NCBI RefSeq assembly: GCF_022760955.1
Contig: NZ_JAKTNU010000007.1
Span: 1 to 64,000, forward strand
Source of the DNA: Thermus neutrinimicus
Lineage (GTDB): Bacteria > Deinococcota > Deinococci > Deinococcales > Thermaceae
DNA length: 64,000 nucleotides
Reading direction: 5' to 3'
How positions within the stretch are numbered: position 1 is the first letter of the stretch; every line of letters starts with the position of its first letter. The position numbers and the translations under genes are program-made. Under the pieces are notes generated by a model that searched no databases, was not told the DNA's origin, and saw only the letters and a list, made by a program, of their open reading frames with translations. Of the stretch, positions 1-64,000 are shown piece after piece.

Positions 1-7
1 GAGTCAG

Positions 8-217
8 ATGAACTCGGATGGGTGCAGGCATGGGGATATTTTAAGAGGAGGGTACTTAGCAGTTCATTTGGGGGCAGGGGGCCCCAAAGAGGAAAGGCTG
101 CAATACTACCATGAAGGGAGGCTCCATTCGGGGCTAGGGTACAAAACGCCCAGAGAGGCCCTGAGAGAGGCTATTGAGGGCTCACATGCAGGAGGGAAGC
201 ATAGTGTACAAACTTAG
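8..217 (+). pseudogene. IS3-type transposase C-terminal remnant
   Basis: This short frame contains a stretch close to YYHEGRLHSGLGYKTPREAL, which matches the typical C-terminal end of IS3-family transposases (the rve integrase core usually ends with NxxRLHSALGYKTPxE). The catalytic DDE residues are not present because only the last part remains. The first residues of the frame do not look like transposase, so the start is not meaningful. No terminal inverted repeat is visible downstream. I read it as a decayed insertion sequence whose bulk, if any, would lie before the window. Confidence 0.6.
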
Positions 218-256
218 GGGCGCAAGCTCCAGTACCACTATGCCTCGGAGAAGGAA

Positions 257-1645
257 GTGGTGGCTGTTTGGGCCTGCCCCCATTGCGGCCAGAGCCTTTT
301 CGCCAACACCAAGCCCCTTTGCGGATGTGGGGGAGAGGCCCGCCTAAAGGAGATCAAGGGCTCTACCCCGGCCAGCCGCTTTCTCATCCTGGAGTTGGAA
401 GAGCGCCTCCCCTTTGAGCCCAGAATCCTGGGCTATTTGCGTTTGGATCCCCCCATTCCCCGGATGCACCGCAGGATTTCCGGGGGTGTAGAGCGGGACA
501 TCCGTGAGCGCATCTTTCCCAAGGACTGGTTCCATCCCACCTTTGAGGGCGGGAAGGACTGGGAAACCGCCCTGGACCGGGTGCACACCGCTGCCAGCCG
601 CATCGCCCGAGTGGTGGTGCACCCCGACTACCGCTCAGAGGGCCTAGGGGCTCTTTTGGTGGAGCTGGCTTTGGCGTGGGTTAAGGAGCGGGCTGTTCCC
701 GAGGGAAGGCGGGAGAAACACCTGGTGTGCACCGTGGCCCAGATGGCCCGCTACCATCCCTTCTTTGAGAGGGTGGGCTTTCGCTACCTCTTCGACACCG
801 CCTCCGGAAGACCCGTGCTGGTCTATCCACTTACGGAGGAGGCAGAGCGCCACCTGGAGCGGTTTTTGCGTGAGGATCCTTACGCCAGGGCCCATGGGGG
901 GAGGCTTTTCGTTTCCCGCTTCGGGAGGGTGCGGGGTCTTCCAGGGCCCATCCGGCTGGTGGGGGTTAGGAAAAGTTACCGGAGCTACCTGGACCTCTCC
1001 GACCTTTCTCCTGAGGTACAGGTAACCCTTGCGACCTTCGGGGTCAAGGCCCGGGTGTTGGAGCGGGCGATACTGAGGGAGGCGGACCTCGAGGTTCCTC
1101 CAGGCAGCGTGGTGGCCTTGGCCGGAGCTAGCGGGGCAGGGAAGACCACCCTCCTCCGCCTCCTTCTGGGGGAGCCCCCGGACGGGGGAGAGGTGGGGGT
1201 GCCCGAGGGTAGGCGGGTGGCCTATATTCCGGGGGAGCGGGAAGTGGACTTGGGCCAGGAGCCCATTTTGGAGCGGCTATATCGCCAGCTTCAGGATGTG
1301 GGGGTGGCCATAGAGGTGTTGAACCGGGTGGGCCTTTCCGACGCTGTGCTGTACCGGGCCAGACCCCCAGAGCTTTCCACGGGCCAGCGGGAGCGCTACC
1401 GCCTGGCCCTTCTTTTGGCCCAGCGCCCAGACCTTCTCCTGATCGACGAGTTTGCCGCACACCTGGATGTGCCCACGGCCAGGCGGGTGGCCTTGGGTCT
1501 TGGGAAGCTGGTGCGCCAGGCGGGCATCACCCTTGTGGTGGCCACCCACCGCCAGGAGGTTATCGCTTCCTTGGATCCGGACCTCCTGGTTTTCGTGGGG
1601 TACAGGGGGCTTATGGCCATACCTCGGAAAGTTTCACGAACATGA
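257..1645 (+). CDS. Zinc-ribbon / GNAT acetyltransferase / ABC ATPase fusion (COG2401-like)
   Basis: The 462-residue product, starting at a GTG, has three parts. Residues 7-24 hold a CPHC...CGC zinc-ribbon-like cluster. Residues about 90-200 look like a GNAT acetyltransferase, with VVVHPDYRSEGLGALL giving the acetyl-CoA-binding RxxGxG/A motif. Residues about 255-455 are an ABC-type ATPase with Walker A GASGAGKTT, signature LSTGQRERYRLAL and Walker B DLLLIDEF. No membrane segments are present, so it is not a transporter ATPase by itself. The order matches the family of ABC ATPases fused to a predicted acetyltransferase (COG2401), best known from archaea and with no settled function that I know of. 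A role in nucleic-acid or ribosome modification is only a guess. The last 35 nt overlap the opposite-strand ASCH gene. Confidence 0.75.
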   Translation: MVAVWACPHCGQSLFANTKPLCGCGGEARLKEIKGSTPASRFLILELEERLPFEPRILGYLRLDPPIPRMHRRISGGVERDIRERIFPKDWFHPTFEGGKDWETALDRVHTAASRIARVVVHPDYRSEGLGALLVELALAWVKERAVPEGRREKHLVCTVAQMARYHPFFERVGFRYLFDTASGRPVLVYPLTEEAERHLERFLREDPYARAHGGRLFVSRFGRVRGLPGPIRLVGVRKSYRSYLDLSDLSPEVQVTLATFGVKARVLERAILREADLEVPPGSVVALAGASGAGKTTLLRLLLGEPPDGGEVGVPEGRRVAYIPGEREVDLGQEPILERLYRQLQDVGVAIEVLNRVGLSDAVLYRARPPELSTGQRERYRLALLLAQRPDLLLIDEFAAHLDVPTARRVALGLGKLVRQAGITLVVATHRQEVIASLDPDLLVFVGYRGLMAIPRKVSRT

Positions 1646-1976
1646 CCCTACCTGGCTTTTGGGGGACGAAAAGGGGTTTTTCGTAACGGAAGGCGTTGTG
1701 CAAAACCCAGGCGTAAAGGGGCTGCTCCCCGGCATAGGCCCTGAGAAAGGCTTCCTCTGCCAGGTGCTTTTCCGGGTGGGCCAGGAGCTCCTCCACGGTG
1801 AAGGGACCCCACACGTCCAGGAGATCCGCCTGGCCGATGAGATACCCGCCGGTGATGATTCCCAAGGGACCCCGGTGGCGGGTTGGGCGCTTGCGGATCT
1901 CCCAGGTCTTTCTCCCGTCCACGATGAAGCTGGCGTAGGGCTCCCGAACGATGAGGCCCAGCTTGGGCTTTTCCAT
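1611..1976 (-). CDS. ASCH-domain protein
   Basis: This 121-residue protein has the ASCH (ASC-1 homology) pattern: LIVREPYASFIVDGRKTWEIR near the N-terminus, followed by RGPLGIITGG and a strand-rich C-terminus. ASCH proteins have a PUA-like beta-barrel and are thought to bind RNA; some bacterial members (YqfB) are N4-acetylcytidine amidohydrolases. The exact activity here cannot be told. It is transcribed away from nth, and its 3' end overlaps the GNAT-ABC gene by 35 nt. A TACAAT hexamer lies 6 nt before the ATG, so the mRNA is probably leaderless. Confidence 0.8.
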   Translation of the reverse strand: MEKPKLGLIVREPYASFIVDGRKTWEIRKRPTRHRGPLGIITGGYLIGQADLLDVWGPFTVEELLAHPEKHLAEEAFLRAYAGEQPLYAWVLHNAFRYEKPLFVPQKPGRVMFVKLSEVWP

Positions 1977-1982
1977 GACCTC

Positions 1983-1992
1983 ATTGTAGAGT
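1983..1992. promoter_or_regulatory. Overlapping divergent -10 boxes for nth and the ASCH gene
   Basis: On the minus strand TACAAT (1983-1988) lies 6 nt before the ASCH start at 1976. On the plus strand TAGAGT (1987-1992) lies 7 nt before the GTG of nth at 2000. The two hexamers share two positions, so the promoters would exclude each other. No clear -35 box is visible for either. Confidence 0.4.
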
Positions 1993-1999
1993 AGACCTC

Positions 2000-2656
2000 G
2001 TGGGTTGCCCTAAGGAAGGGCAAAAGGAGAAGAAGGCGCGGGCCTTGGCGATCCTGAAGGCCCTAAAGGAGGCGTATCCGGGAGCCAAAACGGAGCTAAA
2101 GCACAATAGCCCCTTCCAGCTTTTGGTGGCCACGGTGCTTTCTGCCCAGGCCACGGACAAGAGCGTAAACGAGGCCACCCCGGCCCTCTTCGCCCGTTTC
2201 CCCGACGCCCAGGCCTTGGCGGAGGCGACTCCCGAGGAGGTGGAGCCCTACATAAGGCGCATCGGCCTCTACCGCTCCAAGGCCAAAAACCTGGTGGCCC
2301 TGGCCCGGAGGCTGGTGGAGGAGCACGGGGGGGAGGTACCCCGGGACAAGAGGGCCCTCATGGCCTTGCCTGGTGTGGGCTGGAAGACGGCCACCGTGGT
2401 CCTGGGGGCTGCCTTTGGTGTGCCGGGCATTGCCGTGGACACCCACGTGGCCCGTTTGGCGAGGAGGCTTTGCCTTTCCCAGGCCAAGGCTCCCCAAAGG
2501 ATTGGGGCCGAGCTGGAAGCCCTTTTTCCCAAGGGGGACTGGGTGTTCGTCCACCACGCCCTGGTCCTCCATGGGCGGTACGTGTGCCTGGCCCGGAAGC
2601 CGCGATGTGGGGCGTGTTCCCTGGCCCCTTACTGCCCTAGCCGAGGGGAGGGATAG
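2000..2656 (+). CDS. nth: Endonuclease III
   Basis: The 218-residue product is a DNA glycosylase/AP lyase of base-excision repair, removing oxidised pyrimidines. It has the helix-hairpin-helix with LPGVGWKTA, whose Lys is the Schiff-base residue, and the catalytic Asp in AVDTHVAR. The four C-terminal cysteines have the spacing C-x6-C-x2-C-x5-C for a [4Fe-4S] cluster. Length is normal for the family. The GTG start is supported by a -10-like hexamer 7 nt upstream (leaderless); no Shine-Dalgarno sequence is present. It stands next to a divergent ASCH gene, and an MFS gene follows 38 nt downstream. Confidence 0.93.
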   Translation: MGCPKEGQKEKKARALAILKALKEAYPGAKTELKHNSPFQLLVATVLSAQATDKSVNEATPALFARFPDAQALAEATPEEVEPYIRRIGLYRSKAKNLVALARRLVEEHGGEVPRDKRALMALPGVGWKTATVVLGAAFGVPGIAVDTHVARLARRLCLSQAKAPQRIGAELEALFPKGDWVFVHHALVLHGRYVCLARKPRCGACSLAPYCPSRGEG

Positions 2657-2694
2657 GGGGCTTGTAGGGGAGGTGGTCCCTTTCAGAATCCGCC

Positions 2695-3846
2695 ATGAAG
2701 TATATGCTCAGTTCACCTGTTCATCGCTTTATCGTGGCCAGCTCCCTCTGGTCCTTCGGGGGGAACCTCATCTACTTTTTTCTGAACTTTCACCTCGAGG
2801 CCCTGGGCTTCAACCGCCAGGCCATCGGCTTGGCCCAGGCCCTGTTTCTTCTGGTGGGGGTGGTCTTTGCCCTGCCCCTGGCCTACCTGATCCCGCGGCT
2901 TGGCTACCGAAAAAGCCTCCTTTTGGCCTTTCTTTTGGCGGTGGGAAGCGGGGTCCTCCTGGGGCTTGGCCTTTTGGTTTTTCCCTCCTTGGCGGGGTAC
3001 GGGCTGGCGGGAGCCTTGGTGCAGGGGGCGGGGGCACCTCTCATGGCCCGGCTGGTGCCGGCACACAGGCGGGTCTCCCTTTTCAGCCTGCAGTCTGCCT
3101 TGACCACTGCCTCGGGCTTTTTCTCCACCCTCTTGGCCGGCGCCCTTTCCGAATGGGTGGGGGCCCGCTGGGTGCTGCTCTTCGCCCTGCCCTTTTTTCT
3201 CTTGGCCCTGCCCTTTCTCCTTTGGCTTCCCGAGGGCCAGGGAAGCCCCCCAAGGCTTACAGGGCGGTTTGGCCTATGGCTTCGCCTCTTCGTGCCCCAG
3301 GCGATCATCGGCTTTGGTGCGGGGTTGGTGATCCCTTTTCTGAACCTCTACCTGCGGGAGAAGTTTGGCCTCAGCTACGGTACCACCGGCTTTATCTTCG
3401 CCCTCTCCTCCCTGGCCACCGGGCTAGCCATGTTGCTCCAGCCCCTTCTGGTGCGGCGGCTGGGGAAACTGGGGGCCATCGTGTTCGTGCAGGCCTTATC
3501 CCTACCCTTCCTGGCCGTCCTGGCCTGGGTCCCTTGGCTACCCCTGGTTACCGTGGCCCTCCTCATCCGGGGAGCCCTCATGAACGCCGCCGGACCCGTA
3601 TACGCCGTTTTGGTGATGGACTACCTGGAGGAAGGGGAGCGCCCCGGCTTCTTTCTGGTGGAGGGTGCCCTTTGGAGCACCCTTTTTGCCCTGGGAAGTG
3701 CCGCTTCCGGCATGGTCCAGGAGGCTTGGGGCCTTGTGGCCTTCCACTACCTCTTTGCCATTACCCTGAGCCTCTACGCCCTGGGCATTGCCCTTTGGCC
3801 CTGGGCCTTTGGTGGGTTAAGGCGAGCCTATGAGGGGGCTTCTTGA
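2695..3846 (+). CDS. Major facilitator superfamily transporter
   Basis: This 383-residue integral membrane protein is almost continuously hydrophobic, with about twelve predicted membrane spans in two halves of six. The cytoplasmic loop after span 2 carries the positively charged pattern typical of MFS (PRLGYRKS), and a similar RRLGKLG follows in the second half. No residues point to a particular substrate. It lies downstream of nth, close enough to share a transcript. A second in-frame ATG lies three codons after the chosen start and is equally possible. Confidence 0.82.
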   Translation: MKYMLSSPVHRFIVASSLWSFGGNLIYFFLNFHLEALGFNRQAIGLAQALFLLVGVVFALPLAYLIPRLGYRKSLLLAFLLAVGSGVLLGLGLLVFPSLAGYGLAGALVQGAGAPLMARLVPAHRRVSLFSLQSALTTASGFFSTLLAGALSEWVGARWVLLFALPFFLLALPFLLWLPEGQGSPPRLTGRFGLWLRLFVPQAIIGFGAGLVIPFLNLYLREKFGLSYGTTGFIFALSSLATGLAMLLQPLLVRRLGKLGAIVFVQALSLPFLAVLAWVPWLPLVTVALLIRGALMNAAGPVYAVLVMDYLEEGERPGFFLVEGALWSTLFALGSAASGMVQEAWGLVAFHYLFAITLSLYALGIALWPWAFGGLRRAYEGAS

Positions 3847-3869
3847 GGGCCTGGCTTTTGCCCTAGACT
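3843..3869 (+). promoter_or_regulatory. Candidate promoter of moeA
   Basis: TAGACT (3864-3869) lies 6 nt before the moeA ATG, the leaderless layout seen for many genes here. TTGAGG (3843-3848) could act as -35 but with a short 15-nt spacer. Confidence 0.4.
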
Positions 3870-3875
3870 AGGCGT

Positions 3876-5090
3876 ATGCGCACGGGCATCAGCGTGGAGG
3901 AAGCCTTGGAGCTGGTCTTGGCGGAGGCCAAAGGGGAACTTCCCGTGGAGGAGGTGCCCCTGAAGGAGGCCTTTGGCCGGGTTTTGGCAGAGGACCTGGT
4001 TTCCTTGGTGAACCACCCTGACCAGGACGACACCGCCGTGGACGGCTACGCCTGCTGGCAGGAGGACACCTTGGGGGCGAGCCGGGAGAATCCGGTGCGC
4101 CTCAGGGTCATCGGGGAGTCGCCGGCGGGCAGGCCCTTTGCCGGAAAGGTGGGGAAGGGGGAGGCGGTGGCCGTCTACACTGGGGCCCCCATCCCCGAGG
4201 GGGCGGACGCCGTCATCCAGGTGGAGGATACCCAGCGGGAAGGGGATTACGTGCTTCTCCTGGCTCCGGCTAGCCCCAAGGATATCCGGCCTCGAGGGGA
4301 TGACCTGAAAAGGGGAGAGGTGTACCTAAGGCGGGGGGATCTCCTCACCCCGGGAAGGCTGGGCCTGGCGGCGGCCATGGGTTACGCCCGGCTTAAGGTG
4401 TTTAGGCGTCCCCGGGTGGGCATCCTCTCCACGGGGGATGAGGTGGTGGAGCCCGGGGAACCCCTGCCCTTTGGAGGGGTTTATAACTCCAATGCCTATA
4501 GCCTTCTGGGGTTGGTGGAGGAGGCGGGAGGCGAAGCGGTTCTTTTGGGTAAGGTGGAGGACCAGCCGGAGAAGGTGCTGGAAACGTTGGAGGCCGCAGG
4601 GCACCTGGACCTCCTTCTCACCTCCGGAGGGGTATCCATGGGGGACTACGACGTGGTGCGCAAGGTGTTGGAGGAATCCGGGGAGGTGGTCTTCTGGAGG
4701 GTGCGGCAGCAGCCAGGGAAGCCCCTTCTCCTGGCCCGCCTCCGGGGTGTTCCCGTCCTGGGCCTTCCGGGAAACCCAGTTTCCAGCATGGTTTCCTTTT
4801 TCCTCTACGGCAGGCCTTTCCTCTTCCGGCTCCAGCGACGCACCGACCCTCCTTATCGCTCCTTGACGGCTAAGGCCCTCACCCCCTTCAAGGGGGCCAG
4901 TGACCGGAAGGCCTTCCGCCGGGGGGTGCTCTCCTTTGAGGGGGAGCTTTTGGTGCGCACCACGGGAAACCAGTCCAGCGGGGTGTTGCGCTCCATGGCC
5001 TTGGGCAACGCCTTGGTGGTGCTTCCCCCAGGCCGGGATGTGGGGGAGGGGGAGATGGTGGAGGTCATTCCCTTGACTTTTGTGCTCTAG
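3876..5090 (+). CDS. moeA: Molybdopterin molybdenumtransferase MoeA
   Basis: This 404-residue enzyme inserts molybdenum into adenylylated molybdopterin in the last step of molybdenum cofactor synthesis. The sequence shows the MoeA N-terminal part (SVEEALELVL, then DDTAVDGYA), the MPT-binding MoCF domain with ILSTGDEVVEPG, TSGGVSMGDYD and the conserved LPGNPVSS, and the C-terminal domain IV ending with VEVIPL. Length is normal. It has its own candidate promoter. No other Mo-cofactor genes are in the window. The hera promoter -35 box lies inside its last codons. Confidence 0.95.
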   Translation: MRTGISVEEALELVLAEAKGELPVEEVPLKEAFGRVLAEDLVSLVNHPDQDDTAVDGYACWQEDTLGASRENPVRLRVIGESPAGRPFAGKVGKGEAVAVYTGAPIPEGADAVIQVEDTQREGDYVLLLAPASPKDIRPRGDDLKRGEVYLRRGDLLTPGRLGLAAAMGYARLKVFRRPRVGILSTGDEVVEPGEPLPFGGVYNSNAYSLLGLVEEAGGEAVLLGKVEDQPEKVLETLEAAGHLDLLLTSGGVSMGDYDVVRKVLEESGEVVFWRVRQQPGKPLLLARLRGVPVLGLPGNPVSSMVSFFLYGRPFLFRLQRRTDPPYRSLTAKALTPFKGASDRKAFRRGVLSFEGELLVRTTGNQSSGVLRSMALGNALVVLPPGRDVGEGEMVEVIPLTFVL

Positions 5091-5101
5091 TTCACTAAAC
5101 T
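5073..5101 (+). promoter_or_regulatory. Promoter of hera
   Basis: TTGACT (5073-5078) and TAAACT (5096-5101) are separated by exactly 17 nt, close to sigma-70-type consensus. The -35 box is inside the end of moeA. Transcription would start near 5108 and leave a leader of about 60 nt before the ATG at 5167, unlike the many leaderless genes around. Confidence 0.65.
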
Positions 5102-5166
5102 TAGAGGGTTTTACGGGCTTTACCCCTCCTTCTCGGGCGCGGGTGGGGCCCGGGAAGCGAGAGAGA

Positions 5167-6732
5167 ATGGAGTTCAAAGACTTTCCCCTGAAGGACGAGA
5201 TAAAGGAAGCTCTTTTGCGCCGGGGCATCACCGCTCCCACCCCCATCCAGGCGGCGGCCTTGCCCCTGGCCCTCGAGGGCAAGGACCTCATCGGCCAGGC
5301 CCGCACGGGCACCGGCAAGACCCTGGCCTTCGCCCTGCCCATTGCGCAAGGCCTCGAGGCCTCCAAGGAGCGGGGCCGCCTCCCCAGGGCCCTGGTGCTG
5401 ACCCCCACCCGGGAGCTGGCCCTCCAGGTTTCCGGAGAGCTGCAGGCGGTAGCCCCCCACCTCAAGGTGGTTACGGTCTACGGGGGCACGGGCTACGGCA
5501 AGCAGAAGGAGGAGCTGGCCCGGGGGGCGGATGTGGTGGTGGCCACCCCGGGGCGGGCCCTGGACTACCTACGGCAAGGGGTTTTGGACCTTTCCCAGGT
5601 GCGGATCGCCGTTTTGGACGAGGCCGACGAGATGCTCTCCATGGGCTTTGAAGAGGAGGTGGAGGCCATCCTCTCGGCCACGTCCAAGGAGCGGCAGACC
5701 CTTCTCTTTTCCGCCACCCTGCCCTCATGGGCCAAGAAGCTGGCGGAGCGCTACATGAAAAGCCCGGTGGTCATCAACGTGGTGCGGGAGGAGGGCGTTA
5801 CCTACCAGGAAGAGGCCATTCCTGCCCCCGGGGACCGGCTTCCCCTCCTTTCCGACATCCTTTTCGTCAAAGCTCCCAAGCGGGCCATCGTCTTCACCCG
5901 CACCAAGGCGGAAACCGAGGAGGTGGCCACGGGGCTTCTTCGCCTTGGGCACCCGGCGCGGGCCATCCATGGGGACCTTTCCCAGACGGACCGGGAAAGG
6001 GTCATGAAGGCTTTTCGGGAAGGGGAGGTAAGGGTTCTGGTGGCCACGGATGTGGCTGCTCGGGGCCTGGATATCCCGGAGGTGGACCTGGTGGTGCACT
6101 ACCGCTTACCCGACAAGCCGGAAACCTATCAGCACCGTTCAGGGCGCACGGGTAGGGCCGGACGGGGGGGTGAGGTGGTGATCCTCTATGGCCCTCGGGA
6201 GAAAAGGGAGCTTTCCGAGCTGGAAAGGGCCGTGGGACGGACCTTTAGGCGGGTGAATCCCCCCACGCCCGAGGAGGTCCTCGAGGCCAAGTGGCACCAT
6301 CTCCTGGCCCGCCTGGCCCGGGTGCCCGAACGGGACTACAAGCTGTACCAGGACTTTGCCAGCCGCCTTTTCGCCGAAGGGCGGGTGGAGGTGGTGGCTG
6401 CCCTCATGGCCTTGCTCCTGGGCGGGGCACCCAAGGAGAAGAGCCTTCTCACCGGCGAGGAAGGCTGGCTCACCTTCAAGGCCACGGGGCCCAGGCTCAC
6501 CCTGCCCCGGCTGGTGGCCCTCCTGAAGGAAGCGGGCCTCGAGGTGGGCAAGATCGCCCAGGGAGAGGAGGGCTTTTACGTGGATCTCCGCCCCCAGGAC
6601 CTGCCCAAGCTTTCCGAGGTGCAAGGGGTGAAGCTGGAGAGGGCTAAGCGGGTGGAGGTTGCCCCTGAAGCCTATGCGGGGGCCGCTACCCGAGGGGGGT
6701 CGCCTCGAGGCCGCCGTACAGGCCGCTTTTGA
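5167..6732 (+). CDS. hera: DEAD-box RNA helicase Hera
   Basis: This 521-residue protein closely resembles T. thermophilus Hera (heat-resistant RNA-dependent ATPase, about 510 residues), which unwinds RNA and binds rRNA and RNase P RNA. The helicase core has the Q motif (TPTPIQ), ARTGTGKT (Walker A), PTRELA, TPGR, the DEAD box in VLDEADEM, SAT, RGLDIPE and HRSGRTGRAGR. After about residue 365 come the Hera-type dimerisation region and an RNA-binding domain, with a basic tail (GGSPRGRRTGRF). The ATG at 5167 was chosen because homology begins at MEFKDFPLKD; an open frame reaches further upstream but into the leader. Confidence 0.93.
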   Translation: MEFKDFPLKDEIKEALLRRGITAPTPIQAAALPLALEGKDLIGQARTGTGKTLAFALPIAQGLEASKERGRLPRALVLTPTRELALQVSGELQAVAPHLKVVTVYGGTGYGKQKEELARGADVVVATPGRALDYLRQGVLDLSQVRIAVLDEADEMLSMGFEEEVEAILSATSKERQTLLFSATLPSWAKKLAERYMKSPVVINVVREEGVTYQEEAIPAPGDRLPLLSDILFVKAPKRAIVFTRTKAETEEVATGLLRLGHPARAIHGDLSQTDRERVMKAFREGEVRVLVATDVAARGLDIPEVDLVVHYRLPDKPETYQHRSGRTGRAGRGGEVVILYGPREKRELSELERAVGRTFRRVNPPTPEEVLEAKWHHLLARLARVPERDYKLYQDFASRLFAEGRVEVVAALMALLLGGAPKEKSLLTGEEGWLTFKATGPRLTLPRLVALLKEAGLEVGKIAQGEEGFYVDLRPQDLPKLSEVQGVKLERAKRVEVAPEAYAGAATRGGSPRGRRTGRF

Positions 6733-6765
6733 TACCTCCCCACCCTGAGGGGCCCGGGGAATATC

Positions 6766-6791
6766 AAGGCCCGCCCCAAGGGGCGGGCCTT
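6766..6791. terminator. Terminator after hera (possibly bidirectional)
   Basis: A perfect 12-bp stem (AAGGCCCGCCCC and its complement) has a 2-nt loop. The A and T ends of the arms give a short U run in either direction, so it could end both hera and the opposite-strand tRNA-Arg. Confidence 0.75.
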
Positions 6792-6792
6792 C

Positions 6793-6869
6793 TGGTGCGC
6801 CCGGAGGGATTCGAACCCCCGGCCTAGGGCTTAGGAAGCCCCCGCTCTATCCTGCTGAGCTACGGGCGC
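6793..6869 (-). tRNA. tRNA-Arg (CCU)
   Basis: The 77-nt cloverleaf folds with acceptor GCGCCCG/CGGGCGC, loop TTCCTAA (anticodon CCU, reading AGG), T-loop GGTTCGAATCC, discriminator A and an encoded CCA. It faces hera. Confidence 0.95.
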
Positions 6870-7462
6870 CCACACCTAGAGGATTCTAGCAGCCCAAGCG
6901 GGCCAAGGCAAGCGGCGGGTTTTAAGGAGGGGTTGCGATTGGGGAGACGTTACCCGAGGCTATCGGTGGAAGGGAAGCCCAGGGCGGCGCCGGGGGAAGG
7001 CCGAGGTATCAGGGATCCTGGGGTGATGCTGGGCAAGTCCGTGGGGGCGGGCACCCGGATCACCGTGGACGGGATCCTCCGCCCTTTGGCTACCGGGAAA
7101 CCCCCGGGGAGGTTTGAGCCGCCCACCCCTGCCTAACGCCAGAGGGCCTTCTACGGGAACGTGGTTCCCAGCTTGCCAAGGCGTTTTCCGTGCTGACCGG
7201 TAAGGGCTTTCGGGTACGTAAACTTCCCGGATCCCGCCTGGGGCCCGGGGTGTTTTGGGAGGGCGTCTTCTCGCACGGGAAGATGGTGGGCATCCGCATT
7301 CCCTCCGCGAAGCCACTCGTAAACCTTACCCTGGAGGGCCGGGTCGGAAACAGGTATAGTTTCCCACCGGGGGAAACGGGCTTCTACATAAGCATGGTCT
7401 TATAGTAGTGCGCCCGGGCTCCGCTTGTGCCCTCCTTCACGGGGGCGTACCCTGGAGGCAAC
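6870..7462 (+). pseudogene. Gene-poor segment with possible remnants of a decayed gene
   Basis: About 590 bases between tRNA-Arg and tkt hold no intact gene that I recognise. Two adjoining plus-strand frames look protein-like. One runs to 7136 and includes GKSVGAGTRITVDGILRPLA. The other, entered near 7118 and running to 7405, includes TPEGLLRERGSQLAKAF and PGVFWEGVFSHGKMVGIRIP. Joined across one frameshift near 7130 they read like one product (..RFEPPTP-EGLLRERG..), which suggests a decayed gene of unknown function. A TATAGT hexamer at 7401-7406 could be the tkt -10 box. The tRNA-Arg 3' end sequence GTGCGCCCGG recurs at 7408-7417. Confidence 0.3.
7346..7364. repeat. Inverted repeat upstream of tkt
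   Basis: GGAAAC and GTTTCC are separated by 7 nt, and GGAAAC occurs again at about 7372. The site lies about 100 nt before tkt and might be an operator, but nothing ties it to a known regulator. Confidence 0.25.
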
Positions 7463-9418
7463 ATGACCGAGACCAAGGACCTCACCACCCTTTCGGTGAA
7501 CGCCATCCGGTTTTTGGCCATAGATGCCGTGGAAAAGGCCAAAAGCGGCCACCCCGGCATGCCCATGGCCATGGCGCCCCTGGCCTATCTCCTTTACCGC
7601 GAGGTCATGCGCCACAACCCCTTGGACCCCTCCTGGCCCAACCGGGACCGCTTTGTCCTCTCCGCCGGTCACGGGTCCATGCTCCTTTACGCCATCTTGC
7701 ATCTCACGGGGTATGACCTTTCCCTGGAGGAGATCAAACGTTTCCGCCAGTGGGGTTCCAAAACCCCGGGCCACCCCGAGTATGACCACACCCCGGGGGT
7801 GGAGGTGACCACCGGTCCCCTGGGCCAGGGTATCTCCACCGCCGTGGGCCTGGCTTTGGCGGAGAGGAAGCTGGCTGCGGAGTTCAACCGTCAGGGCTAC
7901 GAGGTGGTGAACCACTACACCTACGTGCTGGCCTCGGATGGGGATCTAATGGAGGGGGTTTCCGGGGAGGCCAGTTCCTTGGCAGGACACTGGAAACTTT
8001 CCAAGCTTATTGTCTTTTGGGATAACAACCATATTTCCATCGACGGCTCCACGGACCTGGCCTTCACTGAGGACGTTCTGGCGCGCTATCGGGCCTATGG
8101 ATGGCACACCCTGGCGGTGGAGGATGCCAACGACCTCGAGGCCCTCCGCCAAGCCGTACGCCTGGCCCAGTTGGACGAAAGGCCCTCCCTCATCGCCGTG
8201 CGGAGCCACATCGGCTACGGATCCCCCAAGCAGGACTCCCACAAGGCCCACGGGGAGCCCTTGGGCCCAGAGGCGGTGGAGGCCACCCGCAGAAACCTGG
8301 GCTGGCCCTACCCTCCCTTTGAGGTGCCCGAGGAAGTCTACCGGCACATGGACATGCGGGAGAAGGGAAGGGCTTGGCAGGAAGCCTGGGAAGAGCTCAT
8401 GGAGGCTTATGCCCGGGCCTATCCCGATCTCCACCAGGAGCTGGTGCGCCGCCTAAAGGGCGAACTCCCCTCCCTTCCCGAAGAGCCCCCGGCCTTTGAC
8501 AAGCCCGTGGCCACCCGGGCGGCCAGCGGCAAGGCTTTGGACGCCATTGCCCCCAGCATGCCTGAGCTTCTTGGCGGGAGCGCCGACCTCACCCCCTCCA
8601 ACAACACCCAGGCCCAGGGCATGGCGGACTTCTCCCCCCAGAATCCCACCGGACGGTATATCCATTACGGGGTGCGGGAGCACGGCATGGGAGCCATCCT
8701 GAATGGCCTCAACCTCCACGGAGGGTACCGGGCCTACGGGGGCACCTTCCTGGTCTTCTCCGACTACATGCGCCCGGCCATCCGCCTGGCGGCCCTCATG
8801 GGAACCCCCACGGTCTTTGTCTTCACCCACGACACCATCGCCTTGGGGGAGGATGGCCCCACCCACCAGCCCGTGGAGCATTTCATGAGCCTTAGGGCCA
8901 TCCCCAACCTCTGGGTGATCCGTCCCGCGGACGCCTACGAAACCTTCTACGCCTGGCAGGTGGCCCTAAGGCGCAAGGAGGGTCCCACGGCCCTGATCCT
9001 CACCCGCCAGGCGGTGCCCCTCCTTTCCCCGGAAAAGGCCAAAGGGGCCCTAAAAGGAGGCTACGTCCTGGAGGATGCGGAGGATCCTGAGGGGGTCCTG
9101 GTGGCCACGGGAAGCGAGGTGCACCTGGCCCTAAAGGCCAGGGCTCTCCTGGCAGAGAAAGGCCGCCGGGTGCGGGTGGTGAGCCTGCCTTCCTTTGAGC
9201 TCTTTGCCGCCCAGCCAGAGGAGTACCGCCGGGAGGTGCTTCCTCCAGGCCTCCCCACCGTGGCGGTGGAGGCGGGGGCTACCCTGGGATGGGAACGTTA
9301 CGCCCAAAAGGTGGTGGGTCTGGACCGCTTCGGGGCCAGCGCCCCTTACCCCGAGGTCTACGAGAAGCTGGGTTTCACCCCGGAGAGGGTGGCGGGGGCT
9401 TTGGAAGAACTCCTATGA
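7463..9418 (+). CDS. tkt: Transketolase
   Basis: The 651-residue enzyme transfers two-carbon ketol units between sugar phosphates and regenerates pentose phosphates in the CBB and pentose phosphate pathways. It has the transketolase start region ([22 protein letters not shown]), the TPP-binding motif from [10 protein letters not shown]-like ASDGDLMEG to [10 protein letters not shown], a pyrimidine domain with [10 protein letters not shown] and [15 protein letters not shown], and a C-terminal domain. Length is usual. ATG at 7463 follows a GGAGG ribosome-binding site; an upstream in-frame start has none. It is the first gene of an eight-gene run that includes cbbY and two unknown small proteins, and its stop overlaps comB (ATGA). 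Confidence 0.95.
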
Positions 9419-10104
9419 GGTTCAGGGTGGACCCCCTTCCCCGCCCCGGCGCGTACGGGGGAACGGCCATAGTGGTGGATGTGATCCGGGCCACCACCAC
9501 CGCGGGCTTGTACCTCAGGGCGGGGGCTAAGGCCCTGGTCCTGGCCCCGGGGGTGGAGGCGGCCCGGACCCTGCGCCGGGAGGGGGAAATCCTGGCTGGG
9601 GAGGTGGGGGGGCTTCCCCCGGAAGGGTTTGACCTGGGCAACTCCCCCCGGGAGGTGAATGGGGTGGTGGGGAAGACCGTGGTCATGGCCACCACCAACG
9701 GCACCCGGGCAGCCCATGCCGCCATGGGGGCTAGGCATATCCTCTTGGGGTCCTTGCAAAACGCCCAGGCGGTGGCGGAAAGGGCGGCGGAAATAGGGGA
9801 GGAGGTGCACCTGGTTTGCGCGGGGAAGGAAGGCCAGATGGCCTTGGACGACCTGTACGCGGCCGGGGTTATTGGAAAGCGCCTAAAGGCCCTGGGTCTT
9901 TCCCCAGAGGGGGAGATGGCGCAGCTGGCCCTTTTCCTGGCGGAAAACCCTCCCTTCCCCGTCCTTGCCTCCAGCGAGGCCGCCAAGGCCCTGGTGAGGG
10001 TGGGGCTTGGGGAGGATGTGGCCGAGTGCGCCCGGGTGGACGTGCATGGGGTTGTCCCCCGCTTCCTGGGGATGCGGGGTGAGGGCATGGTTTTTGGCGG
10101 GTAG
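9415..10104 (+). CDS. ComB-like 2-phosphosulfolactate phosphatase family protein
   Basis: This 229-residue protein matches the ComB family: N-terminal [13 protein letters not shown], central [30 protein letters not shown] and [19 protein letters not shown]. Founding members hydrolyse phosphosulfolactate in methanogen coenzyme M synthesis, a pathway not expected here. The start overlaps the tkt stop (ATGA) and the aldolase follows after 8 nt, so it is translationally coupled inside a carbon-fixation operon. A role on another 2-hydroxy-acid phosphate, such as 2-phosphoglycolate made by RuBisCO oxygenation, is my inference. The family call is firm, the substrate is not. Confidence 0.8.
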
Positions 10105-10112
10105 GGGGAGGG

Positions 10113-10922
10113 ATGCTGGCCACCTTGCGGGAGGTTCTGCCGGAAAAGGGCCGGGCGGTGGGGTCCTTCGACGTGGTGGGCCTGGAGTGGGCGGAGGCCA
10201 TCCTGGAGGGTGCGGAAACCCTGGGCCTTCCCGTCATCCTCAGCGTGGCTCCCCACCTGGGGGGGCCACCCCTAGGGGCCCTGGCCCCTGGGCTTAGGGT
10301 CTTGGCGGAAGGGGCCCGGGTACCCGTGGCCCTGCACCTGGACCATGGGGAGAGCCTAGGGGAGGTGGTGGAGGCCTTAAAGCTTGGGTTCACCAGCGTG
10401 ATGCTGGATGGAAGCCACCTGCCCCTCGAGGAGAACATCCGCCTGACCCGCCTGGCGGTGGAGGTGGCCCGGGCCTATGGGGCCACGGTGGAAGGGGAGG
10501 TGGGGGCGGTGCCGGGAGGCTATGGGGGGGAGGTTTCCCACGAGCCCGTGGCCTACACCGATCCCTTGGAGGCCAGGCGCTATCTGGAGGAAACCGGAGT
10601 GGATGCCTTGGCGGTGAGCATCGGCACCCGCCACGGCCTGCACAAGGGGCCAGTGCGTTTGAACCTTCCCCTTTTGGAGGAGCTGGGCCAGCTTCCCGTG
10701 CCCCTGGTCCTTCACGGGGCTTCGGGGCTCCGCCCGGAGGAGTATCGGGCCTTGGTGGCCGGGGGGATTCGTAAGATCAACCTGTATGCGGACTTGGCCC
10801 TCGAGGCGGCCTCCGTCCTGAAGAAGGTGGAGGCGGAAGACTACCTGGGCCTGATGGCGGCCATGAAGGAGGGCCTCAAGGACTTGGCCATGGCCCGGAT
10901 GCGGTTATGGTGGGGAAGCTGA
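10113..10922 (+). CDS. Class II fructose/tagatose-bisphosphate aldolase family protein (first copy)
   Basis: This 269-residue protein has class II aldolase marks: the zinc-binding HLDHGES, GFTSVMLDGSHLPLEEN, EGEVG, the second zinc His in SIGTRHGLHKG, LHGASGL and KINLYADL. It is shorter than the second aldolase of the window (fba, 307 residues) and lacks the insert before KINIDTD seen there, so it is closer to the GatY/KbaY-like side of the family. In the CBB cycle it might act on fructose- or sedoheptulose-bisphosphate. It overlaps the start of cbbY by 16 nt. The substrate is uncertain. Confidence 0.82.
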   Translation: MLATLREVLPEKGRAVGSFDVVGLEWAEAILEGAETLGLPVILSVAPHLGGPPLGALAPGLRVLAEGARVPVALHLDHGESLGEVVEALKLGFTSVMLDGSHLPLEENIRLTRLAVEVARAYGATVEGEVGAVPGGYGGEVSHEPVAYTDPLEARRYLEETGVDALAVSIGTRHGLHKGPVRLNLPLLEELGQLPVPLVLHGASGLRPEEYRALVAGGIRKINLYADLALEAASVLKKVEAEDYLGLMAAMKEGLKDLAMARMRLWWGS

Positions 10923-11662
10923 AAGCCCTTCTTTGGGACTTGGACGGCACTTTGGCGGAGACGGAGGAACTCCACCGGGAGGCCTTCAACCGGGCCTTCG
11001 CCCACTTCGGCCTTCCCCTTTACTGGGACCAGGAAACCTACGCCCGCCTCCTTTGGACCACCGGGGGTAAGGAGCGCCTTAAGCGGGCCTTGGAGGAAAC
11101 CCCTGGGGCGCCCAGGCTTTCCTGGGAGGAGATCGCCGAGGTGCACCGCTACAAAACGGATCTTTACCTGAGGCTTTTGCGGGAGGAAGGGGTCAGGTTG
11201 CGGCCAGGGGTGCGCCGCCTCCTGGCCGAGGCCCGGGAGGCGGGGGTAGCCCTGGTCCTGTGCACCACCACCAGCCCGGAAAACGCCGAGGCCTTTTTGG
11301 AGGGGGCGGGGCTTTCCGGCTGGTTCTCCTTGACCCTGGCGGGGGATGTGGTGGAGAGGAAAAAGCCGGACCCCGGCATCTACCTGCTGGCCCAAGAGCG
11401 CCTGGGTCTGGCCCCGGAGGAAGGGGTGGTGGTGGAGGACTCCCGCAATGGCCTTTTGAGCGCCCTGGGGGCGGGTTTTCCCGTGCTCATTACCCCGAGC
11501 CTCTACACCCTGGACCAGGACTACCGGGAGGCCACGGCCCTTCTTCCCCATCTTGGGGAGCCTGAGAATCCGGCCCCTGTGCTCCAGGGGCCGAGGTTTG
11601 GGGAGAGGGTGGTGGTGGACCTCTCCTACCTGGAGGAGGTGAGAGGATGGTGGAGCACCTGA
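10907..11662 (+). CDS. cbbY: CbbY-type HAD phosphatase (xylulose-1,5-bisphosphate phosphatase)
   Basis: The 251-residue product is a HAD-superfamily phosphatase with motif I DLDGTLAETEELHREAFNRAF, motif II CTTTS, motif III KKPDP and motif IV VVEDSRNGL. The run AETEELH...AFN and the cap motif TTGGKERLKRAL are hallmarks of CbbY. Known CbbY proteins dephosphorylate xylulose-1,5-bisphosphate, a misfire product that inhibits RuBisCO. Its place in an operon beside the RuBisCO genes supports this. It overlaps the aldolase upstream by 16 nt and the Dabb gene downstream by 16 nt. Confidence 0.88.
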   Translation: MVGKLKALLWDLDGTLAETEELHREAFNRAFAHFGLPLYWDQETYARLLWTTGGKERLKRALEETPGAPRLSWEEIAEVHRYKTDLYLRLLREEGVRLRPGVRRLLAEAREAGVALVLCTTTSPENAEAFLEGAGLSGWFSLTLAGDVVERKKPDPGIYLLAQERLGLAPEEGVVVEDSRNGLLSALGAGFPVLITPSLYTLDQDYREATALLPHLGEPENPAPVLQGPRFGERVVVDLSYLEEVRGWWST

Positions 11663-11955
11663 TCGTGTTCAACGCCGAGGCCAGTCCGGAGGAGGTTAGG
11701 GAGATGGTGCGGAAGGCCAGGGAGGTCCTGCTTCAGATCCCCGGGGTCTGTGGGCTTCGCTACGGGGAGGCCCTTTCCGAGGGGGCCCGCTACCGCTACT
11801 GGCTTTCCATCCTCTTTGAGGGTCCAGAGGTGGTCTCCTTCTACCGGGACCATCCCCTGCACGTGGAGTTCGCCGATACGGTTTTCCGCCCCATGGCCAA
11901 GGATCGCATCACCACCGACTATCTGGTGATGACGGAGATCCCATGCGGCAACTAG
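11647..11955 (+). CDS. Dabb (stress-responsive A/B barrel) domain protein
   Basis: A 102-residue protein starting MVEHLIVFNAEASPEEV, a typical Dabb-domain beginning (VxHxVxFxF...), followed by IPGVCGLRYGEAL and SILFEGPEVVSFYRDHPLHVEFADTVF, which fits the ferredoxin-like dimeric barrel with the usual HP(A/L)H motif. Dabb proteins are small, often dimeric, and mostly of unknown function. The start overlaps the end of cbbY and the stop overlaps the next gene by 13 nt, so it is part of the carbon-fixation operon. Its role there is unknown. Confidence 0.75.
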   Translation: MVEHLIVFNAEASPEEVREMVRKAREVLLQIPGVCGLRYGEALSEGARYRYWLSILFEGPEVVSFYRDHPLHVEFADTVFRPMAKDRITTDYLVMTEIPCGN

Positions 11956-12215
11956 CCCACCGGGAGGCGGAGGCCAGGGCCTTGAAGGTCCTGGTGGATG
12001 GGATAGGGGAGGGATTGGTCCTCGAGGGGGAAGGGGGGTACTACGCCCTCTATTACTTCTACAGCTGGTACGGCCGCAGGGCCCCGGACCCCGAGGAGAC
12101 CCCCGACTGGGTGGAGGGGCCTAGGCCTTCCCCCGAGGAGTTTCTGAGCCCTTACGACCAGGCCCGCTGGTTGGAGGACAACGGCTACACCCTCTTCATC
12201 AACGAGTCCAAGTAG
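11943..12215 (+). CDS. Small protein of unknown function, paralogue A
   Basis: I do not recognise this 90-residue protein. It has an N-terminal helix-like part (HREAEARALKVLVDG), a central aromatic strand YYALYYFYSWYG and a C-terminal part with PDWVEGPRPSPEEFLSPYDQA and an acidic end. No signal peptide, membrane span or metal motif is visible. It aligns along its whole length with the next gene, sharing the frames EAR-A-VL-DG-G-VL, LYYFY, P-W-EGP-P and SPY, so the two arose by tandem duplication. Its start lies inside the Dabb gene. Confidence 0.65.
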   Translation: MRQLAHREAEARALKVLVDGIGEGLVLEGEGGYYALYYFYSWYGRRAPDPEETPDWVEGPRPSPEEFLSPYDQARWLEDNGYTLFINESK

Positions 12216-12224
12216 GAGGTGGGT

Positions 12225-12494
12225 ATGGACTACTCAGAGATGCCCTACCAGGAGGCCAGGAAGCAGGCAGTGAGGGTGCTGGAGGATGGCTACGGGGATG
12301 CGGTGGTCCTGAAGGATGCCCATGGATACTGGGTTCTTTACTACTTCTACGGCTTCCAGGCTCCGCCGCCGGAGGCCCAGCCCCACTGGATGGAAGGTCC
12401 TTTCCCAGGGGAGGAGGGGATCCGGTCCCCTTACGAGATGCAGAAGTTTTTGGAGGAGCAGGGGGATTTCACCTACCTCAACGATGTAGACTGA
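12225..12494 (+). CDS. Small protein of unknown function, paralogue B
   Basis: An 89-residue paralogue of the preceding gene with HGYWVLYYFYGF, PHWMEGPFPGEEG and SPYEMQKFLEEQG. The ATG at 12225 is chosen because AGGAGG (12214-12219) sits 5 nt before it; the GTG at 12219 would overlap that site. Conservation of the YYFY and W-x-EGP parts between the copies suggests they form the functional core. I can name no family. Four nt separate its stop from the PsiE-like gene. Confidence 0.65.
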   Translation: MDYSEMPYQEARKQAVRVLEDGYGDAVVLKDAHGYWVLYYFYGFQAPPPEAQPHWMEGPFPGEEGIRSPYEMQKFLEEQGDFTYLNDVD

Positions 12495-12498
12495 AGCG

Positions 12499-12939
12499 GT
12501 GAAGCGGGACGCTTACCGGATCCTTCAGCTAACGGAAACGGTAATCTACCTGTTTGCCGGCTTTCTCATCGCCGCCGGGGCGGCAGTTCTTCTGTTATCT
12601 ACCCTGGTGGAAGGAACCCGGCATCTTCTCCATGGTGATTACCACGAGGTGGCCTTGGCTCTTTTGGACCGGGTTCTTCTTGCGCTGATGCTGGCGGAGA
12701 TCCTTTACACGCTCCTTCGCTTTGCCAAGGAGGGGACCCTCGAGGCCACCCCCTTCCTGGTCATCGGGCTCATCGCTGCCATCCGCCGCATCCTGGTTCT
12801 GACGGCGGAGGCCGTGGAGAAGTTTGACCTGGCGGACCCCGGCTTCATGGCGGTGTTGGCAGAGCTGGGGCTTCTTTCCCTGATGGTGGTGGCCCTGGCC
12901 CTTGCCATGCGCCTCGCTAGGAGCGAAGCAGGGCGATGA
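12499..12939 (+). CDS. PsiE-like small membrane protein
   Basis: A 146-residue protein with four hydrophobic segments, at about residues 14-38, 52-76, 85-103 and 118-140. The pattern with LLDRVLLALMLAEILYTLL, ATPFLVIGLIAAIRRILVLT and a C-terminal hydrophobic helix resembles the phosphate-starvation-inducible PsiE family. The biochemical role of the family is unknown. It is the last gene of the tkt operon. Its GTG start follows paralogue B by 4 nt without a strong ribosome-binding site. It runs into the opposite-strand cbbR-like gene with a 23-nt overlap. Confidence 0.6.
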   Translation: MKRDAYRILQLTETVIYLFAGFLIAAGAAVLLLSTLVEGTRHLLHGDYHEVALALLDRVLLALMLAEILYTLLRFAKEGTLEATPFLVIGLIAAIRRILVLTAEAVEKFDLADPGFMAVLAELGLLSLMVVALALAMRLARSEAGR

Positions 12940-13822
12940 GGGCCTGGGCCGCAGGGTTGGCCACCACCTTGGGGTGGACCAGCCAGAAGTAACGGCGGAT
13001 CTCCCCCACGGGCGCAGAAAGCCTTAGGGCCCTGAGGTTTCCCACCTTCAGGTTGGGCTGGACCACCACCCGGCTTACGATCCCCACCCCAGCCCCTGCC
13101 AACACTAGGCGCTTGGTAACCTCGTTGTTGTCCGTGTAGAAGGTGGGGTTCAGCTCCAAGCCCACTTGCTCAAAGGCCCGCTCGAGGGCCCGCCAGGTCA
13201 TGGAACCAGGCTTGCGCACGATGAGGGTTTCCTCCCTGAGCCACTCCGGGGGTATGATTTCCCGTCCGGCCCAAGGGTGGTCGGGAGGCACGATGAGGAC
13301 CAGCTCGTCCTCGTAGAAAAGATAGCGCTCGTAGCCTTCCCAGTGTTCTACCCCTTCCAGGACGCCAAACTCCACCTCTCCCATGAGGAGCCGCTCAGCC
13401 AGGCGCTCAGAGGAACCGCTTTCCACGTGAACCCGCACCCCTGGGTGGGCGTCGTGAAAATCCTTGAGGAAAAGGGGGAGCACGTAGGTGGCCATGGTGG
13501 TGGCGGCTCCTAAGGTGACCTCCCCCAGTTCCAGCCGGCCCATGGCCTGGGAAACCCGCTGGAATTCCTCCAGAGCTTGGACTACCCGCCTGGCCTCGGG
13601 CAAAAGGGCCTCCCCTACCCGGGAAAGCACCAGGTGCCGTCCCCGGCGTTCAAAGAGGGGATGCCCCACCTGCTCCTCCAGATTCCGCAGGTACTGGCTC
13701 ACCGCGGGCTGGGTGATGCCCAGGGCCAGGGCGGCCCGGCCCACGCCTCCTTCCTCCACCACCGTGACGAAGACCCGTAATGCAGCGGGGTTGGGCAGTT
13801 TAGCGTTTTTAGATATGAGCAT
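12917..13822 (-). CDS. cbbR: LysR-type regulator, CbbR-like
   Basis: The 301-residue protein has an N-terminal winged helix-turn-helix (LRVFVTVVEEGGVGRAALALGITQPAVSQYLRNLEEQVGHPLFERR) and a LysR substrate-binding domain in the rest. It is transcribed divergently from glpX-cbbLS with 64 nt between the two starts, the classical position of CbbR, which in other bacteria activates cbb operons in response to metabolites. The name rests mostly on position, since the fold alone does not define the subfamily. A -10-like TACCAT lies 6 nt before its ATG. Its 3' end overlaps the PsiE-like gene. Confidence 0.85.
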   Translation of the reverse strand: MLISKNAKLPNPAALRVFVTVVEEGGVGRAALALGITQPAVSQYLRNLEEQVGHPLFERRGRHLVLSRVGEALLPEARRVVQALEEFQRVSQAMGRLELGEVTLGAATTMATYVLPLFLKDFHDAHPGVRVHVESGSSERLAERLLMGEVEFGVLEGVEHWEGYERYLFYEDELVLIVPPDHPWAGREIIPPEWLREETLIVRKPGSMTWRALERAFEQVGLELNPTFYTDNNEVTKRLVLAGAGVGIVSRVVVQPNLKVGNLRALRLSAPVGEIRRYFWLVHPKVVANPAAQALIALLRS

Positions 13823-13828
13823 GGGCTT

Positions 13829-13880
13829 ATGGTACGCCCAAAAACATATGATTGCAATAATAAAACCGTCCCTCTAAGGT
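13829..13880. promoter_or_regulatory. Symmetrical divergent promoter of cbbR and the glpX-cbbLS operon
   Basis: The palindrome ATTGCAAT contains TTGCAA (13852-13857), which reads the same on both strands. Rightward, a 17-nt spacer leads to TAAGGT (13875-13880), 6 nt before the glpX ATG. Leftward, a 17-nt spacer leads to TACCAT (13834-13829), 6 nt before the cbbR ATG. Both genes would be leaderless and share one -35 element. The centre is AT-rich in a GC-rich genome. A CbbR site is expected here, but I could not fit a clean repeat of the TNA-N7-TNA type. Confidence 0.6.
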
Positions 13881-13886
13881 AAGCGC

Positions 13887-16327
<2,441 letters not shown>

Positions 16328-16345
16328 GGAAAGGAGTTGAGCGAG

Positions 16346-16771
16346 ATGCGGATTACCCAAGGTACCTTTTCCTATCTGCCGGACCTGACGGATGAGGAGA
16401 TCCGGGCCCAGATTGAGTACATCATCAAGAACGGCTGGGCGGTTTCCATTGAGTACACCGATGACCCCAGCCCTTACAACGTCTACTGGAACATGTGGGG
16501 CCTGCCCATGTTTGACCTGGAGGATGCCGCGGCGGCCATGTACGAGTTCCAGAAATGCCGCGAGGCCTTCCCCAACCACTACATCAAGATCAACGGCTAC
16601 GACCCCTCCCCCATGTGGCAGGCGCAAAGGGTTTCCTTCATCGCTCATCGGCCCAAGAAGGAGCCCGGCTTCCGCCTGCACCGGCAGCTTTGGAGCGATG
16701 GCCGCAGGCTCAAGTACACCCTCGAGGCCTACGCCACCATGAGGCCAGAGGGCGAGCGCTACCAGGAGTAA
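16346..16771 (+). CDS. cbbS: RuBisCO small subunit, red type
   Basis: The 141-residue small subunit starts MRITQGTFSYLPDLTDEEI, the form common in red-type enzymes, and has YNVYWNMWGLPMFD and INGYDPSPMWQ. The C-terminal part (HRPKKEPGFRLHRQLWSDGRRLKYTLEAYA) corresponds to the red-type beta-hairpin extension that fills the central pore of the L8S8 complex. ATG at 16346 lies 9 nt after AAGGAG; a TTG at 16337 would touch that site and is rejected. The gene lies 18 nt after cbbL and before a strong hairpin. Confidence 0.95.
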   Translation: MRITQGTFSYLPDLTDEEIRAQIEYIIKNGWAVSIEYTDDPSPYNVYWNMWGLPMFDLEDAAAAMYEFQKCREAFPNHYIKINGYDPSPMWQAQRVSFIAHRPKKEPGFRLHRQLWSDGRRLKYTLEAYATMRPEGERYQE

Positions 16772-16785
16772 ACCCCGGGATCTAG

Positions 16786-16809
16786 GGGCCCCGGCCCTGG
16801 CCGGGGCCC
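16786..16809 (+). terminator. Intra-operon hairpin between cbbS and cbbX
   Basis: GGGCCCCGGC and GCCGGGGCCC form a 10-11 bp stem around a loop of 2-4 nt. There is no U run after it and cbbX follows after 24 nt. It is more likely an mRNA stabiliser or partial attenuator, leaving cbbLS messages in excess over cbbX, than a full terminator. Confidence 0.6.
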
Positions 16810-16833
16810 ATTCCCAAAACCCTAAGGAGGGCC

Positions 16834-17727
16834 ATGCAGGAAACCCAAGGCCAAAACCTGGCGGTGGTCAAAAACCCCGAGATCGAAGCGGTTCTGGAAA
16901 CCCTGGATCGGGAGCTGGTGGGCCTTCGGCCTGTCAAGCAGCGGATCCGGGAGATCGCCGCCTATCTCTCCGTGGACAAGCTCCGCCGGGAGCTGGGGCT
17001 TACCGCCGACCGCCCCACCCTGCACATGGCCTTCGTGGGTCCTCCGGGCACGGGGAAGACCACCGTAGCCATGCGCATGGCCACCATCCTGCACAAGCTG
17101 GGCTACATCCGCCGCGACCACCTGGTGGTGGCCAGCCGCGACGACCTGGTGGGCCAGTACATCGGCCACACTGCCCCCAAGACCAAGGAGGTCCTGAAGC
17201 GGGCCATGGGGGGGGTGCTCTTCATTGACGAGGCCTACAGCCTCTACCGGGCGGAAAATGAGCGGGACTACGGCCAGGAAACCATAGAGATCCTCCTCCA
17301 GGTCATGGAGAACCAGCGGGAGGACCTGGTGGTGATCCTGGCGGGCTACAAGGACCGCATGGAGGAGTTCTTTGCCCTGAACCCGGGGATGCGCTCCCGC
17401 ATCGCCCACCACATTGAGTTTCCCCCCTATAGCGCCGAGGAGCTCTTCCAGATCGGCAAGCTCATGCTGGAGAAGCAGGGCTACCGCTTCACCGAGGAGG
17501 CGGAAAAGGCCTTCATGGAGTACCTGGAACGCCGCATGCGCCTTCCCAACTTCGCCTACGCCCGGAGCGTGCGCAACGCCCTGGACCGCTTCAAGCTCAG
17601 GCAGGCCTACCGCCTATACCAGAAGGCGGGGCCGGTGACCCCAGAGGAGCTCATGACCATCACCGCGGACGACATTTACGCCAGCTCGGTTTTTAGGGAG
17701 GAGAAGGAGGAGGAAGATGCCCCATAG
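16834..17727 (+). CDS. cbbX: Red-type RuBisCO activase CbbX
   Basis: This 297-residue AAA+ protein frees inhibited red-type RuBisCO by pulling on the large-subunit C-terminus. It has [19 protein letters not shown] at the N-terminus, Walker [10 protein letters not shown], the pore-loop region [14 protein letters not shown], Walker [13 protein letters not shown], sensor 1 in [10 protein letters not shown], and arginine-finger-like [16 protein letters not shown] clear TAAGGAGG ribosome-binding site precedes the ATG. Its end overlaps prk by 11 nt. Confidence 0.95.
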
Positions 17728-18682
17728 GCCTTTCATGTTAGGGATTGCCGGAGACTCGGGGGCGGGAAAGACCACCATCTCCGCAGGGATCGCCCGGCTT
17801 CTGGGTGAGGAGCGCACCACCAACATCTGCGTGGACGACTACCACAAGTATGATCGCAAGCAGCGCAAGGAGCTGGGCATCACCCCCTTGAACCCCGAGT
17901 GCAACTACATGGACATCATGGAGCAGCATGTAAGGCTTCTCGCCGAAGGAGAGCCCATCCTGAAGCCCGTGTACAACCACTCCACGGGTACGTTTGATCC
18001 GCCGGTCTACATCCCTGCCCCCCGGGCGGTGGAGGAGGAGGGGCGGCTTGTGCCCCGGGTGGTGATCCTCGAGGGGCTCCTTACCCTGTTTTCCCCGGCC
18101 TTGAGGAGCCGCTACCACCTCACCGTCTACTTGGACCCCGAGGAGGAGCTAAGGCGGGAATGGAAGGTAAAGCGGGATGTGGCCAAGCGGGGGTATACCC
18201 CGGAGGAGGTTATCGCCGACATCGAAAGGCGCATGCCCGACTCTCGGGCCTTCATCTGGCCCCAGAAGGAGCACGCGGACATCGTGGTGCGCTTTTACCG
18301 CCCCCCAGGCTACAACCCGGAAAACCCCAGCACCCTGAACGTAAGGATCGCCCTCAAGCACACCCTCCCTCGCCTGGACCTTTCCGAGGTCCTCCACTCC
18401 GCCTACGAGGACGAGGCCCTGATCCGCCTGGAAACCCGCAAGGAGGCGGACATCCTGGACATTACCGGCAACGTGACCCCCGAGCAGGCTTTGGCCTTTG
18501 AGCGCATAATCTGGGACCACCTAGGCCATCATGCGGAGCACTTCGACCCCAGCCTGGTGGGTACCTTCCTGGACAAGACTGGCCAGAGCTACCCCCTGGC
18601 CCTGACCCAGCTCATCATCGCCTACTATCTGGTTAAGATGCGGGAGCTGGCCATCGAGCGGGGACACCTGCGGGTGGCCTAG
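17717..18682 (+). CDS. prk: Phosphoribulokinase
   Basis: The 321-residue kinase makes ribulose-1,5-bisphosphate from ribulose-5-phosphate and ATP. It has a P-loop [45 protein letters not shown] and [11 protein letters not shown]. Length and these motifs are closer to the cyanobacterial/plant type than to the shorter proteobacterial enzyme. In the plant-type enzyme one redox cysteine lies inside the P-loop (GCGKS); here it is Ala. The second, in NICVDDYH, is kept. Thioredoxin-type disulfide control is therefore not expected. It overlaps cbbX; rpe follows after 10 nt. Confidence 0.94.
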
Positions 18683-18692
18683 GGGGAAAAGG

Positions 18693-19361
18693 ATGCTCAA
18701 GTTTGCACCCTCCATCCTCACGGCGGACCTGGCGAGGCTGAAGGACCAGATCGAGGAGGCCGAGGCGGCGGGGGTGGACTGGATCCACCTGGACGTGATG
18801 GACGGGGTCTTCGTCCCTAACCTCACCTTCGGCCCCCTTCTGGTGGAGGCGGTGCGGCGGGTAACCTCCTTGCCCCTGGACGTGCACCTGATGATCGTGC
18901 AGCCGGAAAGGTACCTGGAGGACTTTGCCCGAGCGGGGGCTGACGTGATCACCGTGCACTTCGAGGCCACCCTGCACGCCCACCGGGCGGTGCAGAAGGT
19001 GAAGGAGCTGGGGAAGAAGGCGGGGCTTGCCCTTAACCCCGCCACTCCCCTCGAGGCCTTCGAACCCCTCTTGCCCGAGCTGGATCTGGCCCTGCTCATG
19101 AGCGTGAACCCGGGGTTTGGAGGGCAGCGGTACATCCCCACCTCCACGGGAAGGCTTCGCCGCCTCAGGGAGATGCGGGATAGGCTAAATCCCTCCTGCC
19201 TCATCGAGGTGGATGGGGGTGTGAACCGGGATACCGTGGCCGAGGTGTACCGGGCAGGTGCGGACGTGGCCGTGGCGGGAAGCGCCCTTTTCAACAAACG
19301 GCCCGTGGCTGATAACCTGAAGGAGTTAAAGGAGGTGCTCTATGCCCTTGGTGATCGGTAA
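18693..19361 (+). CDS. rpe: Ribulose-phosphate 3-epimerase
   Basis: The 222-residue TIM-barrel enzyme interconverts ribulose-5-phosphate and xylulose-5-phosphate. Metal ligands and acid/base residues are visible in IHLDVMDGVFVPN, DVHLMI, MSVNPGFGGQ and IEVDGGVN, and the phosphate site in GSALF. Length is normal. It supplies substrate to prk just upstream. Its end overlaps the fba start by 20 nt. Confidence 0.95.
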   Translation: MLKFAPSILTADLARLKDQIEEAEAAGVDWIHLDVMDGVFVPNLTFGPLLVEAVRRVTSLPLDVHLMIVQPERYLEDFARAGADVITVHFEATLHAHRAVQKVKELGKKAGLALNPATPLEAFEPLLPELDLALLMSVNPGFGGQRYIPTSTGRLRRLREMRDRLNPSCLIEVDGGVNRDTVAEVYRAGADVAVAGSALFNKRPVADNLKELKEVLYALGDR

Positions 19362-20265
19362 GGAAGTCTTGGATAAGGCGCGGCGGGAAGGCTATGCGGT
19401 TCCCAGCTTCAACACCAACAACCTGGAGATCACCCAGGCCATCCTCGAGGTGGCCGATGAACTAAGGGCCCCGGTCTTCATCCAGGTTTCCGACGGGGCC
19501 CGGAAGTATGCGGGGATGGAGAACCTGGCCAACCTGGTGAGGGATATGGCCAGCCGCACCAAGGTGCCCGTGGTCCTGCACCTGGACCACGGGGCCGACT
19601 TCAAGATGGTGATGCAGGCCCTGAGGGCGGGTTTCACCAGCGTGATGATCGACGCCAGCCACCACCCCTTTGAGGAGAACGTGGCCGAGACCAAGAAGGT
19701 GGTGGAGGCAGCCCATGCGGTGGGGGTGAGCGTGGAGGCGGAGCTGGGCCGGCTCCAGGGCATCGAGGACAACATCCAGGTCTCTGAGGCGGAGGCCTTC
19801 CTCACCGACCCCGAGGAGGCGGAACGCTTCGTGGCGGAGACGGGGATCGACTACCTGGCCATCGCCATCGGCACCAGCCACGGGGCCTACAAGGGGAAGG
19901 GCCGGCCCTACATCGACCACAAGCGCCTGGAGGAGATCAGCAAGCGGGTGCATATCCCCCTGGTGCTCCACGGGGCCAGCGGGGTGCCCACCTGGCTTAA
20001 GGAGAAGCTCTTGGCCACGGGGGCTGAGCTCAAGGAGGCCACGGGCATCCACGACGAGGACATCCGCAAGGCTATCCCCAACGGTATCGCCAAGATCAAC
20101 ATCGACACCGACCTGCGCCTGGCCATGACCCTGGGGATTCGTGAGGTGGTGGTGGGAAACCCCAAGGAGTTTGACCCCCGGAAGATCATCGGCAAAGGCC
20201 GGGATTACCTGAAACAGGTCATTCGGGAGAAGTTTGAGCTGATGGGCACCGTGGGCCGGGCGTAA
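19342..20265 (+). CDS. fba: Class II fructose-bisphosphate aldolase
   Basis: This 307-residue zinc enzyme joins or splits fructose-1,6-bisphosphate and probably also sedoheptulose-1,7-bisphosphate. Marks are AVPSFNTNNLEITQAIL, HLDHGADF (catalytic Asp and zinc His), GFTSVMIDASHHPFEEN, VEAELGRLQG, AIAIGTSHGAYKG, LHGASGVP and GIAKINIDTDLR. It is a full-length family member, unlike the 269-residue aldolase of the tkt operon. It is the last gene of the cbb operon and is followed by two hairpins. Confidence 0.94.
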   Translation: MPLVIGKEVLDKARREGYAVPSFNTNNLEITQAILEVADELRAPVFIQVSDGARKYAGMENLANLVRDMASRTKVPVVLHLDHGADFKMVMQALRAGFTSVMIDASHHPFEENVAETKKVVEAAHAVGVSVEAELGRLQGIEDNIQVSEAEAFLTDPEEAERFVAETGIDYLAIAIGTSHGAYKGKGRPYIDHKRLEEISKRVHIPLVLHGASGVPTWLKEKLLATGAELKEATGIHDEDIRKAIPNGIAKINIDTDLRLAMTLGIREVVVGNPKEFDPRKIIGKGRDYLKQVIREKFELMGTVGRA

Positions 20266-20270
20266 AGCCT

Positions 20271-20293
20271 CCGCCCTGGCATGGCCAGGGCGG
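20271..20293 (+). terminator. First hairpin after fba
   Basis: CCGCCCTGGC and GCCAGGGCGG form a perfect 10-bp stem with loop ATG, 5 nt after the fba stop. No U run follows, so it may stabilise the 3' end while the second hairpin terminates. Confidence 0.5.
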
Positions 20294-20318
20294 GTAGCCT
20301 GGACCCCCTAAAGCTGAA

Positions 20319-20343
20319 CCCCGCCCATGTGGGCGGGGGCTTT
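20319..20343 (+). terminator. Terminator of the cbb operon
   Basis: CCCCGCCCA and TGGGCGGGG make a 9-bp stem with a TG loop, followed by GCTTTT. The T run directly touches the CCA end of the opposite-strand tRNA-Pro. Confidence 0.7.
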
Positions 20344-20420
20344 TGGTCGGGGAGGCCGGATTTGAACCGACGACCACACGCACCCCAAGCGTGTGCGCTA
20401 CCAGGCTGCGCTACTCCCCG
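20344..20420 (-). tRNA. tRNA-Pro (GGG)
   Basis: The 77-nt cloverleaf has acceptor CGGGGAG/CTCCCCG, loop TTGGGGT with anticodon GGG (reading CCC), T-loop GGTTCAAATCC, discriminator A and encoded CCA. Confidence 0.95.
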
Positions 20421-20463
20421 GCGCGCAAAGGTTAGTGTAGTGCGCCACCTCCTTCCCGTCAAG

Positions 20464-20469
20464 TAGACT
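20464..20469 (+). promoter_or_regulatory. Candidate -10 box of the cupin gene
   Basis: TAGACT lies 7 nt before the cupin ATG, the leaderless layout. No convincing -35 box is seen. Confidence 0.35.
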
Positions 20470-20476
20470 TGAGGGC

Positions 20477-20794
20477 ATGGAGATCAAGGACCTGAAAAGT
20501 TTGGTGCAGTACAACCCAGAGAAGGTGGCGAAGATCCCCGTCTTTTCCTCGGACAAGATGTTTTTTGACCTGTATGCCCTTCTTCCGGGCCAGGCCCAGA
20601 AGGTGCACGCCCACGAGGGCTCCGATAAGGTGTACTACGTGTTGGAAGGGGAGGTGGTGGTGCACGTGGGAGGCGAGGAGGCCCTTTTGGCCCCGGGGAT
20701 GGCGGCCATCGCCCGTGCGGGAGAAGCCCACGGGGTGCGGAACGAGTCGGCTAACCCGGCCCTCCTCCTGGTGGTGATGGCCCCAAGGCCCTAG
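20477..20794 (+). CDS. Cupin-domain protein
   Basis: A 105-residue single-domain cupin. Motif 1 is HAHEGSDKVYYVLEGEVVVHVGG, giving two His, and motif 2 ARAGEAHGVRNES gives the third His, so a metal site is likely. Many such small cupins bind a metal but their substrates are unknown. It stands alone between tRNA-Pro and a histidine kinase. ATG at 20477 is supported by the -10 hexamer just before it. Confidence 0.82.
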   Translation: MEIKDLKSLVQYNPEKVAKIPVFSSDKMFFDLYALLPGQAQKVHAHEGSDKVYYVLEGEVVVHVGGEEALLAPGMAAIARAGEAHGVRNESANPALLLVVMAPRP

Positions 20795-20802
20795 CCTTTC
20801 AC

Positions 20803-20818
20803 AGGGTTTTCAAACCCT
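20803..20818. repeat. Inverted repeat upstream of the histidine kinase
   Basis: AGGGTTT and AAACCCT are separated by TC. The site lies 18 nt before the kinase ATG, near the expected -35 position of a TAACCT box (20824-20829). It could be an operator or the end of the cupin transcript; no U run follows. Confidence 0.3.
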
Positions 20819-20836
20819 TGGAGTAACCTTATCCCG

Positions 20837-22999
20837 ATGGTAAAAGCCCCACCCGCCGACCTGGGGTTTGTGGCGGAGCTTCTCCGCCGCTACCCCGTGC
20901 GGGTCCTTCTCCGGGGGGAGGTCCTTCCCGAAGGCCCCCTGAGGGGGGAGAAGCTTTGGGAGGAGGGGGATCTTGCCCTTTACTGGGAGGGGCCGCCGCC
21001 TTCCCCAGAGGTAAGGGAGGCGCTTCGCCTTCTCCTTAGGGTCTTCCGGGAGGTTTTGGAGCTTCGGGAGAGGGAGCTGGCCCTCCTCAAAAGCCAGGAG
21101 GAAACCTCGAGGCTTCTTGGCCTCCTCCTCCACGAGATCAAAAACCCTCTCATGAGCGTTCTGGGGGCCCTCGAGCTCACCTTGGAGACCGAGGGCTTGC
21201 CAGAAGAGGCCAAGGAGCTGCTTTCCATCGCCGAGAAGAGCGCCCGGCGGATTCAAGACCTCCTCAACAAGGCCAGGGAGTACCTGCGCCTGGGCCAGGG
21301 GGTTCGCCTTAAGGGCGAGCGGGTGGATCTGAAGGCCCTCCTGTTGCGGGCAGCGGAGGAGATGCGGCCTCTGGCCCGAAGGAAGGGCATTGCCTTGCGC
21401 CTGGTCCTGCCCAAGGGGGAGGCCTGGGTCTTTGGGGATCCGGAGTGGCTGTACCAGGCGGTGCTCAACGTGGTCAACAACGCCATCAAGTACACCCCGG
21501 AAGGGGGGCGGGTGGCGGTGCGCCTGCTGGTGGGTCCGGAGCAGTACGGCATCGCGGTTTCCGACACCGGCCCCGGCATCCCCAAGGAGGAGCAGGAAAG
21601 GGTTTTTGAGCCCTTCTACCGGGCCTCCACCCGGGGGGAGGTGGAGGGGACGGGGCTTGGGCTTGCCCTGGTGAAGCGGGTCCTCGAGGCCCACGGGGGG
21701 GAGGTGCGTCTAAGAAGCCGTTTAGGCCGGGGAAGCACCTTCCTTCTCCTGTTGCCCAGGCCTCGGCCAGGCCAAAGGGCCCCGGTGGGAAGGCTTCTCC
21801 TCCTGATGGTGGCCCTCATCGCCCTGGCCCGCCTGCCCCTCTTCCCCGCCCCCTTGGGTTCCCAGGCCTTTGGCCGGGTGCCGGCGGGGGAGGTGGTGCG
21901 GCTTCCCGGGCTGGAGCTGGCCTTTAGCCCCGAGGCCCAAGGGGAGGCCCGGCGTTGGCGGAGCCTTTGGGGCGGGGGGAATAGGGTGGAGGTCCGCTTG
22001 GAAAGGGGAGGGGTGGAGGCGGTGCGGGAGAAGCCCCTTCCCCTGGCGCTTTCCACCCCAGAGGGCCAGGTGCGGCCCACCGGGACTCACTTGCGCCTTT
22101 CCCGGGAGGGCGGGGCCCGGATCTCCCTTTACCGGGGGAGGGTGGCCTTGGGAGAGGAAACGCTTCCCGCCGGAGAAGGGGCGGTACTGGGCACGGAGGT
22201 TAGGCGGAAGCTTCTCCCTGCCCCCTTGGTGCGCCCGGTGCCGGGTCCTGAGGGGGAGGTGGTCTTCCGCCTCTTGGGCCCCGAGGGGACCCGGGCTTTC
22301 CGGGTGGAGGTGCGGAGTGGGGAAAAGGTGGTCCTTGCCGCCCGGGTGGAGGGCAACCTCTTCCGCTACCTACCCCAGGCGGACCGCCTGAGCCAGGTGC
22401 GGGCCATGGCCTTGGATGAGGTGGGCCTCGAGGGTTACCCCTCTGATCCCGTGCCCTTCCGGGAGCGGAAAAGCTTCTACGAGGGCAAGAGGAGGCTACC
22501 CCAGGATAGAGCGGGAGCGGAAGCCTTCTTGCGCCGGGCGGTGTCCGCTTTCCCGGATGACGCGGAGGCCTGGGGCGAGCTGGCCTTCGCCCTTTACCTG
22601 CAGGGCCGCCACGGCGAGGCCAAGCCCCTTTACGAGAAGGCCCTGGCCCTTTTGGATAGCCCCGACATCCGGGTCCGTTACGCCAGGCTCCTTTACCACA
22701 TGAAGCGCTTTGGGGAGGCGGAGGAGAGCTACCGCCTGGTTCTGGCCGAGGACCCAGGGAACCTGGATGCCCGCTGGGGGCTTGCCGAGGTGGTCCTGGC
22801 CCTGGGGCGGGCTAAGGAGGCGGAGCTCCTTTCCCGGCAGGTCCTGGCCGTGGAGCCCTCTTACCCCCTGGCCCGGTTTACCCTGGCCAAGGCCCTGTTG
22901 GAGCAAGGGAAGGTGGAGGAGGCCAGAAGGCTTCTTGTGGAGGAGTTTAGAAGGAACCCCGACCCGGAGGTGAAAGCTTTGCTAGAAGGACTTCCTTAG
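20837..22999 (+). CDS. Histidine kinase with C-terminal FecR-like and TPR regions
   Basis: This 720-residue protein has an unusual order. Residues 60-300 form the kinase: an N-terminal coiled region, H box LLLHEIKNPL with phospho-acceptor His99, N box NVVNNAIKY, G1 DTGPGIP and G2 GTGLGLAL. One membrane span follows (about 318-337). The part after it would be outside the cytoplasm: a FecR-like beta-rich region (about 345-460), further beta-rich sequence, and three to four TPR-type helical repeats (about 560-715). Usually the sensor precedes the kinase. The response regulator follows after 71 nt, then a HEAT protein and a glycosyltransferase, suggesting control of polysaccharide synthesis. Confidence 0.8.
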   Translation: MVKAPPADLGFVAELLRRYPVRVLLRGEVLPEGPLRGEKLWEEGDLALYWEGPPPSPEVREALRLLLRVFREVLELRERELALLKSQEETSRLLGLLLHEIKNPLMSVLGALELTLETEGLPEEAKELLSIAEKSARRIQDLLNKAREYLRLGQGVRLKGERVDLKALLLRAAEEMRPLARRKGIALRLVLPKGEAWVFGDPEWLYQAVLNVVNNAIKYTPEGGRVAVRLLVGPEQYGIAVSDTGPGIPKEEQERVFEPFYRASTRGEVEGTGLGLALVKRVLEAHGGEVRLRSRLGRGSTFLLLLPRPRPGQRAPVGRLLLLMVALIALARLPLFPAPLGSQAFGRVPAGEVVRLPGLELAFSPEAQGEARRWRSLWGGGNRVEVRLERGGVEAVREKPLPLALSTPEGQVRPTGTHLRLSREGGARISLYRGRVALGEETLPAGEGAVLGTEVRRKLLPAPLVRPVPGPEGEVVFRLLGPEGTRAFRVEVRSGEKVVLAARVEGNLFRYLPQADRLSQVRAMALDEVGLEGYPSDPVPFRERKSFYEGKRRLPQDRAGAEAFLRRAVSAFPDDAEAWGELAFALYLQGRHGEAKPLYEKALALLDSPDIRVRYARLLYHMKRFGEAEESYRLVLAEDPGNLDARWGLAEVVLALGRAKEAELLSRQVLAVEPSYPLARFTLAKALLEQGKVEEARRLLVEEFRRNPDPEVKALLEGLP

Positions 23000-23070
23000 C
23001 TCAACGATGATCTCCTTTTCCTCCCTTGGCCCTAGGTTTCGGCGGGGGGTGGGGTATTTAGAATGGAGGC

Positions 23071-23433
23071 GTGGCCCGCGTCTTGGTGGTGGAGGACGAT
23101 CCTACCGTGGCCAGGGTCTTGGAGCTGGCCCTAGGGCGGGAAGGGTACCGGTTCCAACTGGCCAGGGATTATCCCACCGCAAAGGCGGCCCTGGCGCAGG
23201 ATTGGGATGCCATCGTTTTGGACATCAACCTGCCCGGTGGCTCGGGCCTGGATCTCTTGCGCTACCTAAGGAGGGAGTTGAAGAGGGACACCCCCGTCCT
23301 GGTCCTTTCCGGCCTGAAGCAGGAGCGAAGCGTGGCCGAGGCCCAGGCCCTGGGAGCCCAGGAGTACTTCACCAAGCCCTTCAGCCCTGGGGAACTTGTG
23401 AAGCGCTTGGAGCGCTATGTGGCGGCGGGGTGA
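23071..23433 (+). CDS. Single-domain response regulator
   Basis: The 120-residue product is a receiver domain alone. It has the acidic pair in VVEDDPTVARV, phospho-acceptor Asp in IVLDINLPGGSGLDLL, LVLSGLKQ with the conserved Ser, and Lys in FTKPFSPGEL. There is no DNA-binding output domain, so it should act by protein contact, perhaps on the membrane proteins encoded next. The start is a GTG. Its end overlaps the HEAT gene by 17 nt. Confidence 0.9.
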   Translation: MARVLVVEDDPTVARVLELALGREGYRFQLARDYPTAKAALAQDWDAIVLDINLPGGSGLDLLRYLRRELKRDTPVLVLSGLKQERSVAEAQALGAQEYFTKPFSPGELVKRLERYVAAG

Positions 23434-24556
23434 GCGGCTTTATGCCCTCCTGGTGGTGCTGGTGGTTCTCCTGGAGGCCTTGGCCCTGGGGGGTCTGGTG
23501 GTGGCCTTCTCGGGGCGGATTTTTGGCCTGTTTGGTTCCCCTGTGGCCTACCGGGCCCTTTTCCAGGCCCTGGTCCTTACCGGAGTGGCCCTAAGCGTGC
23601 TTTCCGCCTACATCCTGCTCTACCACGCCTACACCGCCCGCAAGGAGGGTCTGGACCGGAAGGCCTATGAGGAATGGCTGGGCCGGTTCACCGAGGCCCT
23701 CTTCAACGGTGGGCCGCCTCCGCCCCTTCCCTGGCCCCGTCCGGCCCTCGAGGCCCTTTTGAGCCTACGGGAGATGCTCAAGGGGGAGCTTTCCGAGCGG
23801 GTGGCCGACTGGCTCCGCCAGGCTTGTCCTTACTGGATCCGCCTTCTGAAAAGCCGGTGGGCCTCCAAGCCTGCCCGGCTGGAGGCCTTGGATGCCCTGG
23901 CCCAGGCCCGCTTGCCGGAAACCCTAGAGGCTATCCTTCCTTACCTCTCCCATCGGGATCCCGTGCTACGGCTAGGAGCGGCCCGGGCTGGGGCCCGGGT
24001 GGCCCAGGGGGAGGGGCTTGGACGGCTGGCGGAGGCCCTCCTCGAGGCGGGCCTGCCCCGAGGGGCCCTCCTGGAGGTGCTCCTTCTCCTGGAAGAGCGG
24101 GCGTCACCCGTGGTGGAGGCTTTCCTTTCCCGGGGCGGCAGGGAGGAAGTGTGGGCGGCCCTGGAGGCCATTGGCCGGCTCAAGCTTCTCTCGCTTGCGG
24201 AAAGGGTTCTTCCCTTCTTGGAGCAGGGGGATGCCGAGCTTAGGGCTGCGGCCATGCGCGCCCTTTACCGCATGCGCCACCCACCCAAGGGGTACGAGGG
24301 GCTTTTGCTGGCAGCTTTGCAGGATGAGCAGGAATTTTTGCGGGTCCATGCCGCCCGGCTCATGGCCCTTTTGGGGAATGAGCTGGCCCAGCGGGCGTTG
24401 TGGAAGGCGCTTTCCGACCCCTCCTTTTACGTGCGCCGGGCGGCGGCGGAGGGGCTTTTGCTGATGGACAAGGGATTCCTGGCCCGGGCGGCGGAAGGCC
24501 ACCCTGACCCCCTTGGTCGGGCCATGGCCCAGCAGGTGTTGCGGGAGGCGGCGTGA
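23417..24556 (+). CDS. Membrane-anchored HEAT-repeat protein
   Basis: The 379-residue product starts with two membrane spans (about residues 9-32 and 45-70). A cytoplasmic part follows, made of helical pairs from about residue 140 to the end, such as RLEALDALAQARLPETLEAILPYL and AELRAAAMRALYRM, which read as HEAT-like repeats. Such proteins are scaffolds. Coupling to the response regulator (17-nt overlap) and to the glycosyltransferase (4-nt overlap) suggests it links signalling to the enzyme. No specific family name is offered. Confidence 0.7.
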   Translation: MWRRGERLYALLVVLVVLLEALALGGLVVAFSGRIFGLFGSPVAYRALFQALVLTGVALSVLSAYILLYHAYTARKEGLDRKAYEEWLGRFTEALFNGGPPPPLPWPRPALEALLSLREMLKGELSERVADWLRQACPYWIRLLKSRWASKPARLEALDALAQARLPETLEAILPYLSHRDPVLRLGAARAGARVAQGEGLGRLAEALLEAGLPRGALLEVLLLLEERASPVVEAFLSRGGREEVWAALEAIGRLKLLSLAERVLPFLEQGDAELRAAAMRALYRMRHPPKGYEGLLLAALQDEQEFLRVHAARLMALLGNELAQRALWKALSDPSFYVRRAAAEGLLLMDKGFLARAAEGHPDPLGRAMAQQVLREAA

Positions 24557-25959
24557 ACCTTTTTCTAGACTTTCTGTTCTTGTACCAGGTGGTGGTCCTG
24601 TGGTACTTCGCCTTTCTGAATTTCTTTTATGCCCTCTTCGCCTTTTTCGGCTTAGGGATGGTGGCCCGCTATGCCCGGGAGCTTTCCGAACTATCCCTGA
24701 AGGACCTTCTGGAGCGGGAGGCCTACCTGCCCGTCTCCATACTGGTGCCCACCTACAACGAGGAGAAGACCATTGCCCACTCGGTGCGCTCCTTTTTAGC
24801 CCTGCATTATCCGGAATTTGAGGTGATCGTGGTGGCGGATGGGCCCAAGGACCGGACCCTCGAGGTGCTTAAGGAGGCCTTCCGCCTGGTGGAGGTGGAA
24901 TGGGTCTACCGTCGGGCGCTTGCCACCAAGCCCGTGCGGGCGGTCTACCGCTCCCTGGTCTACCCCAACCTCATCGTGGTGGACAAGGAGAATGGGGGCA
25001 AGGCGGATGCCCTAAACGCTGGGCTCAACCTGGCCCGTTACCCCCTCTTCTGCGCCGTGGACGCGGATAGCCTCCTGGATGCCCAGGCCCTCCTGCGGGC
25101 CAGCCGGCTTTTCCTGGAAGACGACCGGGTCCTGGCCGTGGGGGGAACCCTAAGGCCCCTAAACGGGGCGGTGGTGCGGGAGGGCATAGTGGAGACCTTG
25201 CACCTTCCCCGAGGCTTTCTGGAGAAAGTACAAATCGTGGAGTACGCCCGGGCCTTCTTCATGGGCCGGGCAGGTTGGAGCGCCATGGGGGCCCTGCTCA
25301 TCATCTCGGGGGCCTTTGGCCTTTTCCGCAGGGAGGAGGCCTTAAGGGTCGGGGGGTACCGCACGGACACCGTGGGGGAGGATATGGAGCTGGTGGTGCG
25401 CCTGCACCGCCGGGCCCGGGAGGAGGGGCGGGAGTACCGTATCGTGTACACCCCGGACCCCATCTGCTACACCGAGGTGCCCGCGGACTGGGCCACGCTA
25501 AGGAAGCAGAGGAACCGTTGGCACCGGGGGCTTTGGGAGGTGCTTTGGAACCATCGCACCATGCTTTTTAACCCGCGGTACGGTCGTTTGGGCTTGGTGG
25601 CCATGCCGTATTTCTTCCTGTTTGAAGCCTTGGCCCCGGTGGTGGAGGTTTTGGGGTATGTGCTTTTCCCGGTTTTCTACCTCCTTGGCCTCTTCAACGC
25701 GGAGTTTGCCCTCCTCTTCTTTCTCCTGGCCGTGGCCTATGGGGTGGTTCTTTCCCAGCTGGCGGTGGGCATGGAGACCTTGCTCCTCAAGCGTTATCCC
25801 CGGCTCAGGGATCGTCTGGCGCTCCTTCTTTTGGCGGTCCTCGAGGGCCTGGGCTACCGCCAGATCCTGGCCTGGGAGCGGTTTCTCGCCACCTTCCAGG
25901 TGTGGCGGAAGCGGGGGGTCTGGGGGGAGATGCGCCGGAAGGGGTTGGAGTCCACGTAA
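24553..25959 (+). CDS. Processive family 2 glycosyltransferase
   Basis: This 468-residue membrane enzyme has an N-terminal span, a cytoplasmic GT2 domain and three to four C-terminal spans. Catalytic marks are VPTYNEEKTI, VVADGPKDRT, CAVDADSLL (DxD), GEDMELVVRL (base) and QRNRWHRG (QxxRW), the set of polymerising enzymes such as PgaC, hyaluronan and cellulose synthases. It should build and export an extracellular polysaccharide from a nucleotide sugar; which sugar cannot be told. It starts with a GTG overlapping the HEAT gene stop. Confidence 0.87.
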   Translation: MNLFLDFLFLYQVVVLWYFAFLNFFYALFAFFGLGMVARYARELSELSLKDLLEREAYLPVSILVPTYNEEKTIAHSVRSFLALHYPEFEVIVVADGPKDRTLEVLKEAFRLVEVEWVYRRALATKPVRAVYRSLVYPNLIVVDKENGGKADALNAGLNLARYPLFCAVDADSLLDAQALLRASRLFLEDDRVLAVGGTLRPLNGAVVREGIVETLHLPRGFLEKVQIVEYARAFFMGRAGWSAMGALLIISGAFGLFRREEALRVGGYRTDTVGEDMELVVRLHRRAREEGREYRIVYTPDPICYTEVPADWATLRKQRNRWHRGLWEVLWNHRTMLFNPRYGRLGLVAMPYFFLFEALAPVVEVLGYVLFPVFYLLGLFNAEFALLFFLLAVAYGVVLSQLAVGMETLLLKRYPRLRDRLALLLLAVLEGLGYRQILAWERFLATFQVWRKRGVWGEMRRKGLEST

Positions 25960-26042
25960 AGGGAGGGCCGTCCCAAGCCGCAGGCCTAGGGAAAGGAGGA
26001 TGTTAGGCCACGGTTATGCTTGAACCCGGTAAAATCTTCCCC

Positions 26043-26897
26043 ATGGAGACCGCCATCACCCGCATGCTGGGTATCCGGTACCCCATCGTGGCTGCCCCCA
26101 TGTTCTTGGTTTCTGGGGCCAGGCTGCTTCAGGCGGTGGCTGAGGCAGGGGCCATCGGGGTGATCCCCAGCCTCAACTTCCGCACCCACGCGGGCTTTCG
26201 GGAATTCCTGGAGACCTTTCCCCCGGGGCTTCCCTTCGGGGTGAACCTCATCCTGAAGGACAATCCCCGCCTCGAGGAGGACCTGGAGGCGGTGGCCGAG
26301 CGAAGGGTGCCCTTGGTGGTTACCTCCTTGGGAGACCCCACCCGGGTGGTGGAGCGGGTCAAGGCCTATGGCGGCGTGGTCTGGTGCGATGTGGTGGGCC
26401 TAAGGCACGGGAGAAAGGCGGTGGAGGCTGGGGCCGATGCCCTGGTGGCGGTGGCCAGCGGGGCTGGGGGGCATGCGGGGGTGGTGAGCCCCTTTGTCCT
26501 GGGGCCCTGGCTTAGGGAGGAGCTGGGGATACCTGTGCTCATCGCCGGGGGTATCGCCACGGGAAGGCAGCTCCTCGCCGCCTTGGCCCTGGGGGATGGG
26601 GCCTATATCGGCACCCGCTTCATCGCCACCCTGGAGTCCGAGGCTCCCCTGGAGTACAAGGAAGCCCTTTTAAGGGCCAGTCCCGAGGACATCCAATACA
26701 CCCCGGAGGTCACCGGGGTGCCCGCCAACTTCCTCCGGGAATCCCTGGAGCGTTTCCGCCAGGGCGGGGGCAAGGCCTGGAAGGAGGTCTATTCCGCGGG
26801 GCACGGGGTGGCCTTCATCCGGGACCTTCCTTCCGCCAAGGAGGTGGTGGCCCGGCTGGTGGCCGAGTACCAGGAGGCCAAGGAAGGCCTGCCCTAA
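26043..26897 (+). CDS. Nitronate monooxygenase (2-nitropropane dioxygenase) family protein
   Basis: The 284-residue protein is an FMN-dependent TIM barrel. It begins ITRMLGIRYPIVAAPM, has GVNLIL, GADALVAVASGAGGHAG with the conserved His-rich loop, VLIAGGIATGRQLLAALALGDGAYIGTRF, and a C-terminal YSAGHGVAFI. Members oxidise nitronates such as propionate-3-nitronate, or act as related flavin oxidoreductases. An upstream ATG at 26016 would add nine residues. I prefer 26043 because homology begins there and TAAAAT lies 7 nt before it. It stands alone. Confidence 0.85.
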   Translation: METAITRMLGIRYPIVAAPMFLVSGARLLQAVAEAGAIGVIPSLNFRTHAGFREFLETFPPGLPFGVNLILKDNPRLEEDLEAVAERRVPLVVTSLGDPTRVVERVKAYGGVVWCDVVGLRHGRKAVEAGADALVAVASGAGGHAGVVSPFVLGPWLREELGIPVLIAGGIATGRQLLAALALGDGAYIGTRFIATLESEAPLEYKEALLRASPEDIQYTPEVTGVPANFLRESLERFRQGGGKAWKEVYSAGHGVAFIRDLPSAKEVVARLVAEYQEAKEGLP

Positions 26898-26990
26898 TGG
26901 CCCACCGGGGTCTTCGCCAGGATGTCTACTGCCCCATGGGGCAGGGAGGTGGCCCCCTTTTTGTACCGCCTTCTGCCATAATGGTCTGGA

Positions 26991-27485
26991 ATGCTGGCCA
27001 TTCTGCTCCTTCCCGAGTTCTCCGAGCTGGAGGCGGCCTTGGCCCTCGAGGCCGCCCGCCATCTGGAATACCCTGCCTACACCGTGGCCAAGGGTCGCAA
27101 GGGGACCCCGGCCCTGGGGGGTTCCGTGTGGACCCCCACCTACGCCTTCCCGGCAGCCCCGCCCCCCAAGGCCCTCCTCATCCCTGGGGCCAGGAGGCCA
27201 AGCCGGATGGCCCAGGATGCCACCTACGTGGCCTTTGTGGAGGAGGTGTGGGAGGGTCTTGAGGTGGTGTTCGTGGGGTTTAACGCCCATCTCTTCCTAT
27301 CGGAGGTGGGTAGGCTCCCCTCCCGGGTGGCGGCCAGGGGGGAGGTGGCCCAGGCATTGGCCAGGCAGGGCTTTCAGCTGACGGATGGTCCCTTCCACCG
27401 GGAGGCCAAGGTCTATACCACCCTGGGGGGGTTGTCCTTGCTCAGGGCCCTAGAGGATTGGGCACAAAAAGCGATTGAACTTTGA
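26991..27485 (+). CDS. DJ-1/PfpI-like protein lacking the nucleophile cysteine
   Basis: The 164-residue product begins MLAILLLPEFSELEAALALEAA, and the middle has KALLIPGARRPSRMAQD and VFVGFNAHLFLSEVGRLPS, in the order of the DJ-1/PfpI fold. In active members the segment before the last helix is xxCxGxxxLAxAGLL; here the position of Cys appears to be Phe or Asn. It is therefore probably a non-catalytic or changed member. A CATAAT hexamer lies 8 nt before the ATG. The TetR-type gene follows after 25 nt. Confidence 0.55.
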   Translation: MLAILLLPEFSELEAALALEAARHLEYPAYTVAKGRKGTPALGGSVWTPTYAFPAAPPPKALLIPGARRPSRMAQDATYVAFVEEVWEGLEVVFVGFNAHLFLSEVGRLPSRVAARGEVAQALARQGFQLTDGPFHREAKVYTTLGGLSLLRALEDWAQKAIEL

Positions 27486-27507
27486 GTTTATACGGTAGTA
27501 CACTACC
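27475..27507 (+). promoter_or_regulatory. Promoter and putative operator of the TetR-type gene
   Basis: TTGAAC (27475-27480) and TACACT (27499-27504) are 18 nt apart; the ATG follows 6 nt later. A perfect repeat GGTAGT-AC-ACTACC (27494-27507) covers the -10 box, where a bound repressor would block RNA polymerase. Autoregulation by the TetR protein is likely. Confidence 0.6.
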
Positions 27508-27510
27508 CCC

Positions 27511-28149
27511 ATGACCGTGAGGGAGTATCAGAAAAAGCGCCGCCGGGAGCGCATCTTTCAGGCGGCCATGGCCCTTTTTCGCCAGCAGGGCTTTCGGGAA
27601 ACCACCGCCACCGACATCGCCAAGGCCGCCCACGTGTCCCGGGGCACCTTTTTCAACTACTACCCCTATAAGGAGGCGGTCCTCCTGGAGTACGGAAGCC
27701 TCCTTTTGGCCGGGCTTCGGGAGGAGGTGCGGCGCCGGCTTGCCCAGGGGGAGGATCCCCTGGCCCTCTTGCGCTTCCTCTTCGGGAGACTTGCGGCCTT
27801 TACCCAGGCGGAAAAGGACCTCCTCCTGCCCCTCCTCTATGAGCTTTTAAACCCTGATCCGGTCCGGGCCAAGGCGGCCTTCATGGCCCTGCCTTTAGGG
27901 GATTTGATCGCCGAGATCCTGAAGCCCTTGCGGGAAAGGGGGGTGGTGCGGCAGGACCTTTCCCTGGAGCGCATGGGCCGTACCTTGGCGGACCTTTACT
28001 TCCTGGCCGCCTTGCGCTGGGCGGCCTATACCCCCAACCGGGATTTCGGGGAAGAGGTGGAAAAATCCCTGTCCTTGGCCCTGGAGGGGATTCTGGCCCG
28101 AAGCCAGCCCGCCCGGGTTTCCAGGAAATCCGCCAAGGCCAAGGCTTAG
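27511..28149 (+). CDS. TetR-family transcriptional regulator
   Basis: The 212-residue protein has an N-terminal TetR helix-turn-helix: [18 protein letters not shown], then [28 protein letters not shown]. The C-terminal part is an all-helical ligand domain with no recognisable ligand. Length is usual. It overlaps the uvrA stop by 4 nt on the opposite strand. A palindrome on its own promoter points to autoregulation; other targets are unknown. Confidence 0.9.
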
Positions 28150-31004
28150 TCTGCGGCCACCTTCAGCCTCTCGGCGATCTCGGGGATTCTGGCCAGGAAA
28201 ACCCCCGTGGGGCTTCCCGTGAGGGCCACCTCCTCCGGGGTACCCTCGGCCACGATCTCCCCGCCCCGGTCGCCTCCCTCGGGGCCCAGGTCGATGACCC
28301 AGTCGGCGGTTTTCACCACGTCCAGGTTGTGCTCGATGACCACCACGGTGTTCCCGGCGTCCACCAGACGGTGGAGCACATCCAAAAGCTTGGCCACGTC
28401 GTCAAAGTGAAGGCCCGTGGTGGGCTCGTCCAGGATGTAAAGGGTGCGGCCCGTGGCCTTGCGGCCCAGCTCCGTGGCCAGCTTGATCCTTTGGGCCTCG
28501 CCCCCGGAAAGGGTGGGGGAGGGCTGGCCCAGGCGCATGTAGCCTAGGCCCACATCCACCATGAGCTGGAGCTTGCGGGCGATGGTGGGGACGTTCTGGA
28601 AAAACTCCAGGGCTTCCTCGGCGGTCATGTCCAGAACGTCGGCGATGCTCTTGCCCCTTAGTTTCACCTCGAGGGTCTCCTTGTTGTAGCGCTTGCCCTT
28701 GCACACCTCGCAGGGCACGTAGAGGTCGGGCAAAAAGAGCATCTCGATCTTCACCGTGCCATCGCCCCCGCAGGCCTCGCACCGCCCCCCCTTCACGTTG
28801 AAGGAGAAGCGGCCTGGGCCATACCCCCTCTTCCGGGCCTCTGGGGTCTTGGCAAAGAGGTCGCGGATCTCGTCAAAGATCCCCGTGTAGGTGGCGGGGT
28901 TGGAACGGGGGGTGCGGCCGATGGGGGACTGGTCTATTTCGATGACCTTGTCCAGGTGCTCGAGGCCCTCCAGGGCATCAAAGGCCCCCGGGGTGGTCTT
29001 GGCCCGCATGAGCCTTTGCGCCAAGGCGGCGTAGAGGACATCGTGGATCAGGGTGCTCTTTCCTGAACCGGAGGGCCCGGTCACCGCCACGAAGCGGCCT
29101 AAGGGGACTTTCAGGGTGATGTTTTTCAGGTTGTGCTCCCGGGCTCCCCTTAGGACCAGCCACTTGCCGTTTCCCTTACGGCGCTCCTTAGGCACGGGGA
29201 TCCGCTTCTCTCCCCTTAGGTAGGCCCCGGTTAGGCTTTTCTTGCACTTGAGGATCTCCTCCAAAGGGCCTTGGGCCACCACCTCCCCCCCGTGGATGCC
29301 GGCCCCCGGCCCCATGTCCACGATCCAGTCCGCGGCCCGCATGGTCTCCTCGTCGTGCTCCACCACGATCAGGGTGTTGCCAAGGCCCTGCAGGCGCTTC
29401 AAGGTGGCGATGAGGCGCTGGTTGTCCTTGGGATGCAGGCCGATGCTGGGTTCGTCCAGCACGTAAAGCACCCCAGTGAGGCCGCTTCCCACCTGGGTGG
29501 CCAGGCGGATCCTTTGGGCCTCCCCTCCGGAGAGGGTGTTGGCGGCCCGGTCCAGGGTGAGGTAGTCCAGCCCTACCCCCACCAAAAACCCCAGCCTTTC
29601 CACGATTTCCCGCAGGATGGGGCGGGCGATCTGGGCCTGGAAGGGGGGGAGATGGGCCTCGAGGTCCCGGAAGAACTCCAGGGCCTCGCGAACCGGCAGG
29701 GCCGAAACCTCGGCGATGTTCTTGCCCGCCACCCTTACGGAGAGCACCTCCTTCTTGTAGCGGGTGCCGCCGCAGACCGGGCAGGGCTTTTGCGACATGA
29801 AGCTTTCCAGCACCTCCTTGACCCCTTCGGATTCCGCCTCCTGGTACCGCTTCTGCAACCAGGGGATGACCCCCTCGTAGTGGACCTCCACCCGGAAGGT
29901 CTCCTTGCCTCCCCGGCGGAAGACCACCTCAAAGGGCTCGGGAAGGCCGTAGAGCACCGCTTGCTGGGCCTCTTCCGGCAGGTCCTTGAAGGGGGTTTTG
30001 AGGTCGAAGCCCAGGTGCTCCGCCAGGGCCCGAAGCCGGTCCCAGAGGTAGCTTCGCCCCGTGTCCCTACCCCGGGCCCAAGGCAGGATGGCCCCCTCGG
30101 CCAGGGAGAGCTCGGGATTCACGATGAGCTCAGGGTCAAACTCCTGTTTGTATCCCAGGCCCGAGCAGGCGGGGCAGGCCCCGTAGGGGGCGTTGAAGGA
30201 GAAGATGCGGGGTTCCAGCTCCTCCAGGACGCTCCCGTGCTCGGGGCAGGCGAACTTCTCGGAATAGAGCTCTTCCTGGCCGGAATCCGGGTAAAGGACC
30301 CGCATAAGCCCCTCGCCCCTGAGGAGGGCAAGCTCCACCGCCTCGGCGATGCGGGGGCGTTCCTCCTCCTTAAGGACCACCCGGTCCACCACCAGGTCGA
30401 TGTCGTGCTTCTCGTACTTTTCCAGGTTGAGGTTCTGGGCCTCCTCCAGGAGGTAGATGACCCCGTCCACCCGCACCCGGGCGTAGCCCTCCTTCAGGAG
30501 TTGCCCGAAAAGCTTGCGGTACTCCCCCTTCCTCCCCCGCACCAAGGGGGCCATGAGGATGGCCCGGGTGCCCGGGGGGTTTCTCAGGAGGCGGTCGGTG
30601 ATCTCGCTGGCGGACTGCTTCTCAATGGGGCGGCCGCATTCCGGGCAGTGGGCGGTGCCGATGCGGGCATAGAGGAGGCGGAGGTAGTCGTGGATCTCCG
30701 TCACCGTGCCCACGGTGGAACGGGGGTTGTGGCTGGTGGTCTTTTGGTCGATGGAGATGGCAGGTGAGAGGCCCTCGATGCTCTCCACCTCGGGCTTGTC
30801 CATGACCCCCAGGAACTGGCGGGCATAGCTGGAGAGGCTTTCCACGTAGCGCCGCTGCCCCTCCGCGTAGATGGTGTCAAAGGCCAGGGTGCTCTTGCCC
30901 GAGCCGGAAACCCCGGTGATGACGATGAACTTGCCCCGCGGGAGCTCTAGGCTGATGTTCTTGAGGTTGTGCTCCCGTGCCCCCCGGATGACGATGCGGT
31001 CCAT
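28146..31004 (-). CDS. uvrA: Excinuclease ABC subunit A
   Basis: The 952-residue UvrA is the damage-sensing ATPase of nucleotide excision repair and loads UvrB. Two ABC ATPase halves are visible: Walker [10 protein letters not shown] and GPSGSGKST, signatures LSGGEAQRI (twice), and Walker [14 protein letters not shown] and [12 protein letters not shown]. Zinc modules are seen in [16 protein letters not shown] and CEACGGDG...CEVCKGKRY. The ATG at 31004 ([14 protein letters not shown]) matches the family start; an extended -10 box lies 7 nt before it. Confidence 0.96.
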
Positions 31005-31011
31005 CCGTGGA

Positions 31012-31020
31012 AGTATACCA
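31012..31020 (-). promoter_or_regulatory. Extended -10 promoter of uvrA
   Basis: On the minus strand TGG precedes TATACT (31017-31012), an extended -10 element. The uvrA ATG follows after 7 nt, so the transcript should be leaderless. Confidence 0.55.
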
Positions 31021-31043
31021 CTACCCTCTGGCAAGGACCAGGT

Positions 31044-31072
31044 GGCCAGGGGAACTTCCCCTGGCCTATAGT
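31044..31072 (+). promoter_or_regulatory. 23-bp perfect palindrome plus -10 box of the SIS gene
   Basis: GGCCAGGGGAA (31044-31054) and its exact complement (31056-31066) flank a single C. TATAGT (31067-31072) follows at once and the SIS ATG comes 6 nt later. The palindrome replaces a normal -35 and spacer, so it is a strong operator candidate for an activator or repressor, and is about 24 nt from the uvrA -10 box on the other side. Confidence 0.55.
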
Positions 31073-31078
31073 GGACCC

Positions 31079-32110
31079 ATGGCCTCTTGGATGCGCGCCG
31101 AGGCGGAGGAAGCTCCTAAGGTCATAGCGCGCCTCCTTAGGGAGAACGAGGGGGAGGTGAGGAGCCTGGCCAGATTCCTGAGGAAGCGTCCTCCGGCCCT
31201 CACCCTGACCGTGGCCCGGGGGAGTTCCGATCACGCAGCCCTTTTTGCCAAGTACCTCCTCGAGGCCCGCCTGGAGTGGCCGGTCCTCTCCCTGGCGCCT
31301 TCCATCCTTACCCTTTACCGGGCCAGGCCCCGGGTGCCCGTTCCCTCGCTCCTTCTTGCCTACAGCCAAAGCGGGGAAAGCCCCGACCTTTTGGAGGCGG
31401 TAAGCGCCTACCGGTCCCAAGGCGTCCTCACTGTGGCCCTGGTGAACCGGGAGGAAAGCCCCCTGGCCCAGATGGCGGAGGTGATCCTTCCCCTCCATGC
31501 CGGGGAGGAGAAGGCGGTGGCCGCCACCAAGAGCTTCCTCGCCATGCTGGCCACCACCCTCCACCTCCTGGCCCACCTGGTGGAGGAACCCCACCTGCGC
31601 CAGGTCCTTCCCAGCCTCCCTGAGGCCCTACACCGCTCCTTGGAGGCCTCGGGGGAGCTGGATTACCTGGAGGATGCGGAGAACCTTTTCGTCCTGGGGA
31701 GGGGGTTCACGTACCCTGTGGCCCTCGAGGCGGCCCTGAAGCTCAAGGAGGTGGCGGGGCTTCACGCGGAGGGGTTCTCGGCGGCGGAGTTCCTCCACGG
31801 TCCCCAGGCCCTTCTGGAGCCCGGCTTTCCGGTGCTGGCCTTGGTGCAAAGGGATGAGGCCTTGGATTCCCTGCTTTCCACCCTGGAGGGGCTAAAGGCC
31901 AAGGGGGCTCACCTCCTCATCCTCTCCCCGGAACCCGATGCCCTGGCCCTGGCGGATTCCCCCCTGGCCCTTCCCCTGGCCTCCGAGCCCGAGGTCACCC
32001 CCCTTTTCCTGGCCCAGGCCTTCTACCCAAAGGCGGAGGCCCTGTCCCGGGCCCGGGGCCTGGATCCGGACCGGCCCCGGCACCTCACCAAGGTGACCCG
32101 GACCCGTTAG
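31079..32110 (+). CDS. SIS-domain sugar-phosphate enzyme (GlmS-isomerase/AgaS type)
   Basis: The 343-residue protein consists of two SIS domains like the isomerase half of GlmS, without the amidotransferase half. Motifs include [82 protein letters not shown] and the C-terminal [14 protein letters not shown]. Homologues act as glucosamine-6-phosphate deaminases or related amino-sugar isomerases; which reaction applies is open. The ATG at 31079 is fixed by the -10 box 6 nt upstream. It is divergent from uvrA. Confidence 0.83.
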
Positions 32111-32436
32111 AAGACCCTTTCCCCCAGGGGTACCTCCCGTTCCGCGGTCAAGAGGACCACCCGGCCCACCGCATCCTTAGCCCCCAAGACCAGGACCTCG
32201 GAAGGGAAGCCCGCGATGGAGCGGGTTCCCAGGTTCACCGCGCACACCACCAGGCGGCCCACCAGGTCCTCGGGGCGGTAAAGCTCGGTGATCTGGGCGG
32301 AGCTCTGCTTGACCCCTAGGGGCCCGAGGTCGATCCAAAGCTTGTAGCTGGGTTTGCGGGCCTTTTCGTGGGGCTCTGCTTTCAGGATGCGGCCGATGCG
32401 CAGGTCCAGGGTTTGAAAGGCTTGTAGGGCATCCAT
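32107..32436 (-). CDS. csaA: tRNA-binding-domain protein, CsaA-like
   Basis: A 109-residue protein of the EMAP/CsaA OB-fold type: FQTLDLRIGRILKAEPHEKARKPSYKLWIDLG, KQSSAQITELY, GRLVVCAVNLGTRSIAGFPSEVLVLG. CsaA proteins bind tRNA and were described as chaperone-like; the physiological role is unclear. The ATG at 32436 (MDALQAF) is used, although an ATG four codons upstream is possible. The 3' end overlaps the SIS gene by 4 nt. A tRNA gene lies just upstream on the same strand. Confidence 0.85.
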   Translation of the reverse strand: MDALQAFQTLDLRIGRILKAEPHEKARKPSYKLWIDLGPLGVKQSSAQITELYRPEDLVGRLVVCAVNLGTRSIAGFPSEVLVLGAKDAVGRVVLLTAEREVPLGERVF

Positions 32437-32506
32437 AGCTAGATTCATTTTGCCAGAGGTAGAGCCCCTCGGGGCGTTGCCGGACGCTTGCCGTAAAAAC
32501 CGTTTT

Positions 32507-32527
32507 CCCGCCCCTTTAGGGGGCGGG
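32507..32527 (-). terminator. Hairpin downstream of the CAU tRNA
   Basis: CCCGCCCC and GGGGCGGG pair around a 5-nt loop. In the minus direction the stem is followed by AAAACGGTTTTT, so a T run comes 7 nt later. It may end the tRNA transcript before csaA. Confidence 0.45.
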
Positions 32528-32546
32528 ATTCGTGCCCAACTTCGGC

Positions 32547-32623
32547 TGGTGGGCCGTGCAGGACTTGAACCTGCAACCAACCGGTTATGAGCCGGCCGCT
32601 CTGACCGATTGAGCTAACGGCCC
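32547..32623 (-). tRNA. tRNA with CAU anticodon, probably Ile2
   Basis: The 77-nt cloverleaf has acceptor GGGCCGT/ACGGCCC, anticodon loop CTCATAA (CAU), T-loop GGTTCAAGTCC, discriminator A and encoded CCA. Elongator Met and lysidine-modified Ile2 both carry CAU. The G-C rich anticodon stem with the TTGGT-like variable loop and the AGTCC T-arm resemble Ile2 genes, so I prefer Ile2. It has none of the initiator features. Confidence 0.85.
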
Positions 32624-32711
32624 CTGCCAGAAAGCCATCTTAGCATAGAGGGTGGGATTGGGCTAGATATCCCAGGCCCGGTGGGTGTAGGGTAAAGGGT
32701 GGAGGTGAGCC

Positions 32712-32903
32712 ATGACGGTAAACGAGAGCACCACCGATAGGGTGATTCGCTTTATCCTGGCCCTGGTCCTCTTCTACTTCGCCTTCCAGTCGGCATCCCC
32801 CTGGAACTGGATCCTGGGGATCGTGGGGGTGGTCCTCCTCTTCACGGCGGTTACCGGCTTCTGCGCCCTCTATAAGGTCCTGGGCATCAGCACCAAGAAG
32901 TAG
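32712..32903 (+). CDS. DUF2892-type small membrane protein
   Basis: A 63-residue protein beginning with TVNESTTDRVIRFILALVLFYFAF and with a second span WILGIVGVVLLFTAVTGFCALYKVLGI. This is the YgaP-like inner-membrane domain DUF2892: N-terminal conserved Asn and Arg, then two spans with GFCALYxxLGI. Function is unknown; in other proteins it is fused to rhodanese. A GGAGGTGA ribosome-binding site precedes the ATG. It stands alone between a tRNA and the DUF402 gene. Confidence 0.85.
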   Translation: MTVNESTTDRVIRFILALVLFYFAFQSASPWNWILGIVGVVLLFTAVTGFCALYKVLGISTKK

Positions 32904-32977
32904 GCCCGGCCTTTCCCAGCCCCGGATCCCGGGCGGTCTGGGGCGCCGTCTGGCCGAAAGCCGGGCCTGGAGGGGAT

Positions 32978-33502
32978 ATGGATTGGCCCCTTGCCCCTGG
33001 GGATGGCGTCCGGGTGGAGTTTTGGAAGTTTCCCGGGGATGTCCTCCACTACTTCTGGGAAGCCCGGGTGGTGGAGGTGAGGCCCGAAGGGGTCCTAACC
33101 CTTTTGCCGCAAGGGGGGACCTTTCACCACGTGGCCAAGGGGAAGGTGGTGGTGCTGGACCACGACGCCTATGTGGCCTTTTTCCCTGGGGCCTGGTACT
33201 CCGGAGGGCCGGACGTGAGGGAGGGGCGGGTACTGGAGTATTACTGGAACGTGCAAACCCCGGCGGAGTGGACGGGAAGGGGTTTTCGCCAGTACGACCT
33301 CGAGCTGGATGTGCGTTGCCAGGCCGACCATACCTGCCAGGTCTTTGACCGGGAGGAGTTTTTGGCCAAGACCTCCCTTTACCCCAAGCTCTGGGTGGAG
33401 GAGGCGGAGAAGGCGGTGGAGGCCATTTTCCGCCATGTGCGGCAGGGAAGGTGGCCGGTGCTGCCTCCTGGGGAGCCCCTTCCCTGGATGGAAAGGATCT
33501 AG
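32978..33502 (+). CDS. DUF402-family protein (putative nucleoside phosphatase)
   Basis: The 174-residue protein fits DUF402: AFFPGAWYSGGPDVREGRVLEYYWNVQTPAEWTGRGFRQYDLELDVRC and VFDREEF, giving the Asp/Glu residues that hold metal in the family. Members such as FomD and the Gram-positive Ntdp hydrolyse nucleoside di- and triphosphates or nucleotide conjugates. The substrate here is unknown. GGAGGGG precedes the ATG. It overlaps the opposite gene by 4 nt. Confidence 0.78.
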   Translation: MDWPLAPGDGVRVEFWKFPGDVLHYFWEARVVEVRPEGVLTLLPQGGTFHHVAKGKVVVLDHDAYVAFFPGAWYSGGPDVREGRVLEYYWNVQTPAEWTGRGFRQYDLELDVRCQADHTCQVFDREEFLAKTSLYPKLWVEEAEKAVEAIFRHVRQGRWPVLPPGEPLPWMERI

Positions 33503-34518
33503 GGTGTGAGGGTGGGGAGGGGCGAGGGGGCAGGGGGCTGGGCTCCAGGTCCCCAGGCCTTAAGGGGAAGGAGGGTGTGCCCCTCCGGGTGCCAGCGTCC
33601 ATCCAGGACCACCTGGTAAAGGAGGCCCTTGAAGAAGCCATGGAAGCTGTCCTCCCAGGTTTCCAGGTTCTGGGCCCGCAAGGGGTGGTTGTGCCAGGCG
33701 GGACCCAGGTAGTAGAGCCAGGGATCTTCCAGGAGACGGGTATCCCACGGGGGGAGGCCGAGGAGGGCGTTGAAGTAGCCTCTAAGCCGGCTTGCGGTGA
33801 AAAGGAGGTTGAGGTAGGGATCCTCCAAGGCTTTCCTGGCCTCGGTCTCGGTGGTGGGGAAGGGCCTAGCTGGGTCCCAGGCCCCGAAGAGGCGCAGGCG
33901 TTCCCGTTGCTTGAGGGCGTCCTCCCAGCTCATCTGGGCTAGGCCCAGGGTGCGGCTCAAGGGGGCGTGGCCCTGGACCTCGGCCAAGCCTTGGGCTAAG
34001 CCGTCCGCCGCTTCCCTTACCCCCCGGGAAAGCCCCAAGGCCTTGTCTCCCCCGTACTGTTCGTTATCCACAATGGCGGCCAGCACCCCGTAAGGGATGC
34101 CAAGGGCAGAGGCGGCGGCGCGGATCTCCCGGGCATGGGGAAGCACGTGGTGGGGGGCGGTGGGCAGGCCCTTTAGGTCCACCTTCTGGCCCCGCGTGGC
34201 CTGACCGATGGCCTCCACCCAGCGCTTGGCCGCCAAGAGGGCGCTTTTGGGTTCCGGGTAGGCGGCGCGCTTGCCGGAGCCCTGGTTTCTGAGCTCGAGG
34301 CGCAGGAGGCGGTCGTAAGCCCGGGCGGCCTCCTTCCCCAATAGCTGGTGCAGGCTGGCCTTCAGGGCCAGGTGGAGGCTCACCCAAGCCTCCCGCTCCT
34401 CCCTTGGGTAGGGGAGGAGGTCCCTAAGGCTGGGGGAAGGAGGTAGGGTGGGAGGAATGGGAAGGGCAAGGTAAAGAAGGCCCGCTGCCAGGAGCACGAG
34501 CCAGGGGCCCAGGGGCAT
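33499..34518 (-). CDS. Secreted or membrane-anchored protein, perhaps lysozyme-like
   Basis: The 339-residue protein starts with a hydrophobic stretch (WLVLLAAGLLYLALPIPP) that is a signal anchor or signal peptide. The middle holds IPYGVLAAIVDNEQYGG and, about 40 residues on, LSRTLGLAQMSWEDAL. A Glu in the first and GLAQM in the second recall the order in lytic transglycosylase-type folds (E...GLxQ). The rest is rich in Trp and Tyr without a family I recognise. It is co-transcribed with the NYN gene, 3 nt apart. Confidence 0.45.
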   Translation of the reverse strand: MPLGPWLVLLAAGLLYLALPIPPTLPPSPSLRDLLPYPREEREAWVSLHLALKASLHQLLGKEAARAYDRLLRLELRNQGSGKRAAYPEPKSALLAAKRWVEAIGQATRGQKVDLKGLPTAPHHVLPHAREIRAAASALGIPYGVLAAIVDNEQYGGDKALGLSRGVREAADGLAQGLAEVQGHAPLSRTLGLAQMSWEDALKQRERLRLFGAWDPARPFPTTETEARKALEDPYLNLLFTASRLRGYFNALLGLPPWDTRLLEDPWLYYLGPAWHNHPLRAQNLETWEDSFHGFFKGLLYQVVLDGRWHPEGHTLLPLKAWGPGAQPPAPSPLPTLTP

Positions 34519-34521
34519 AGG

Positions 34522-35070
34522 TCAGGACTGGGCGTCCTCCACCGGGGCAGGGGGCACCTCCACCGTGGCCTCCACGGGATAGCCCCCGTAGGTGCGGCGG
34601 CCCCCCAGGGTTCTCTCCAGTACCTCCCGCCACTCGGGGAGGTTGAGGAAGCGGTCCGCCTGGTTGCGGAGCTCGAGGTCGGCCAGCTCGTGCACGCCAA
34701 GGAGGTGGATCTCCTTGCCCAAGGCCCGCAAGGCGGCAAAGGTGTGGGCCAGATCTCCCGAACCGCTGGCCACAATGGCCCGGTCCCAGCGGGGGGCGGT
34801 GGTGAGGAGGTCCGTGGCCATCATGGCCTCAAACCGGGCTTCCCCCCGCACCAAGCGGCTTCGCACCGTGTAGCCCATGAAGACCAAGGCGTCGATGAAG
34901 CGTTGCTGACGCTCGTCCTCGGGGTCGGTGATGGGCACGTAGTAGAAGGCGTTGTAAAGCTGCTCCGGGGTGGCGAACTGGGTCAGGACCCGGCGGTGGT
35001 CCACGTTCCAACCCAGGCGTTTGGTGGCCAGGTACATGTACGACCCGTCAATGAAAAGGGCAACCCGCAT
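34522..35070 (-). CDS. NYN-domain (LabA-like) putative nuclease
   Basis: The 182-residue protein begins MRVALFIDGSYMYLATKRLG, with the first catalytic Asp, then FIDALVFMGYTVRSRLV, the EAMMATDLLTTAPRWDRAIVASGSGDLAHTFAALRALGKEI pattern with two more Asp, and HELADLELRNQADRFLNL. This is the PIN-like NYN domain, DUF88/LabA branch, thought to cut RNA. A TAAGAT box lies 8 nt before the ATG. It precedes the secreted-protein gene by 3 nt. Confidence 0.85.
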   Translation of the reverse strand: MRVALFIDGSYMYLATKRLGWNVDHRRVLTQFATPEQLYNAFYYVPITDPEDERQQRFIDALVFMGYTVRSRLVRGEARFEAMMATDLLTTAPRWDRAIVASGSGDLAHTFAALRALGKEIHLLGVHELADLELRNQADRFLNLPEWREVLERTLGGRRTYGGYPVEATVEVPPAPVEDAQS

Positions 35071-35095
35071 ATGCTTTCATCTTAGGGCAAAGCGT

Positions 35096-35117
35096 GACCC
35101 CGGAATAGCCCGGGGTC
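35096..35117 (-). terminator. Hairpin after the ferredoxin-NADP reductase gene
   Basis: GACCCCGG and CCGGGGTC form a perfect 8-bp stem with a 6-nt loop, 24 nt after the reductase stop. No long U run follows, so termination strength is uncertain. Confidence 0.4.
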
Positions 35118-35140
35118 TGGGAATACACCAGGGGGGACCC

Positions 35141-36148
35141 TTAGGCAGGGGCCTTCTCCTCGGCCTTTTCCGAGGAGTGGCCAGGGTTTACCTTGAGGGC
35201 GGGGTTGGCGTAGGCGGCGGCGTGGTTGGCGGCGATGGCAGCTTCGCCAAAACCCAGCACGATCAAGGGAAGCTTCCCGGGGTAGGTGACGATGTCGCCG
35301 CAGGCGTAGACCCCGGGGATGCTGGTGGCCATGGTGGTGTCCACCTTGATCTTGTTCTTTTCCAGTTCCAGCCCCCAGTTGGCCAGGGGACCCAGCTTGG
35401 TGAGGTAGCCCGCCAGGATCAGCACGGCGTCCACCGTAAGTTCCTTTTCCTCCTGGGTCCCGTTGTGGAAAACCACCGCCTTGCGCACCTGGGTATCCCC
35501 TTCGATCCGCCGTACCTCATAGGGGGTAAGCACGGTAAGGCGCCCTTCCTCGTGTGCTTGGAAAAGCTCCCTTACGCTGGCCTCGTGGGCCCGGAACTGG
35601 GGCCTCCTATGGATCAGGGTGATCTCCTTAGCGGTGTCCAGAAGGTTCAGGGCCCAGTCCACGGCGCTATCCCCACCTCCCACGATCAGGACCCGCTTTC
35701 CTTGGAACTCGGCCTTGGTCTTCACCGCGTAGTAGACGCCCTTGCCCTCCAGTTCCCTTTCTCCCGGAGCGCCCAGGCGTCTGGGCTCAAAGGCGCCCAC
35801 CCCGGCGGCGATAATCACCGCCTTGGCGGTGTAGGTGTTGCCGGAGGAGGTGGCCACCTGGAAGAGGTCTCCTTGCCTTTCCAGGGTTTCCGCCCGCTCC
35901 CCCAGGCTGTAAACGGGGTTGAAGGGAGCCACCTGCTCCACCAACCCCTTCACTAGGTCTTTGGCATACACCTTGGGGAAGCCCGCCACGTCGTAGATGT
36001 ATTTCTCCGGATACAAGGCGGAAAGCTGTCCCCCAGGCTCGGGCAAGGGGTCGATGAAGCGGAAGGAGAGCCCCCGCATGCCCACGTAGAAACCCGCAAA
36101 AAGCCCAGCGGGGCCTGCGCCAATGATGATCACATCGGTGTGCTCCAT
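35141..36148 (-). CDS. Ferredoxin-NADP(+) reductase, thioredoxin-reductase-like type
   Basis: The 335-residue flavoprotein moves electrons between NADPH and ferredoxin. It has an FAD-binding start [41 protein letters not shown], an NADP-binding [18 protein letters not shown], and [29 protein letters not shown]. The CxxC disulfide of true thioredoxin reductases is absent, which places it in the FNR (YumC-like) group. A charged tail ([11 protein letters not shown]) extends the usual end. TAGAAT upstream is a possible -10 box; GAGGTGAGG precedes the ATG. Confidence 0.9.
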
Positions 36149-36295
36149 GGCCTCACCTCGCCCTGCATTCTACCCTTAGGGAAACCCTGTGGGGGGCGGC
36201 TTCCCGTTAGGGACAAAGGTCTTAACCCCGTCCCATAACCCTCCCCCTATGATCTCTCAGCCCGTCATTGAGGTGGGGTCTTGCGCCAAAGCAGG

Positions 36296-37327
36296 CTAAT
36301 CCACCCGTAGCACCACTTTGCCGAAGACGCGCCGTTCCTCCAGGAGGCGGTGTCCCTCGGCGGCCTCCTCGAGGGGAAGCACCTGCCCCACCACGGGCTT
36401 TAGTTTCCCCTGTTCCACGAAGCGCAGGATGGGGAAGAGGCGGCTTTTGGAGCCCATGGTGGAGCCCAGGATGGAGAGTTGCCGGAAGAACACGTGGGCG
36501 AAGGGAAGGGTGCCCTCGTATCCCGAGGAAGCTCCGGCGATGGCAATCCTGCCCCCATTGGCCGTGGCCCGGATCACCCCTTCAAAGTAGAGGGCTCCCG
36601 TGTGGTCCACCACCTTGTCGGCGCCTTTCCCGCCGGTTAGCCGGCGCACCTCCTTGGGCCAGTCGGGGTGGGTGTAGTTCACGATTTCATCGGCTCCCAG
36701 CTCCTTGGCCTTCCTGAGCTTTTCCTCCGAGCCTGCGGTGGCGATGACCCGGGCCCCGAATAGCTTGGCGATCTGGATGGCGGCCACGCTCACCCCACTG
36801 CCCGCCGCCATGACCAGAACGTCCTCGCCAGGCCGCACCTGGAGTTTGTCCACCACCATTTGCCAGGCGGTGAGAAAGGTCAGGGGGATGGCCGCGGCCT
36901 CTGTAAAGGAAAGGTTTTGTGGCTTTTTGAGGAGGTTCACCTCGGGTACCACCAAGTACTCCGCGTATGCCCCGAAGCGGTGTTCGCCCAGGATCTCGTA
37001 CCGGGGGCAGAGGTTGTCCTCCCCCGCCAGGCACCGCTCGCAATGGCCACAGGAAAGGCCAGGGTTGACCACCACCTCGTCCCCAGGGACAAAGCCCGTT
37101 ACCCCGGGCCCCACCGCGTCCACCACCCCCGAGGCATCGGCACCCAGAATGTGGGGTAGGGGAAGCTTGGGGCTGGCCACTCCCTTGCGAACCCAGATGT
37201 CCAGGTGGTTGAGGGCTGCGGCCTTCACGCGGATCCTCACCTCCTTGGGGCCGGGTTCAGGAGTAGGCACCTCGGCCACCTTTAGGACTTCCGGGCCGCC
37301 TCGAGCCTCCATGACCACTGCTTTCAT
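36296..37327 (-). CDS. Zinc-containing alcohol dehydrogenase / quinone oxidoreductase family protein
   Basis: The 343-residue MDR enzyme has the GroES-like N-terminus (LNHLDIWVRKG, HILGADASGVV), structural-zinc cysteines in CGHCERCLAGEDNLC, and a Rossmann part with VLVMAAGSGVSVAAIQIAKLFGA. The position of the first catalytic-zinc Cys in true ADHs appears as Asn-His in LNHLD, as in other members of this MDR subgroup. The substrate is unknown. ATG at 37327 follows GGAGGTGGTG. It is divergent from the peptide transporter operon. Confidence 0.83.
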   Translation of the reverse strand: MKAVVMEARGGPEVLKVAEVPTPEPGPKEVRIRVKAAALNHLDIWVRKGVASPKLPLPHILGADASGVVDAVGPGVTGFVPGDEVVVNPGLSCGHCERCLAGEDNLCPRYEILGEHRFGAYAEYLVVPEVNLLKKPQNLSFTEAAAIPLTFLTAWQMVVDKLQVRPGEDVLVMAAGSGVSVAAIQIAKLFGARVIATAGSEEKLRKAKELGADEIVNYTHPDWPKEVRRLTGGKGADKVVDHTGALYFEGVIRATANGGRIAIAGASSGYEGTLPFAHVFFRQLSILGSTMGSKSRLFPILRFVEQGKLKPVVGQVLPLEEAAEGHRLLEERRVFGKVVLRVD

Positions 37328-37348
37328 CACCACCTCCTTATGGGGGGG

Positions 37349-37377
37349 ATTTTCCCACGCGCGGGCACCAGGGTCAA
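37349..37377 (-). promoter_or_regulatory. Promoter of the alcohol dehydrogenase gene
   Basis: On the minus strand TTGACC (37377-37372), a 17-nt spacer, and GAAAAT (37354-37349). It stands back to back with the transporter promoter. Confidence 0.5.
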
Positions 37378-37395
37378 GCTGAGGGGGCAACACCC

Positions 37396-37425
37396 TTGAC
37401 AGGGTCCAGAATAACCGGGTACCCT
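37396..37425 (+). promoter_or_regulatory. Promoter of the peptide transporter operon
   Basis: A perfect TTGACA (37396-37401) is 18 nt from TACCCT (37420-37425). A leader of about 27 nt precedes the ATG. Confidence 0.6.
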
Positions 37426-37458
37426 GTCCAACGTAAGGTAGCAGAGGGGGTAGACGAT

Positions 37459-39210
37459 ATGAGAAGAACCTTGGCAGTTTTGGCGGGTCTTTTAGCCCTG
37501 GCAGGAGTGGCCAGCGCCCAGACCTTTGTCTGGCCGCAAAAGTGGACGGTGGCCAAGCCCTCCGAGGTCAAGCGGGGCGGAACCCTGCGGGCAGCGGTTA
37601 TCTCCGACTACCGCACTTTTAACCCCTTTATCACCGCAGAGGCAGGGAACGTGCCGGACATCATCTCTGGGGGTAGGGGCCTGGTGACCCGGGACCCCAC
37701 CACCGGGGATTGGATCCCTTACATGGCCGAGTCCTGGACCATTAGCCCCAACAAGCTGGAGATCACCTTCAAGATCCGCAGGGGCATGAAGTGGTCCGAT
37801 GGCAAGCCCATCACCGCCGACGACTGGATCATGACCTGGCGCATCCACACGGACAAGGCGGTGGGGTCCAACAGCTACGACTCCTTCTTCATCGACGGCA
37901 AGCCCATCACCCTGCGCAAGATTGACGACTACACCCTCCGCTTCATCTACCCCAAGACGGATGCGGAAGCCTTTGCCGTGGCCAGCTTTGAGCCCTGGCC
38001 GGCCCATATCTTTGGGCCCGTCTACCAGAAGGATGGGGCAGAGGGCATCAAGAAGATGTGGACCCTGAACGAGAAGCCGGAAAACATCGTTTCCGGTGGG
38101 CCCTGGCTCATCGAAAGCTACCGCCCGGGCGAGCGCCTGGTCTTGAAGCGCAACCCGGCCTTCGGGGAGTGGAACAAGGATGAGGCGGGGAATCCCCTGC
38201 CCTATCTGGACCGGTACGAAATCAAGATCGTTAAGGATACCAACGCCCAGCTGGCGGAGTTCCTGGCGGGGAACATTGACCTCATGGCCCCCTCCACCGT
38301 GGACCACATCTCCCAAATACGCCAGGCCATCCAGCAGGGCCGCCTGGACGCCACCATCAAGGTGAACGCTTCCCCGGTGGCCAGCAGCCAGTTCATGGTC
38401 TTCAACTGGAACAAGGCCTCGGATCCCTTCAAGCAGAGCCTCTTCCGCTCCGACAAGTTCCGCCGGGCCATGAGCCACATCGTTAACCGCCAGGCGGTGA
38501 TCGACATCGTCTATGGCGGCCTGGGCACCCCCATGTACACCAGCGTCTACCCCGTGCTCACCCAGTGGCTGAACCCCAAGGTGCCCAAGTACGAGTACAA
38601 CCCGCAACAGGCGGCCAAACTTCTAGCGGAGCTGGGCTTCACCAAGAAGGACAGGGAAGGCTACCTGGTGGACTCCAAGGGCCGGAGGCTGGAGTTCAAC
38701 CTCTCCACCAACGCGGGCAACGCCCAGCGGGAGCAGATCGCCAAGCTCATCGTGGACGAGGCCAAGAAGGTGGGGGTGAAGGTGAACTTCACCGCCATCG
38801 ACTTCAACACCCTGGTGGGCCAGCTCCTTTCCTCTGGCCCTGACCGGCCCTTTGACGCCATCATCATTGGCCTCTCCGGAGGCGGTCTGGACTGGCCCTT
38901 TGGTTCCAACGTGGTGCCCTGCAAGGGCAACCTGCACATGTGGAACAAGTCGGGCCAGTGCCTGGACCCCAGGGAAACCCAGCTGGATGCCCTGTACTCG
39001 CGTGGTCGCACCGAGCTTGACTTCAAGAAGCGGGTGGAGATCGGCTACCGCATGCAGGAGATCGAAGCCCAGCTTCTTCCCGTCATCTACATCGCCGGGC
39101 CCAACTACCACCCTGCCTGGAACAACCGCCTGGGTGGGGAGCACCCCGACGCCATCATCAGCAGCATCTGGGGCCAGCGGGAACTGGAGCTGACCTTCAT
39201 CAAGAAATGA
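37459..39210 (+). CDS. Peptide ABC transporter substrate-binding protein (family 5)
   Basis: The 583-residue protein has a signal peptide (MRRTLAVLAGLLALAGVASA, cleavage before Gln). It follows the SBP_bac_5 pattern: RGGTLRAAVISDYRTFNPF, a GLVTRDPTTGDWIPYMAESW segment, FKIRRGMKWSDGKPITADDW, and SDKFRRAMSHIVNRQAVIDIVYGG. It captures peptides or related solutes outside the membrane for the permeases encoded next. There is no lipobox Cys at the cleavage site, so anchoring differs from Gram-positive homologues. ATG at 37459 is chosen because the signal peptide starts there. A hairpin follows the gene. Confidence 0.93.
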   Translation: MRRTLAVLAGLLALAGVASAQTFVWPQKWTVAKPSEVKRGGTLRAAVISDYRTFNPFITAEAGNVPDIISGGRGLVTRDPTTGDWIPYMAESWTISPNKLEITFKIRRGMKWSDGKPITADDWIMTWRIHTDKAVGSNSYDSFFIDGKPITLRKIDDYTLRFIYPKTDAEAFAVASFEPWPAHIFGPVYQKDGAEGIKKMWTLNEKPENIVSGGPWLIESYRPGERLVLKRNPAFGEWNKDEAGNPLPYLDRYEIKIVKDTNAQLAEFLAGNIDLMAPSTVDHISQIRQAIQQGRLDATIKVNASPVASSQFMVFNWNKASDPFKQSLFRSDKFRRAMSHIVNRQAVIDIVYGGLGTPMYTSVYPVLTQWLNPKVPKYEYNPQQAAKLLAELGFTKKDREGYLVDSKGRRLEFNLSTNAGNAQREQIAKLIVDEAKKVGVKVNFTAIDFNTLVGQLLSSGPDRPFDAIIIGLSGGGLDWPFGSNVVPCKGNLHMWNKSGQCLDPRETQLDALYSRGRTELDFKKRVEIGYRMQEIEAQLLPVIYIAGPNYHPAWNNRLGGEHPDAIISSIWGQRELELTFIKK

Positions 39211-39226
39211 GCTAGCCGTAGGGTAG

Positions 39227-39250
39227 CCCCGGGGTCTATGGGCCCCGGGG
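39227..39250 (+). terminator. Hairpin between binding protein and permease genes
   Basis: Two copies of the self-complementary CCCCGGGG, 8 nt apart, can pair as an 8-bp stem. No U run follows and the permease starts 15 nt later. It probably stabilises the binding-protein message or partly terminates, giving more binding protein than permease. Confidence 0.5.
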
Positions 39251-39265
39251 ATCCTTTGGGAAGCC

Positions 39266-40249
39266 ATGACCGCATACATCCTTCGCCGCATCCTTTACCT
39301 GATCCCCACCTTCTTCGGGGCTACCTTCCTGGCCTTCCTCATCATCCAGCTGGCCCCTGGGGACTACCTGACCCAGCTGGAGCTGGACCCCAAGGTAACC
39401 CCGGAGACCATCGCCCGCCTTAGGGCCCAGTTCGGCCTGGACCGGCCCATTCATGAGCAGTACCTCCTTTGGATGCACCACCTTTTGCACCTCAATCTGG
39501 GCTATTCCTTTGCCTACCAGGCCCCGGTGCTGGACGTCATCTGGCCCCGGGTGGTCAACTCCATGGTCATCGTGGTGCCGTCCACCCTGCTCCTTTTCCT
39601 AGTGGCCATTCCCGTGGGAGTTTACGGCGCTTTGCGCCAGTACTCCTTACGGGATCGGGTGATTTCCTTTTTGGCCTACATCGGCTTAGCCATCCCTAAC
39701 TTTTTTCTGGCCCTTATCTTCATGTACCTGATCCTTCAGGTTTACTTCCGCACGGGGGTGATGGTTTTCCCGGTGTCGGGTATGACCGGCAGCGGTTTTG
39801 AGCAGTTTGACCCCTGGAAAAAGATCCTGGACATCGCCTGGCATGCGGTGATCCCCATCATTGTGGTGACCACCAGTGACATCGCGGGTTTTTCCCGGGT
39901 AATGCGAGGGCAGATGCTGGAGGTTCTCTCCCAGGATTACATCCGCACCGCCCGGGCCAAGGGTTTGGCGGAGCGGGTAGTGGTCTACAAGCATGCCCTT
40001 AGGAACGCCGTCATTCCCTTCGTGGCCAACATAGGCGGCATTTTGCCCGGGCTGATCTCGGGGGCGGGGTTGGTGGAAGTGGTTATGGCTTGGCCTGGGA
40101 TCACTCCGCTGCTTCTGGATTCCTTACAGCAACAAGACCTTTACATGGTAGCCGGCTTCCTCACCATAGGTTTAGTCCTCCTGATGGTGGGTAACCTGCT
40201 TTCCGACCTCCTCTTGACTTGGGTGGACCCCAGGATTCGCTACGAGTAG
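39266..40249 (+). CDS. Peptide ABC transporter permease, DppB/OppB type
   Basis: The 327-residue permease has six membrane spans. It begins YILRRILYLIPTFFGATFLAFLIIQLAPGD, a typical DppB start, and has the cytoplasmic EAA loop DYIRTARAKGLAERVVVYKHALRNAVIPFV, which contacts the ATPases. It pairs with the next permease. The stop is 8 nt before the ATG of that gene. Confidence 0.93.
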   Translation: MTAYILRRILYLIPTFFGATFLAFLIIQLAPGDYLTQLELDPKVTPETIARLRAQFGLDRPIHEQYLLWMHHLLHLNLGYSFAYQAPVLDVIWPRVVNSMVIVVPSTLLLFLVAIPVGVYGALRQYSLRDRVISFLAYIGLAIPNFFLALIFMYLILQVYFRTGVMVFPVSGMTGSGFEQFDPWKKILDIAWHAVIPIIVVTTSDIAGFSRVMRGQMLEVLSQDYIRTARAKGLAERVVVYKHALRNAVIPFVANIGGILPGLISGAGLVEVVMAWPGITPLLLDSLQQQDLYMVAGFLTIGLVLLMVGNLLSDLLLTWVDPRIRYE

Positions 40250-40257
40250 GGGACTTT

Positions 40258-41613
40258 ATGCGGGCATCTGCTGTCAAAACCCACCAGTCGCAAAGCCTCA
40301 CCCAGGTGGCCCTGCGCCAGTTCCGCAAGCACCCCCTGGCGGTTTGGGGCCTCAGGATCCTTCTGGTGCTTTACACCTTTGCCCTTTTTGCTGGTTTCTT
40401 CACCCCCTACGATCCCAACTATTACGAGCTCTACCCACCAAAGGGCCACCACCCACCCACTCGGATCCATTTTGTGGATCCGGAAACGGGGCGGCTTAGC
40501 CGACCCTTTGTCTATGCCACCAAGCGGAGCATTGATCCCGTTTCCTTGCAGCCGCGCTACGAGGAGGATCCCTCCCAGGGTAAGTTCTACCTGCGATTCT
40601 TCGTTCGCACCCCTGAGCAACCCTACACCATTCTCAGGGTATTCCGCTCCGATTTGCGCCTTTTCGGGGTGGATCCCCCGGGCCGCATCTTCCTGATGGG
40701 TACGGATAACTTTGGCCGCGACCTCTACAGCCGCCTGGTGTATGGGGGGCAGGTTTCCCTTACCATTGGGATCCTTTCAGCCCTGGTTTCCTTCGTCCTG
40801 GGGCTGGTGCTGGGGGGGATCGCCGGGTATTTCTCTGGCCGGCCCTTTGCCCTCTCCTTGCCCCTTCGGGAATGGCGGGGGTGGGGCTTCTTTTGGGGGC
40901 CTTTCTCCTGGGCCATCTGGGGCGGGCTGGCCTTTGGCGCCTTGTATCTGGCTTGGACTTACTACACCCTTACCGGCCTTGGGGTTCTCCAGGTTCTGGC
41001 AGCGCTTGCCGCCTTATGGTTTGCCTTTTTCCTTGCCCGGACCCTGCCTTTCCGCCCCCTTTTCCTAGACCCGGACAACCTCATCATGCGCCTGGTGGAA
41101 ATCATCGCCGCCATTCCCACCCTTTTCCTCCTTATTTCCTTACGGGCGGTGTTTCCCACTAACGTTGACCCCCTTTTCACCTTTTACCTGGTGGTGGGGC
41201 TTTTGGGGTTCATCGGCTGGGGGGGATTGGCCCGGGTGGTGCGAGGGATCGTCCTCTCCGTGCGGGAGATGGACTACGTGCAGGCGGCCAGGGCCTTGGG
41301 GGCCTCGGATGCCCGGATTATCGCTCGGCACGTGCTACCCGCCACCGCCAGCTACATCATTGTGAGCCTCTCGTTGACCATCCCCGGCTTCATCCTGGGG
41401 GAAAGCGGGCTTTCCTTCTTGGGGCTTGGGGTCACGGAGCCCTACACCAGCTGGGGGCTTCTCCTGCAAGCGGCCCAGCAGGGCGGTTTTGCTAGCTTTG
41501 TGGACCGTCCCTGGGTGCTTTGGCCGGGGTTTTTCATCTTCGTATCCATCATGGCCTGGAACTTTGTGGGGGATGGCTTGCGGGATGCCTTTGACCCCAG
41601 GCGGAGGCGGTAG
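40258..41613 (+). CDS. Peptide ABC transporter permease, DppC/OppC type, enlarged
   Basis: This 451-residue permease is about 150 residues longer than usual DppC. It has the N-terminal span (ILLVLYTFALFAGFFTPYDPN), a long outer loop of about 95 residues before MGTDNFGRDLYSRL, and the EAA loop DYVQAARALGASDARIIARHVLPA. An extra segment of about 75 residues with two further hydrophobic spans (REWRGWGFFWGPF...LARTLPF) stands between the second span and LIMRLVEII. ATG at 40258 replaces a longer frame that enters the previous gene. Confidence 0.9.
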   Translation: MRASAVKTHQSQSLTQVALRQFRKHPLAVWGLRILLVLYTFALFAGFFTPYDPNYYELYPPKGHHPPTRIHFVDPETGRLSRPFVYATKRSIDPVSLQPRYEEDPSQGKFYLRFFVRTPEQPYTILRVFRSDLRLFGVDPPGRIFLMGTDNFGRDLYSRLVYGGQVSLTIGILSALVSFVLGLVLGGIAGYFSGRPFALSLPLREWRGWGFFWGPFSWAIWGGLAFGALYLAWTYYTLTGLGVLQVLAALAALWFAFFLARTLPFRPLFLDPDNLIMRLVEIIAAIPTLFLLISLRAVFPTNVDPLFTFYLVVGLLGFIGWGGLARVVRGIVLSVREMDYVQAARALGASDARIIARHVLPATASYIIVSLSLTIPGFILGESGLSFLGLGVTEPYTSWGLLLQAAQQGGFASFVDRPWVLWPGFFIFVSIMAWNFVGDGLRDAFDPRRRR

Positions 41614-41685
41614 CCCCTTCTCTTTTGACCGGGTATGGCGTATAACGGATGAGGTGTTTAGAGGGCAGGGCCCAAAGGAGTACGC

Positions 41686-42705
41686 ATGGACGAAAAGCGG
41701 CTACTGGAGGTGAGAGACCTTAAAGTCCACTTCTTCACCGATGACGGGGTGGTGAAGGCGGTGGACGGGGTTTCCTTCCATGTGGACAAAGGGGAAACCC
41801 TGGCGGTGGTGGGGGAGTCGGGCTCCGGGAAGAGCGTCACGGCCCTCTCCATCATGCGGCTCATTCCCACGCCTCCGGGAAGGATCGTGGGGGGGGAGAT
41901 CCTCTTCCGCGGCAAGGACGGGGAGCTTAGGGACCTCACTAAGCTCTCCGAGGTAGAGATGCGGAGGATCCGGGGCAACGACATCGCCATGATCTTCCAG
42001 GAACCCATGACCTCCTTAAACCCCGTGTACACGGTGGGGGACCAGATCGCCGAGGCCATCATGCTCCACCAGGGGAAAAGCCGTAAGGAGGCCATGGAGC
42101 TGGCGGCCCACATGCTGGACCTGGTGGGGATTCCCGAGCCCAAGAAGCGGCTTGCCAACTACCCCCACCAGATGTCCGGGGGGATGCGGCAACGGGTGAT
42201 GATCGCCATGGCCCTTTCCTGCAATCCTTCCCTCCTCATCGCGGACGAGCCCACCACGGCCTTGGACGTGACCATCCAGGCCCAGATCCTGGAGCTTATG
42301 AAGAAGCTTCAGGAGGAGATCGGCATGAGCATCCTCTTCATCACCCACAACCTGGGGGTGGTGGCGGAGATGGCGGACCGGGTGGTGGTGATGTACGCGG
42401 GGCGGGCGGTGGAGGAGGCGGATGTGGTACCTCTTTTCAAGGAGCCCCTGCACCCCTACACCCGGGGGCTTTTGCGCTCCGTGCCCCGGCTGGACCTGGC
42501 GGCGGAGCGGAGGGAGCGCCTCGAGGCCATCCCCGGCAATGTGCCCAACCCCTTGTACCTGCCCCCGGGTTGCGCCTTCCACCCCCGGTGCAAGCACTAC
42601 GTGGAAGGCCTCTGCGACCGGGAGGTGCCTCCCTTGGAGGGCACGGGTGACGGTCGCCAGGTGCGGTGCGTGCGCTGGCGGGAGATCCGGGAGGTGCGGG
42701 CATGA
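41686..42705 (+). CDS. Peptide ABC transporter ATP-binding protein, DppD/OppD type
   Basis: The 339-residue ATPase has Walker [11 protein letters not shown], the Q-loop [18 protein letters not shown] typical of the peptide group, signature [15 protein letters not shown], Walker [15 protein letters not shown] and the C-terminal oligopeptide-type domain with Cys residues ([17 protein letters not shown]) that in related proteins holds an Fe-S cluster. It forms the motor with the next gene. A TATAAC hexamer (about 41640) upstream hints at an internal promoter, without a good -35. The stop overlaps the next start (ATGA). Confidence 0.93.
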
Positions 42706-43685
42706 ACGGCAACCACGTCCTCCTGGAAATCCGGGACCTGAAGAAGCACTTTCCCATCCGCGGCGGGATCCTCTCTCGGGTGGTGGGAAGCGTCAAGGCG
42801 GTGGATGGGGTTTCCTTCGCCATCCGCAAGGGTGAGGTCCTGGGCCTGGTGGGGGAGTCGGGAAGCGGCAAGACCACGGTGGGCCGGACCCTGCTCCGCC
42901 TCATCGAGCCCACGGGGGGGCGCATCCTCTTCGATGGGCAGGACATCACGGACCTGCCCAAGGACAAGCTCCGCCCTTACCGCCGCCGCATGCAGATCAT
43001 CTTCCAGGACCCCTTTAGCTCCTTGAACCCCCGCATGACCGTGGGGGACATCATCGCCGAGCCCCTCATCATCCACGGGATCGGCAAGACGCCCCAGGAG
43101 CGCACGGAGAGGGTGGCGGAGCTCCTTAAGCTGGTGGGGCTTTCCCCAGACCACATGCGCCGCTACCCCCATGAGTTCTCGGGTGGCCAGAGGCAGAGGA
43201 TCGGCATCGCCCGCGCCCTGGCGGTGGCCCCGGACTTCATCGTGGCCGATGAGCCGGTTTCCGCTTTGGATGTCTCCATTCAGGCCCAGGTGGTGAACCT
43301 CCTCCAGGACCTTAAGGAGGAGTTGGGCCTAACCCTTCTCTTCATCGCCCATGACCTGGCGGTGGTGGAGTACATCTCCGACCGGGTGGCGGTGATGTAC
43401 CTGGGGAAGGTGATGGAGATCGCTTCCTCCCGGGAGCTCTACCGCAATCCCAAGCACCCCTACACCGAGGCTCTGCTCTCGGCGGTGCCCATCCCCGACC
43501 CCACGGTGAAGCGGGAGAGGATCGTCCTCCAGGGGGATATCCCCTCGCCCATCAATCCGCCTTCCGGATGCGTGTTCCGCACCCGTTGCCGCTACGCCCT
43601 CCCCGAGTGCGCGGAGGTGGTGCCGGAGCTTAAGGAGGTGGCCCCCGGCCACTACAAGGCCTGCATCCGGGACGACATCCTGTAG
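42702..43685 (+). CDS. Peptide ABC transporter ATP-binding protein, DppF/OppF type
   Basis: The 327-residue ATPase has Walker [31 protein letters not shown], signature [15 protein letters not shown] and Walker [15 protein letters not shown], and ends with the Cys-bearing oligopeptide domain ([15 protein letters not shown]). Start at 42702 (ATGA overlap) is used, since an upstream frame would overlap the previous gene further. It is the last gene of the importer operon and is followed by a terminator. Confidence 0.93.
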
Positions 43686-43699
43686 GTTTTGGGCGCAGG

Positions 43700-43732
43700 C
43701 CCCGGCGGATCCCGCCGGGGTATACTTTTTTC
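43700..43732 (+). terminator. Terminator of the importer operon overlapping the acuB -10 box
   Basis: CCCCGGCGG and CCGCCGGGG form a 9-bp stem with loop ATC, followed by TATACTTTTTTC. The T run gives a classical terminator. TATACT (43721-43726) is also a good -10 box, 6 nt before the acuB ATG. Confidence 0.75.
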
Positions 43733-44359
43733 ATGTTGATCCAGGATGTGATGCGCTTCCCGGTGGTGACGGTGGAGCCCGGGGTGACCCTCGAGGAGGC
43801 CTACCGCCTCCTTTTGGAGAGGGGCATCCGCCACCTGCCGGTGATGGAGGAGGGAAGGCTGGTGGGGATCATCACCGACCGGGATATCCGCCTGGCCACC
43901 AGCCACCTAAATCCCAGGGGGCCCTGCCCCGGGTGCACCCGTGTGGCGGAGGTGATGACCCAGGAGGTGGTCACCGCTCATCCCCTGGACCCCGTGGAGG
44001 AGGCGGCCCGGGTGATGCGGGAAAGGAAGATCGGTTCCCTGCCCGTGCTGGAGGATGGGGCTTTGGTGGGGATCGTCACGGGGATTGACCTTTTGGACGC
44101 ACTCCTTAAGCTCACCGGGGTTACGGAGCCCTCGGGCCGCCTCGAGGTCCGCCTCCCCGACCGGGTGGGGGAGCTTGCCCGGCTCACGGGGTTTCTGGCG
44201 GGGCGGGGGATCAACATCCACTCCCTGCTTTCCTACCCCGAGGACAAGGAGGTGGTGCGGGCGGTGGTGCGGGTGAATACCCTGGAGACCCACCTTCTTG
44301 CGGAGGGGCTACGCCAAGAGGGGTTTGAGGTGCTCTGGCCCCCCAAGAAACCATGGTGA
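43733..44359 (+). CDS. acuB: AcuB-like CBS-ACT domain protein
   Basis: The 208-residue protein has two CBS motifs (about residues 1-60 and 70-130; VMRFPVVTVEPGVTLEEAYRLL and VMTQEVVTAHPLDPVEEAARVM) and a C-terminal ACT domain (about 135-205; RLPDRVGELARLTGFLAGRGINIHSLLSY). AcuB proteins of this order are regulatory, sensing nucleotides and perhaps a small ligand. In Bacillus acuB belongs to acuABC, which controls acetyl-CoA synthetase; the acuA acetyltransferase is not in this window. It overlaps acuC by 7 nt. Confidence 0.88.
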   Translation: MLIQDVMRFPVVTVEPGVTLEEAYRLLLERGIRHLPVMEEGRLVGIITDRDIRLATSHLNPRGPCPGCTRVAEVMTQEVVTAHPLDPVEEAARVMRERKIGSLPVLEDGALVGIVTGIDLLDALLKLTGVTEPSGRLEVRLPDRVGELARLTGFLAGRGINIHSLLSYPEDKEVVRAVVRVNTLETHLLAEGLRQEGFEVLWPPKKPW

Positions 44360-45480
44360 TCTATCGGGACGAGTACCGCCTGTACAACTTTGGACCGGGC
44401 CACCCCTTCAGCCCCGTGCGCCTGGAGATGCTCACCTCCCTTCTCCAAGCCTTGGGGGTGTGGAAGGAACCCTTGGCCCCCAGGGAGGCCACCCGGGAGG
44501 AGGTGCTTTCCGTGCATTCCGAGCGCTTGGTGAGGCGGGTGGAGGCGGCAAGCCGGGGGGAGAGGGTGCCCGATTTGGAGCACTATGGCCTGGGCACCGG
44601 GGATACCCCGGTCTTTCCCGGCATGGACCGGGCGGCGAGGATCCTGGTGGGGGGTACCCTGGAGGGAGCCCGGCGGATCCTGGCTGGGGAGAAGCGGGTG
44701 CTCCAGCTGGGCGGGGGCCTACATCACGCCCAGTACGACCGCTCCAGCGGCTTTTGCGTGTACAACGACCTTTCCGTGGCCATCCGCCACCTGACCCGCG
44801 CCGGGCTTCGCGTGGCCTACTTGGATATAGACGTCCACCACGGGGATGGGGTGCAGTGGATCCACTACGAGGAAGAGGAGGTCCTGACCCTGAGCCTTCA
44901 CGAGTCGGGGCGTTACCTTTTCCCGGGAACGGGGCACGTGCACGAGATCGGGCGGGGAGAGGGGGTGGGGAGGAAGCTCAACCTGCCCCTGGAGCCCTTC
45001 ACCGAGGACGAAAGCTACCTGGAGGCCTTTGAGGCCCTGGTGCCCTGGGCCCTTGGGGCCTTCCGCCCGGATGTGCTGGTGGTGCAGGCGGGGGCCGATG
45101 CCCATTTCTTGGATCCCCTGGCCGACCTTCTCCTGACCACTCGGGCTTATGCCCGCATCTTCCCCCTCATCCTGGACTACGCCGAGGCCTATGCGGGAGG
45201 GAGGGTGCTCTTCACCCTGGGGGGTGGGTATAGCCTGGACGCCACCGTGCGGGTTTGGGCCCTCCTCTACCACGTCTTCCATGGCCTTCCCCTTCCCGAG
45301 CGCCTGCCGGAGGGGTGGTTGCGGGAATGGGAGGGGAGGCTTGGCCAACCCCTAACCCCTACCCTCCACGATCCCCATGCGCCTTACCCGGAGATTCCCC
45401 GAAGGCAGGAGATAGAGAAGCGGAACCGCCTCACCCTGGAAAGGCTCATGGAGCTTTTGCGCTCCCACCTGGTACACTAG
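44353..45480 (+). CDS. acuC: AcuC-like histone-deacetylase-family protein
   Basis: The 375-residue protein is a zinc deacetylase of the class I HDAC/AcuC type: YNFGPGHPFSPVRLEML, LQLGGGLHHAQYDRSSGFCVYNDLSVAI, LDIDVHHGDGVQWIHY with zinc ligands Asp and His, a second zinc Asp in QAGADAHFLDPLADL, and FTLGGGYSLDAT. In Bacillus it deacetylates and so activates acetyl-CoA synthetase. It overlaps acuB and is followed after 4 nt by ttuB, so all four genes form one operon. Confidence 0.92.
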   Translation: MVIYRDEYRLYNFGPGHPFSPVRLEMLTSLLQALGVWKEPLAPREATREEVLSVHSERLVRRVEAASRGERVPDLEHYGLGTGDTPVFPGMDRAARILVGGTLEGARRILAGEKRVLQLGGGLHHAQYDRSSGFCVYNDLSVAIRHLTRAGLRVAYLDIDVHHGDGVQWIHYEEEEVLTLSLHESGRYLFPGTGHVHEIGRGEGVGRKLNLPLEPFTEDESYLEAFEALVPWALGAFRPDVLVVQAGADAHFLDPLADLLLTTRAYARIFPLILDYAEAYAGGRVLFTLGGGYSLDATVRVWALLYHVFHGLPLPERLPEGWLREWEGRLGQPLTPTLHDPHAPYPEIPRRQEIEKRNRLTLERLMELLRSHLVH

Positions 45481-45484
45481 CGGG

Positions 45485-45706
45485 ATGAAGCTGGTGTTGC
45501 GCCTTCCCGAGCGCAAGGAGGTGGAGGTAAAGGGGGATAGGCCCCTGAGGGAGATCCTCCTGGAGCTGGGCTTGAATCCGGAGACGGTGGTGGTGATCCG
45601 GGGAGAGGAGCTCCTTACCCTGGACGAGAGGGTGGGGGAAGGGGAGACCCTCGAGGTCCTCTCCGCCATCTCCGGGGGGTGGGGGGAAAGCGGTCATGGT
45701 GTGTAA
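45485..45706 (+). CDS. ttuB: TtuB-like sulfur carrier protein
   Basis: The 73-residue ubiquitin-like protein resembles TtuB, the sulfur carrier for tRNA 2-thiouridine in Thermus: RLPERKEVEVKGDRPLREILLELGLNPETVVVIRGEELLTL, ending in LEVLSAISGG. In such carriers the Gly-Gly must be terminal to be adenylated and thiocarboxylated. Here eight residues (WGESGHGV) follow it before the stop, within a G-rich run. It overlaps ttuA by 11 nt. Either processing, a natural variant or a sequence error explains the extension. Confidence 0.87.
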   Translation: MKLVLRLPERKEVEVKGDRPLREILLELGLNPETVVVIRGEELLTLDERVGEGETLEVLSAISGGWGESGHGV

Positions 45707-46661
45707 GGTTTGCGGTGGGAAGGCCCAGGTGGAGCTTCGGGGCAGGGGCTTTTCCCTGTGCAAGGAGCATTACCTGGAGTGGTTTGTGAAGGAGACCCAG
45801 CGCGCCATCCGCCGCCATGGGATGCTCCGGCCGGGGGAGCGGGTCTTGGTGGCGGTTTCCGGGGGCAAGGACTCCCTGGCCCTTTGGGATGTGCTTTGGC
45901 GGCTGGGTTATGAGGCGGTGGGGCTCCACCTGCAGTTGGGGATCGGAGCCTACTCGGAAAGGAGCCTTGAGGTTACGCGAAGCTTTGCCCAGGACCGGGG
46001 CCTCGAGCTTTGGGTGGTGGACCTGCGCCAGGCCTATGGCTTTGGGGTGCCGGAGCTGGCCGAGCTTTCGGGGCGCGTGGCCTGTTCCGCCTGCGGCCTT
46101 TCCAAGCGGTACATCATCAACCAGGTGGCGGTGGAGGGGGGCTTTAGGGTGGTGGCCACCGGCCACAACCTGGACGACGAGGCGGCGGTCCTCTTCGGCA
46201 ACCTCCTAAACCCCCAGGAGGACGCCTTGGTCCGCCAGGGGCCGGTCCTTCCCGAAAAGCCGGGTCTGGCCGCCCGGGTCAAGCCCTTCTTCCGGTTTAG
46301 CGAGCGGGAGGTCCTCTCCTACACCCTCCTGAGGGGGATCCGCTACCTGCACGAGGAGTGCCCCAACGCCAAGGGAGCCAAGAGCCTCCTTTACAAGGAG
46401 GCCCTGAACCTCGTGGAGCGGGAGATGCCCGGGGCTAAGCTGCGTTTCCTGGAAGGATTTTTGGAGAGGATCCAGCCCCGCCTGCAGGCGGCCGAGGAGG
46501 TGCAGTTGCAGGAGTGCGAGCGCTGCGGCTACCCCACCACGGGGACGGTCTGCTCCTTCTGCCGCATGTGGGATGCCGTGTACCGCCGGGCCAAGAAGCG
46601 CCGCCTTCTCCCGGAGGAAGCCGAGTTCCATCCCGTGGTGCCGGCGGTGCGCCAGGGATAA
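45696..46661 (+). CDS. ttuA: tRNA 2-thiolation enzyme TtuA
   Basis: The 321-residue enzyme thiolates U54 in the T loop of tRNAs, which stabilises tRNA at high temperature. It has an N-terminal zinc finger (CKVCGG...LCKEH), PP-loop VAVSGGKDS, the catalytic Cys residues in VACSACGLSK and EECPNAKGAKS that hold the [4Fe-4S] cluster, GHNLDDEAAVLF, and a C-terminal zinc finger (CERCGYPT...CSFCRMWD). It receives sulfur from TtuB, encoded just upstream. A strong terminator follows 5 nt after the stop. Confidence 0.93.
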   Translation: MVCKVCGGKAQVELRGRGFSLCKEHYLEWFVKETQRAIRRHGMLRPGERVLVAVSGGKDSLALWDVLWRLGYEAVGLHLQLGIGAYSERSLEVTRSFAQDRGLELWVVDLRQAYGFGVPELAELSGRVACSACGLSKRYIINQVAVEGGFRVVATGHNLDDEAAVLFGNLLNPQEDALVRQGPVLPEKPGLAARVKPFFRFSEREVLSYTLLRGIRYLHEECPNAKGAKSLLYKEALNLVEREMPGAKLRFLEGFLERIQPRLQAAEEVQLQECERCGYPTTGTVCSFCRMWDAVYRRAKKRRLLPEEAEFHPVVPAVRQG

Positions 46662-46666
46662 GAAAG

Positions 46667-46688
46667 CCCCCGGGGCGGGCCCCGGGGG
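46667..46688 (+). terminator. Terminator after ttuA
   Basis: CCCCCGGGG and CCCCGGGGG form a 9-bp stem with loop CGGG, followed by TTCTT. The T-rich end touches the CCA end of the opposite-strand tRNA-Val. Confidence 0.7.
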
Positions 46689-46692
46689 TTCT

Positions 46693-46769
46693 TGGTGGGC
46701 GCGAGTGGACTTGAACCACCGACCCCTACCGTGTCAAGGTAGTGCTCTGGCCACCTGAGCTACGCGCCC
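46693..46769 (-). tRNA. tRNA-Val (GAC)
   Basis: The 77-nt cloverleaf has acceptor GGGCGCG/CGCGCCC, anticodon stem-loop CTACC-TTGACAC-GGTAG (anticodon GAC), T-loop GGTTCAAGTCC, discriminator A and encoded CCA. It lies 5 nt downstream of tRNA-Cys on the same strand. Confidence 0.95.
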
Positions 46770-46774
46770 GTGTC

Positions 46775-46849
<75 letters not shown>

Positions 46850-46889
46850 AAGCCGTAAGTAAGGATAGCACGCTGGGAAAAAGGCTGTC

Positions 46890-46924
46890 AAGGAAGACCC
46901 TTCCTTAAGGGTAGATGCTATGAT
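46890..46924 (+). promoter_or_regulatory. Inverted repeat and -10 box before the 2-phosphoglycerate kinase gene
   Basis: AAGGAAG and CTTCCTT (46890-46906, 3-nt loop) stand at the expected -35 position. TATGAT (46919-46924) lies 8 nt before the GTG start. Confidence 0.4.
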
Positions 46925-46932
46925 GCCAGAGA

Positions 46933-48366
46933 GTGGCTGAGGTTTTCGTGCGCCTAAGGCGAGGCCGGTGGCCTCTTTCCAAAGGGCTTTTGGTGGAGGC
47001 TCTTTTGCCCCTGGGGGTGCCCCTCGAGGCCGCCCAGGCCGTGGCCCACACCGTGGAGGAGCGCCTGAAGGCGGAAGGGCAGCTTTCCGTGTCCCCTAGG
47101 CTCCTGCGCAGGGTCTTCCTGGAGGAGGTGGCCCGGGCCATGGGGGGAGAGGTGGCAAAGAGGCTTTCCGGGCAGACCCTTCCCTTTGAGGAGATCCTGG
47201 TGCTCGAGGGGAAAAGGCGCCGCCCCTTCTCCAAAGGGCTCTTGGCCAGGAGCCTCGAGGAGGCGGGTTTTTCCCTAAGGGAAGCCCATGACCTGGCCAA
47301 GGAGGTGGAGGGGCATCTCAGGCGGGAAGGGGTGAGGCAGATCTCGGCCCGCCGCCTGGAGGAGGTGGTGGCCCAGGTGGTGGGCCGGGCCCTGGGCAAG
47401 GGGGCCCGGAGGCGCTATCTCCAGCGCCAGGCCTTCGCTGGGGAGCTTTTCGTGGAGGAGGAAAGCGGCGAGCCCCGCATGCCCTTCTCCAAGGGTATCC
47501 TGGCCCAGTCCCTGATGGGTATCGGCTTCTCCCCCGAGCGGGCGTACCGGCTGGCCCGGGAGATGGAAAAGGCCCTGCGCCAGGAGGGGCGCAGGGTAAT
47601 CCGGCGGAATGAGCTTCGGGAAAGGGTGCACCAGGCCCTTCTCAAGGAGGCGGGGGAGGAGGTGGCCAGGCGGTACCTGCTCCTTAGGAGCCTGAGGCGA
47701 AGCGCTCGCCCGGTGCACATCCTCATCGGCGGGGTGACCGGGGTGGGGAAGAGCGTGCTGGCCTCGGCCCTGGCCTACCGTTTGGGCATCACCCATATCG
47801 TCCCCTCCGATGCCGTGCGGGAGGTGTTCCGGGCCTCCCTTTCCCAGGACCTCCTTCCCACCCTGCACCTTTCCACCTTTGAGGCCTGGAAGGCCCTTTT
47901 GCAAGACCTGAGCGGGGAGGAAAGCCACGAGGAGCGGGTGATGCGGGGCTTTCTGGACCAGGTGGCCCGGGTGGCGGTGGGCCTTAGGGCCATTCAGGTG
48001 AGGAGCGCCCTCGAGGGCACCTCCATCGTGCTGGAAGGGGTTCATGTGGTTCCCCGCTACCTGGACCATCCCTACCGGGACAGGGTGCTCACGGTTCCCA
48101 TGCTGGTGGTGCTTCAGGACGAAAGGCTGCACCGGGACCGCTTTCTTCTTAGGGACCGGGAAACGGCCCATGCCCGGCCGCAGGAGAAGTACCTCACCCA
48201 TTTCTCCGAGATCCGCCTTATCCAGGACCACCTCCTCCGTTGGGCAAAGGAGGAAGGGGTTCCCGTCATCCCGGGCGAGGACCTGGATGAGGCGGTGGAG
48301 AAGGCCTTGGAGGTCTTGGTGGCCTACCTGGAGGCCCATGGCTCCCAGGAGGTGGCCCGTGCTTGA
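46933..48366 (+). CDS. 2-phosphoglycerate kinase-like protein with three ATP-cone repeats
   Basis: The 477-residue protein has three copies of an ATP-cone-like unit (about residues 3-75, 88-160 and 170-245), each with a basic start and SKGLL or SKGIL. A P-loop kinase of the 2-phosphoglycerate kinase type follows (about 255-460): LIGGVTGVGKSVLASALAYRLG, PSDAVREVFR, TSIVLEGVHVVP and DRETAHARPQEKYL. Archaeal homologues make 2,3-bisphosphoglycerate, but the bacterial role is unclear. ATP cones suggest nucleotide control. Start is a GTG supported by the -10 box. A small membrane-protein gene overlaps its end by 8 nt. Confidence 0.8.
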   Translation: MAEVFVRLRRGRWPLSKGLLVEALLPLGVPLEAAQAVAHTVEERLKAEGQLSVSPRLLRRVFLEEVARAMGGEVAKRLSGQTLPFEEILVLEGKRRRPFSKGLLARSLEEAGFSLREAHDLAKEVEGHLRREGVRQISARRLEEVVAQVVGRALGKGARRRYLQRQAFAGELFVEEESGEPRMPFSKGILAQSLMGIGFSPERAYRLAREMEKALRQEGRRVIRRNELRERVHQALLKEAGEEVARRYLLLRSLRRSARPVHILIGGVTGVGKSVLASALAYRLGITHIVPSDAVREVFRASLSQDLLPTLHLSTFEAWKALLQDLSGEESHEERVMRGFLDQVARVAVGLRAIQVRSALEGTSIVLEGVHVVPRYLDHPYRDRVLTVPMLVVLQDERLHRDRFLLRDRETAHARPQEKYLTHFSEIRLIQDHLLRWAKEEGVPVIPGEDLDEAVEKALEVLVAYLEAHGSQEVARA

Positions 48367-48697
48367 GGTCCTGGGGTTTTTGTTCCTCCTCTTCCTGGCC
48401 TTTCGCTGGCAGAACCGGCTTCCCCTCTGGGCCTTAGGGGTTTGGCTCAACCTGGTGTGGTTCGTGTACCAAAACGAGCTGGGTTCGGGGTGGCTGGCCT
48501 ACCTGAGGGGCCTTGGTGCGGGGATCTTCCTGGCGGCGGGCTCTGGCCAACCGGGCTTGGCCTGGGCCCTTCTCCCTTGGCCCCTCCTCCTCTACCTGGG
48601 CCTGGATGTGCGGGAGCTTCTTCCTTACCTGCCCGCCTTGGGGGAGGGGATGCTCCTTGGAGCCCTCCTCTACCTGGCGGGTTTTCGCAAGCGGTAG
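48359..48697 (+). CDS. Small membrane protein of unknown function
   Basis: A 112-residue hydrophobic protein with four likely spans (LGFLFLLFLAF, LPLWALGVWLNLVWFVY, LAWALLPWPLLLYLGL and the C-terminal GEGMLLGALLYLAGF). I do not recognise a family. The GTG at 48359 is chosen because it overlaps the kinase stop as coupled genes here do, and no stronger start is seen. Its 3' end overlaps the opposite gene by 28 nt. Confidence 0.5.
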   Translation: MLEVLGFLFLLFLAFRWQNRLPLWALGVWLNLVWFVYQNELGSGWLAYLRGLGAGIFLAAGSGQPGLAWALLPWPLLLYLGLDVRELLPYLPALGEGMLLGALLYLAGFRKR

Positions 48698-48966
48698 ACC
48701 AGGTAGGGAAGGCCCACCCCCAAAGCGCCTCCCGCCAGGAAGGGGATGGGGTGGCCGAAGAGGAGCTGCAGGAGGAAGAGCAGGAGGTAAAGGCCCACGA
48801 AAAAGGGCACGAGGAAAGGCCTCTCCCCGTAGGCCACCCCCATGGTGCCCACGAAGAGGCCCACGGCCAGGGCCATTCCCTCCTGGTTGGGGCGTAGGAA
48901 GAGAAAGTAGGCGTAGGCGGCTACGCCCAGGAGGGCCAGGCTTTGGGACAGGCGGTTAGGGCTCAT
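48670..48966 (-). CDS. Small membrane protein
   Basis: A 98-residue protein with about three membrane spans (ALLGVAAYAYFLFL, ALAVGLFVGTMGVAY, FLVPFFVGLYLLLFLLQLLFG) and a basic C-terminus. No family is recognised. It starts at the stop of the upstream membrane gene (ATGA-type overlap), so the two may form a complex. It belongs to the thrC transcript by position. Confidence 0.55.
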   Translation of the reverse strand: MSPNRLSQSLALLGVAAYAYFLFLRPNQEGMALAVGLFVGTMGVAYGERPFLVPFFVGLYLLLFLLQLLFGHPIPFLAGGALGVGLPYLVYRLRKPAR

Positions 48967-49280
48967 CAGGTCCAGCCGGCGCGCTTGACCAGAACCTGGG
49001 AAAGGGCCAGGGCCACGCCGCCCCAGGCCACCTGGGGCTCCTGCCCCAAAAAGCCCATGGCCGCGGAGAAGATCCCTGCCGCCAGGAAGAAGGGGACATA
49101 CTTAGGGTTTACGGTTAGGCCCAGGACGAAGGCCACCAAGAACCCTGCGATCCCCGGGGGAAGGGTGGCCCCCAGGACCATGAAAAAGAGCATAAGGGCG
49201 ATGGTGATGGCCCCCGCCAAGTAGTAGGCTCCGGGGAAGGGTTCCTTGGGCTTTTTGGGGGTGCTTTTGGCCTCGGACAT
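48966..49280 (-). CDS. Small membrane protein with a lysine-rich N-terminus
   Basis: A 104-residue protein with a charged start (SEAKSTPKKPKEP) and three to four spans (YYLAGAITIALMLFFMVLGATLPPGIAGFLVAFVLGL, YVPFFLAAGIFSAAMGFLG). I cannot assign a family. It lies 12 nt after the thrC stop and overlaps the next membrane gene by one base. Confidence 0.55.
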   Translation of the reverse strand: MSEAKSTPKKPKEPFPGAYYLAGAITIALMLFFMVLGATLPPGIAGFLVAFVLGLTVNPKYVPFFLAAGIFSAAMGFLGQEPQVAWGGVALALSQVLVKRAGWT

Positions 49281-49292
49281 GGCCCAAGCTTA

Positions 49293-50348
49293 TCACAGGA
49301 GCCCCGCGGCCTGGGCCACCGCCTCGAGGGTCGCCGGCACCGGGGGTAAGAGCCCCGCCACCTTTTCCGCGGTGGCCGGGTCCTTGAGGCCGTGGCCCGT
49401 GAGGGTGAGGACCACCTGGCTTCCCGGCTCCAACCGGTCTTCCTTAAGGAGCTTCCACACCCCCGCCATGGCGGCGGCGGAGGCAGGTTCGCAGAAAATC
49501 CCCTCCTTCTCCGCCAAGTAGCGGTAGGCGAGGAGGATCTCCTCGTCGGTTACCGCCTCGATCAGCCCCCCGGACTCCTCCTTGGCCCTCATGGCCCCTT
49601 GCCAGCTGGCCGGATTGCCGATGCGGATGGCGGTGGCCAGGGTTTCCGGCTTCTCCACAGGCCGACCCAGGACCAAGGGAGCGGCGCCTGCCGCCTGGAA
49701 GCCCAGCATCCTGGGGAGGCGGCTCGCCTTGCCCAAGGCGTGGTATTCCTTGTAGCCCATCCAGTGGGCGGTGATGTTGCCGGCGTTGCCCACGGGCAGG
49801 GCGTGGTAGTGGGGGGCATCCCCGAGCTCATCCACCACCTCAAAGGCCAGGGTCTTCTGACCCTCCAGGCGGTAGGGGTTCAGGGAGTTCACCAGGGCCA
49901 CAGGATAGGCCTCGGTGAGGGCCCTGGTGAGGGCCAAGGCCTGGTCAAAGTTGCCTTCGATTTGGATAATCCGTGCCCCATGGACCAGGCTCTGGGCCAC
50001 CTTGCCCAGGGCCACGTAGCCCGCGGGCAGGATGACGATGGCCCTTATCCCTGCCCGGGCGGCGTAGGCGGCGGCGCTGGCGGCGGTGTTTCCCGTGCTG
50101 GCAGCTGCCACCGCCCTCGCGCCCTCCTCCACCGCCTTGGACACCGCCAGGGTCATGCCCCGGTCCTTGAAGCTTCCCGTGGGGTTTAGGCCCTCGAACT
50201 TGGCGTAGAGGCGTATGCCCCGCCTTTGGGCCTCCTCAGGGCCCCTTAGGGGGATCAGGGGGGTGGAGCCTTCCAGAAGGGAGATCACGGGCGTGTTCAG
50301 GGAGATGGGAAGGTGGGCCCGGTACCGTTCCATGAGGGGAAGCCGCAT
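49293..50348 (-). CDS. thrC: Threonine synthase
   Basis: The 351-residue PLP enzyme turns O-phosphohomoserine into threonine. It has LLEGSTPLIPL, the PLP-binding Lys in GLNPTGSFKDRGMTLAVSKA, AAASTGNTAASAAAYAARAG and PVGNAGNITAHWMGY. The length equals that of the T. thermophilus enzyme, which supports the ATG at 50348 (MRLPLMERYRAHLP); a longer frame upstream lacks homology. hom lies upstream with a broken Uma2 gene in between, and thrC has its own promoter. Confidence 0.94.
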   Translation of the reverse strand: MRLPLMERYRAHLPISLNTPVISLLEGSTPLIPLRGPEEAQRRGIRLYAKFEGLNPTGSFKDRGMTLAVSKAVEEGARAVAAASTGNTAASAAAYAARAGIRAIVILPAGYVALGKVAQSLVHGARIIQIEGNFDQALALTRALTEAYPVALVNSLNPYRLEGQKTLAFEVVDELGDAPHYHALPVGNAGNITAHWMGYKEYHALGKASRLPRMLGFQAAGAAPLVLGRPVEKPETLATAIRIGNPASWQGAMRAKEESGGLIEAVTDEEILLAYRYLAEKEGIFCEPASAAAMAGVWKLLKEDRLEPGSQVVLTLTGHGLKDPATAEKVAGLLPPVPATLEAVAQAAGLL

Positions 50349-50354
50349 GGGGAT

Positions 50355-50384
50355 ATGTTTCCCCCTAGGGGGCCAGGGCGTCAA
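50355..50384 (-). promoter_or_regulatory. Promoter of thrC
   Basis: On the minus strand TTGACG (50384-50379), an 18-nt spacer, and AAACAT (50360-50355), 6 nt before the ATG. The spacer holds the perfect palindrome CCCCCTAGGGGG (50361-50372). Confidence 0.45.
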
Positions 50385-50465
50385 GGGTTCCCAGTATGCC
50401 CCACGGAAGCCCAAGGGCACAGCCTGGCAAGGCCCTTCCTCCTGCCAAGCCCGGGCGGCATGGCC

Positions 50466-51006
50466 CTACAGGAAAAGTTCCTGGGCCTTTAGGGCAAAGC
50501 CGGGAAGCTTTGGGTCCAAGGGGACTGACTCCGGGTCCTGGTACCTCTCGGCCCTATCGGGACGGAGGACCTCCACCTGGTGGGCGTAGGGGTCCAGAAG
50601 CACCACCAGGCGCACCCCCTGGGCCAGGTAGGCCTGGGCCTTTTGCTGGAGCTCCTCGAGGCTTTGGCTTCGGGAGCGGATCTCAAAGACAGCGTCGGGG
50701 ACCAAGGGGGGAAAGCCTTCCCGCTCTTCCGGGGAGAGGGCCAGCCAAAGGTGGCGGAGCACAAAGGCGGCGTCGGGGGAGAGCACGGCCCCGCGGGGAA
50801 ACCGGAACCCGGTGCCCGAGCTGAAGATATACCCCAGGTCCATTTCCCCGTTCCAGCGGTAGAGCTGGCCCAAAAGGAGGGCTTCCAGGTGGCCGCTTTC
50901 CCCTCCTACCGTCTTCCCATCGCTCCAACTGCCAGCCGGGGTTTTACGCTGAGAGCTGGCGCAGTTCCTCATCGCTCACGGGGCGGAGAAGGTCCAGGAA
51001 GGGCAC
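50466..51006 (-). pseudogene. Broken Uma2-family endonuclease gene
   Basis: Read from the GTG at 51006, 20 codons give MPFLDLLRPVSDEELRQLSA, a typical Uma2 start, then a TAA. Downstream in the same frame comes NPGWQLERWEDGR, again typical, and then the frame shifts; VGGESGHLEALLLGQLYRWN continues one base out and runs on to the stop at 50466. The C-terminal part has the Uma2 nuclease residues in LSPDAAFV and PDAVFEIRSRSQSL. One nonsense change and one frameshift or small deletion thus disable the gene. It starts 4 nt after hom. Confidence 0.75.
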
Positions 51007-51010
51007 GGCC

Positions 51011-52009
51011 TTATTCTACCCCGGGGAAGGGGGTTCCCTCCTCCGTGGCGGGCGTTGGGGCCGGGGCGGGGAGGTGGCCCAGGTTTCCGGATAGGAAGCG
51101 GAAGAGGTCTGCCAGAAGGCCGCTGGCCGTGGCTTCGCCCCCGGCTCCCGGTCCCGTCACAAAGGCCTCGCCCAGGGGCCTGGCCCGTACCCAGAGGATG
51201 TTGCCTTGGGCCCGGGCCAAGGGGTGGTCCTGGGGCAGGCGCCGGGGGGCCACCACCGCCCGCCAGCGCCCGCCTTCCCCGTAGAGGCTCGCCACCAGGC
51301 GCACTTTTTCCCCTTGATCCTGAGCGGTTTGGAGAAGTTCTGGAGTCAGCCGGGTAATGCCCCGGGTTTTCACCTCCGGGAACGGGAAGGCAGGGTCTAC
51401 CAGGAGCCTGGCCAGAAGGGTGAGCTTGTGGGCGGCGTCTATGCCCTCCACGTCCAGGGTGGGGTCTGCCTCGGCGTAGCCCAGGCGCTGGGCCTCGAGG
51501 AGGGCTTCCCCATAGGTCCGTCCCTTCTCCATTTCCTGCAGGATGTAGAGGGTGGTGCCGTTCAGGATCCCGTGAAGCTCCACAAGCCGGCTTCCCCTAA
51601 GGGTCTCCAAAAAGGAAAGGGCCGGGGTGCCGGCCATGACGCTGGCCTCGTGGTAGATGAGGCCTTCCTCGGCATAGGGGCGCAAGGCCTCCCAGGCCTC
51701 CGCCAAGAGGGCCTTGTTGGCGGTGATGAGGGGGATGCCGGCTTCCAGAGGGGGGAGCACCCAGCCGAGGGGAGCCTCCACCCCGCCCATGGCCTCCACC
51801 ACCACGTCCGCCTGCAGGAGGTCCATGGGCTCCGTGCGGAGGAGTTCTTCGGGGATGGGCCTGGGCTTGGTCCTATCCCGCACCAGTACCCCCAGAAACC
51901 GGGGGGAGAAGCCCAGGGCCTGGAAGTCCTCGAGGCGCTCCTGGACCAGGGCATAGAAGGCGCTTCCCACGGTGCCCCCGCCCAGGAGGGCGATCTTCAC
52001 CTCTTCCAT
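51011..52009 (-). CDS. hom: Homoserine dehydrogenase
   Basis: The 332-residue enzyme reduces aspartate semialdehyde to homoserine. It shows the nucleotide-binding LLGGGTVGSAFY, VVEAMGGVEAPLGW, TANKALLAEAWEAL, HGILNGTTLYILQEM, and the catalytic DPTLDVEGIDAAHKLTLLARLL with Asp and Lys. It lacks the C-terminal ACT domain of longer, feedback-regulated forms. TATAAT lies 7 nt before its ATG. It feeds homoserine to thrC downstream. A homoserine kinase gene is not in the window. Confidence 0.93.
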   Translation of the reverse strand: MEEVKIALLGGGTVGSAFYALVQERLEDFQALGFSPRFLGVLVRDRTKPRPIPEELLRTEPMDLLQADVVVEAMGGVEAPLGWVLPPLEAGIPLITANKALLAEAWEALRPYAEEGLIYHEASVMAGTPALSFLETLRGSRLVELHGILNGTTLYILQEMEKGRTYGEALLEAQRLGYAEADPTLDVEGIDAAHKLTLLARLLVDPAFPFPEVKTRGITRLTPELLQTAQDQGEKVRLVASLYGEGGRWRAVVAPRRLPQDHPLARAQGNILWVRARPLGEAFVTGPGAGGEATASGLLADLFRFLSGNLGHLPAPAPTPATEEGTPFPGVE

Positions 52010-52016
52010 GCCGGGG

Positions 52017-52034
52017 ATTATACCGGTCTAAAGT
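52017..52034. promoter_or_regulatory. Divergent -10 boxes of hom and queG
   Basis: On the minus strand the consensus TATAAT (52022-52017) is 7 nt before the hom ATG. On the plus strand TAAAGT (52029-52034) is 6 nt before the queG GTG. Both transcripts would be leaderless. Confidence 0.5.
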
Positions 52035-52040
52035 GGGGGT

Positions 52041-53189
52041 GTGGAGGCCCGCCCGCTTTTGGAAGAAGCCCTTGGGGAGCGGGGGCTCCTTTACGCCTGG
52101 GCGCCCTTGACCATACCGGAAGGGGTGGAGGGCCGCTTCCGGAGATTCCTGGCCGAGGGACGGCACGGGGGGATGGCCTATCTGGAAGGGGGAGTGGAGG
52201 CTCGGTTCCGTTTGGCGCACCGCTTTCCCTGGGCGCGAAGCGCCTTGGTCCTCTTTGCCCCCTACGCCTACCCCGACCCCGGGGTGCCAAAGGGGGGAGT
52301 CCGGGTGGGCCGGGTGGCCCGCTACGCCTGGGTTCGGGACTACCACCTGGTTCTGGGGGAGGAGGTTAGGGCCCTGGAGGCCCTGGCCCGAGGCCTGGGA
52401 GTAGAGGCCAAGGGCTACGTGGACCACGGGCCCATCCCCGAACGAACCCTGGCGGCCCTTACCGGGATGGGCTGGATTGGGAAAAGCGGCATGTTTCTTT
52501 CCCAGGGGTTTGGGGTGCACGCCTTCATCGGGGTTCTGCTCACCTCCTTGGAGGTGGAGGTATCTTCCCCCCATCCAGGCCGCTGCGGGCGCTGTACCCG
52601 TTGCCTGGCCTCCTGCCCCACGGGGGCCCTTTTGGGGGATGGCACCCTGGATGCCCGGGTGTGTGTGAGCTACCTCACCGTGGAGCACAAGGGCTTCATC
52701 CCCCCGGGGCTTTGGCCGGGAGTGGGGGAGTGGCTTTTGGGGTGCGACCTTTGCCAGGAGGTCTGTCCCTGGGAGCGGTTTGGCCGGGTCTGGCGGGGCT
52801 TTGAGCCGGAGCCGGACTTGGCCCACCCGGACCTGAGCGAGTTCCTTCGCCTCTCGGGAAGGGCGTTCCAAAGGAAGTACGGGGACACGGCCTTCGCTCG
52901 TCCGGGGAGGGCCCGCATGGCCCGGAATGCCCTCATCGTCCTGAGTAACCTGGGCCTGGGGGAGGAGCTTCTGCGGGAGGCGGCCCGGGACCCCCATCCT
53001 TTGGTGCGCCGCACCGCCCTCCACGCCCTTTACCGGGCTGGCTTGGGGATCGAGGGGTTTCTGAGGGATCCCGATGAAGGGATCCGGGCCGAGGCCTCAC
53101 TCCTCCTTGGGGAAGCGCCCGGTACGGTAGACCCTTTCCAGAACAGGGGGAAGGCCCCAGGCCCTGAGGTCAAAGATGAGGGGGCCTAG
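52041..53189 (+). CDS. queG: Epoxyqueuosine reductase
   Basis: The 382-residue cobalamin-dependent enzyme makes queuosine from epoxyqueuosine in the last step of tRNA wobble modification. It has YLEGGVEARFRLAHRFPWARSALVL, WIGKSGMFLS, and two [4Fe-4S] motifs, CGRCTRCLASCP and CDLCQEVCP. The C-terminus shows helical HEAT-like repeats. The start is GTG. Its last 93 nt overlap the opposite-strand phosphoesterase gene, an unusually long antisense overlap; the tail there (APGTVDPFQNRGKAPGPEV) looks unstructured. Confidence 0.92.
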   Translation: MEARPLLEEALGERGLLYAWAPLTIPEGVEGRFRRFLAEGRHGGMAYLEGGVEARFRLAHRFPWARSALVLFAPYAYPDPGVPKGGVRVGRVARYAWVRDYHLVLGEEVRALEALARGLGVEAKGYVDHGPIPERTLAALTGMGWIGKSGMFLSQGFGVHAFIGVLLTSLEVEVSSPHPGRCGRCTRCLASCPTGALLGDGTLDARVCVSYLTVEHKGFIPPGLWPGVGEWLLGCDLCQEVCPWERFGRVWRGFEPEPDLAHPDLSEFLRLSGRAFQRKYGDTAFARPGRARMARNALIVLSNLGLGEELLREAARDPHPLVRRTALHALYRAGLGIEGFLRDPDEGIRAEASLLLGEAPGTVDPFQNRGKAPGPEVKDEGA

Positions 53190-53801
53190 GTCGTAGGGCA
53201 CCTTGAGGAAGCGGACCTCGAGGGTCTCCGTGTCCAGGACCATGGCGTCGGCCCCGGGTTCCCCGCTCAGGCTTAGGCCCACACTCCCGGGATCGGCCAG
53301 GAGGCCCGTGCCCACCCGGCGGGAAAGGGGGAGGTGCCGCCCCCCCAGGAGGAGGATCGCGGCGCCATAGCGTTCCAGAAGCGGCACAAACTGGGCCGCT
53401 GGGCCCAGGAGGTCCAGGTGGCTTTCGGGGTTGCCGGGGGTGCCATGGAAGGCCACAAGCCGTTTTTCCCCGTAGGTTTTGCGGTGGGAAAGGCGAAGGG
53501 AGCGGAGGTAGTCCAGCTCCCGTGGCGAAAGCTGGGACCGGGTCCACTCCAGGGTGGCCCTGCCCACGCCCTCGGGCAGGGTGCCCGGCAAGGGGTAGGC
53601 CACCCTCAGGTCCCAGGCTCCGGCGATGGCGGGAAGCCCCTCCTTGAGGATGCGGCTGATGACCTGCTTGGGATGGGGTCCGTAGCCCACCAGGTCCCCC
53701 AGCACCAGAACCTCGTCCACGCCTTCTTCTCTTAGGGCCTCGAGGGCCGCCTCGAGGGCCGGCAGGTTGGCGTGGATGTCGGAAAGAACCCCTAGCCGCA
53801 T
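53097..53801 (-). CDS. Metallophosphoesterase-family protein with altered metal motifs
   Basis: The 234-residue protein follows the YfcE/MJ0936-like phosphodiesterase pattern: VLSDIHANLPALEAAL, VLGDLVGYGPHP and a His in VAFHGTP. Two usual metal motifs are changed: GN(H/C)D is GAWD in AIAGAWDLR, and GHTH is GGRH in LLLGGRHLPLSR. One or both metal sites may be weak, so catalysis is uncertain. Start ATG at 53801 lies 6 nt after a GAAAAT hexamer. Confidence 0.8.
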   Translation of the reverse strand: MRLGVLSDIHANLPALEAALEALREEGVDEVLVLGDLVGYGPHPKQVISRILKEGLPAIAGAWDLRVAYPLPGTLPEGVGRATLEWTRSQLSPRELDYLRSLRLSHRKTYGEKRLVAFHGTPGNPESHLDLLGPAAQFVPLLERYGAAILLLGGRHLPLSRRVGTGLLADPGSVGLSLSGEPGADAMVLDTETLEVRFLKVPYDLGPLIFDLRAWGLPPVLERVYRTGRFPKEE

Positions 53802-53835
53802 GGGCTCATTTTCCCATGCAACCTGGGAAAGACCT

Positions 53836-55203
53836 GTGAAAAAACCTGTGCTTACCCCTTATGTTAAAGGGGTGCGGCCCTTCCTCCTCGGCCTTCTCCT
53901 GGCCCTCACCCTGCCCCCTTTCCCTTTCGGTTTTTTTGCCCCTTTGGTCCTAGCCTTTCTCCTTCGAGGGGGTTTCCGCACGGGCTTCCTCATGGGCCTA
54001 GGGTTTTGGGGCCTCCACCTCATCTGGCTTCCCCAGAGCTTTACCCAGCTTTTTGGCCCCCTGGGGGCTTTGCCCTTCCTCCCCCTGGTGCTCTTTAAGG
54101 CCCTTTCCTTCGGCCTCCTCTTCGCCCTCACTCCCATGCCCCTCGCCCGGGTAGGGGGGTGGGTGGTGCTAGAGTGGCTCACGGAGCAAGGGGATCTGGC
54201 CTTCCCCTGGGGTTTCCTAGGCTACAGCCTGGTGGAGGCTCCCGGGCGGGTGCTGGCCGCCTGGGGCGGGGTGTACCTCCTTTCCCTTTTGGTCCTGCTT
54301 TTGGCCTGGGGCCTTAGGGAGCGCCGCTACTGGGTACTTCTACCCTGGGCAGCCTTGTGGCTATTGCCTCTACCTCCGGCGGCGGGGGAAGGAAAAGCCC
54401 TTTTGGTCCAAGGTAACATCAACCCCTTGTCCAAGGTCCAGGGGGAGCTGGACGAGGAGGTCTACCTCCGCCTCACGCGGGAAGGCTTGCAAAGGCATCC
54501 CGAGGCCCGGCTGGTGGTTTGGCCAGAGACGGCGGTCTGGCAGATCCCAGGTGGCCTGGACCGCCTTTTAGAGGACCGGTTCCTCCTCACGGGCCTAAAC
54601 CTCTATGGCCCCAACCGGGCGGTCCTTTACCAAGACGGGAGGATGCTGGGCCTTTACGACAAGGTGCGCCTGGTGCCCTTTGGGGAACGTTTTCCCTTCC
54701 GGGGGGCCTTGGGAGGGGTGTACAGCTATTTCTTTCGCTCCTTTGGCCTGGGGGAGCTTGCGGACCGGACGCCGGGGAACCGGCTGGCTCCCATCGCTTC
54801 CTATGGGGCCATGATCTGCTACGAGTCCGCCTTTCCCTCCGTGGCCCGCGCCTTGGTCCGGGAGGGGGCAGGGGTGTTGGTCCTCCTCACCAACGATGCC
54901 TGGTTTGGCCCCTCCTTTGGTGGCCGGCAGCACTTCGCCGTGGGGCGGCTTAGGGCGGTGGAGACGGGGCGCTGGCTTCTTAGGGCGGGAAACGACGGCA
55001 TCACCGCCAGCATTGACCCCTATGGCCGGTTGGTGGCGCGGATTCCCCCACACCAGGAGGGATACCTTCTGGCCCCCTACAGCTTGAAAGAGGGCCGTAC
55101 GCCTTACGTCCGCTACGGGGACTGGGCGGTGGGGGTGGCGTTGACGCTTTTCCTTTTGGGCCTTATCCTTAGGGTGCGCGCGCCGGGGTGGCGGAACCGG
55201 TAG
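53836..55203 (+). CDS. lnt: Apolipoprotein N-acyltransferase
   Basis: The 455-residue membrane enzyme adds the third acyl chain to lipoproteins. About six spans cover the first 190 residues and one the end. The nitrilase-like outer domain holds the catalytic triad: Glu in VVWPETAVW, Lys in YDKVRLVPFGERFPF and Cys in MICYESAFP. The GTG at 53836 (MKKPVLTP) is the likely start since it gives a basic residue pair before the first span; a GTG four codons later is possible. The final codons lie inside the tRNA-Leu gene. Confidence 0.88.
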   Translation: MKKPVLTPYVKGVRPFLLGLLLALTLPPFPFGFFAPLVLAFLLRGGFRTGFLMGLGFWGLHLIWLPQSFTQLFGPLGALPFLPLVLFKALSFGLLFALTPMPLARVGGWVVLEWLTEQGDLAFPWGFLGYSLVEAPGRVLAAWGGVYLLSLLVLLLAWGLRERRYWVLLPWAALWLLPLPPAAGEGKALLVQGNINPLSKVQGELDEEVYLRLTREGLQRHPEARLVVWPETAVWQIPGGLDRLLEDRFLLTGLNLYGPNRAVLYQDGRMLGLYDKVRLVPFGERFPFRGALGGVYSYFFRSFGLGELADRTPGNRLAPIASYGAMICYESAFPSVARALVREGAGVLVLLTNDAWFGPSFGGRQHFAVGRLRAVETGRWLLRAGNDGITASIDPYGRLVARIPPHQEGYLLAPYSLKEGRTPYVRYGDWAVGVALTLFLLGLILRVRAPGWRNR

Positions 55204-55268
55204 ACGCGGCAGACTCAAAATCTGCTGTCCGCAAGGACGTGCGGGTTCGAGTCCCGCCCCCGGCACCA
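55182..55268 (+). tRNA. tRNA-Leu (CAA)
   Basis: The 87-nt class II tRNA has acceptor GCCGGGG/CCCCGGC, anticodon stem-loop GCAGA-CTCAAAA-TCTGC (anticodon CAA), a long variable arm (TGTCCGCAAGGACGT), T-loop GGTTCGAGTCC and encoded CCA. Its first 22 nt are also the end of lnt. Confidence 0.95.
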
Positions 55269-55271
55269 AAG

Positions 55272-55296
55272 GGGCCAGGCCCTAGGGGCCTGGCCC
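55272..55296. terminator. Hairpin between tRNA-Leu and the PfpI gene
   Basis: GGGCCAGGCCC and GGGCCTGGCCC form an 11-bp stem with loop TAG, 3 nt after tRNA-Leu and 9 nt after the stop of the opposite gene. It can serve both converging transcripts, though U runs are poor. Confidence 0.55.
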
Positions 55297-55305
55297 TGGG
55301 GCTTC

Positions 55306-55887
55306 CTACACCCCCTCTACCCGCACCCCCAGGACCTCCAAAAACCGGGCCAGCCAGACGGGATGCGCGGGCCAGGCGGGAGCGGTGACCAGATTCCCGT
55401 CCACCACGGCTTGGTCCACTGGCACCTCCTCGTACTGGGCTCCGGCCAGGGTGAGTTCCGGCCCCACCGCCGGGTACGCGGTGGCCCTGCGCCCCTTCAT
55501 GACCCCGGCGGCCGTGAGCACCTGGAGGCCATGGCAGATGGCGGCCACGGGTTTGTTGGCTTCAAAGAAGTGGCGGACGATCTCCAATACCCTGGGCTCG
55601 CGGCGGATGTACTCTGGAGCCCGCCCACCTGGGACCACCAAGGCGTCGTACTGGGCGGGGTCCACCTCGTCAAAGGAATAGTTGAGGGTGAAGTTGTGGC
55701 CGGGCTTTTCCGAGTAGGTCTGGTCCCCCTCGAAGTCGTGCACCGCGGTGCGGATCCGCTGGCCGGAGCGCTTGCCTGGGCAGACGGCATGCACCTCAAA
55801 GCCTAGCATCTTCAAGGCCTGAAAGGGCACCATGACCTCGTAGTCCTCCACGTAGTCGCCCACCAAAAAGAGGATTTTCCGCGCCAT
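55306..55887 (-). CDS. DJ-1/PfpI-family protein
   Basis: The 193-residue protein follows the PfpI-type pattern: [25 protein letters not shown] with the catalytic Glu region, [16 protein letters not shown], and the nucleophile Cys in [16 protein letters not shown]. These proteins were called intracellular proteases and are now often seen as glyoxalases or deglycases protecting against dicarbonyl damage. Unlike the DJ-1-like protein at 26991-27485, its Cys is intact. Confidence 0.9.
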
Positions 55888-56011
55888 ACCTTCCCCCTTT
55901 GCCCTTTAGGGCACCTTCCATTCTACCCCATCCCTTGAAACCCTGTCCTCTGCTCCGAAGAAAAGAAAGCCAGGGAGGATCTTTAAGGGGGTTTGCAAGG
56001 CAGGGAGGGGA

Positions 56012-56779
56012 CTACCCTCCATCGCCTGCCCTGGGTTGCTCCCACAGGGCCAGAAGGTAGCCTGGTTCTAGCCACAGCCGGGGCGGGCTACCCAGGGCTT
56101 TTTGAAAGAGCTCGCTCAGCTCCTCGGGGGAACGCCTATGGGCTAGAGGTGGGCCCTCCTCCTCTTGGCGGAAGGGCCACTCCAAAACCGCTACCCGCTT
56201 GGCCACCCGGGCTGCCTCCCTCAGGGCGAGGATGGGGTCCAGGTGGTGGAGGCTTAAGCCAAAAAAGGCCAGGTCAAAACTCCCGTTGGGAAAGGGGAGG
56301 TTTTCCCCGCGGGCTTCCAGGAAGTGGGCCTCCTTCACCTTGGCCCGGGCCACCTCGAGGCGGTCGGACCTGGGGTCCACCCCCACGGTGAAAAGGCCCA
56401 AGGAGGCGAAGGCCTCGGCGAAGACCCCGGTGCCCGTGCCGATGTCCAGGACGCTTTGGGCCCCAAGGCCCTCCAGGGCTTTTTGGGCGATTTCCAAGGG
56501 GGGAAACCGCTTGAGGCGCTCGGGCCTGCGGAAGGGATCATGGGCCTCGCAGGCGTTGGTGAAAAGGGCCCACATCACCGTGGCTCCCTCTTCCGCGGCG
56601 GCTAAAAAGGCGGCCTTAAGGACCTGGAAAACGGCCTCCTCCTCCCCGGAAAGCTCCGTGTGGGTGGGGTGGGTGCGGTAGTCCACCCCGCTTCCCTCCA
56701 GGGCCAAAAGGGCCTTTTCCACCGCCCGATAGTCCCCTTGCAAAAGGGGGTAGAGGGCAAGGAGCACCTTTACCGCCAT
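56012..56779 (-). CDS. YkoF-type thiamine-binding-like domain fused to a methyltransferase
   Basis: The 255-residue protein has two parts. Residues 1-78 (VKVLLALYPLLQGDYRAVEKALLALEGSGVDYRTHPTHTELSG, then VFQVLKAAFLAAAEEGATVMWALFTNAC) follow the YkoF/MTH1187 pattern of small thiamine- or hydroxymethylpyrimidine-binding proteins. Residues about 95-250 form a class I SAM-dependent methyltransferase with motif I VLDIGTGTGVFAEAF, acidic VGVDPRSD and FDLAFFGLSLHHLDP. No substrate can be named. It overlaps the upstream methyltransferase gene by 10 nt. Confidence 0.75.
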   Translation of the reverse strand: MAVKVLLALYPLLQGDYRAVEKALLALEGSGVDYRTHPTHTELSGEEEAVFQVLKAAFLAAAEEGATVMWALFTNACEAHDPFRRPERLKRFPPLEIAQKALEGLGAQSVLDIGTGTGVFAEAFASLGLFTVGVDPRSDRLEVARAKVKEAHFLEARGENLPFPNGSFDLAFFGLSLHHLDPILALREAARVAKRVAVLEWPFRQEEEGPPLAHRRSPEELSELFQKALGSPPRLWLEPGYLLALWEQPRAGDGG

Positions 56780-57414
56780 CGCCCCAAGTATAGGGCGCCG
56801 CGGTTACCCGCCCGCCGGCCTGCCCGATCCGCCTCGAAAAAGGGGGGTTGGGCCTCGGGGGCCAGGAAGACGGCTTCCCCTTCCGCCTCCGGTGGGCCCA
56901 GGAGGTCTTTCAGGTCCTCACGGGTGAGGAAACGGGCTTGGGTCCATGGGAGAACCCCCTGTTCCCCCAATCTCCGGTACAGGGCGGCCCAAGGGGAGAG
57001 GGCCTCGAGGATCCCCACCAAAAGCCTCCCCTCAGGTTTGAGGACCCTTCTTGCCTCGGAAAGGGTTTTCTCCACATCCTCTACGAACTCTAGCACGGTG
57101 AAGAGAAGGACCACGTCAAAGCTTGTCTCGGGAAAGGGAAGGGCTTCCCCCTGGCCTTCCACCCACTTGGCCTCCGGTACCCTTTCCCGCCCCACCCGGA
57201 GCATGGCCGCGGAGGGTTCCAGCCCCACCTTCCAGGGATAGGGAAGGCGCCTAAGCCAGTAGCCAGTTCCCGCTCCCACCTCCAGGAGGCTTTCCCCGGG
57301 GGGAAGGAGCGATTGCAAAGCCCTTTCCTCCTCGGCGATGACGAAGGCCCCCAAGGGGGTTTCGTACCAGGCTTCGTAGCCCTCGGCTAGGGTCACAAAG
57401 GGATCTTCCCGCAT
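56770..57414 (-). CDS. SAM-dependent methyltransferase
   Basis: The 214-residue class I methyltransferase has motif I LLEVGAGTGYWLRRL, VGLEPSAAML, GEALPFPETSFDVVLLFTVLEFV and a post-motif ARRVLKPEGRLLVGILE, close to the UbiE/Methyltransf_11 group. The substrate is unknown. It begins 7 nt after the alpha-glucosidase stop and overlaps the next methyltransferase, so the three genes are one transcript. Confidence 0.83.
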   Translation of the reverse strand: MREDPFVTLAEGYEAWYETPLGAFVIAEEERALQSLLPPGESLLEVGAGTGYWLRRLPYPWKVGLEPSAAMLRVGRERVPEAKWVEGQGEALPFPETSFDVVLLFTVLEFVEDVEKTLSEARRVLKPEGRLLVGILEALSPWAALYRRLGEQGVLPWTQARFLTREDLKDLLGPPEAEGEAVFLAPEAQPPFFEADRAGRRAGNRGALYLGRWR

Positions 57415-57421
57415 CCTGCCC

Positions 57422-59008
57422 CTAGCTTAGTCGCACCACCACCCCCTCATCCGGGCGCAAGCGCAGGGTCTCCCCCACGGTCTCTTCCCGGTCCAGGTGG
57501 GTGGAGAGGACCACCCGGCCCTTTTGCGGTAGCTCCAGGGCCCTTTCCCGGTCCGTGAAGTTCAGGGCCACCAGGAAGCCCTCCCCCCGCAGGTAGGCGT
57601 AGATCCCACCCCGTGCCCGATAGGTGCGGTAGGGGCCAAGGAGAAGGCCTGGTTCCTGGCGCAAGGCGATGAGGCGCTTCACCAGCTGGAGCATGGACTG
57701 GGGGTCTCTTTCCTGAACTGCCACGTTCCGCACCGGCCAGTCGGGGTTTAGGGGAAGCCAGGGCTCCACCGTGGAGAAGCCCGCGTAAGGGGAGGCATCC
57801 CAGGGCATGGGGGTGCGTTCGGGGTCTCGGCCCAGGCTGTGGTAGCCCGCGGGAGTACGGTCCTTTTGCCTGAGGGCGGCGGGGTCCTGGATCCTATCCG
57901 GGGGGATTTCCCCGTTGGGCAGGGCCAGTTCGTCCCCGTAGTACCAGGTGGGGGTGCCCCGCAGGGTGAAAAGGAGCATGGCGGCCACCCGGGCCTGGGC
58001 TTCCCCTAGCCTCGAGGCCAGCCGGGGCTGGTCGTGGTTCCCCAGGACCCAGTTGGGCCAGTCCCAGGGGGTGAGGAGGCTTTCGTACGCCTCCACGATG
58101 CGGGCGATGTTCTCGGGCCGCCAATCGGGGAGGCCTTCGGTGATCAGGCTGAAGTTGAAGGGAAGGTGGCACCCCGCCCGGTAGTAGCGCACCAGGCGGT
58201 GGAGGGGAAGGTAGATCTCCCCCACCATGACCCGTTCCTGGCCCGGCTCGCTGAACTCGTCCAAAACCTGGCGCATCTCCCGCACGTAGGCGTAGGTTTC
58301 CGGCTGGTCCTCCGTGAAGAGGTGCTGGTGGCGCAGGCGGTCAGGGTGCCCGGGCCGCCACTCGGGGTTTCCCGGCTCATCCCGGAAGAGGGGGTCCTTG
58401 GCCAAAAGCCAAAGGACGTCCACCCGAAAGCCATCCACCCTCCGCCTAAGCCAGAAGCGCATGGCTTCGTGGATGGCCTCCCGCACCTCGGGGTTTTGCC
58501 AGTTGAGGTCGGGTTGTTCGGGCAGGAAAAGGTGGAGGTAGTACTGCCCAGTCCCTTTGTCCAGCGTCCAGGCGGGGCCCCCGAAGAAGCTCTGCCAGTT
58601 GTTGGGAGGGCCTCCATCCGGCCCCGGGTCTTTCCAGATGTACCAGTTCCGCTTGGGATTATCCCGGGAGCTTCGGGACTCCAAAAACCAGGGATGCTGG
58701 TCCGAGGTGTGGTTGGGCACCAGGTCGATGAGGACCTTGAGCCCCAGGTCATGGGCCTCCTTTAGAAGGCGGTCAAAGTCCTCCAGGGTGCCGAAGATGG
58801 GGTCCACGTGGCAGTAGTCGGCCACATCGTAGCCGAAGTCCTTCATGGGGCTTTTGTAGAAGGGAGAGAGCCAGAGGGTTCCTACCCCCAGGTCCTTCAG
58901 GTAGGGAAGCCTTTGCCGGATGCCCTCGAGGTCCCCGATGCCGTCCGCGTTGGAGTCTTGAAAGCTTCTCGGGTAGACCTGGTAGATGACCGTGTGCTTC
59001 CACCACAT
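57422..59008 (-). CDS. Alpha-glucosidase / oligo-1,6-glucosidase-type GH13 enzyme
   Basis: The 528-residue GH13 enzyme has VIYQVYPRSFQDSNADGIGDL, DLVPNHTSDQHPWF, the nucleophile Asp in GFRVDVLWLL, acid/base Glu in MVGEIYLPL and the third Asp in VLGNHDQPRL. It should split alpha-1,4 or alpha-1,6 glucose bonds or sucrose-type substrates in the cytoplasm, since no signal peptide is seen. It resembles Thermus alpha-glucosidases. It is divergent from otsA, and TAGACT lies 6 nt before its ATG. Confidence 0.92.
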   Translation of the reverse strand: MWWKHTVIYQVYPRSFQDSNADGIGDLEGIRQRLPYLKDLGVGTLWLSPFYKSPMKDFGYDVADYCHVDPIFGTLEDFDRLLKEAHDLGLKVLIDLVPNHTSDQHPWFLESRSSRDNPKRNWYIWKDPGPDGGPPNNWQSFFGGPAWTLDKGTGQYYLHLFLPEQPDLNWQNPEVREAIHEAMRFWLRRRVDGFRVDVLWLLAKDPLFRDEPGNPEWRPGHPDRLRHQHLFTEDQPETYAYVREMRQVLDEFSEPGQERVMVGEIYLPLHRLVRYYRAGCHLPFNFSLITEGLPDWRPENIARIVEAYESLLTPWDWPNWVLGNHDQPRLASRLGEAQARVAAMLLFTLRGTPTWYYGDELALPNGEIPPDRIQDPAALRQKDRTPAGYHSLGRDPERTPMPWDASPYAGFSTVEPWLPLNPDWPVRNVAVQERDPQSMLQLVKRLIALRQEPGLLLGPYRTYRARGGIYAYLRGEGFLVALNFTDRERALELPQKGRVVLSTHLDREETVGETLRLRPDEGVVVRLS

Positions 59009-59014
59009 GCCAGA

Positions 59015-59020
59015 AGTCTA
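59015..59020 (-). promoter_or_regulatory. Candidate -10 box of the alpha-glucosidase gene
   Basis: TAGACT on the minus strand lies 6 nt before the ATG, giving a leaderless message. No good -35 box is seen. Confidence 0.4.
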
Positions 59021-59123
59021 CCGCTTCCGGCCTGGGCGCGGAAGGGTTTCCAGGCAAAGGGCTACTCCAGCCCTGGCTACGGTTTTACATTCCAGAAATA
59101 GACAAGCCTAGGCCATCCATAGG

Positions 59124-59182
59124 AATGCACCCCGCGAAAGAGTGCATTGAGTACAAGGTGGGTCTCGCCTATGGCTTATACT
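59124..59182 (+). promoter_or_regulatory. Inverted repeat and promoter of otsA
   Basis: AATGCAC (59124-59130) and GTGCATT (59142-59148) are separated by 11 nt, centred about 45 nt before the start of translation. TATACT (59177-59182) lies 7 nt before the otsA GTG. The repeat sits just upstream of the expected -35 position, fitting an activator or repressor site for trehalose synthesis. Confidence 0.5.
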
Positions 59183-59189
59183 GAAGTCT

Positions 59190-60539
59190 GTGAGCCTGAT
59201 TATCGTGGCCAACCGTGCTCCTTTCCGCCTAACCGGCGAAGGCTTGGTTCCCGCGGTGGGGGGGCTGGCCACCGCCTTGTTGCCGGTCCTCGAGGCCCGG
59301 GGGGGAACCTGGGTGGCCGCGGCGGAGTGGGGAGAAAGGGGTCGGACAGCCCAGCCCAGGCAGAGCAAGATCCGCTTGGAAAGGGTTTTCCTCAGCGACA
59401 GGGAGTGGCAGGGCTATTACGGGGGGTTTTCCAACCGGATCCTCTGGCCACTTTGCCACTACTTTCTGGAGAAGATAGAGTTGAGGCGGGAGTATTTCCA
59501 GGATTACCTGCGGGTAAACCGCCGCTTTGCCGAGGCGGTGGCCCGGGTTCACCGGGAGGGGGATACGGTTTTCGTCCAGGATTACCACCTCCTCCTCCTG
59601 CCCGGATTGCTCCGGGAGAGGGTCCAAGGCCCTATAGGCTTCTTCTTCCACATCCCCTGGCCCTCTAGCGGGGTTTTCCGCATCCTTCCTTGGGGAAGGG
59701 CCTTGGTGGAGGGGGTGCTGGGGGCAGACCTGGTGGGCTTCCACACCCAGGAGTACGTGGAGAACTTCCTGCGTACCGCCGCCCACTACGGCTTTACCGT
59801 GGAGGGAAACCGGGTACGGGTGGGGGAGCGCTTCGTGCGGGTGGAGGCCCACCCCTTGGGCATCGACACCTATAGGTTCCTGGAGCTCTCGGAAAGCCCG
59901 GAGGTGGGGGCCCACGCTAGGAGCTTGCGGCGCCTGGCCGGGGTGGACCGCCTGATCCTGGGGGTGGACCGGCTGGACTACACCAAGGGGATCCGGGAGA
60001 GGCTTCTGGCCTTTGAACGTTTCCTCCAGGCCTACCCCCACTGGCGGGGCCGGGTGGCCCTTTTCCAGATCGCCACCCCAAGCCGCACCCAGGTGGCTGC
60101 CTACCGGGAGCTCAAGCGCCAGGTGGACGAGGTGGTGGGGCGCATCCTGGGTGGCTTCCTGCGGGAGGACTGGGTGCCCCTCCGCTACTTCTACCAGACC
60201 TACACCCAGGAGGAGCTTGCCGCCTTTTACCGGGCCGCCGACGTGGCCCTCATCACCCCCTTGCGGGATGGGATGAACCTGGTGGCCCTGGAGTACGCCT
60301 ACACCTCCACGGAAGGGGTGTTGGTCCTCTCCAACCTGGCCGGAGCGGCGGAGTACCTCAAGGACGCCCTCTTGGTTAACCCCTACGACCTGGACGGCAT
60401 GGCAGCGGCCTTGGACAGGGCCCTGCGCATGCCAGCCGGTGAGCGGCAGGAGCGGCTAAGGGCCTTGAAGGCCAGGGTTGAGGCCCTGGATGCCCAAAGC
60501 TGGGCGGATCGGTTCCTCTCCTCCCTGGAGGCGGGATGA
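59190..60539 (+). CDS. otsA: Trehalose-6-phosphate synthase
   Basis: The 449-residue GT20 enzyme joins UDP- or other NDP-glucose with glucose-6-phosphate. It begins LIIVANRAPFRL, and has VGGLATALLPVLE, VFVQDYHLLLLPGLLR, FFFHIPWPSSGVFRILPW, LGVDRLDYTKGIRERLLAFERFL and the donor-binding LRDGMNLVALEYAYT. The start is GTG, fixed by the -10 box 7 nt before it. The stop overlaps otsB by 4 nt. Confidence 0.95.
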   Translation: MSLIIVANRAPFRLTGEGLVPAVGGLATALLPVLEARGGTWVAAAEWGERGRTAQPRQSKIRLERVFLSDREWQGYYGGFSNRILWPLCHYFLEKIELRREYFQDYLRVNRRFAEAVARVHREGDTVFVQDYHLLLLPGLLRERVQGPIGFFFHIPWPSSGVFRILPWGRALVEGVLGADLVGFHTQEYVENFLRTAAHYGFTVEGNRVRVGERFVRVEAHPLGIDTYRFLELSESPEVGAHARSLRRLAGVDRLILGVDRLDYTKGIRERLLAFERFLQAYPHWRGRVALFQIATPSRTQVAAYRELKRQVDEVVGRILGGFLREDWVPLRYFYQTYTQEELAAFYRAADVALITPLRDGMNLVALEYAYTSTEGVLVLSNLAGAAEYLKDALLVNPYDLDGMAAALDRALRMPAGERQERLRALKARVEALDAQSWADRFLSSLEAG

Positions 60540-61225
60540 AGGTGGAAAATCCCCTTTTCCTTCTGGACTACGACGGCACCCTGGCGCCCATCGCCCCCAG
60601 GCCCGAGGAGGCCTTCCCTCACCCGGAGGCCCTCGAGGTCCTGGGGGCCCTGATGGCCCGCTATCCCCTCTATGTGGTCACGGGGCGGCGGGTGGCGGAT
60701 CTGGCCGGGCTCCTGCCCCTTCCTGGGCTTCGCGTGGTGGGGGGGCATGGCCTGGAGGAAGGAGAGGTGGGTGGGGAAAGCCATCCCCTATTCCCCGTGG
60801 ACCTTAGCCCCCTACGCCGGGCTCTGCCCTCCTGCCCGGGGGTTTGGCTGGAGGACAAGGGGTTCGCCCTGGCCTTCCACTACCGGGGAGCGGAGGACGA
60901 GGAAAGGGCTCGGGCTTGCCTGGAGGGGTGGCTTGGCGCCCACGAGGAGCTTTTGCAGGCCTTGGGCCTCGAGGCCCTTGCGGGGAAGAAGGTCCTGGAG
61001 ATCAAGCCCAAGGGGGCCAGCAAGGGGCAGGCGGTGTTAAGCCTCTTGGCACGGCACCCCGGCCACACCCCCATCTACATCGGCGACGATATCACCGATG
61101 AGGACGCCTTCCAGGCCCTTAAGGGAAGGGGGCTGACCTTTAAGGTGGGCCCGGGGCCCACCCGGGCGGAGGGCCGGTTTGGGGATGTGGGGGCGGTCCT
61201 GGCCTACTTGAAGTCTTACCTCTAG
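60536..61225 (+). CDS. otsB: Trehalose-6-phosphate phosphatase
   Basis: The 229-residue HAD-type phosphatase makes trehalose from trehalose-6-phosphate. Motif I is LLDYDGTLAPIA, then VVTGRRVADL, VLEIKPKGASKGQAV and the last motif IYIGDDITDEDAF. Length is normal. Overlap with otsA shows coupling; treS follows after about 20 nt, so the operon has two routes to trehalose. Confidence 0.95.
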   Translation: MKVENPLFLLDYDGTLAPIAPRPEEAFPHPEALEVLGALMARYPLYVVTGRRVADLAGLLPLPGLRVVGGHGLEEGEVGGESHPLFPVDLSPLRRALPSCPGVWLEDKGFALAFHYRGAEDEERARACLEGWLGAHEELLQALGLEALAGKKVLEIKPKGASKGQAVLSLLARHPGHTPIYIGDDITDEDAFQALKGRGLTFKVGPGPTRAEGRFGDVGAVLAYLKSYL

Positions 61226-61247
61226 CGGCGCATACTTGGGGATCGTG

Positions 61248-64000
61248 GTGGATCCCCTTTGGTACAAGGATGCGGTCATCTACCAGCTCCACGTGCGCTC
61301 CTTCTTTGACGCCAACGACGACGGCTACGGGGACTTCGAGGGCCTAAGGCAAAAGCTTCCCTACCTGGAGGCCTTGGGCGTGAATACCCTCTGGCTCATG
61401 CCCTTCTTCCAGTCCCCCCTGCGGGACGACGGGTACGACATCTCCGAGTATTACCAGATCCTGCCCGTCCACGGGACCCTGGAGGATTTCCGGCGTTTCC
61501 TGGACGAGGCCCACGAAAGGGGGATGCGGGTGATCGTGGAGCTGGTCCTCAACCACACCTCCATCGACCACCCCTGGTTCCAGGAGGCCAGGAAGCCGGG
61601 TAGCCCCTTGCGGGACTTTTACGTGTGGAGCGATACCCCGGAGAAGTACCAGGGGGTAAGGGTCATCTTCCAGGACTTTGAGCCCAGCAACTGGACCTTT
61701 GACCCGGTGGCCGGGGCCTACTACTGGCACCGGTTTTACCACCACCAGCCCGACCTCAACTGGGATAACCCCCAGGTGGAAAGGGCCATGCACCAGGTGA
61801 TGTTCTTTTGGGCCGACATGGGGGTGGACGGTTTCCGCTTGGACGCCATTCCCTACCTCTACGAGCGGGAGGGGACCAGTTGCGAGAACCTTCCCGAGAC
61901 CATTGAGGCGGTGAAGCGCCTGCGCAAGGCCCTGGAGGAGCGCTATGGTCCCGGCAAGGTCCTTTTGGCCGAGGCCAACATGTGGCCGGAGGAGACCCTC
62001 CCCTATTTCGGGGAAGGGGATGGGGTGCACATGGCCTACAACTTCCCCCTGATGCCCCGGATTTTCCTGGCCCTGCGCCGGGAGGACCGGAAGCCCATCG
62101 AGGCCATGCTCCAGGAGACGGAGGGCATACCGGAGGCTGCCCAGTGGGCCCTTTTCCTGCGCAACCACGACGAGCTGACCCTGGAGAAGGTTACGGAGGA
62201 GGAACGGGAATTCCTCTGGGAGGTCTATGCTCCCGACCCTCGGTACCGGATCAACCTGGGGATCCGCCGCAGGCTCATGCCCCTTCTGGGTGGGGATAGG
62301 CGGCGCTTTGAGCTTCTTCACGCCCTCCTCTTCACCCTGAAGGGAAGTCCCATCCTCTACTACGGGGACGAGATCGGCATGGGGGATAACCCTTTCCTGG
62401 GAGACCGCAACGGGGTAAGGACCCCCATGCAGTGGTCGGCGGACCGGAATGCGGGCTTTTCCCGCGCCCCCTACCATCGCCTCTTCCTGCCCCCGGTGAG
62501 CGAGGGACCTTACAGCTACCACTTTGTCAACGTGGAGGCCCAGCAGGAGAACCCCCACTCCCTCCTTAACTTCGTGCGCCGCTTCCTGGGCATCCGCAAC
62601 CGGTACGCCAAGGTCTTCGGCCGGGGGGCTTTGCGCCTGTTGCCCGTGGCGAACCGGCGCATCCTGGCGTATGAGAGGGAGTTTGAGGGGGAGAGGATCC
62701 TGGTGGTGGCCAACCTCTCCCGCTACACCCAGGCCTTCGACCTGCCCCTGGAAGGATACGAGGGCCTGGTTCCGGTGGAGCTCTTCTCCCAACACCCTTT
62801 CCCGCCGGTGGAGGGGTGTTACCGCCTGGCCTTGGGGCCTCATGGCTTTGCCCTTTTCTCCCTAAGGCCCAAGGAGGAGATGGAGCGCCTCCACCTTCCC
62901 GACTGGGCATCACCCGGGGAGGAGGTGATGGAGGCCCTCGAGGACCTGCCCTCCGTGCCCCTTTCTGGTGGCGTGGAGAGCCTCTTTGTTGATACCTTGG
63001 TGGACGAAGGGGCCCGAGCCTCCTTCCTGAGCGCCCTGGGTAAGGTGCTGGGGGGGCGGGGTTGGCTGGCCTCGAGGCCTGGGAGGGTGGAGCTCAAGGA
63101 CGCCCTTCGTTTCCAGAAGGATCCCCCCTTGTACCTCACCCTCTTGCGCCTCGAGGGGGAGGGGCTGGTTCAAGAGGTCTTCTTGCCCATTGCCCTGCGC
63201 CCGGAAAAGGAGGGGCCTGGGGTTTTTGCCCGGGTGCGGGGAGGGGGATACCTCATCGAGCTGTCTCAGGACCCCGGGTTTTACACCCTCCTCTTAAGGC
63301 GGCTGGCCCAGGGATTTGAGGGCCGAAGCCTCAGGGCCCACTACCGGGGCCGTCACAGGGGCCCAGTTCCTGAGGCCCTGGAACTCCTCCGCCCGGGTCT
63401 AGCGGCAGGGGAGGGGGTATGGCTCCAGGTGGGGTTGGTCCAGGACGGCGGACTGGACCGCACGGAGCGGATTTTGCCCCACCTGGATCTTCCCTGGATC
63501 CTGAAGCCTGGGGGTGGGCTTTATTGGGAACGGGGCCGGGAGCGGCGGGTTCTTGCCCTCACCGGCACCCTCCCTTCCGGTCGGCCCCAGGAGGCCTTCG
63601 CCTACGCCCTAAGGCTGGCGGGGGAGGGCCTGGCCCGGCTACGGGACCACCCGGTTGGGGAAGGGGCCTCGGGCCTGATGGCGGATGCCCTCCGGGAGCT
63701 CGAGGCCCTGGCCCGGCTCCTGGGGGTGCGGCTTGCCCTTTTGCACCGGGCTTTGCGGGAAGCAGAGGGGGAGGGGGATGGGGTACCCCTCCTGAACCGC
63801 GGCCTGGGGGCTTTTGTGGAGGTGGAAGGGGAGGTTTTCCTTCTTGCCCTGGGAAGGGAAGCCAGGGGCCTACCCCTTTGGGACCTGGCCCGGCTGGCCT
63901 ACGATTTGGAGCGGGCCCTTTATCTGGCCGCCGAGGAGGTCCCCGAGGCGATGGACTGGGTGGCCCTCGCTGCCGACTCCTTTGAGCAAGCCCTCCTCCA
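61248..64000 (+). CDS. treS: Trehalose synthase (maltose to trehalose), partial
   Basis: The frame is open from a GTG at 61248 (another GTG at 61245) to the window end, at least 917 codons; the T. thermophilus enzyme has about 963. The GH13 part has VIYQLHVRSFFDAN, the nucleophile Asp in GVDGFRLDAIPYLYERE, Glu in VLLAEANMWPEE and Asp in FLRNHDELTLE. It turns maltose into trehalose reversibly. A long C-terminal part of about 400 residues, beyond the usual beta domain, resembles the Thermus-type extension. The 3' end is missing. Confidence 0.94.
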   Translation, partial: MDPLWYKDAVIYQLHVRSFFDANDDGYGDFEGLRQKLPYLEALGVNTLWLMPFFQSPLRDDGYDISEYYQILPVHGTLEDFRRFLDEAHERGMRVIVELVLNHTSIDHPWFQEARKPGSPLRDFYVWSDTPEKYQGVRVIFQDFEPSNWTFDPVAGAYYWHRFYHHQPDLNWDNPQVERAMHQVMFFWADMGVDGFRLDAIPYLYEREGTSCENLPETIEAVKRLRKALEERYGPGKVLLAEANMWPEETLPYFGEGDGVHMAYNFPLMPRIFLALRREDRKPIEAMLQETEGIPEAAQWALFLRNHDELTLEKVTEEEREFLWEVYAPDPRYRINLGIRRRLMPLLGGDRRRFELLHALLFTLKGSPILYYGDEIGMGDNPFLGDRNGVRTPMQWSADRNAGFSRAPYHRLFLPPVSEGPYSYHFVNVEAQQENPHSLLNFVRRFLGIRNRYAKVFGRGALRLLPVANRRILAYEREFEGERILVVANLSRYTQAFDLPLEGYEGLVPVELFSQHPFPPVEGCYRLALGPHGFALFSLRPKEEMERLHLPDWASPGEEVMEALEDLPSVPLSGGVESLFVDTLVDEGARASFLSALGKVLGGRGWLASRPGRVELKDALRFQKDPPLYLTLLRLEGEGLVQEVFLPIALRPEKEGPGVFARVRGGGYLIELSQDPGFYTLLLRRLAQGFEGRSLRAHYRGRHRGPVPEALELLRPGLAAGEGVWLQVGLVQDGGLDRTERILPHLDLPWILKPGGGLYWERGRERRVLALTGTLPSGRPQEAFAYALRLAGEGLARLRDHPVGEGASGLMADALRELEALARLLGVRLALLHRALREAEGEGDGVPLLNRGLGAFVEVEGEVFLLALGREARGLPLWDLARLAYDLERALYLAAEEVPEAMDWVALAADSFEQALL

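Follow-up and report, generated by a model that had tools for sequence, protein, structure and literature searches.

A tandem pair of small paralogous proteins tied to the Calvin cycle in Thermaceae: a candidate accessory factor encoded beside cbbR

Known RuBisCO helpers and the A-B pair

To our knowledge, RbcX, Raf1/Acm, and Bsd2 are small non-enzymatic assembly chaperones that occur only with form I RuBisCO. Known RuBisCO helpers have changed which RuBisCO could be expressed and engineered. Here, two adjacent small proteins, A and B, were analyzed in a window of 64,000 nucleotides (the whole stretch of DNA studied), which belongs to a 2.06 Mb draft genome of the genus Thermus in 42 contigs; by protein match, its named relatives are T. 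tenuipuniceus, T. altitudinis, T. igniterrae, and T. arciformis. The pair is dedicated to the Calvin (CBB) cycle, as RbcX, Raf1, and Bsd2 are. Unlike these chaperones, it has no match in Pfam, in which models for the known families are included, or in NCBIfam, and its predicted alpha/beta fold has no match in the PDB. CP12 is likewise very small, acidic, and tied to the CBB cycle, but A and B always occur as two paralogues without a Pfam match, and in place of the cysteine pair or pairs and disordered chain that are the hallmarks of CP12, the pair in the window has no cysteine and a predicted folded core with a pLDDT of 90. In common with RbcS, A-B is a small alpha/beta protein pair within the same predicted regulon; in contrast to it, the profile probability of a relationship is 0.5%, and a separate, true small subunit is encoded at 16337-16771. 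CbbY and Dabb are encoded by adjacent genes under the same operon and predicted operator, yet their families are unrelated to A-B, which is kept when CbbY or Dabb is lost. The reading favored here, at a probability of about 0.5, is that A and B would be dedicated Calvin-cycle components of Thermaceae, forming a heteromer that probably has no enzymatic activity and assists a core CBB protein.

The first demonstration of autotrophic growth in Thermaceae dates from 2026 and concerns T. brevis PS18 (PMC13019369); the study treats the transketolase (TKT) and the seven-gene cbb cluster of this strain. The main text of that paper makes no mention of the genes between TKT (KQ693_12605) and LysR (KQ693_12565); from the locus tags, we infer a gap that would fit exactly the seven genes of the window, and by gene count A and B would be KQ693_12580 and KQ693_12575. 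The earlier Thermus NMX2.A1 genome paper describes a 12-ORF CBB cluster, in passages that do not discuss the A/B proteins (PMC5015936). The RuBisCOs of Thermus constitute a separate form I clade (PMC12999727).

Genes, conserved sequence, and predicted fold

The initial annotation had described adjacent proteins of about 90 residues with a common layout, and the corresponding open reading frames were confirmed at 11943-12215 and 12219-12494. Gene A (11943-12215, + strand) encodes 90 residues with a pI of 4.5. Gene B, on the same strand, extends over 12219-12494 (91 residues) if read from the GTG at 12219, or over 12225-12494 (89 residues, pI 4.3) from the ATG at 12225; the ATG is probably the better start, because the GTG falls within the Shine-Dalgarno sequence GGAGGTG. 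The two proteins share 42% identity over 86 aligned residues (E 4e-23), a comparison of their family profiles returned a probability of 99.9%, and they are true paralogues. The YYFY/W-x-EGP core noted earlier was recovered as LYYFY...P-[D/H]-W-[V/M]-E-G-P across an alignment of 49 homologues of A and B, in which the D-G-x-G motif, a G-turn, LY(Y), P-[D/H]-W-[V/M]-E-G-P, and a near-terminal N are invariant in both members. Within A, the invariant residues are DG-x-GE, LY(Y), P-D-W-V-(E)-G-P, and a C-terminal NESK; within B, they are DG-x-G, PPP/PHW-x-EGP, and a C-terminal ND[VL]D, so that the tails differ by member. Both proteins are acidic throughout the family (pI 4.3-4.7). The dN/dS ratios are 0.12 for A and 0.15 for B, with 78 Thermus pairs for each; the two are under purifying selection and are therefore real genes.

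The pair had been said to match no known family, a statement that the searches bore out. Pfam gave no match for A or B in the window nor for any of the 49 homologues, among which no family recurs, the best chance match being DUF4224 (E 0.15). NCBIfam likewise gave no match, PHROG nothing meaningful, and a sequence search of the PDB no real match; antibody and reverse-transcriptase entries returned by the latter were discarded as chance. The AlphaFold2 model of A, built on the 49-row alignment, has a pLDDT of 90.5 and a pTM of 0.83, and predicts a helix, four strands, and a helix, followed by a disordered tail at residues 87-90. Foldseek comparison of this model found no fold match in the PDB (best E 0.76, TM about 0.3) and none among viral models (best E 0.19). 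By these searches, A and B constitute an undescribed family, and the predicted fold of A is without a known relative in the PDB. When the TAG between A and B was translated through, the read-through model comprised two domains whose halves are alike in fold, with a pTM of 0.50, at which the interface is not confident.

Three apparent relationships were considered and rejected. An RbcS-like origin had been hinted at by a superficial MAFFT alignment with few residues in common; hhalign gave a probability of 0.5%, no PDB fold match was obtained, and no RbcS match was present in Pfam among the 49 homologues. A relationship to Dabb (PF07876) was ruled out, with no Pfam match and an hhalign probability of 0.2%. 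The beta-beta-beta-beta-alpha fold of PUR-repeat/PC4-like proteins has an order of strands and helix similar to that of A-B and gave weak Foldseek matches to the fusion model (E 0.06, probability 0.14, TM about 0.2); it was discarded because these values are at chance level and because A and B are acidic, unlike nucleic-acid binders.

These features bear on a further explanation, in which A-B would act in the manner of CP12, binding phosphoribulokinase and perhaps also GAPDH to turn the cycle off when energy is short. The small size, acidity, and conserved flexible tails of A and B are compatible with it, as is the retention of prk in all pair-bearing genomes except one (G036), where the pair is decaying; a facultative autotroph would moreover need an off-switch. 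Set against this are the lack of cysteine in both proteins of the window, the folded core, the lack of a Pfam match, and the finding that A/B display no co-variation specific to PRK. Such a regulator is considered unlikely, yet it is a serious rival to the favored reading.

Two operons around cbbR and a shared palindrome

The A-B operon consists of co-directional genes at 7463-12939 on the + strand, in the order TKT - ComB - class II aldolase - CbbY - Dabb - A - B - PsiE-like. It opens with the transketolase (7463-9418), followed by a ComB family phosphatase (PF04029, 9415-10104), which is an extra copy specific to CBB genomes, a class II aldolase (FBA2, 10113-10922), and a CbbY-type HAD phosphatase (10907-11662). 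The best PDB matches of the last are Rhodobacter CbbY (4uar, the nearest solved structure, E 4e-53) and then the Arabidopsis homologue, and it is a genuine CbbY relative. The Dabb (stress responsive A/B barrel) protein follows at 11647-11955, and the PsiE-like membrane protein (12499-12939) comes after B. The frames of the aldolase and CbbY overlap, as do those of CbbY and Dabb by 16 nt and of Dabb and A by 13 nt; translational coupling is visible at the latter two junctions, in agreement with the earlier suggestion that the pair is coupled to cbbY and Dabb. CbbR, of the LysR family, is encoded at 12917-13822 on the - strand; its gene converges on the A-B operon, and on its other side it diverges from the RuBisCO operon glpX-rbcL-rbcS-cbbX-prk-rpe-fba (13887-20265, + strand), in which RbcS lies. 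The initial annotation had placed the pair in a Calvin-cycle operon next to RuBisCO. Its position in an operon with CbbY and Dabb beside cbbR was upheld; this is not, however, the RuBisCO operon, which begins at 13887 beyond cbbR.

The composition of the A-B operon varies between lineages. In Meiothermus-type modules, a DeoC/LacD-type aldolase after B (10478-11308 in locus L038) replaces the class II aldolase of Thermus (10113-10922), a non-orthologous swap within the operon. The ComB-family (2-phosphosulfolactate phosphatase) gene of the CBB module is a second copy, found in RuBisCO genomes, the universal copy being located elsewhere; the former may act on phosphoglycolate or another by-product of RuBisCO. 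Most Thermus loci have the PsiE-like gene directly after B; Meiothermus-type loci do not.

The PsiE-like neighbor invites the explanation that A-B serves autotrophy only loosely, in inorganic carbon, redox, or lithotrophy together with the PsiE-like protein, and has nothing but regulation in common with RuBisCO. In Thermaceae, genes for lithotrophy are indeed frequent companions of CBB genes (PMC13019369). However, PsiE is missing or broken in some Thermus besides being absent from the Meiothermus-type modules, and Sox genes are present in Thermus species without a CBB cycle (PMC13019369), whereas intact A-B is never found without it. The odds of this explanation are poor.

A palindrome, ATAAGCATGGTCTTAT, is located at 7388-7403, 75 bp before TKT, and represents the predicted CbbR operator of the A-B operon; a second copy, ATGAGCATGGGCTTAT, lies at 13815-13830 in the divergent promoter of cbbR and glpX. 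The joint pattern, which was drawn from these two places, occurs only there in the genome, and a loose version has three matches in the window, all at the two sites, compared with 0.05 expected. Across both lineages, the consensus before TKT and before glpX is ATAAG-N6/7-TTAT. In Meiothermus-type genomes, ATAAG-N6-TTAT precedes TKT in 11/11 cases (9 exact) and glpX in 10/10 (all exact), against an expected 0.2-0.3; in Thermus, with a spacer of 7 and within one mismatch, the figures are 13/13 for TKT and 10/14 for glpX, against 0.2-0.5. The element is common to both promoters even where the A-B and RuBisCO loci are unlinked. In four genomes (G038, G032, G033, and G030), it is found at both and nowhere else in the stretches of roughly 20 kb scanned. 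The two operons thus share one operator, preceding TKT and glpX in both lineages, and are predicted to belong to one CbbR regulon. CbbR, given its adjacency, is very probably the protein that binds the palindrome, and by all signs A and B would be switched on together with RuBisCO. As a separate observation, the spacer of the predicted operator is 7 in Thermus and 6 in the Meiothermus type, changed at both promoters of each lineage, which would make a neat case of co-evolution between regulator and operator.

Co-retention with RuBisCO and proposed role

Among the 111 Deinococcota genomes sampled (designated by G-numbers; other phyla were weakly sampled), the family is confined to Thermaceae and always occurs as the A-B tandem. 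Form I RbcL was found in 25/111, and each of these 25 carries the tandem. A 26th CBB genome, G043, also has the pair; its contig C64 holds cbbX-prk-rpe-fba, with cbbX at the very start, and the missing form I RbcL is an assembly gap, the contig being cut just before rbcLS. The pair is accordingly present in 26/26 genomes with the CBB cycle, while no intact pair occurs in the other Deinococcota, and A and B are always co-encoded with their distinct tails, NESK and ND[VL]D. Across these 111 genomes, the family strictly depends on the CBB cycle. The initial annotation had specified beforehand that its proposal would be countered by homologues common in genomes lacking RuBisCO or by a confident match to some family of known other function; neither was found in the 111 Deinococcota or in the family searches. 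Its interpretation is supported in part, as regards the undescribed family and the dedicated tie to the CBB cycle, which proved much stronger than could be told from the sequence alone; the heterodimer and its action on RuBisCO or Prk stand as predictions.

One genome, G036, bears the pair without form I RbcL or a CBB-type prk. The module there is in decay: TKT has lost residues 33-633, ComB carries an internal deletion, no Dabb gene remains, A is frameshifted, and B is broken. The frames of CbbY and DUF3422 still read through. This decaying CBB regeneration module is seen at 9000-11000 of locus L043 (G036:C163). Weak A/B matches in four other Deinococcota genomes (E 0.01-0.04) were rejected; the two ORFs that were read, in G009 and G011, contain YVEGP by chance and resemble what we take to be MltG-type transglycosylases. 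A tblastn search of plasmids (7.3 Gb), of which 360 records carry RuBisCO-family genes, matched A/B only in Allomeiothermus silvanus; a scan of viral contigs found no relative, and the scan of genome contigs beyond Deinococcota detects close relatives only. Three genomes (G075, G079, and G109) have a distant RbcL (E about 1e-65) and no pair; outside Thermaceae, Deinococcota carry only form III RuBisCO, without prk (PMC13019369).

On an rpoB tree of 49 Thermaceae, the RuBisCO state changes 13 times, with 10 changes forced by well-supported branches. In 10 independent pairs, A-B follows RuBisCO in 9.5 on average and never does the opposite (sign test, p about 0.002). Because the two operons adjoin in Thermus, one deletion could remove both, and joint gain or loss of this kind would suit the explanation that A and B are passengers, kept by linkage to laterally transferred RuBisCO genes. 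That explanation is already contradicted, and its chance is very small. The dN/dS values of 0.12-0.15 indicate selection, the neighbors decay where A-B does not, and the pair is co-retained in Meiothermus-type genomes with unlinked loci. In G038, G032, and G033, the A-B operon is on a different contig from rbcLS, tens of kilobases or more away, and the pair is found with TKT-ComB-CbbY-Dabb rather than with rbcLS; in G037, nested beside G030 and G033, both unlinked loci have been lost.

A and B are intact in every CBB genome except G064, whose assembly is 65% complete and shows A frameshifted close to its end. The neighbors are kept less strictly. CbbY has a deletion of about 290 nt in G047 and a frameshift in G045; three genomes (G045, G048, and G050) have a broken ComB; G027 and G029, which keep A and B, have no Dabb; TKT is missing from the module of G071; and PsiE is affected as described above. 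Some of these frameshifts could be sequencing errors, although the deletions and the absences of Dabb are hard to explain in that way. Only rbcL, rbcS, cbbX, prk, and the remainder of that operon are retained as strictly as A/B. Since A/B are kept while CbbY, ComB, or Dabb is lost, the partner would, by elimination, be a core CBB protein and not CbbY or Dabb; this pattern of retention is the principal argument for such a partner.

The alternative that must be weighed here is that A-B acts within the group of CbbY, ComB, and Dabb in metabolite repair or small-molecule binding, for example by binding or clearing xylulose-1,5-bisphosphate, a misfire sugar of RuBisCO. Wherever these genes exist, they keep the order CbbY-Dabb-A-B and their frames overlap; CbbY is a real CbbY relative; and in Meiothermus-type genomes, A/B distances track those of CbbY and Dabb best (r 0.83-0.89). 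However, A/B remain intact despite the CbbY deletion in G047 and the absence of Dabb in G027 and G029, in G036, which has no RuBisCO, they have survived less well than CbbY has, and they have no enzyme fold or family match. On balance, membership in such a repair group is unlikely, yet it too is a serious rival.

The evolutionary distances of A and B correlate at r 0.63-0.92 with those of CbbY, Dabb, and TKT, with no such tracking of RbcL (r 0.11-0.23), and in the mirror-tree comparison no single partner stands out for A/B, because RbcL is too conserved and laterally mobile. In G045, RbcL has been replaced by recombination and the A gene has not. The RbcL sequences of G045 and G047 (L120 and L118) are 99% identical to each other and 91-95% identical to those of every other Thermus, among them G046, which is the sister of G045 on the rpoB tree, and represent a recombined RuBisCO. 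Both of these genomes carry independent CbbY lesions, the frameshift and the deletion given above, as if this RuBisCO variant needs CbbY less.

Returning to A/B as a dedicated accessory factor, the favored sequence of events would be as follows. The operon, under putative CbbR control, would produce A and B as two paralogous alpha/beta subunits that assemble into a small acidic heteromer. Such a heteromer is fairly probable, as suggested by the two distinct invariant tails and the unbroken tandem retention. The lack of an enzyme family or fold, the small size, and the acidic charge suggest that its action on a core CBB protein is accessory rather than enzymatic, for which the odds are somewhat better than even. 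RuBisCO would be the first candidate partner, which the heteromer would help to assemble, maintain, or protect at high temperature; CbbX or phosphoribulokinase would come second. The choice of RuBisCO is tentative and falls a little short of even odds, because RbcL of G045 was replaced without A and because A/B distances follow CbbY, Dabb, and TKT; the unlinked A-B loci and this tracking would be compatible, too, with a partner that belongs to the regeneration or repair module. The docking peptides would most likely be the invariant and apparently disordered C-terminal tails. A bolder version, in which A-B would be an essential factor for the handling of RuBisCO, hitherto unknown, of a new small fold and restricted to the Thermus form I clade, is possible yet doubtful; the heteromer would then act in assembly or protection so that RuBisCO works at high growth temperatures.

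A and B are tied to RuBisCO as strictly as prk or cbbX and have no known fold relative. The family suggests that the known set of components for thermophilic CO2 fixation lacks a member, and a RuBisCO helper from a thermophile, if true, would be directly testable and possibly useful.
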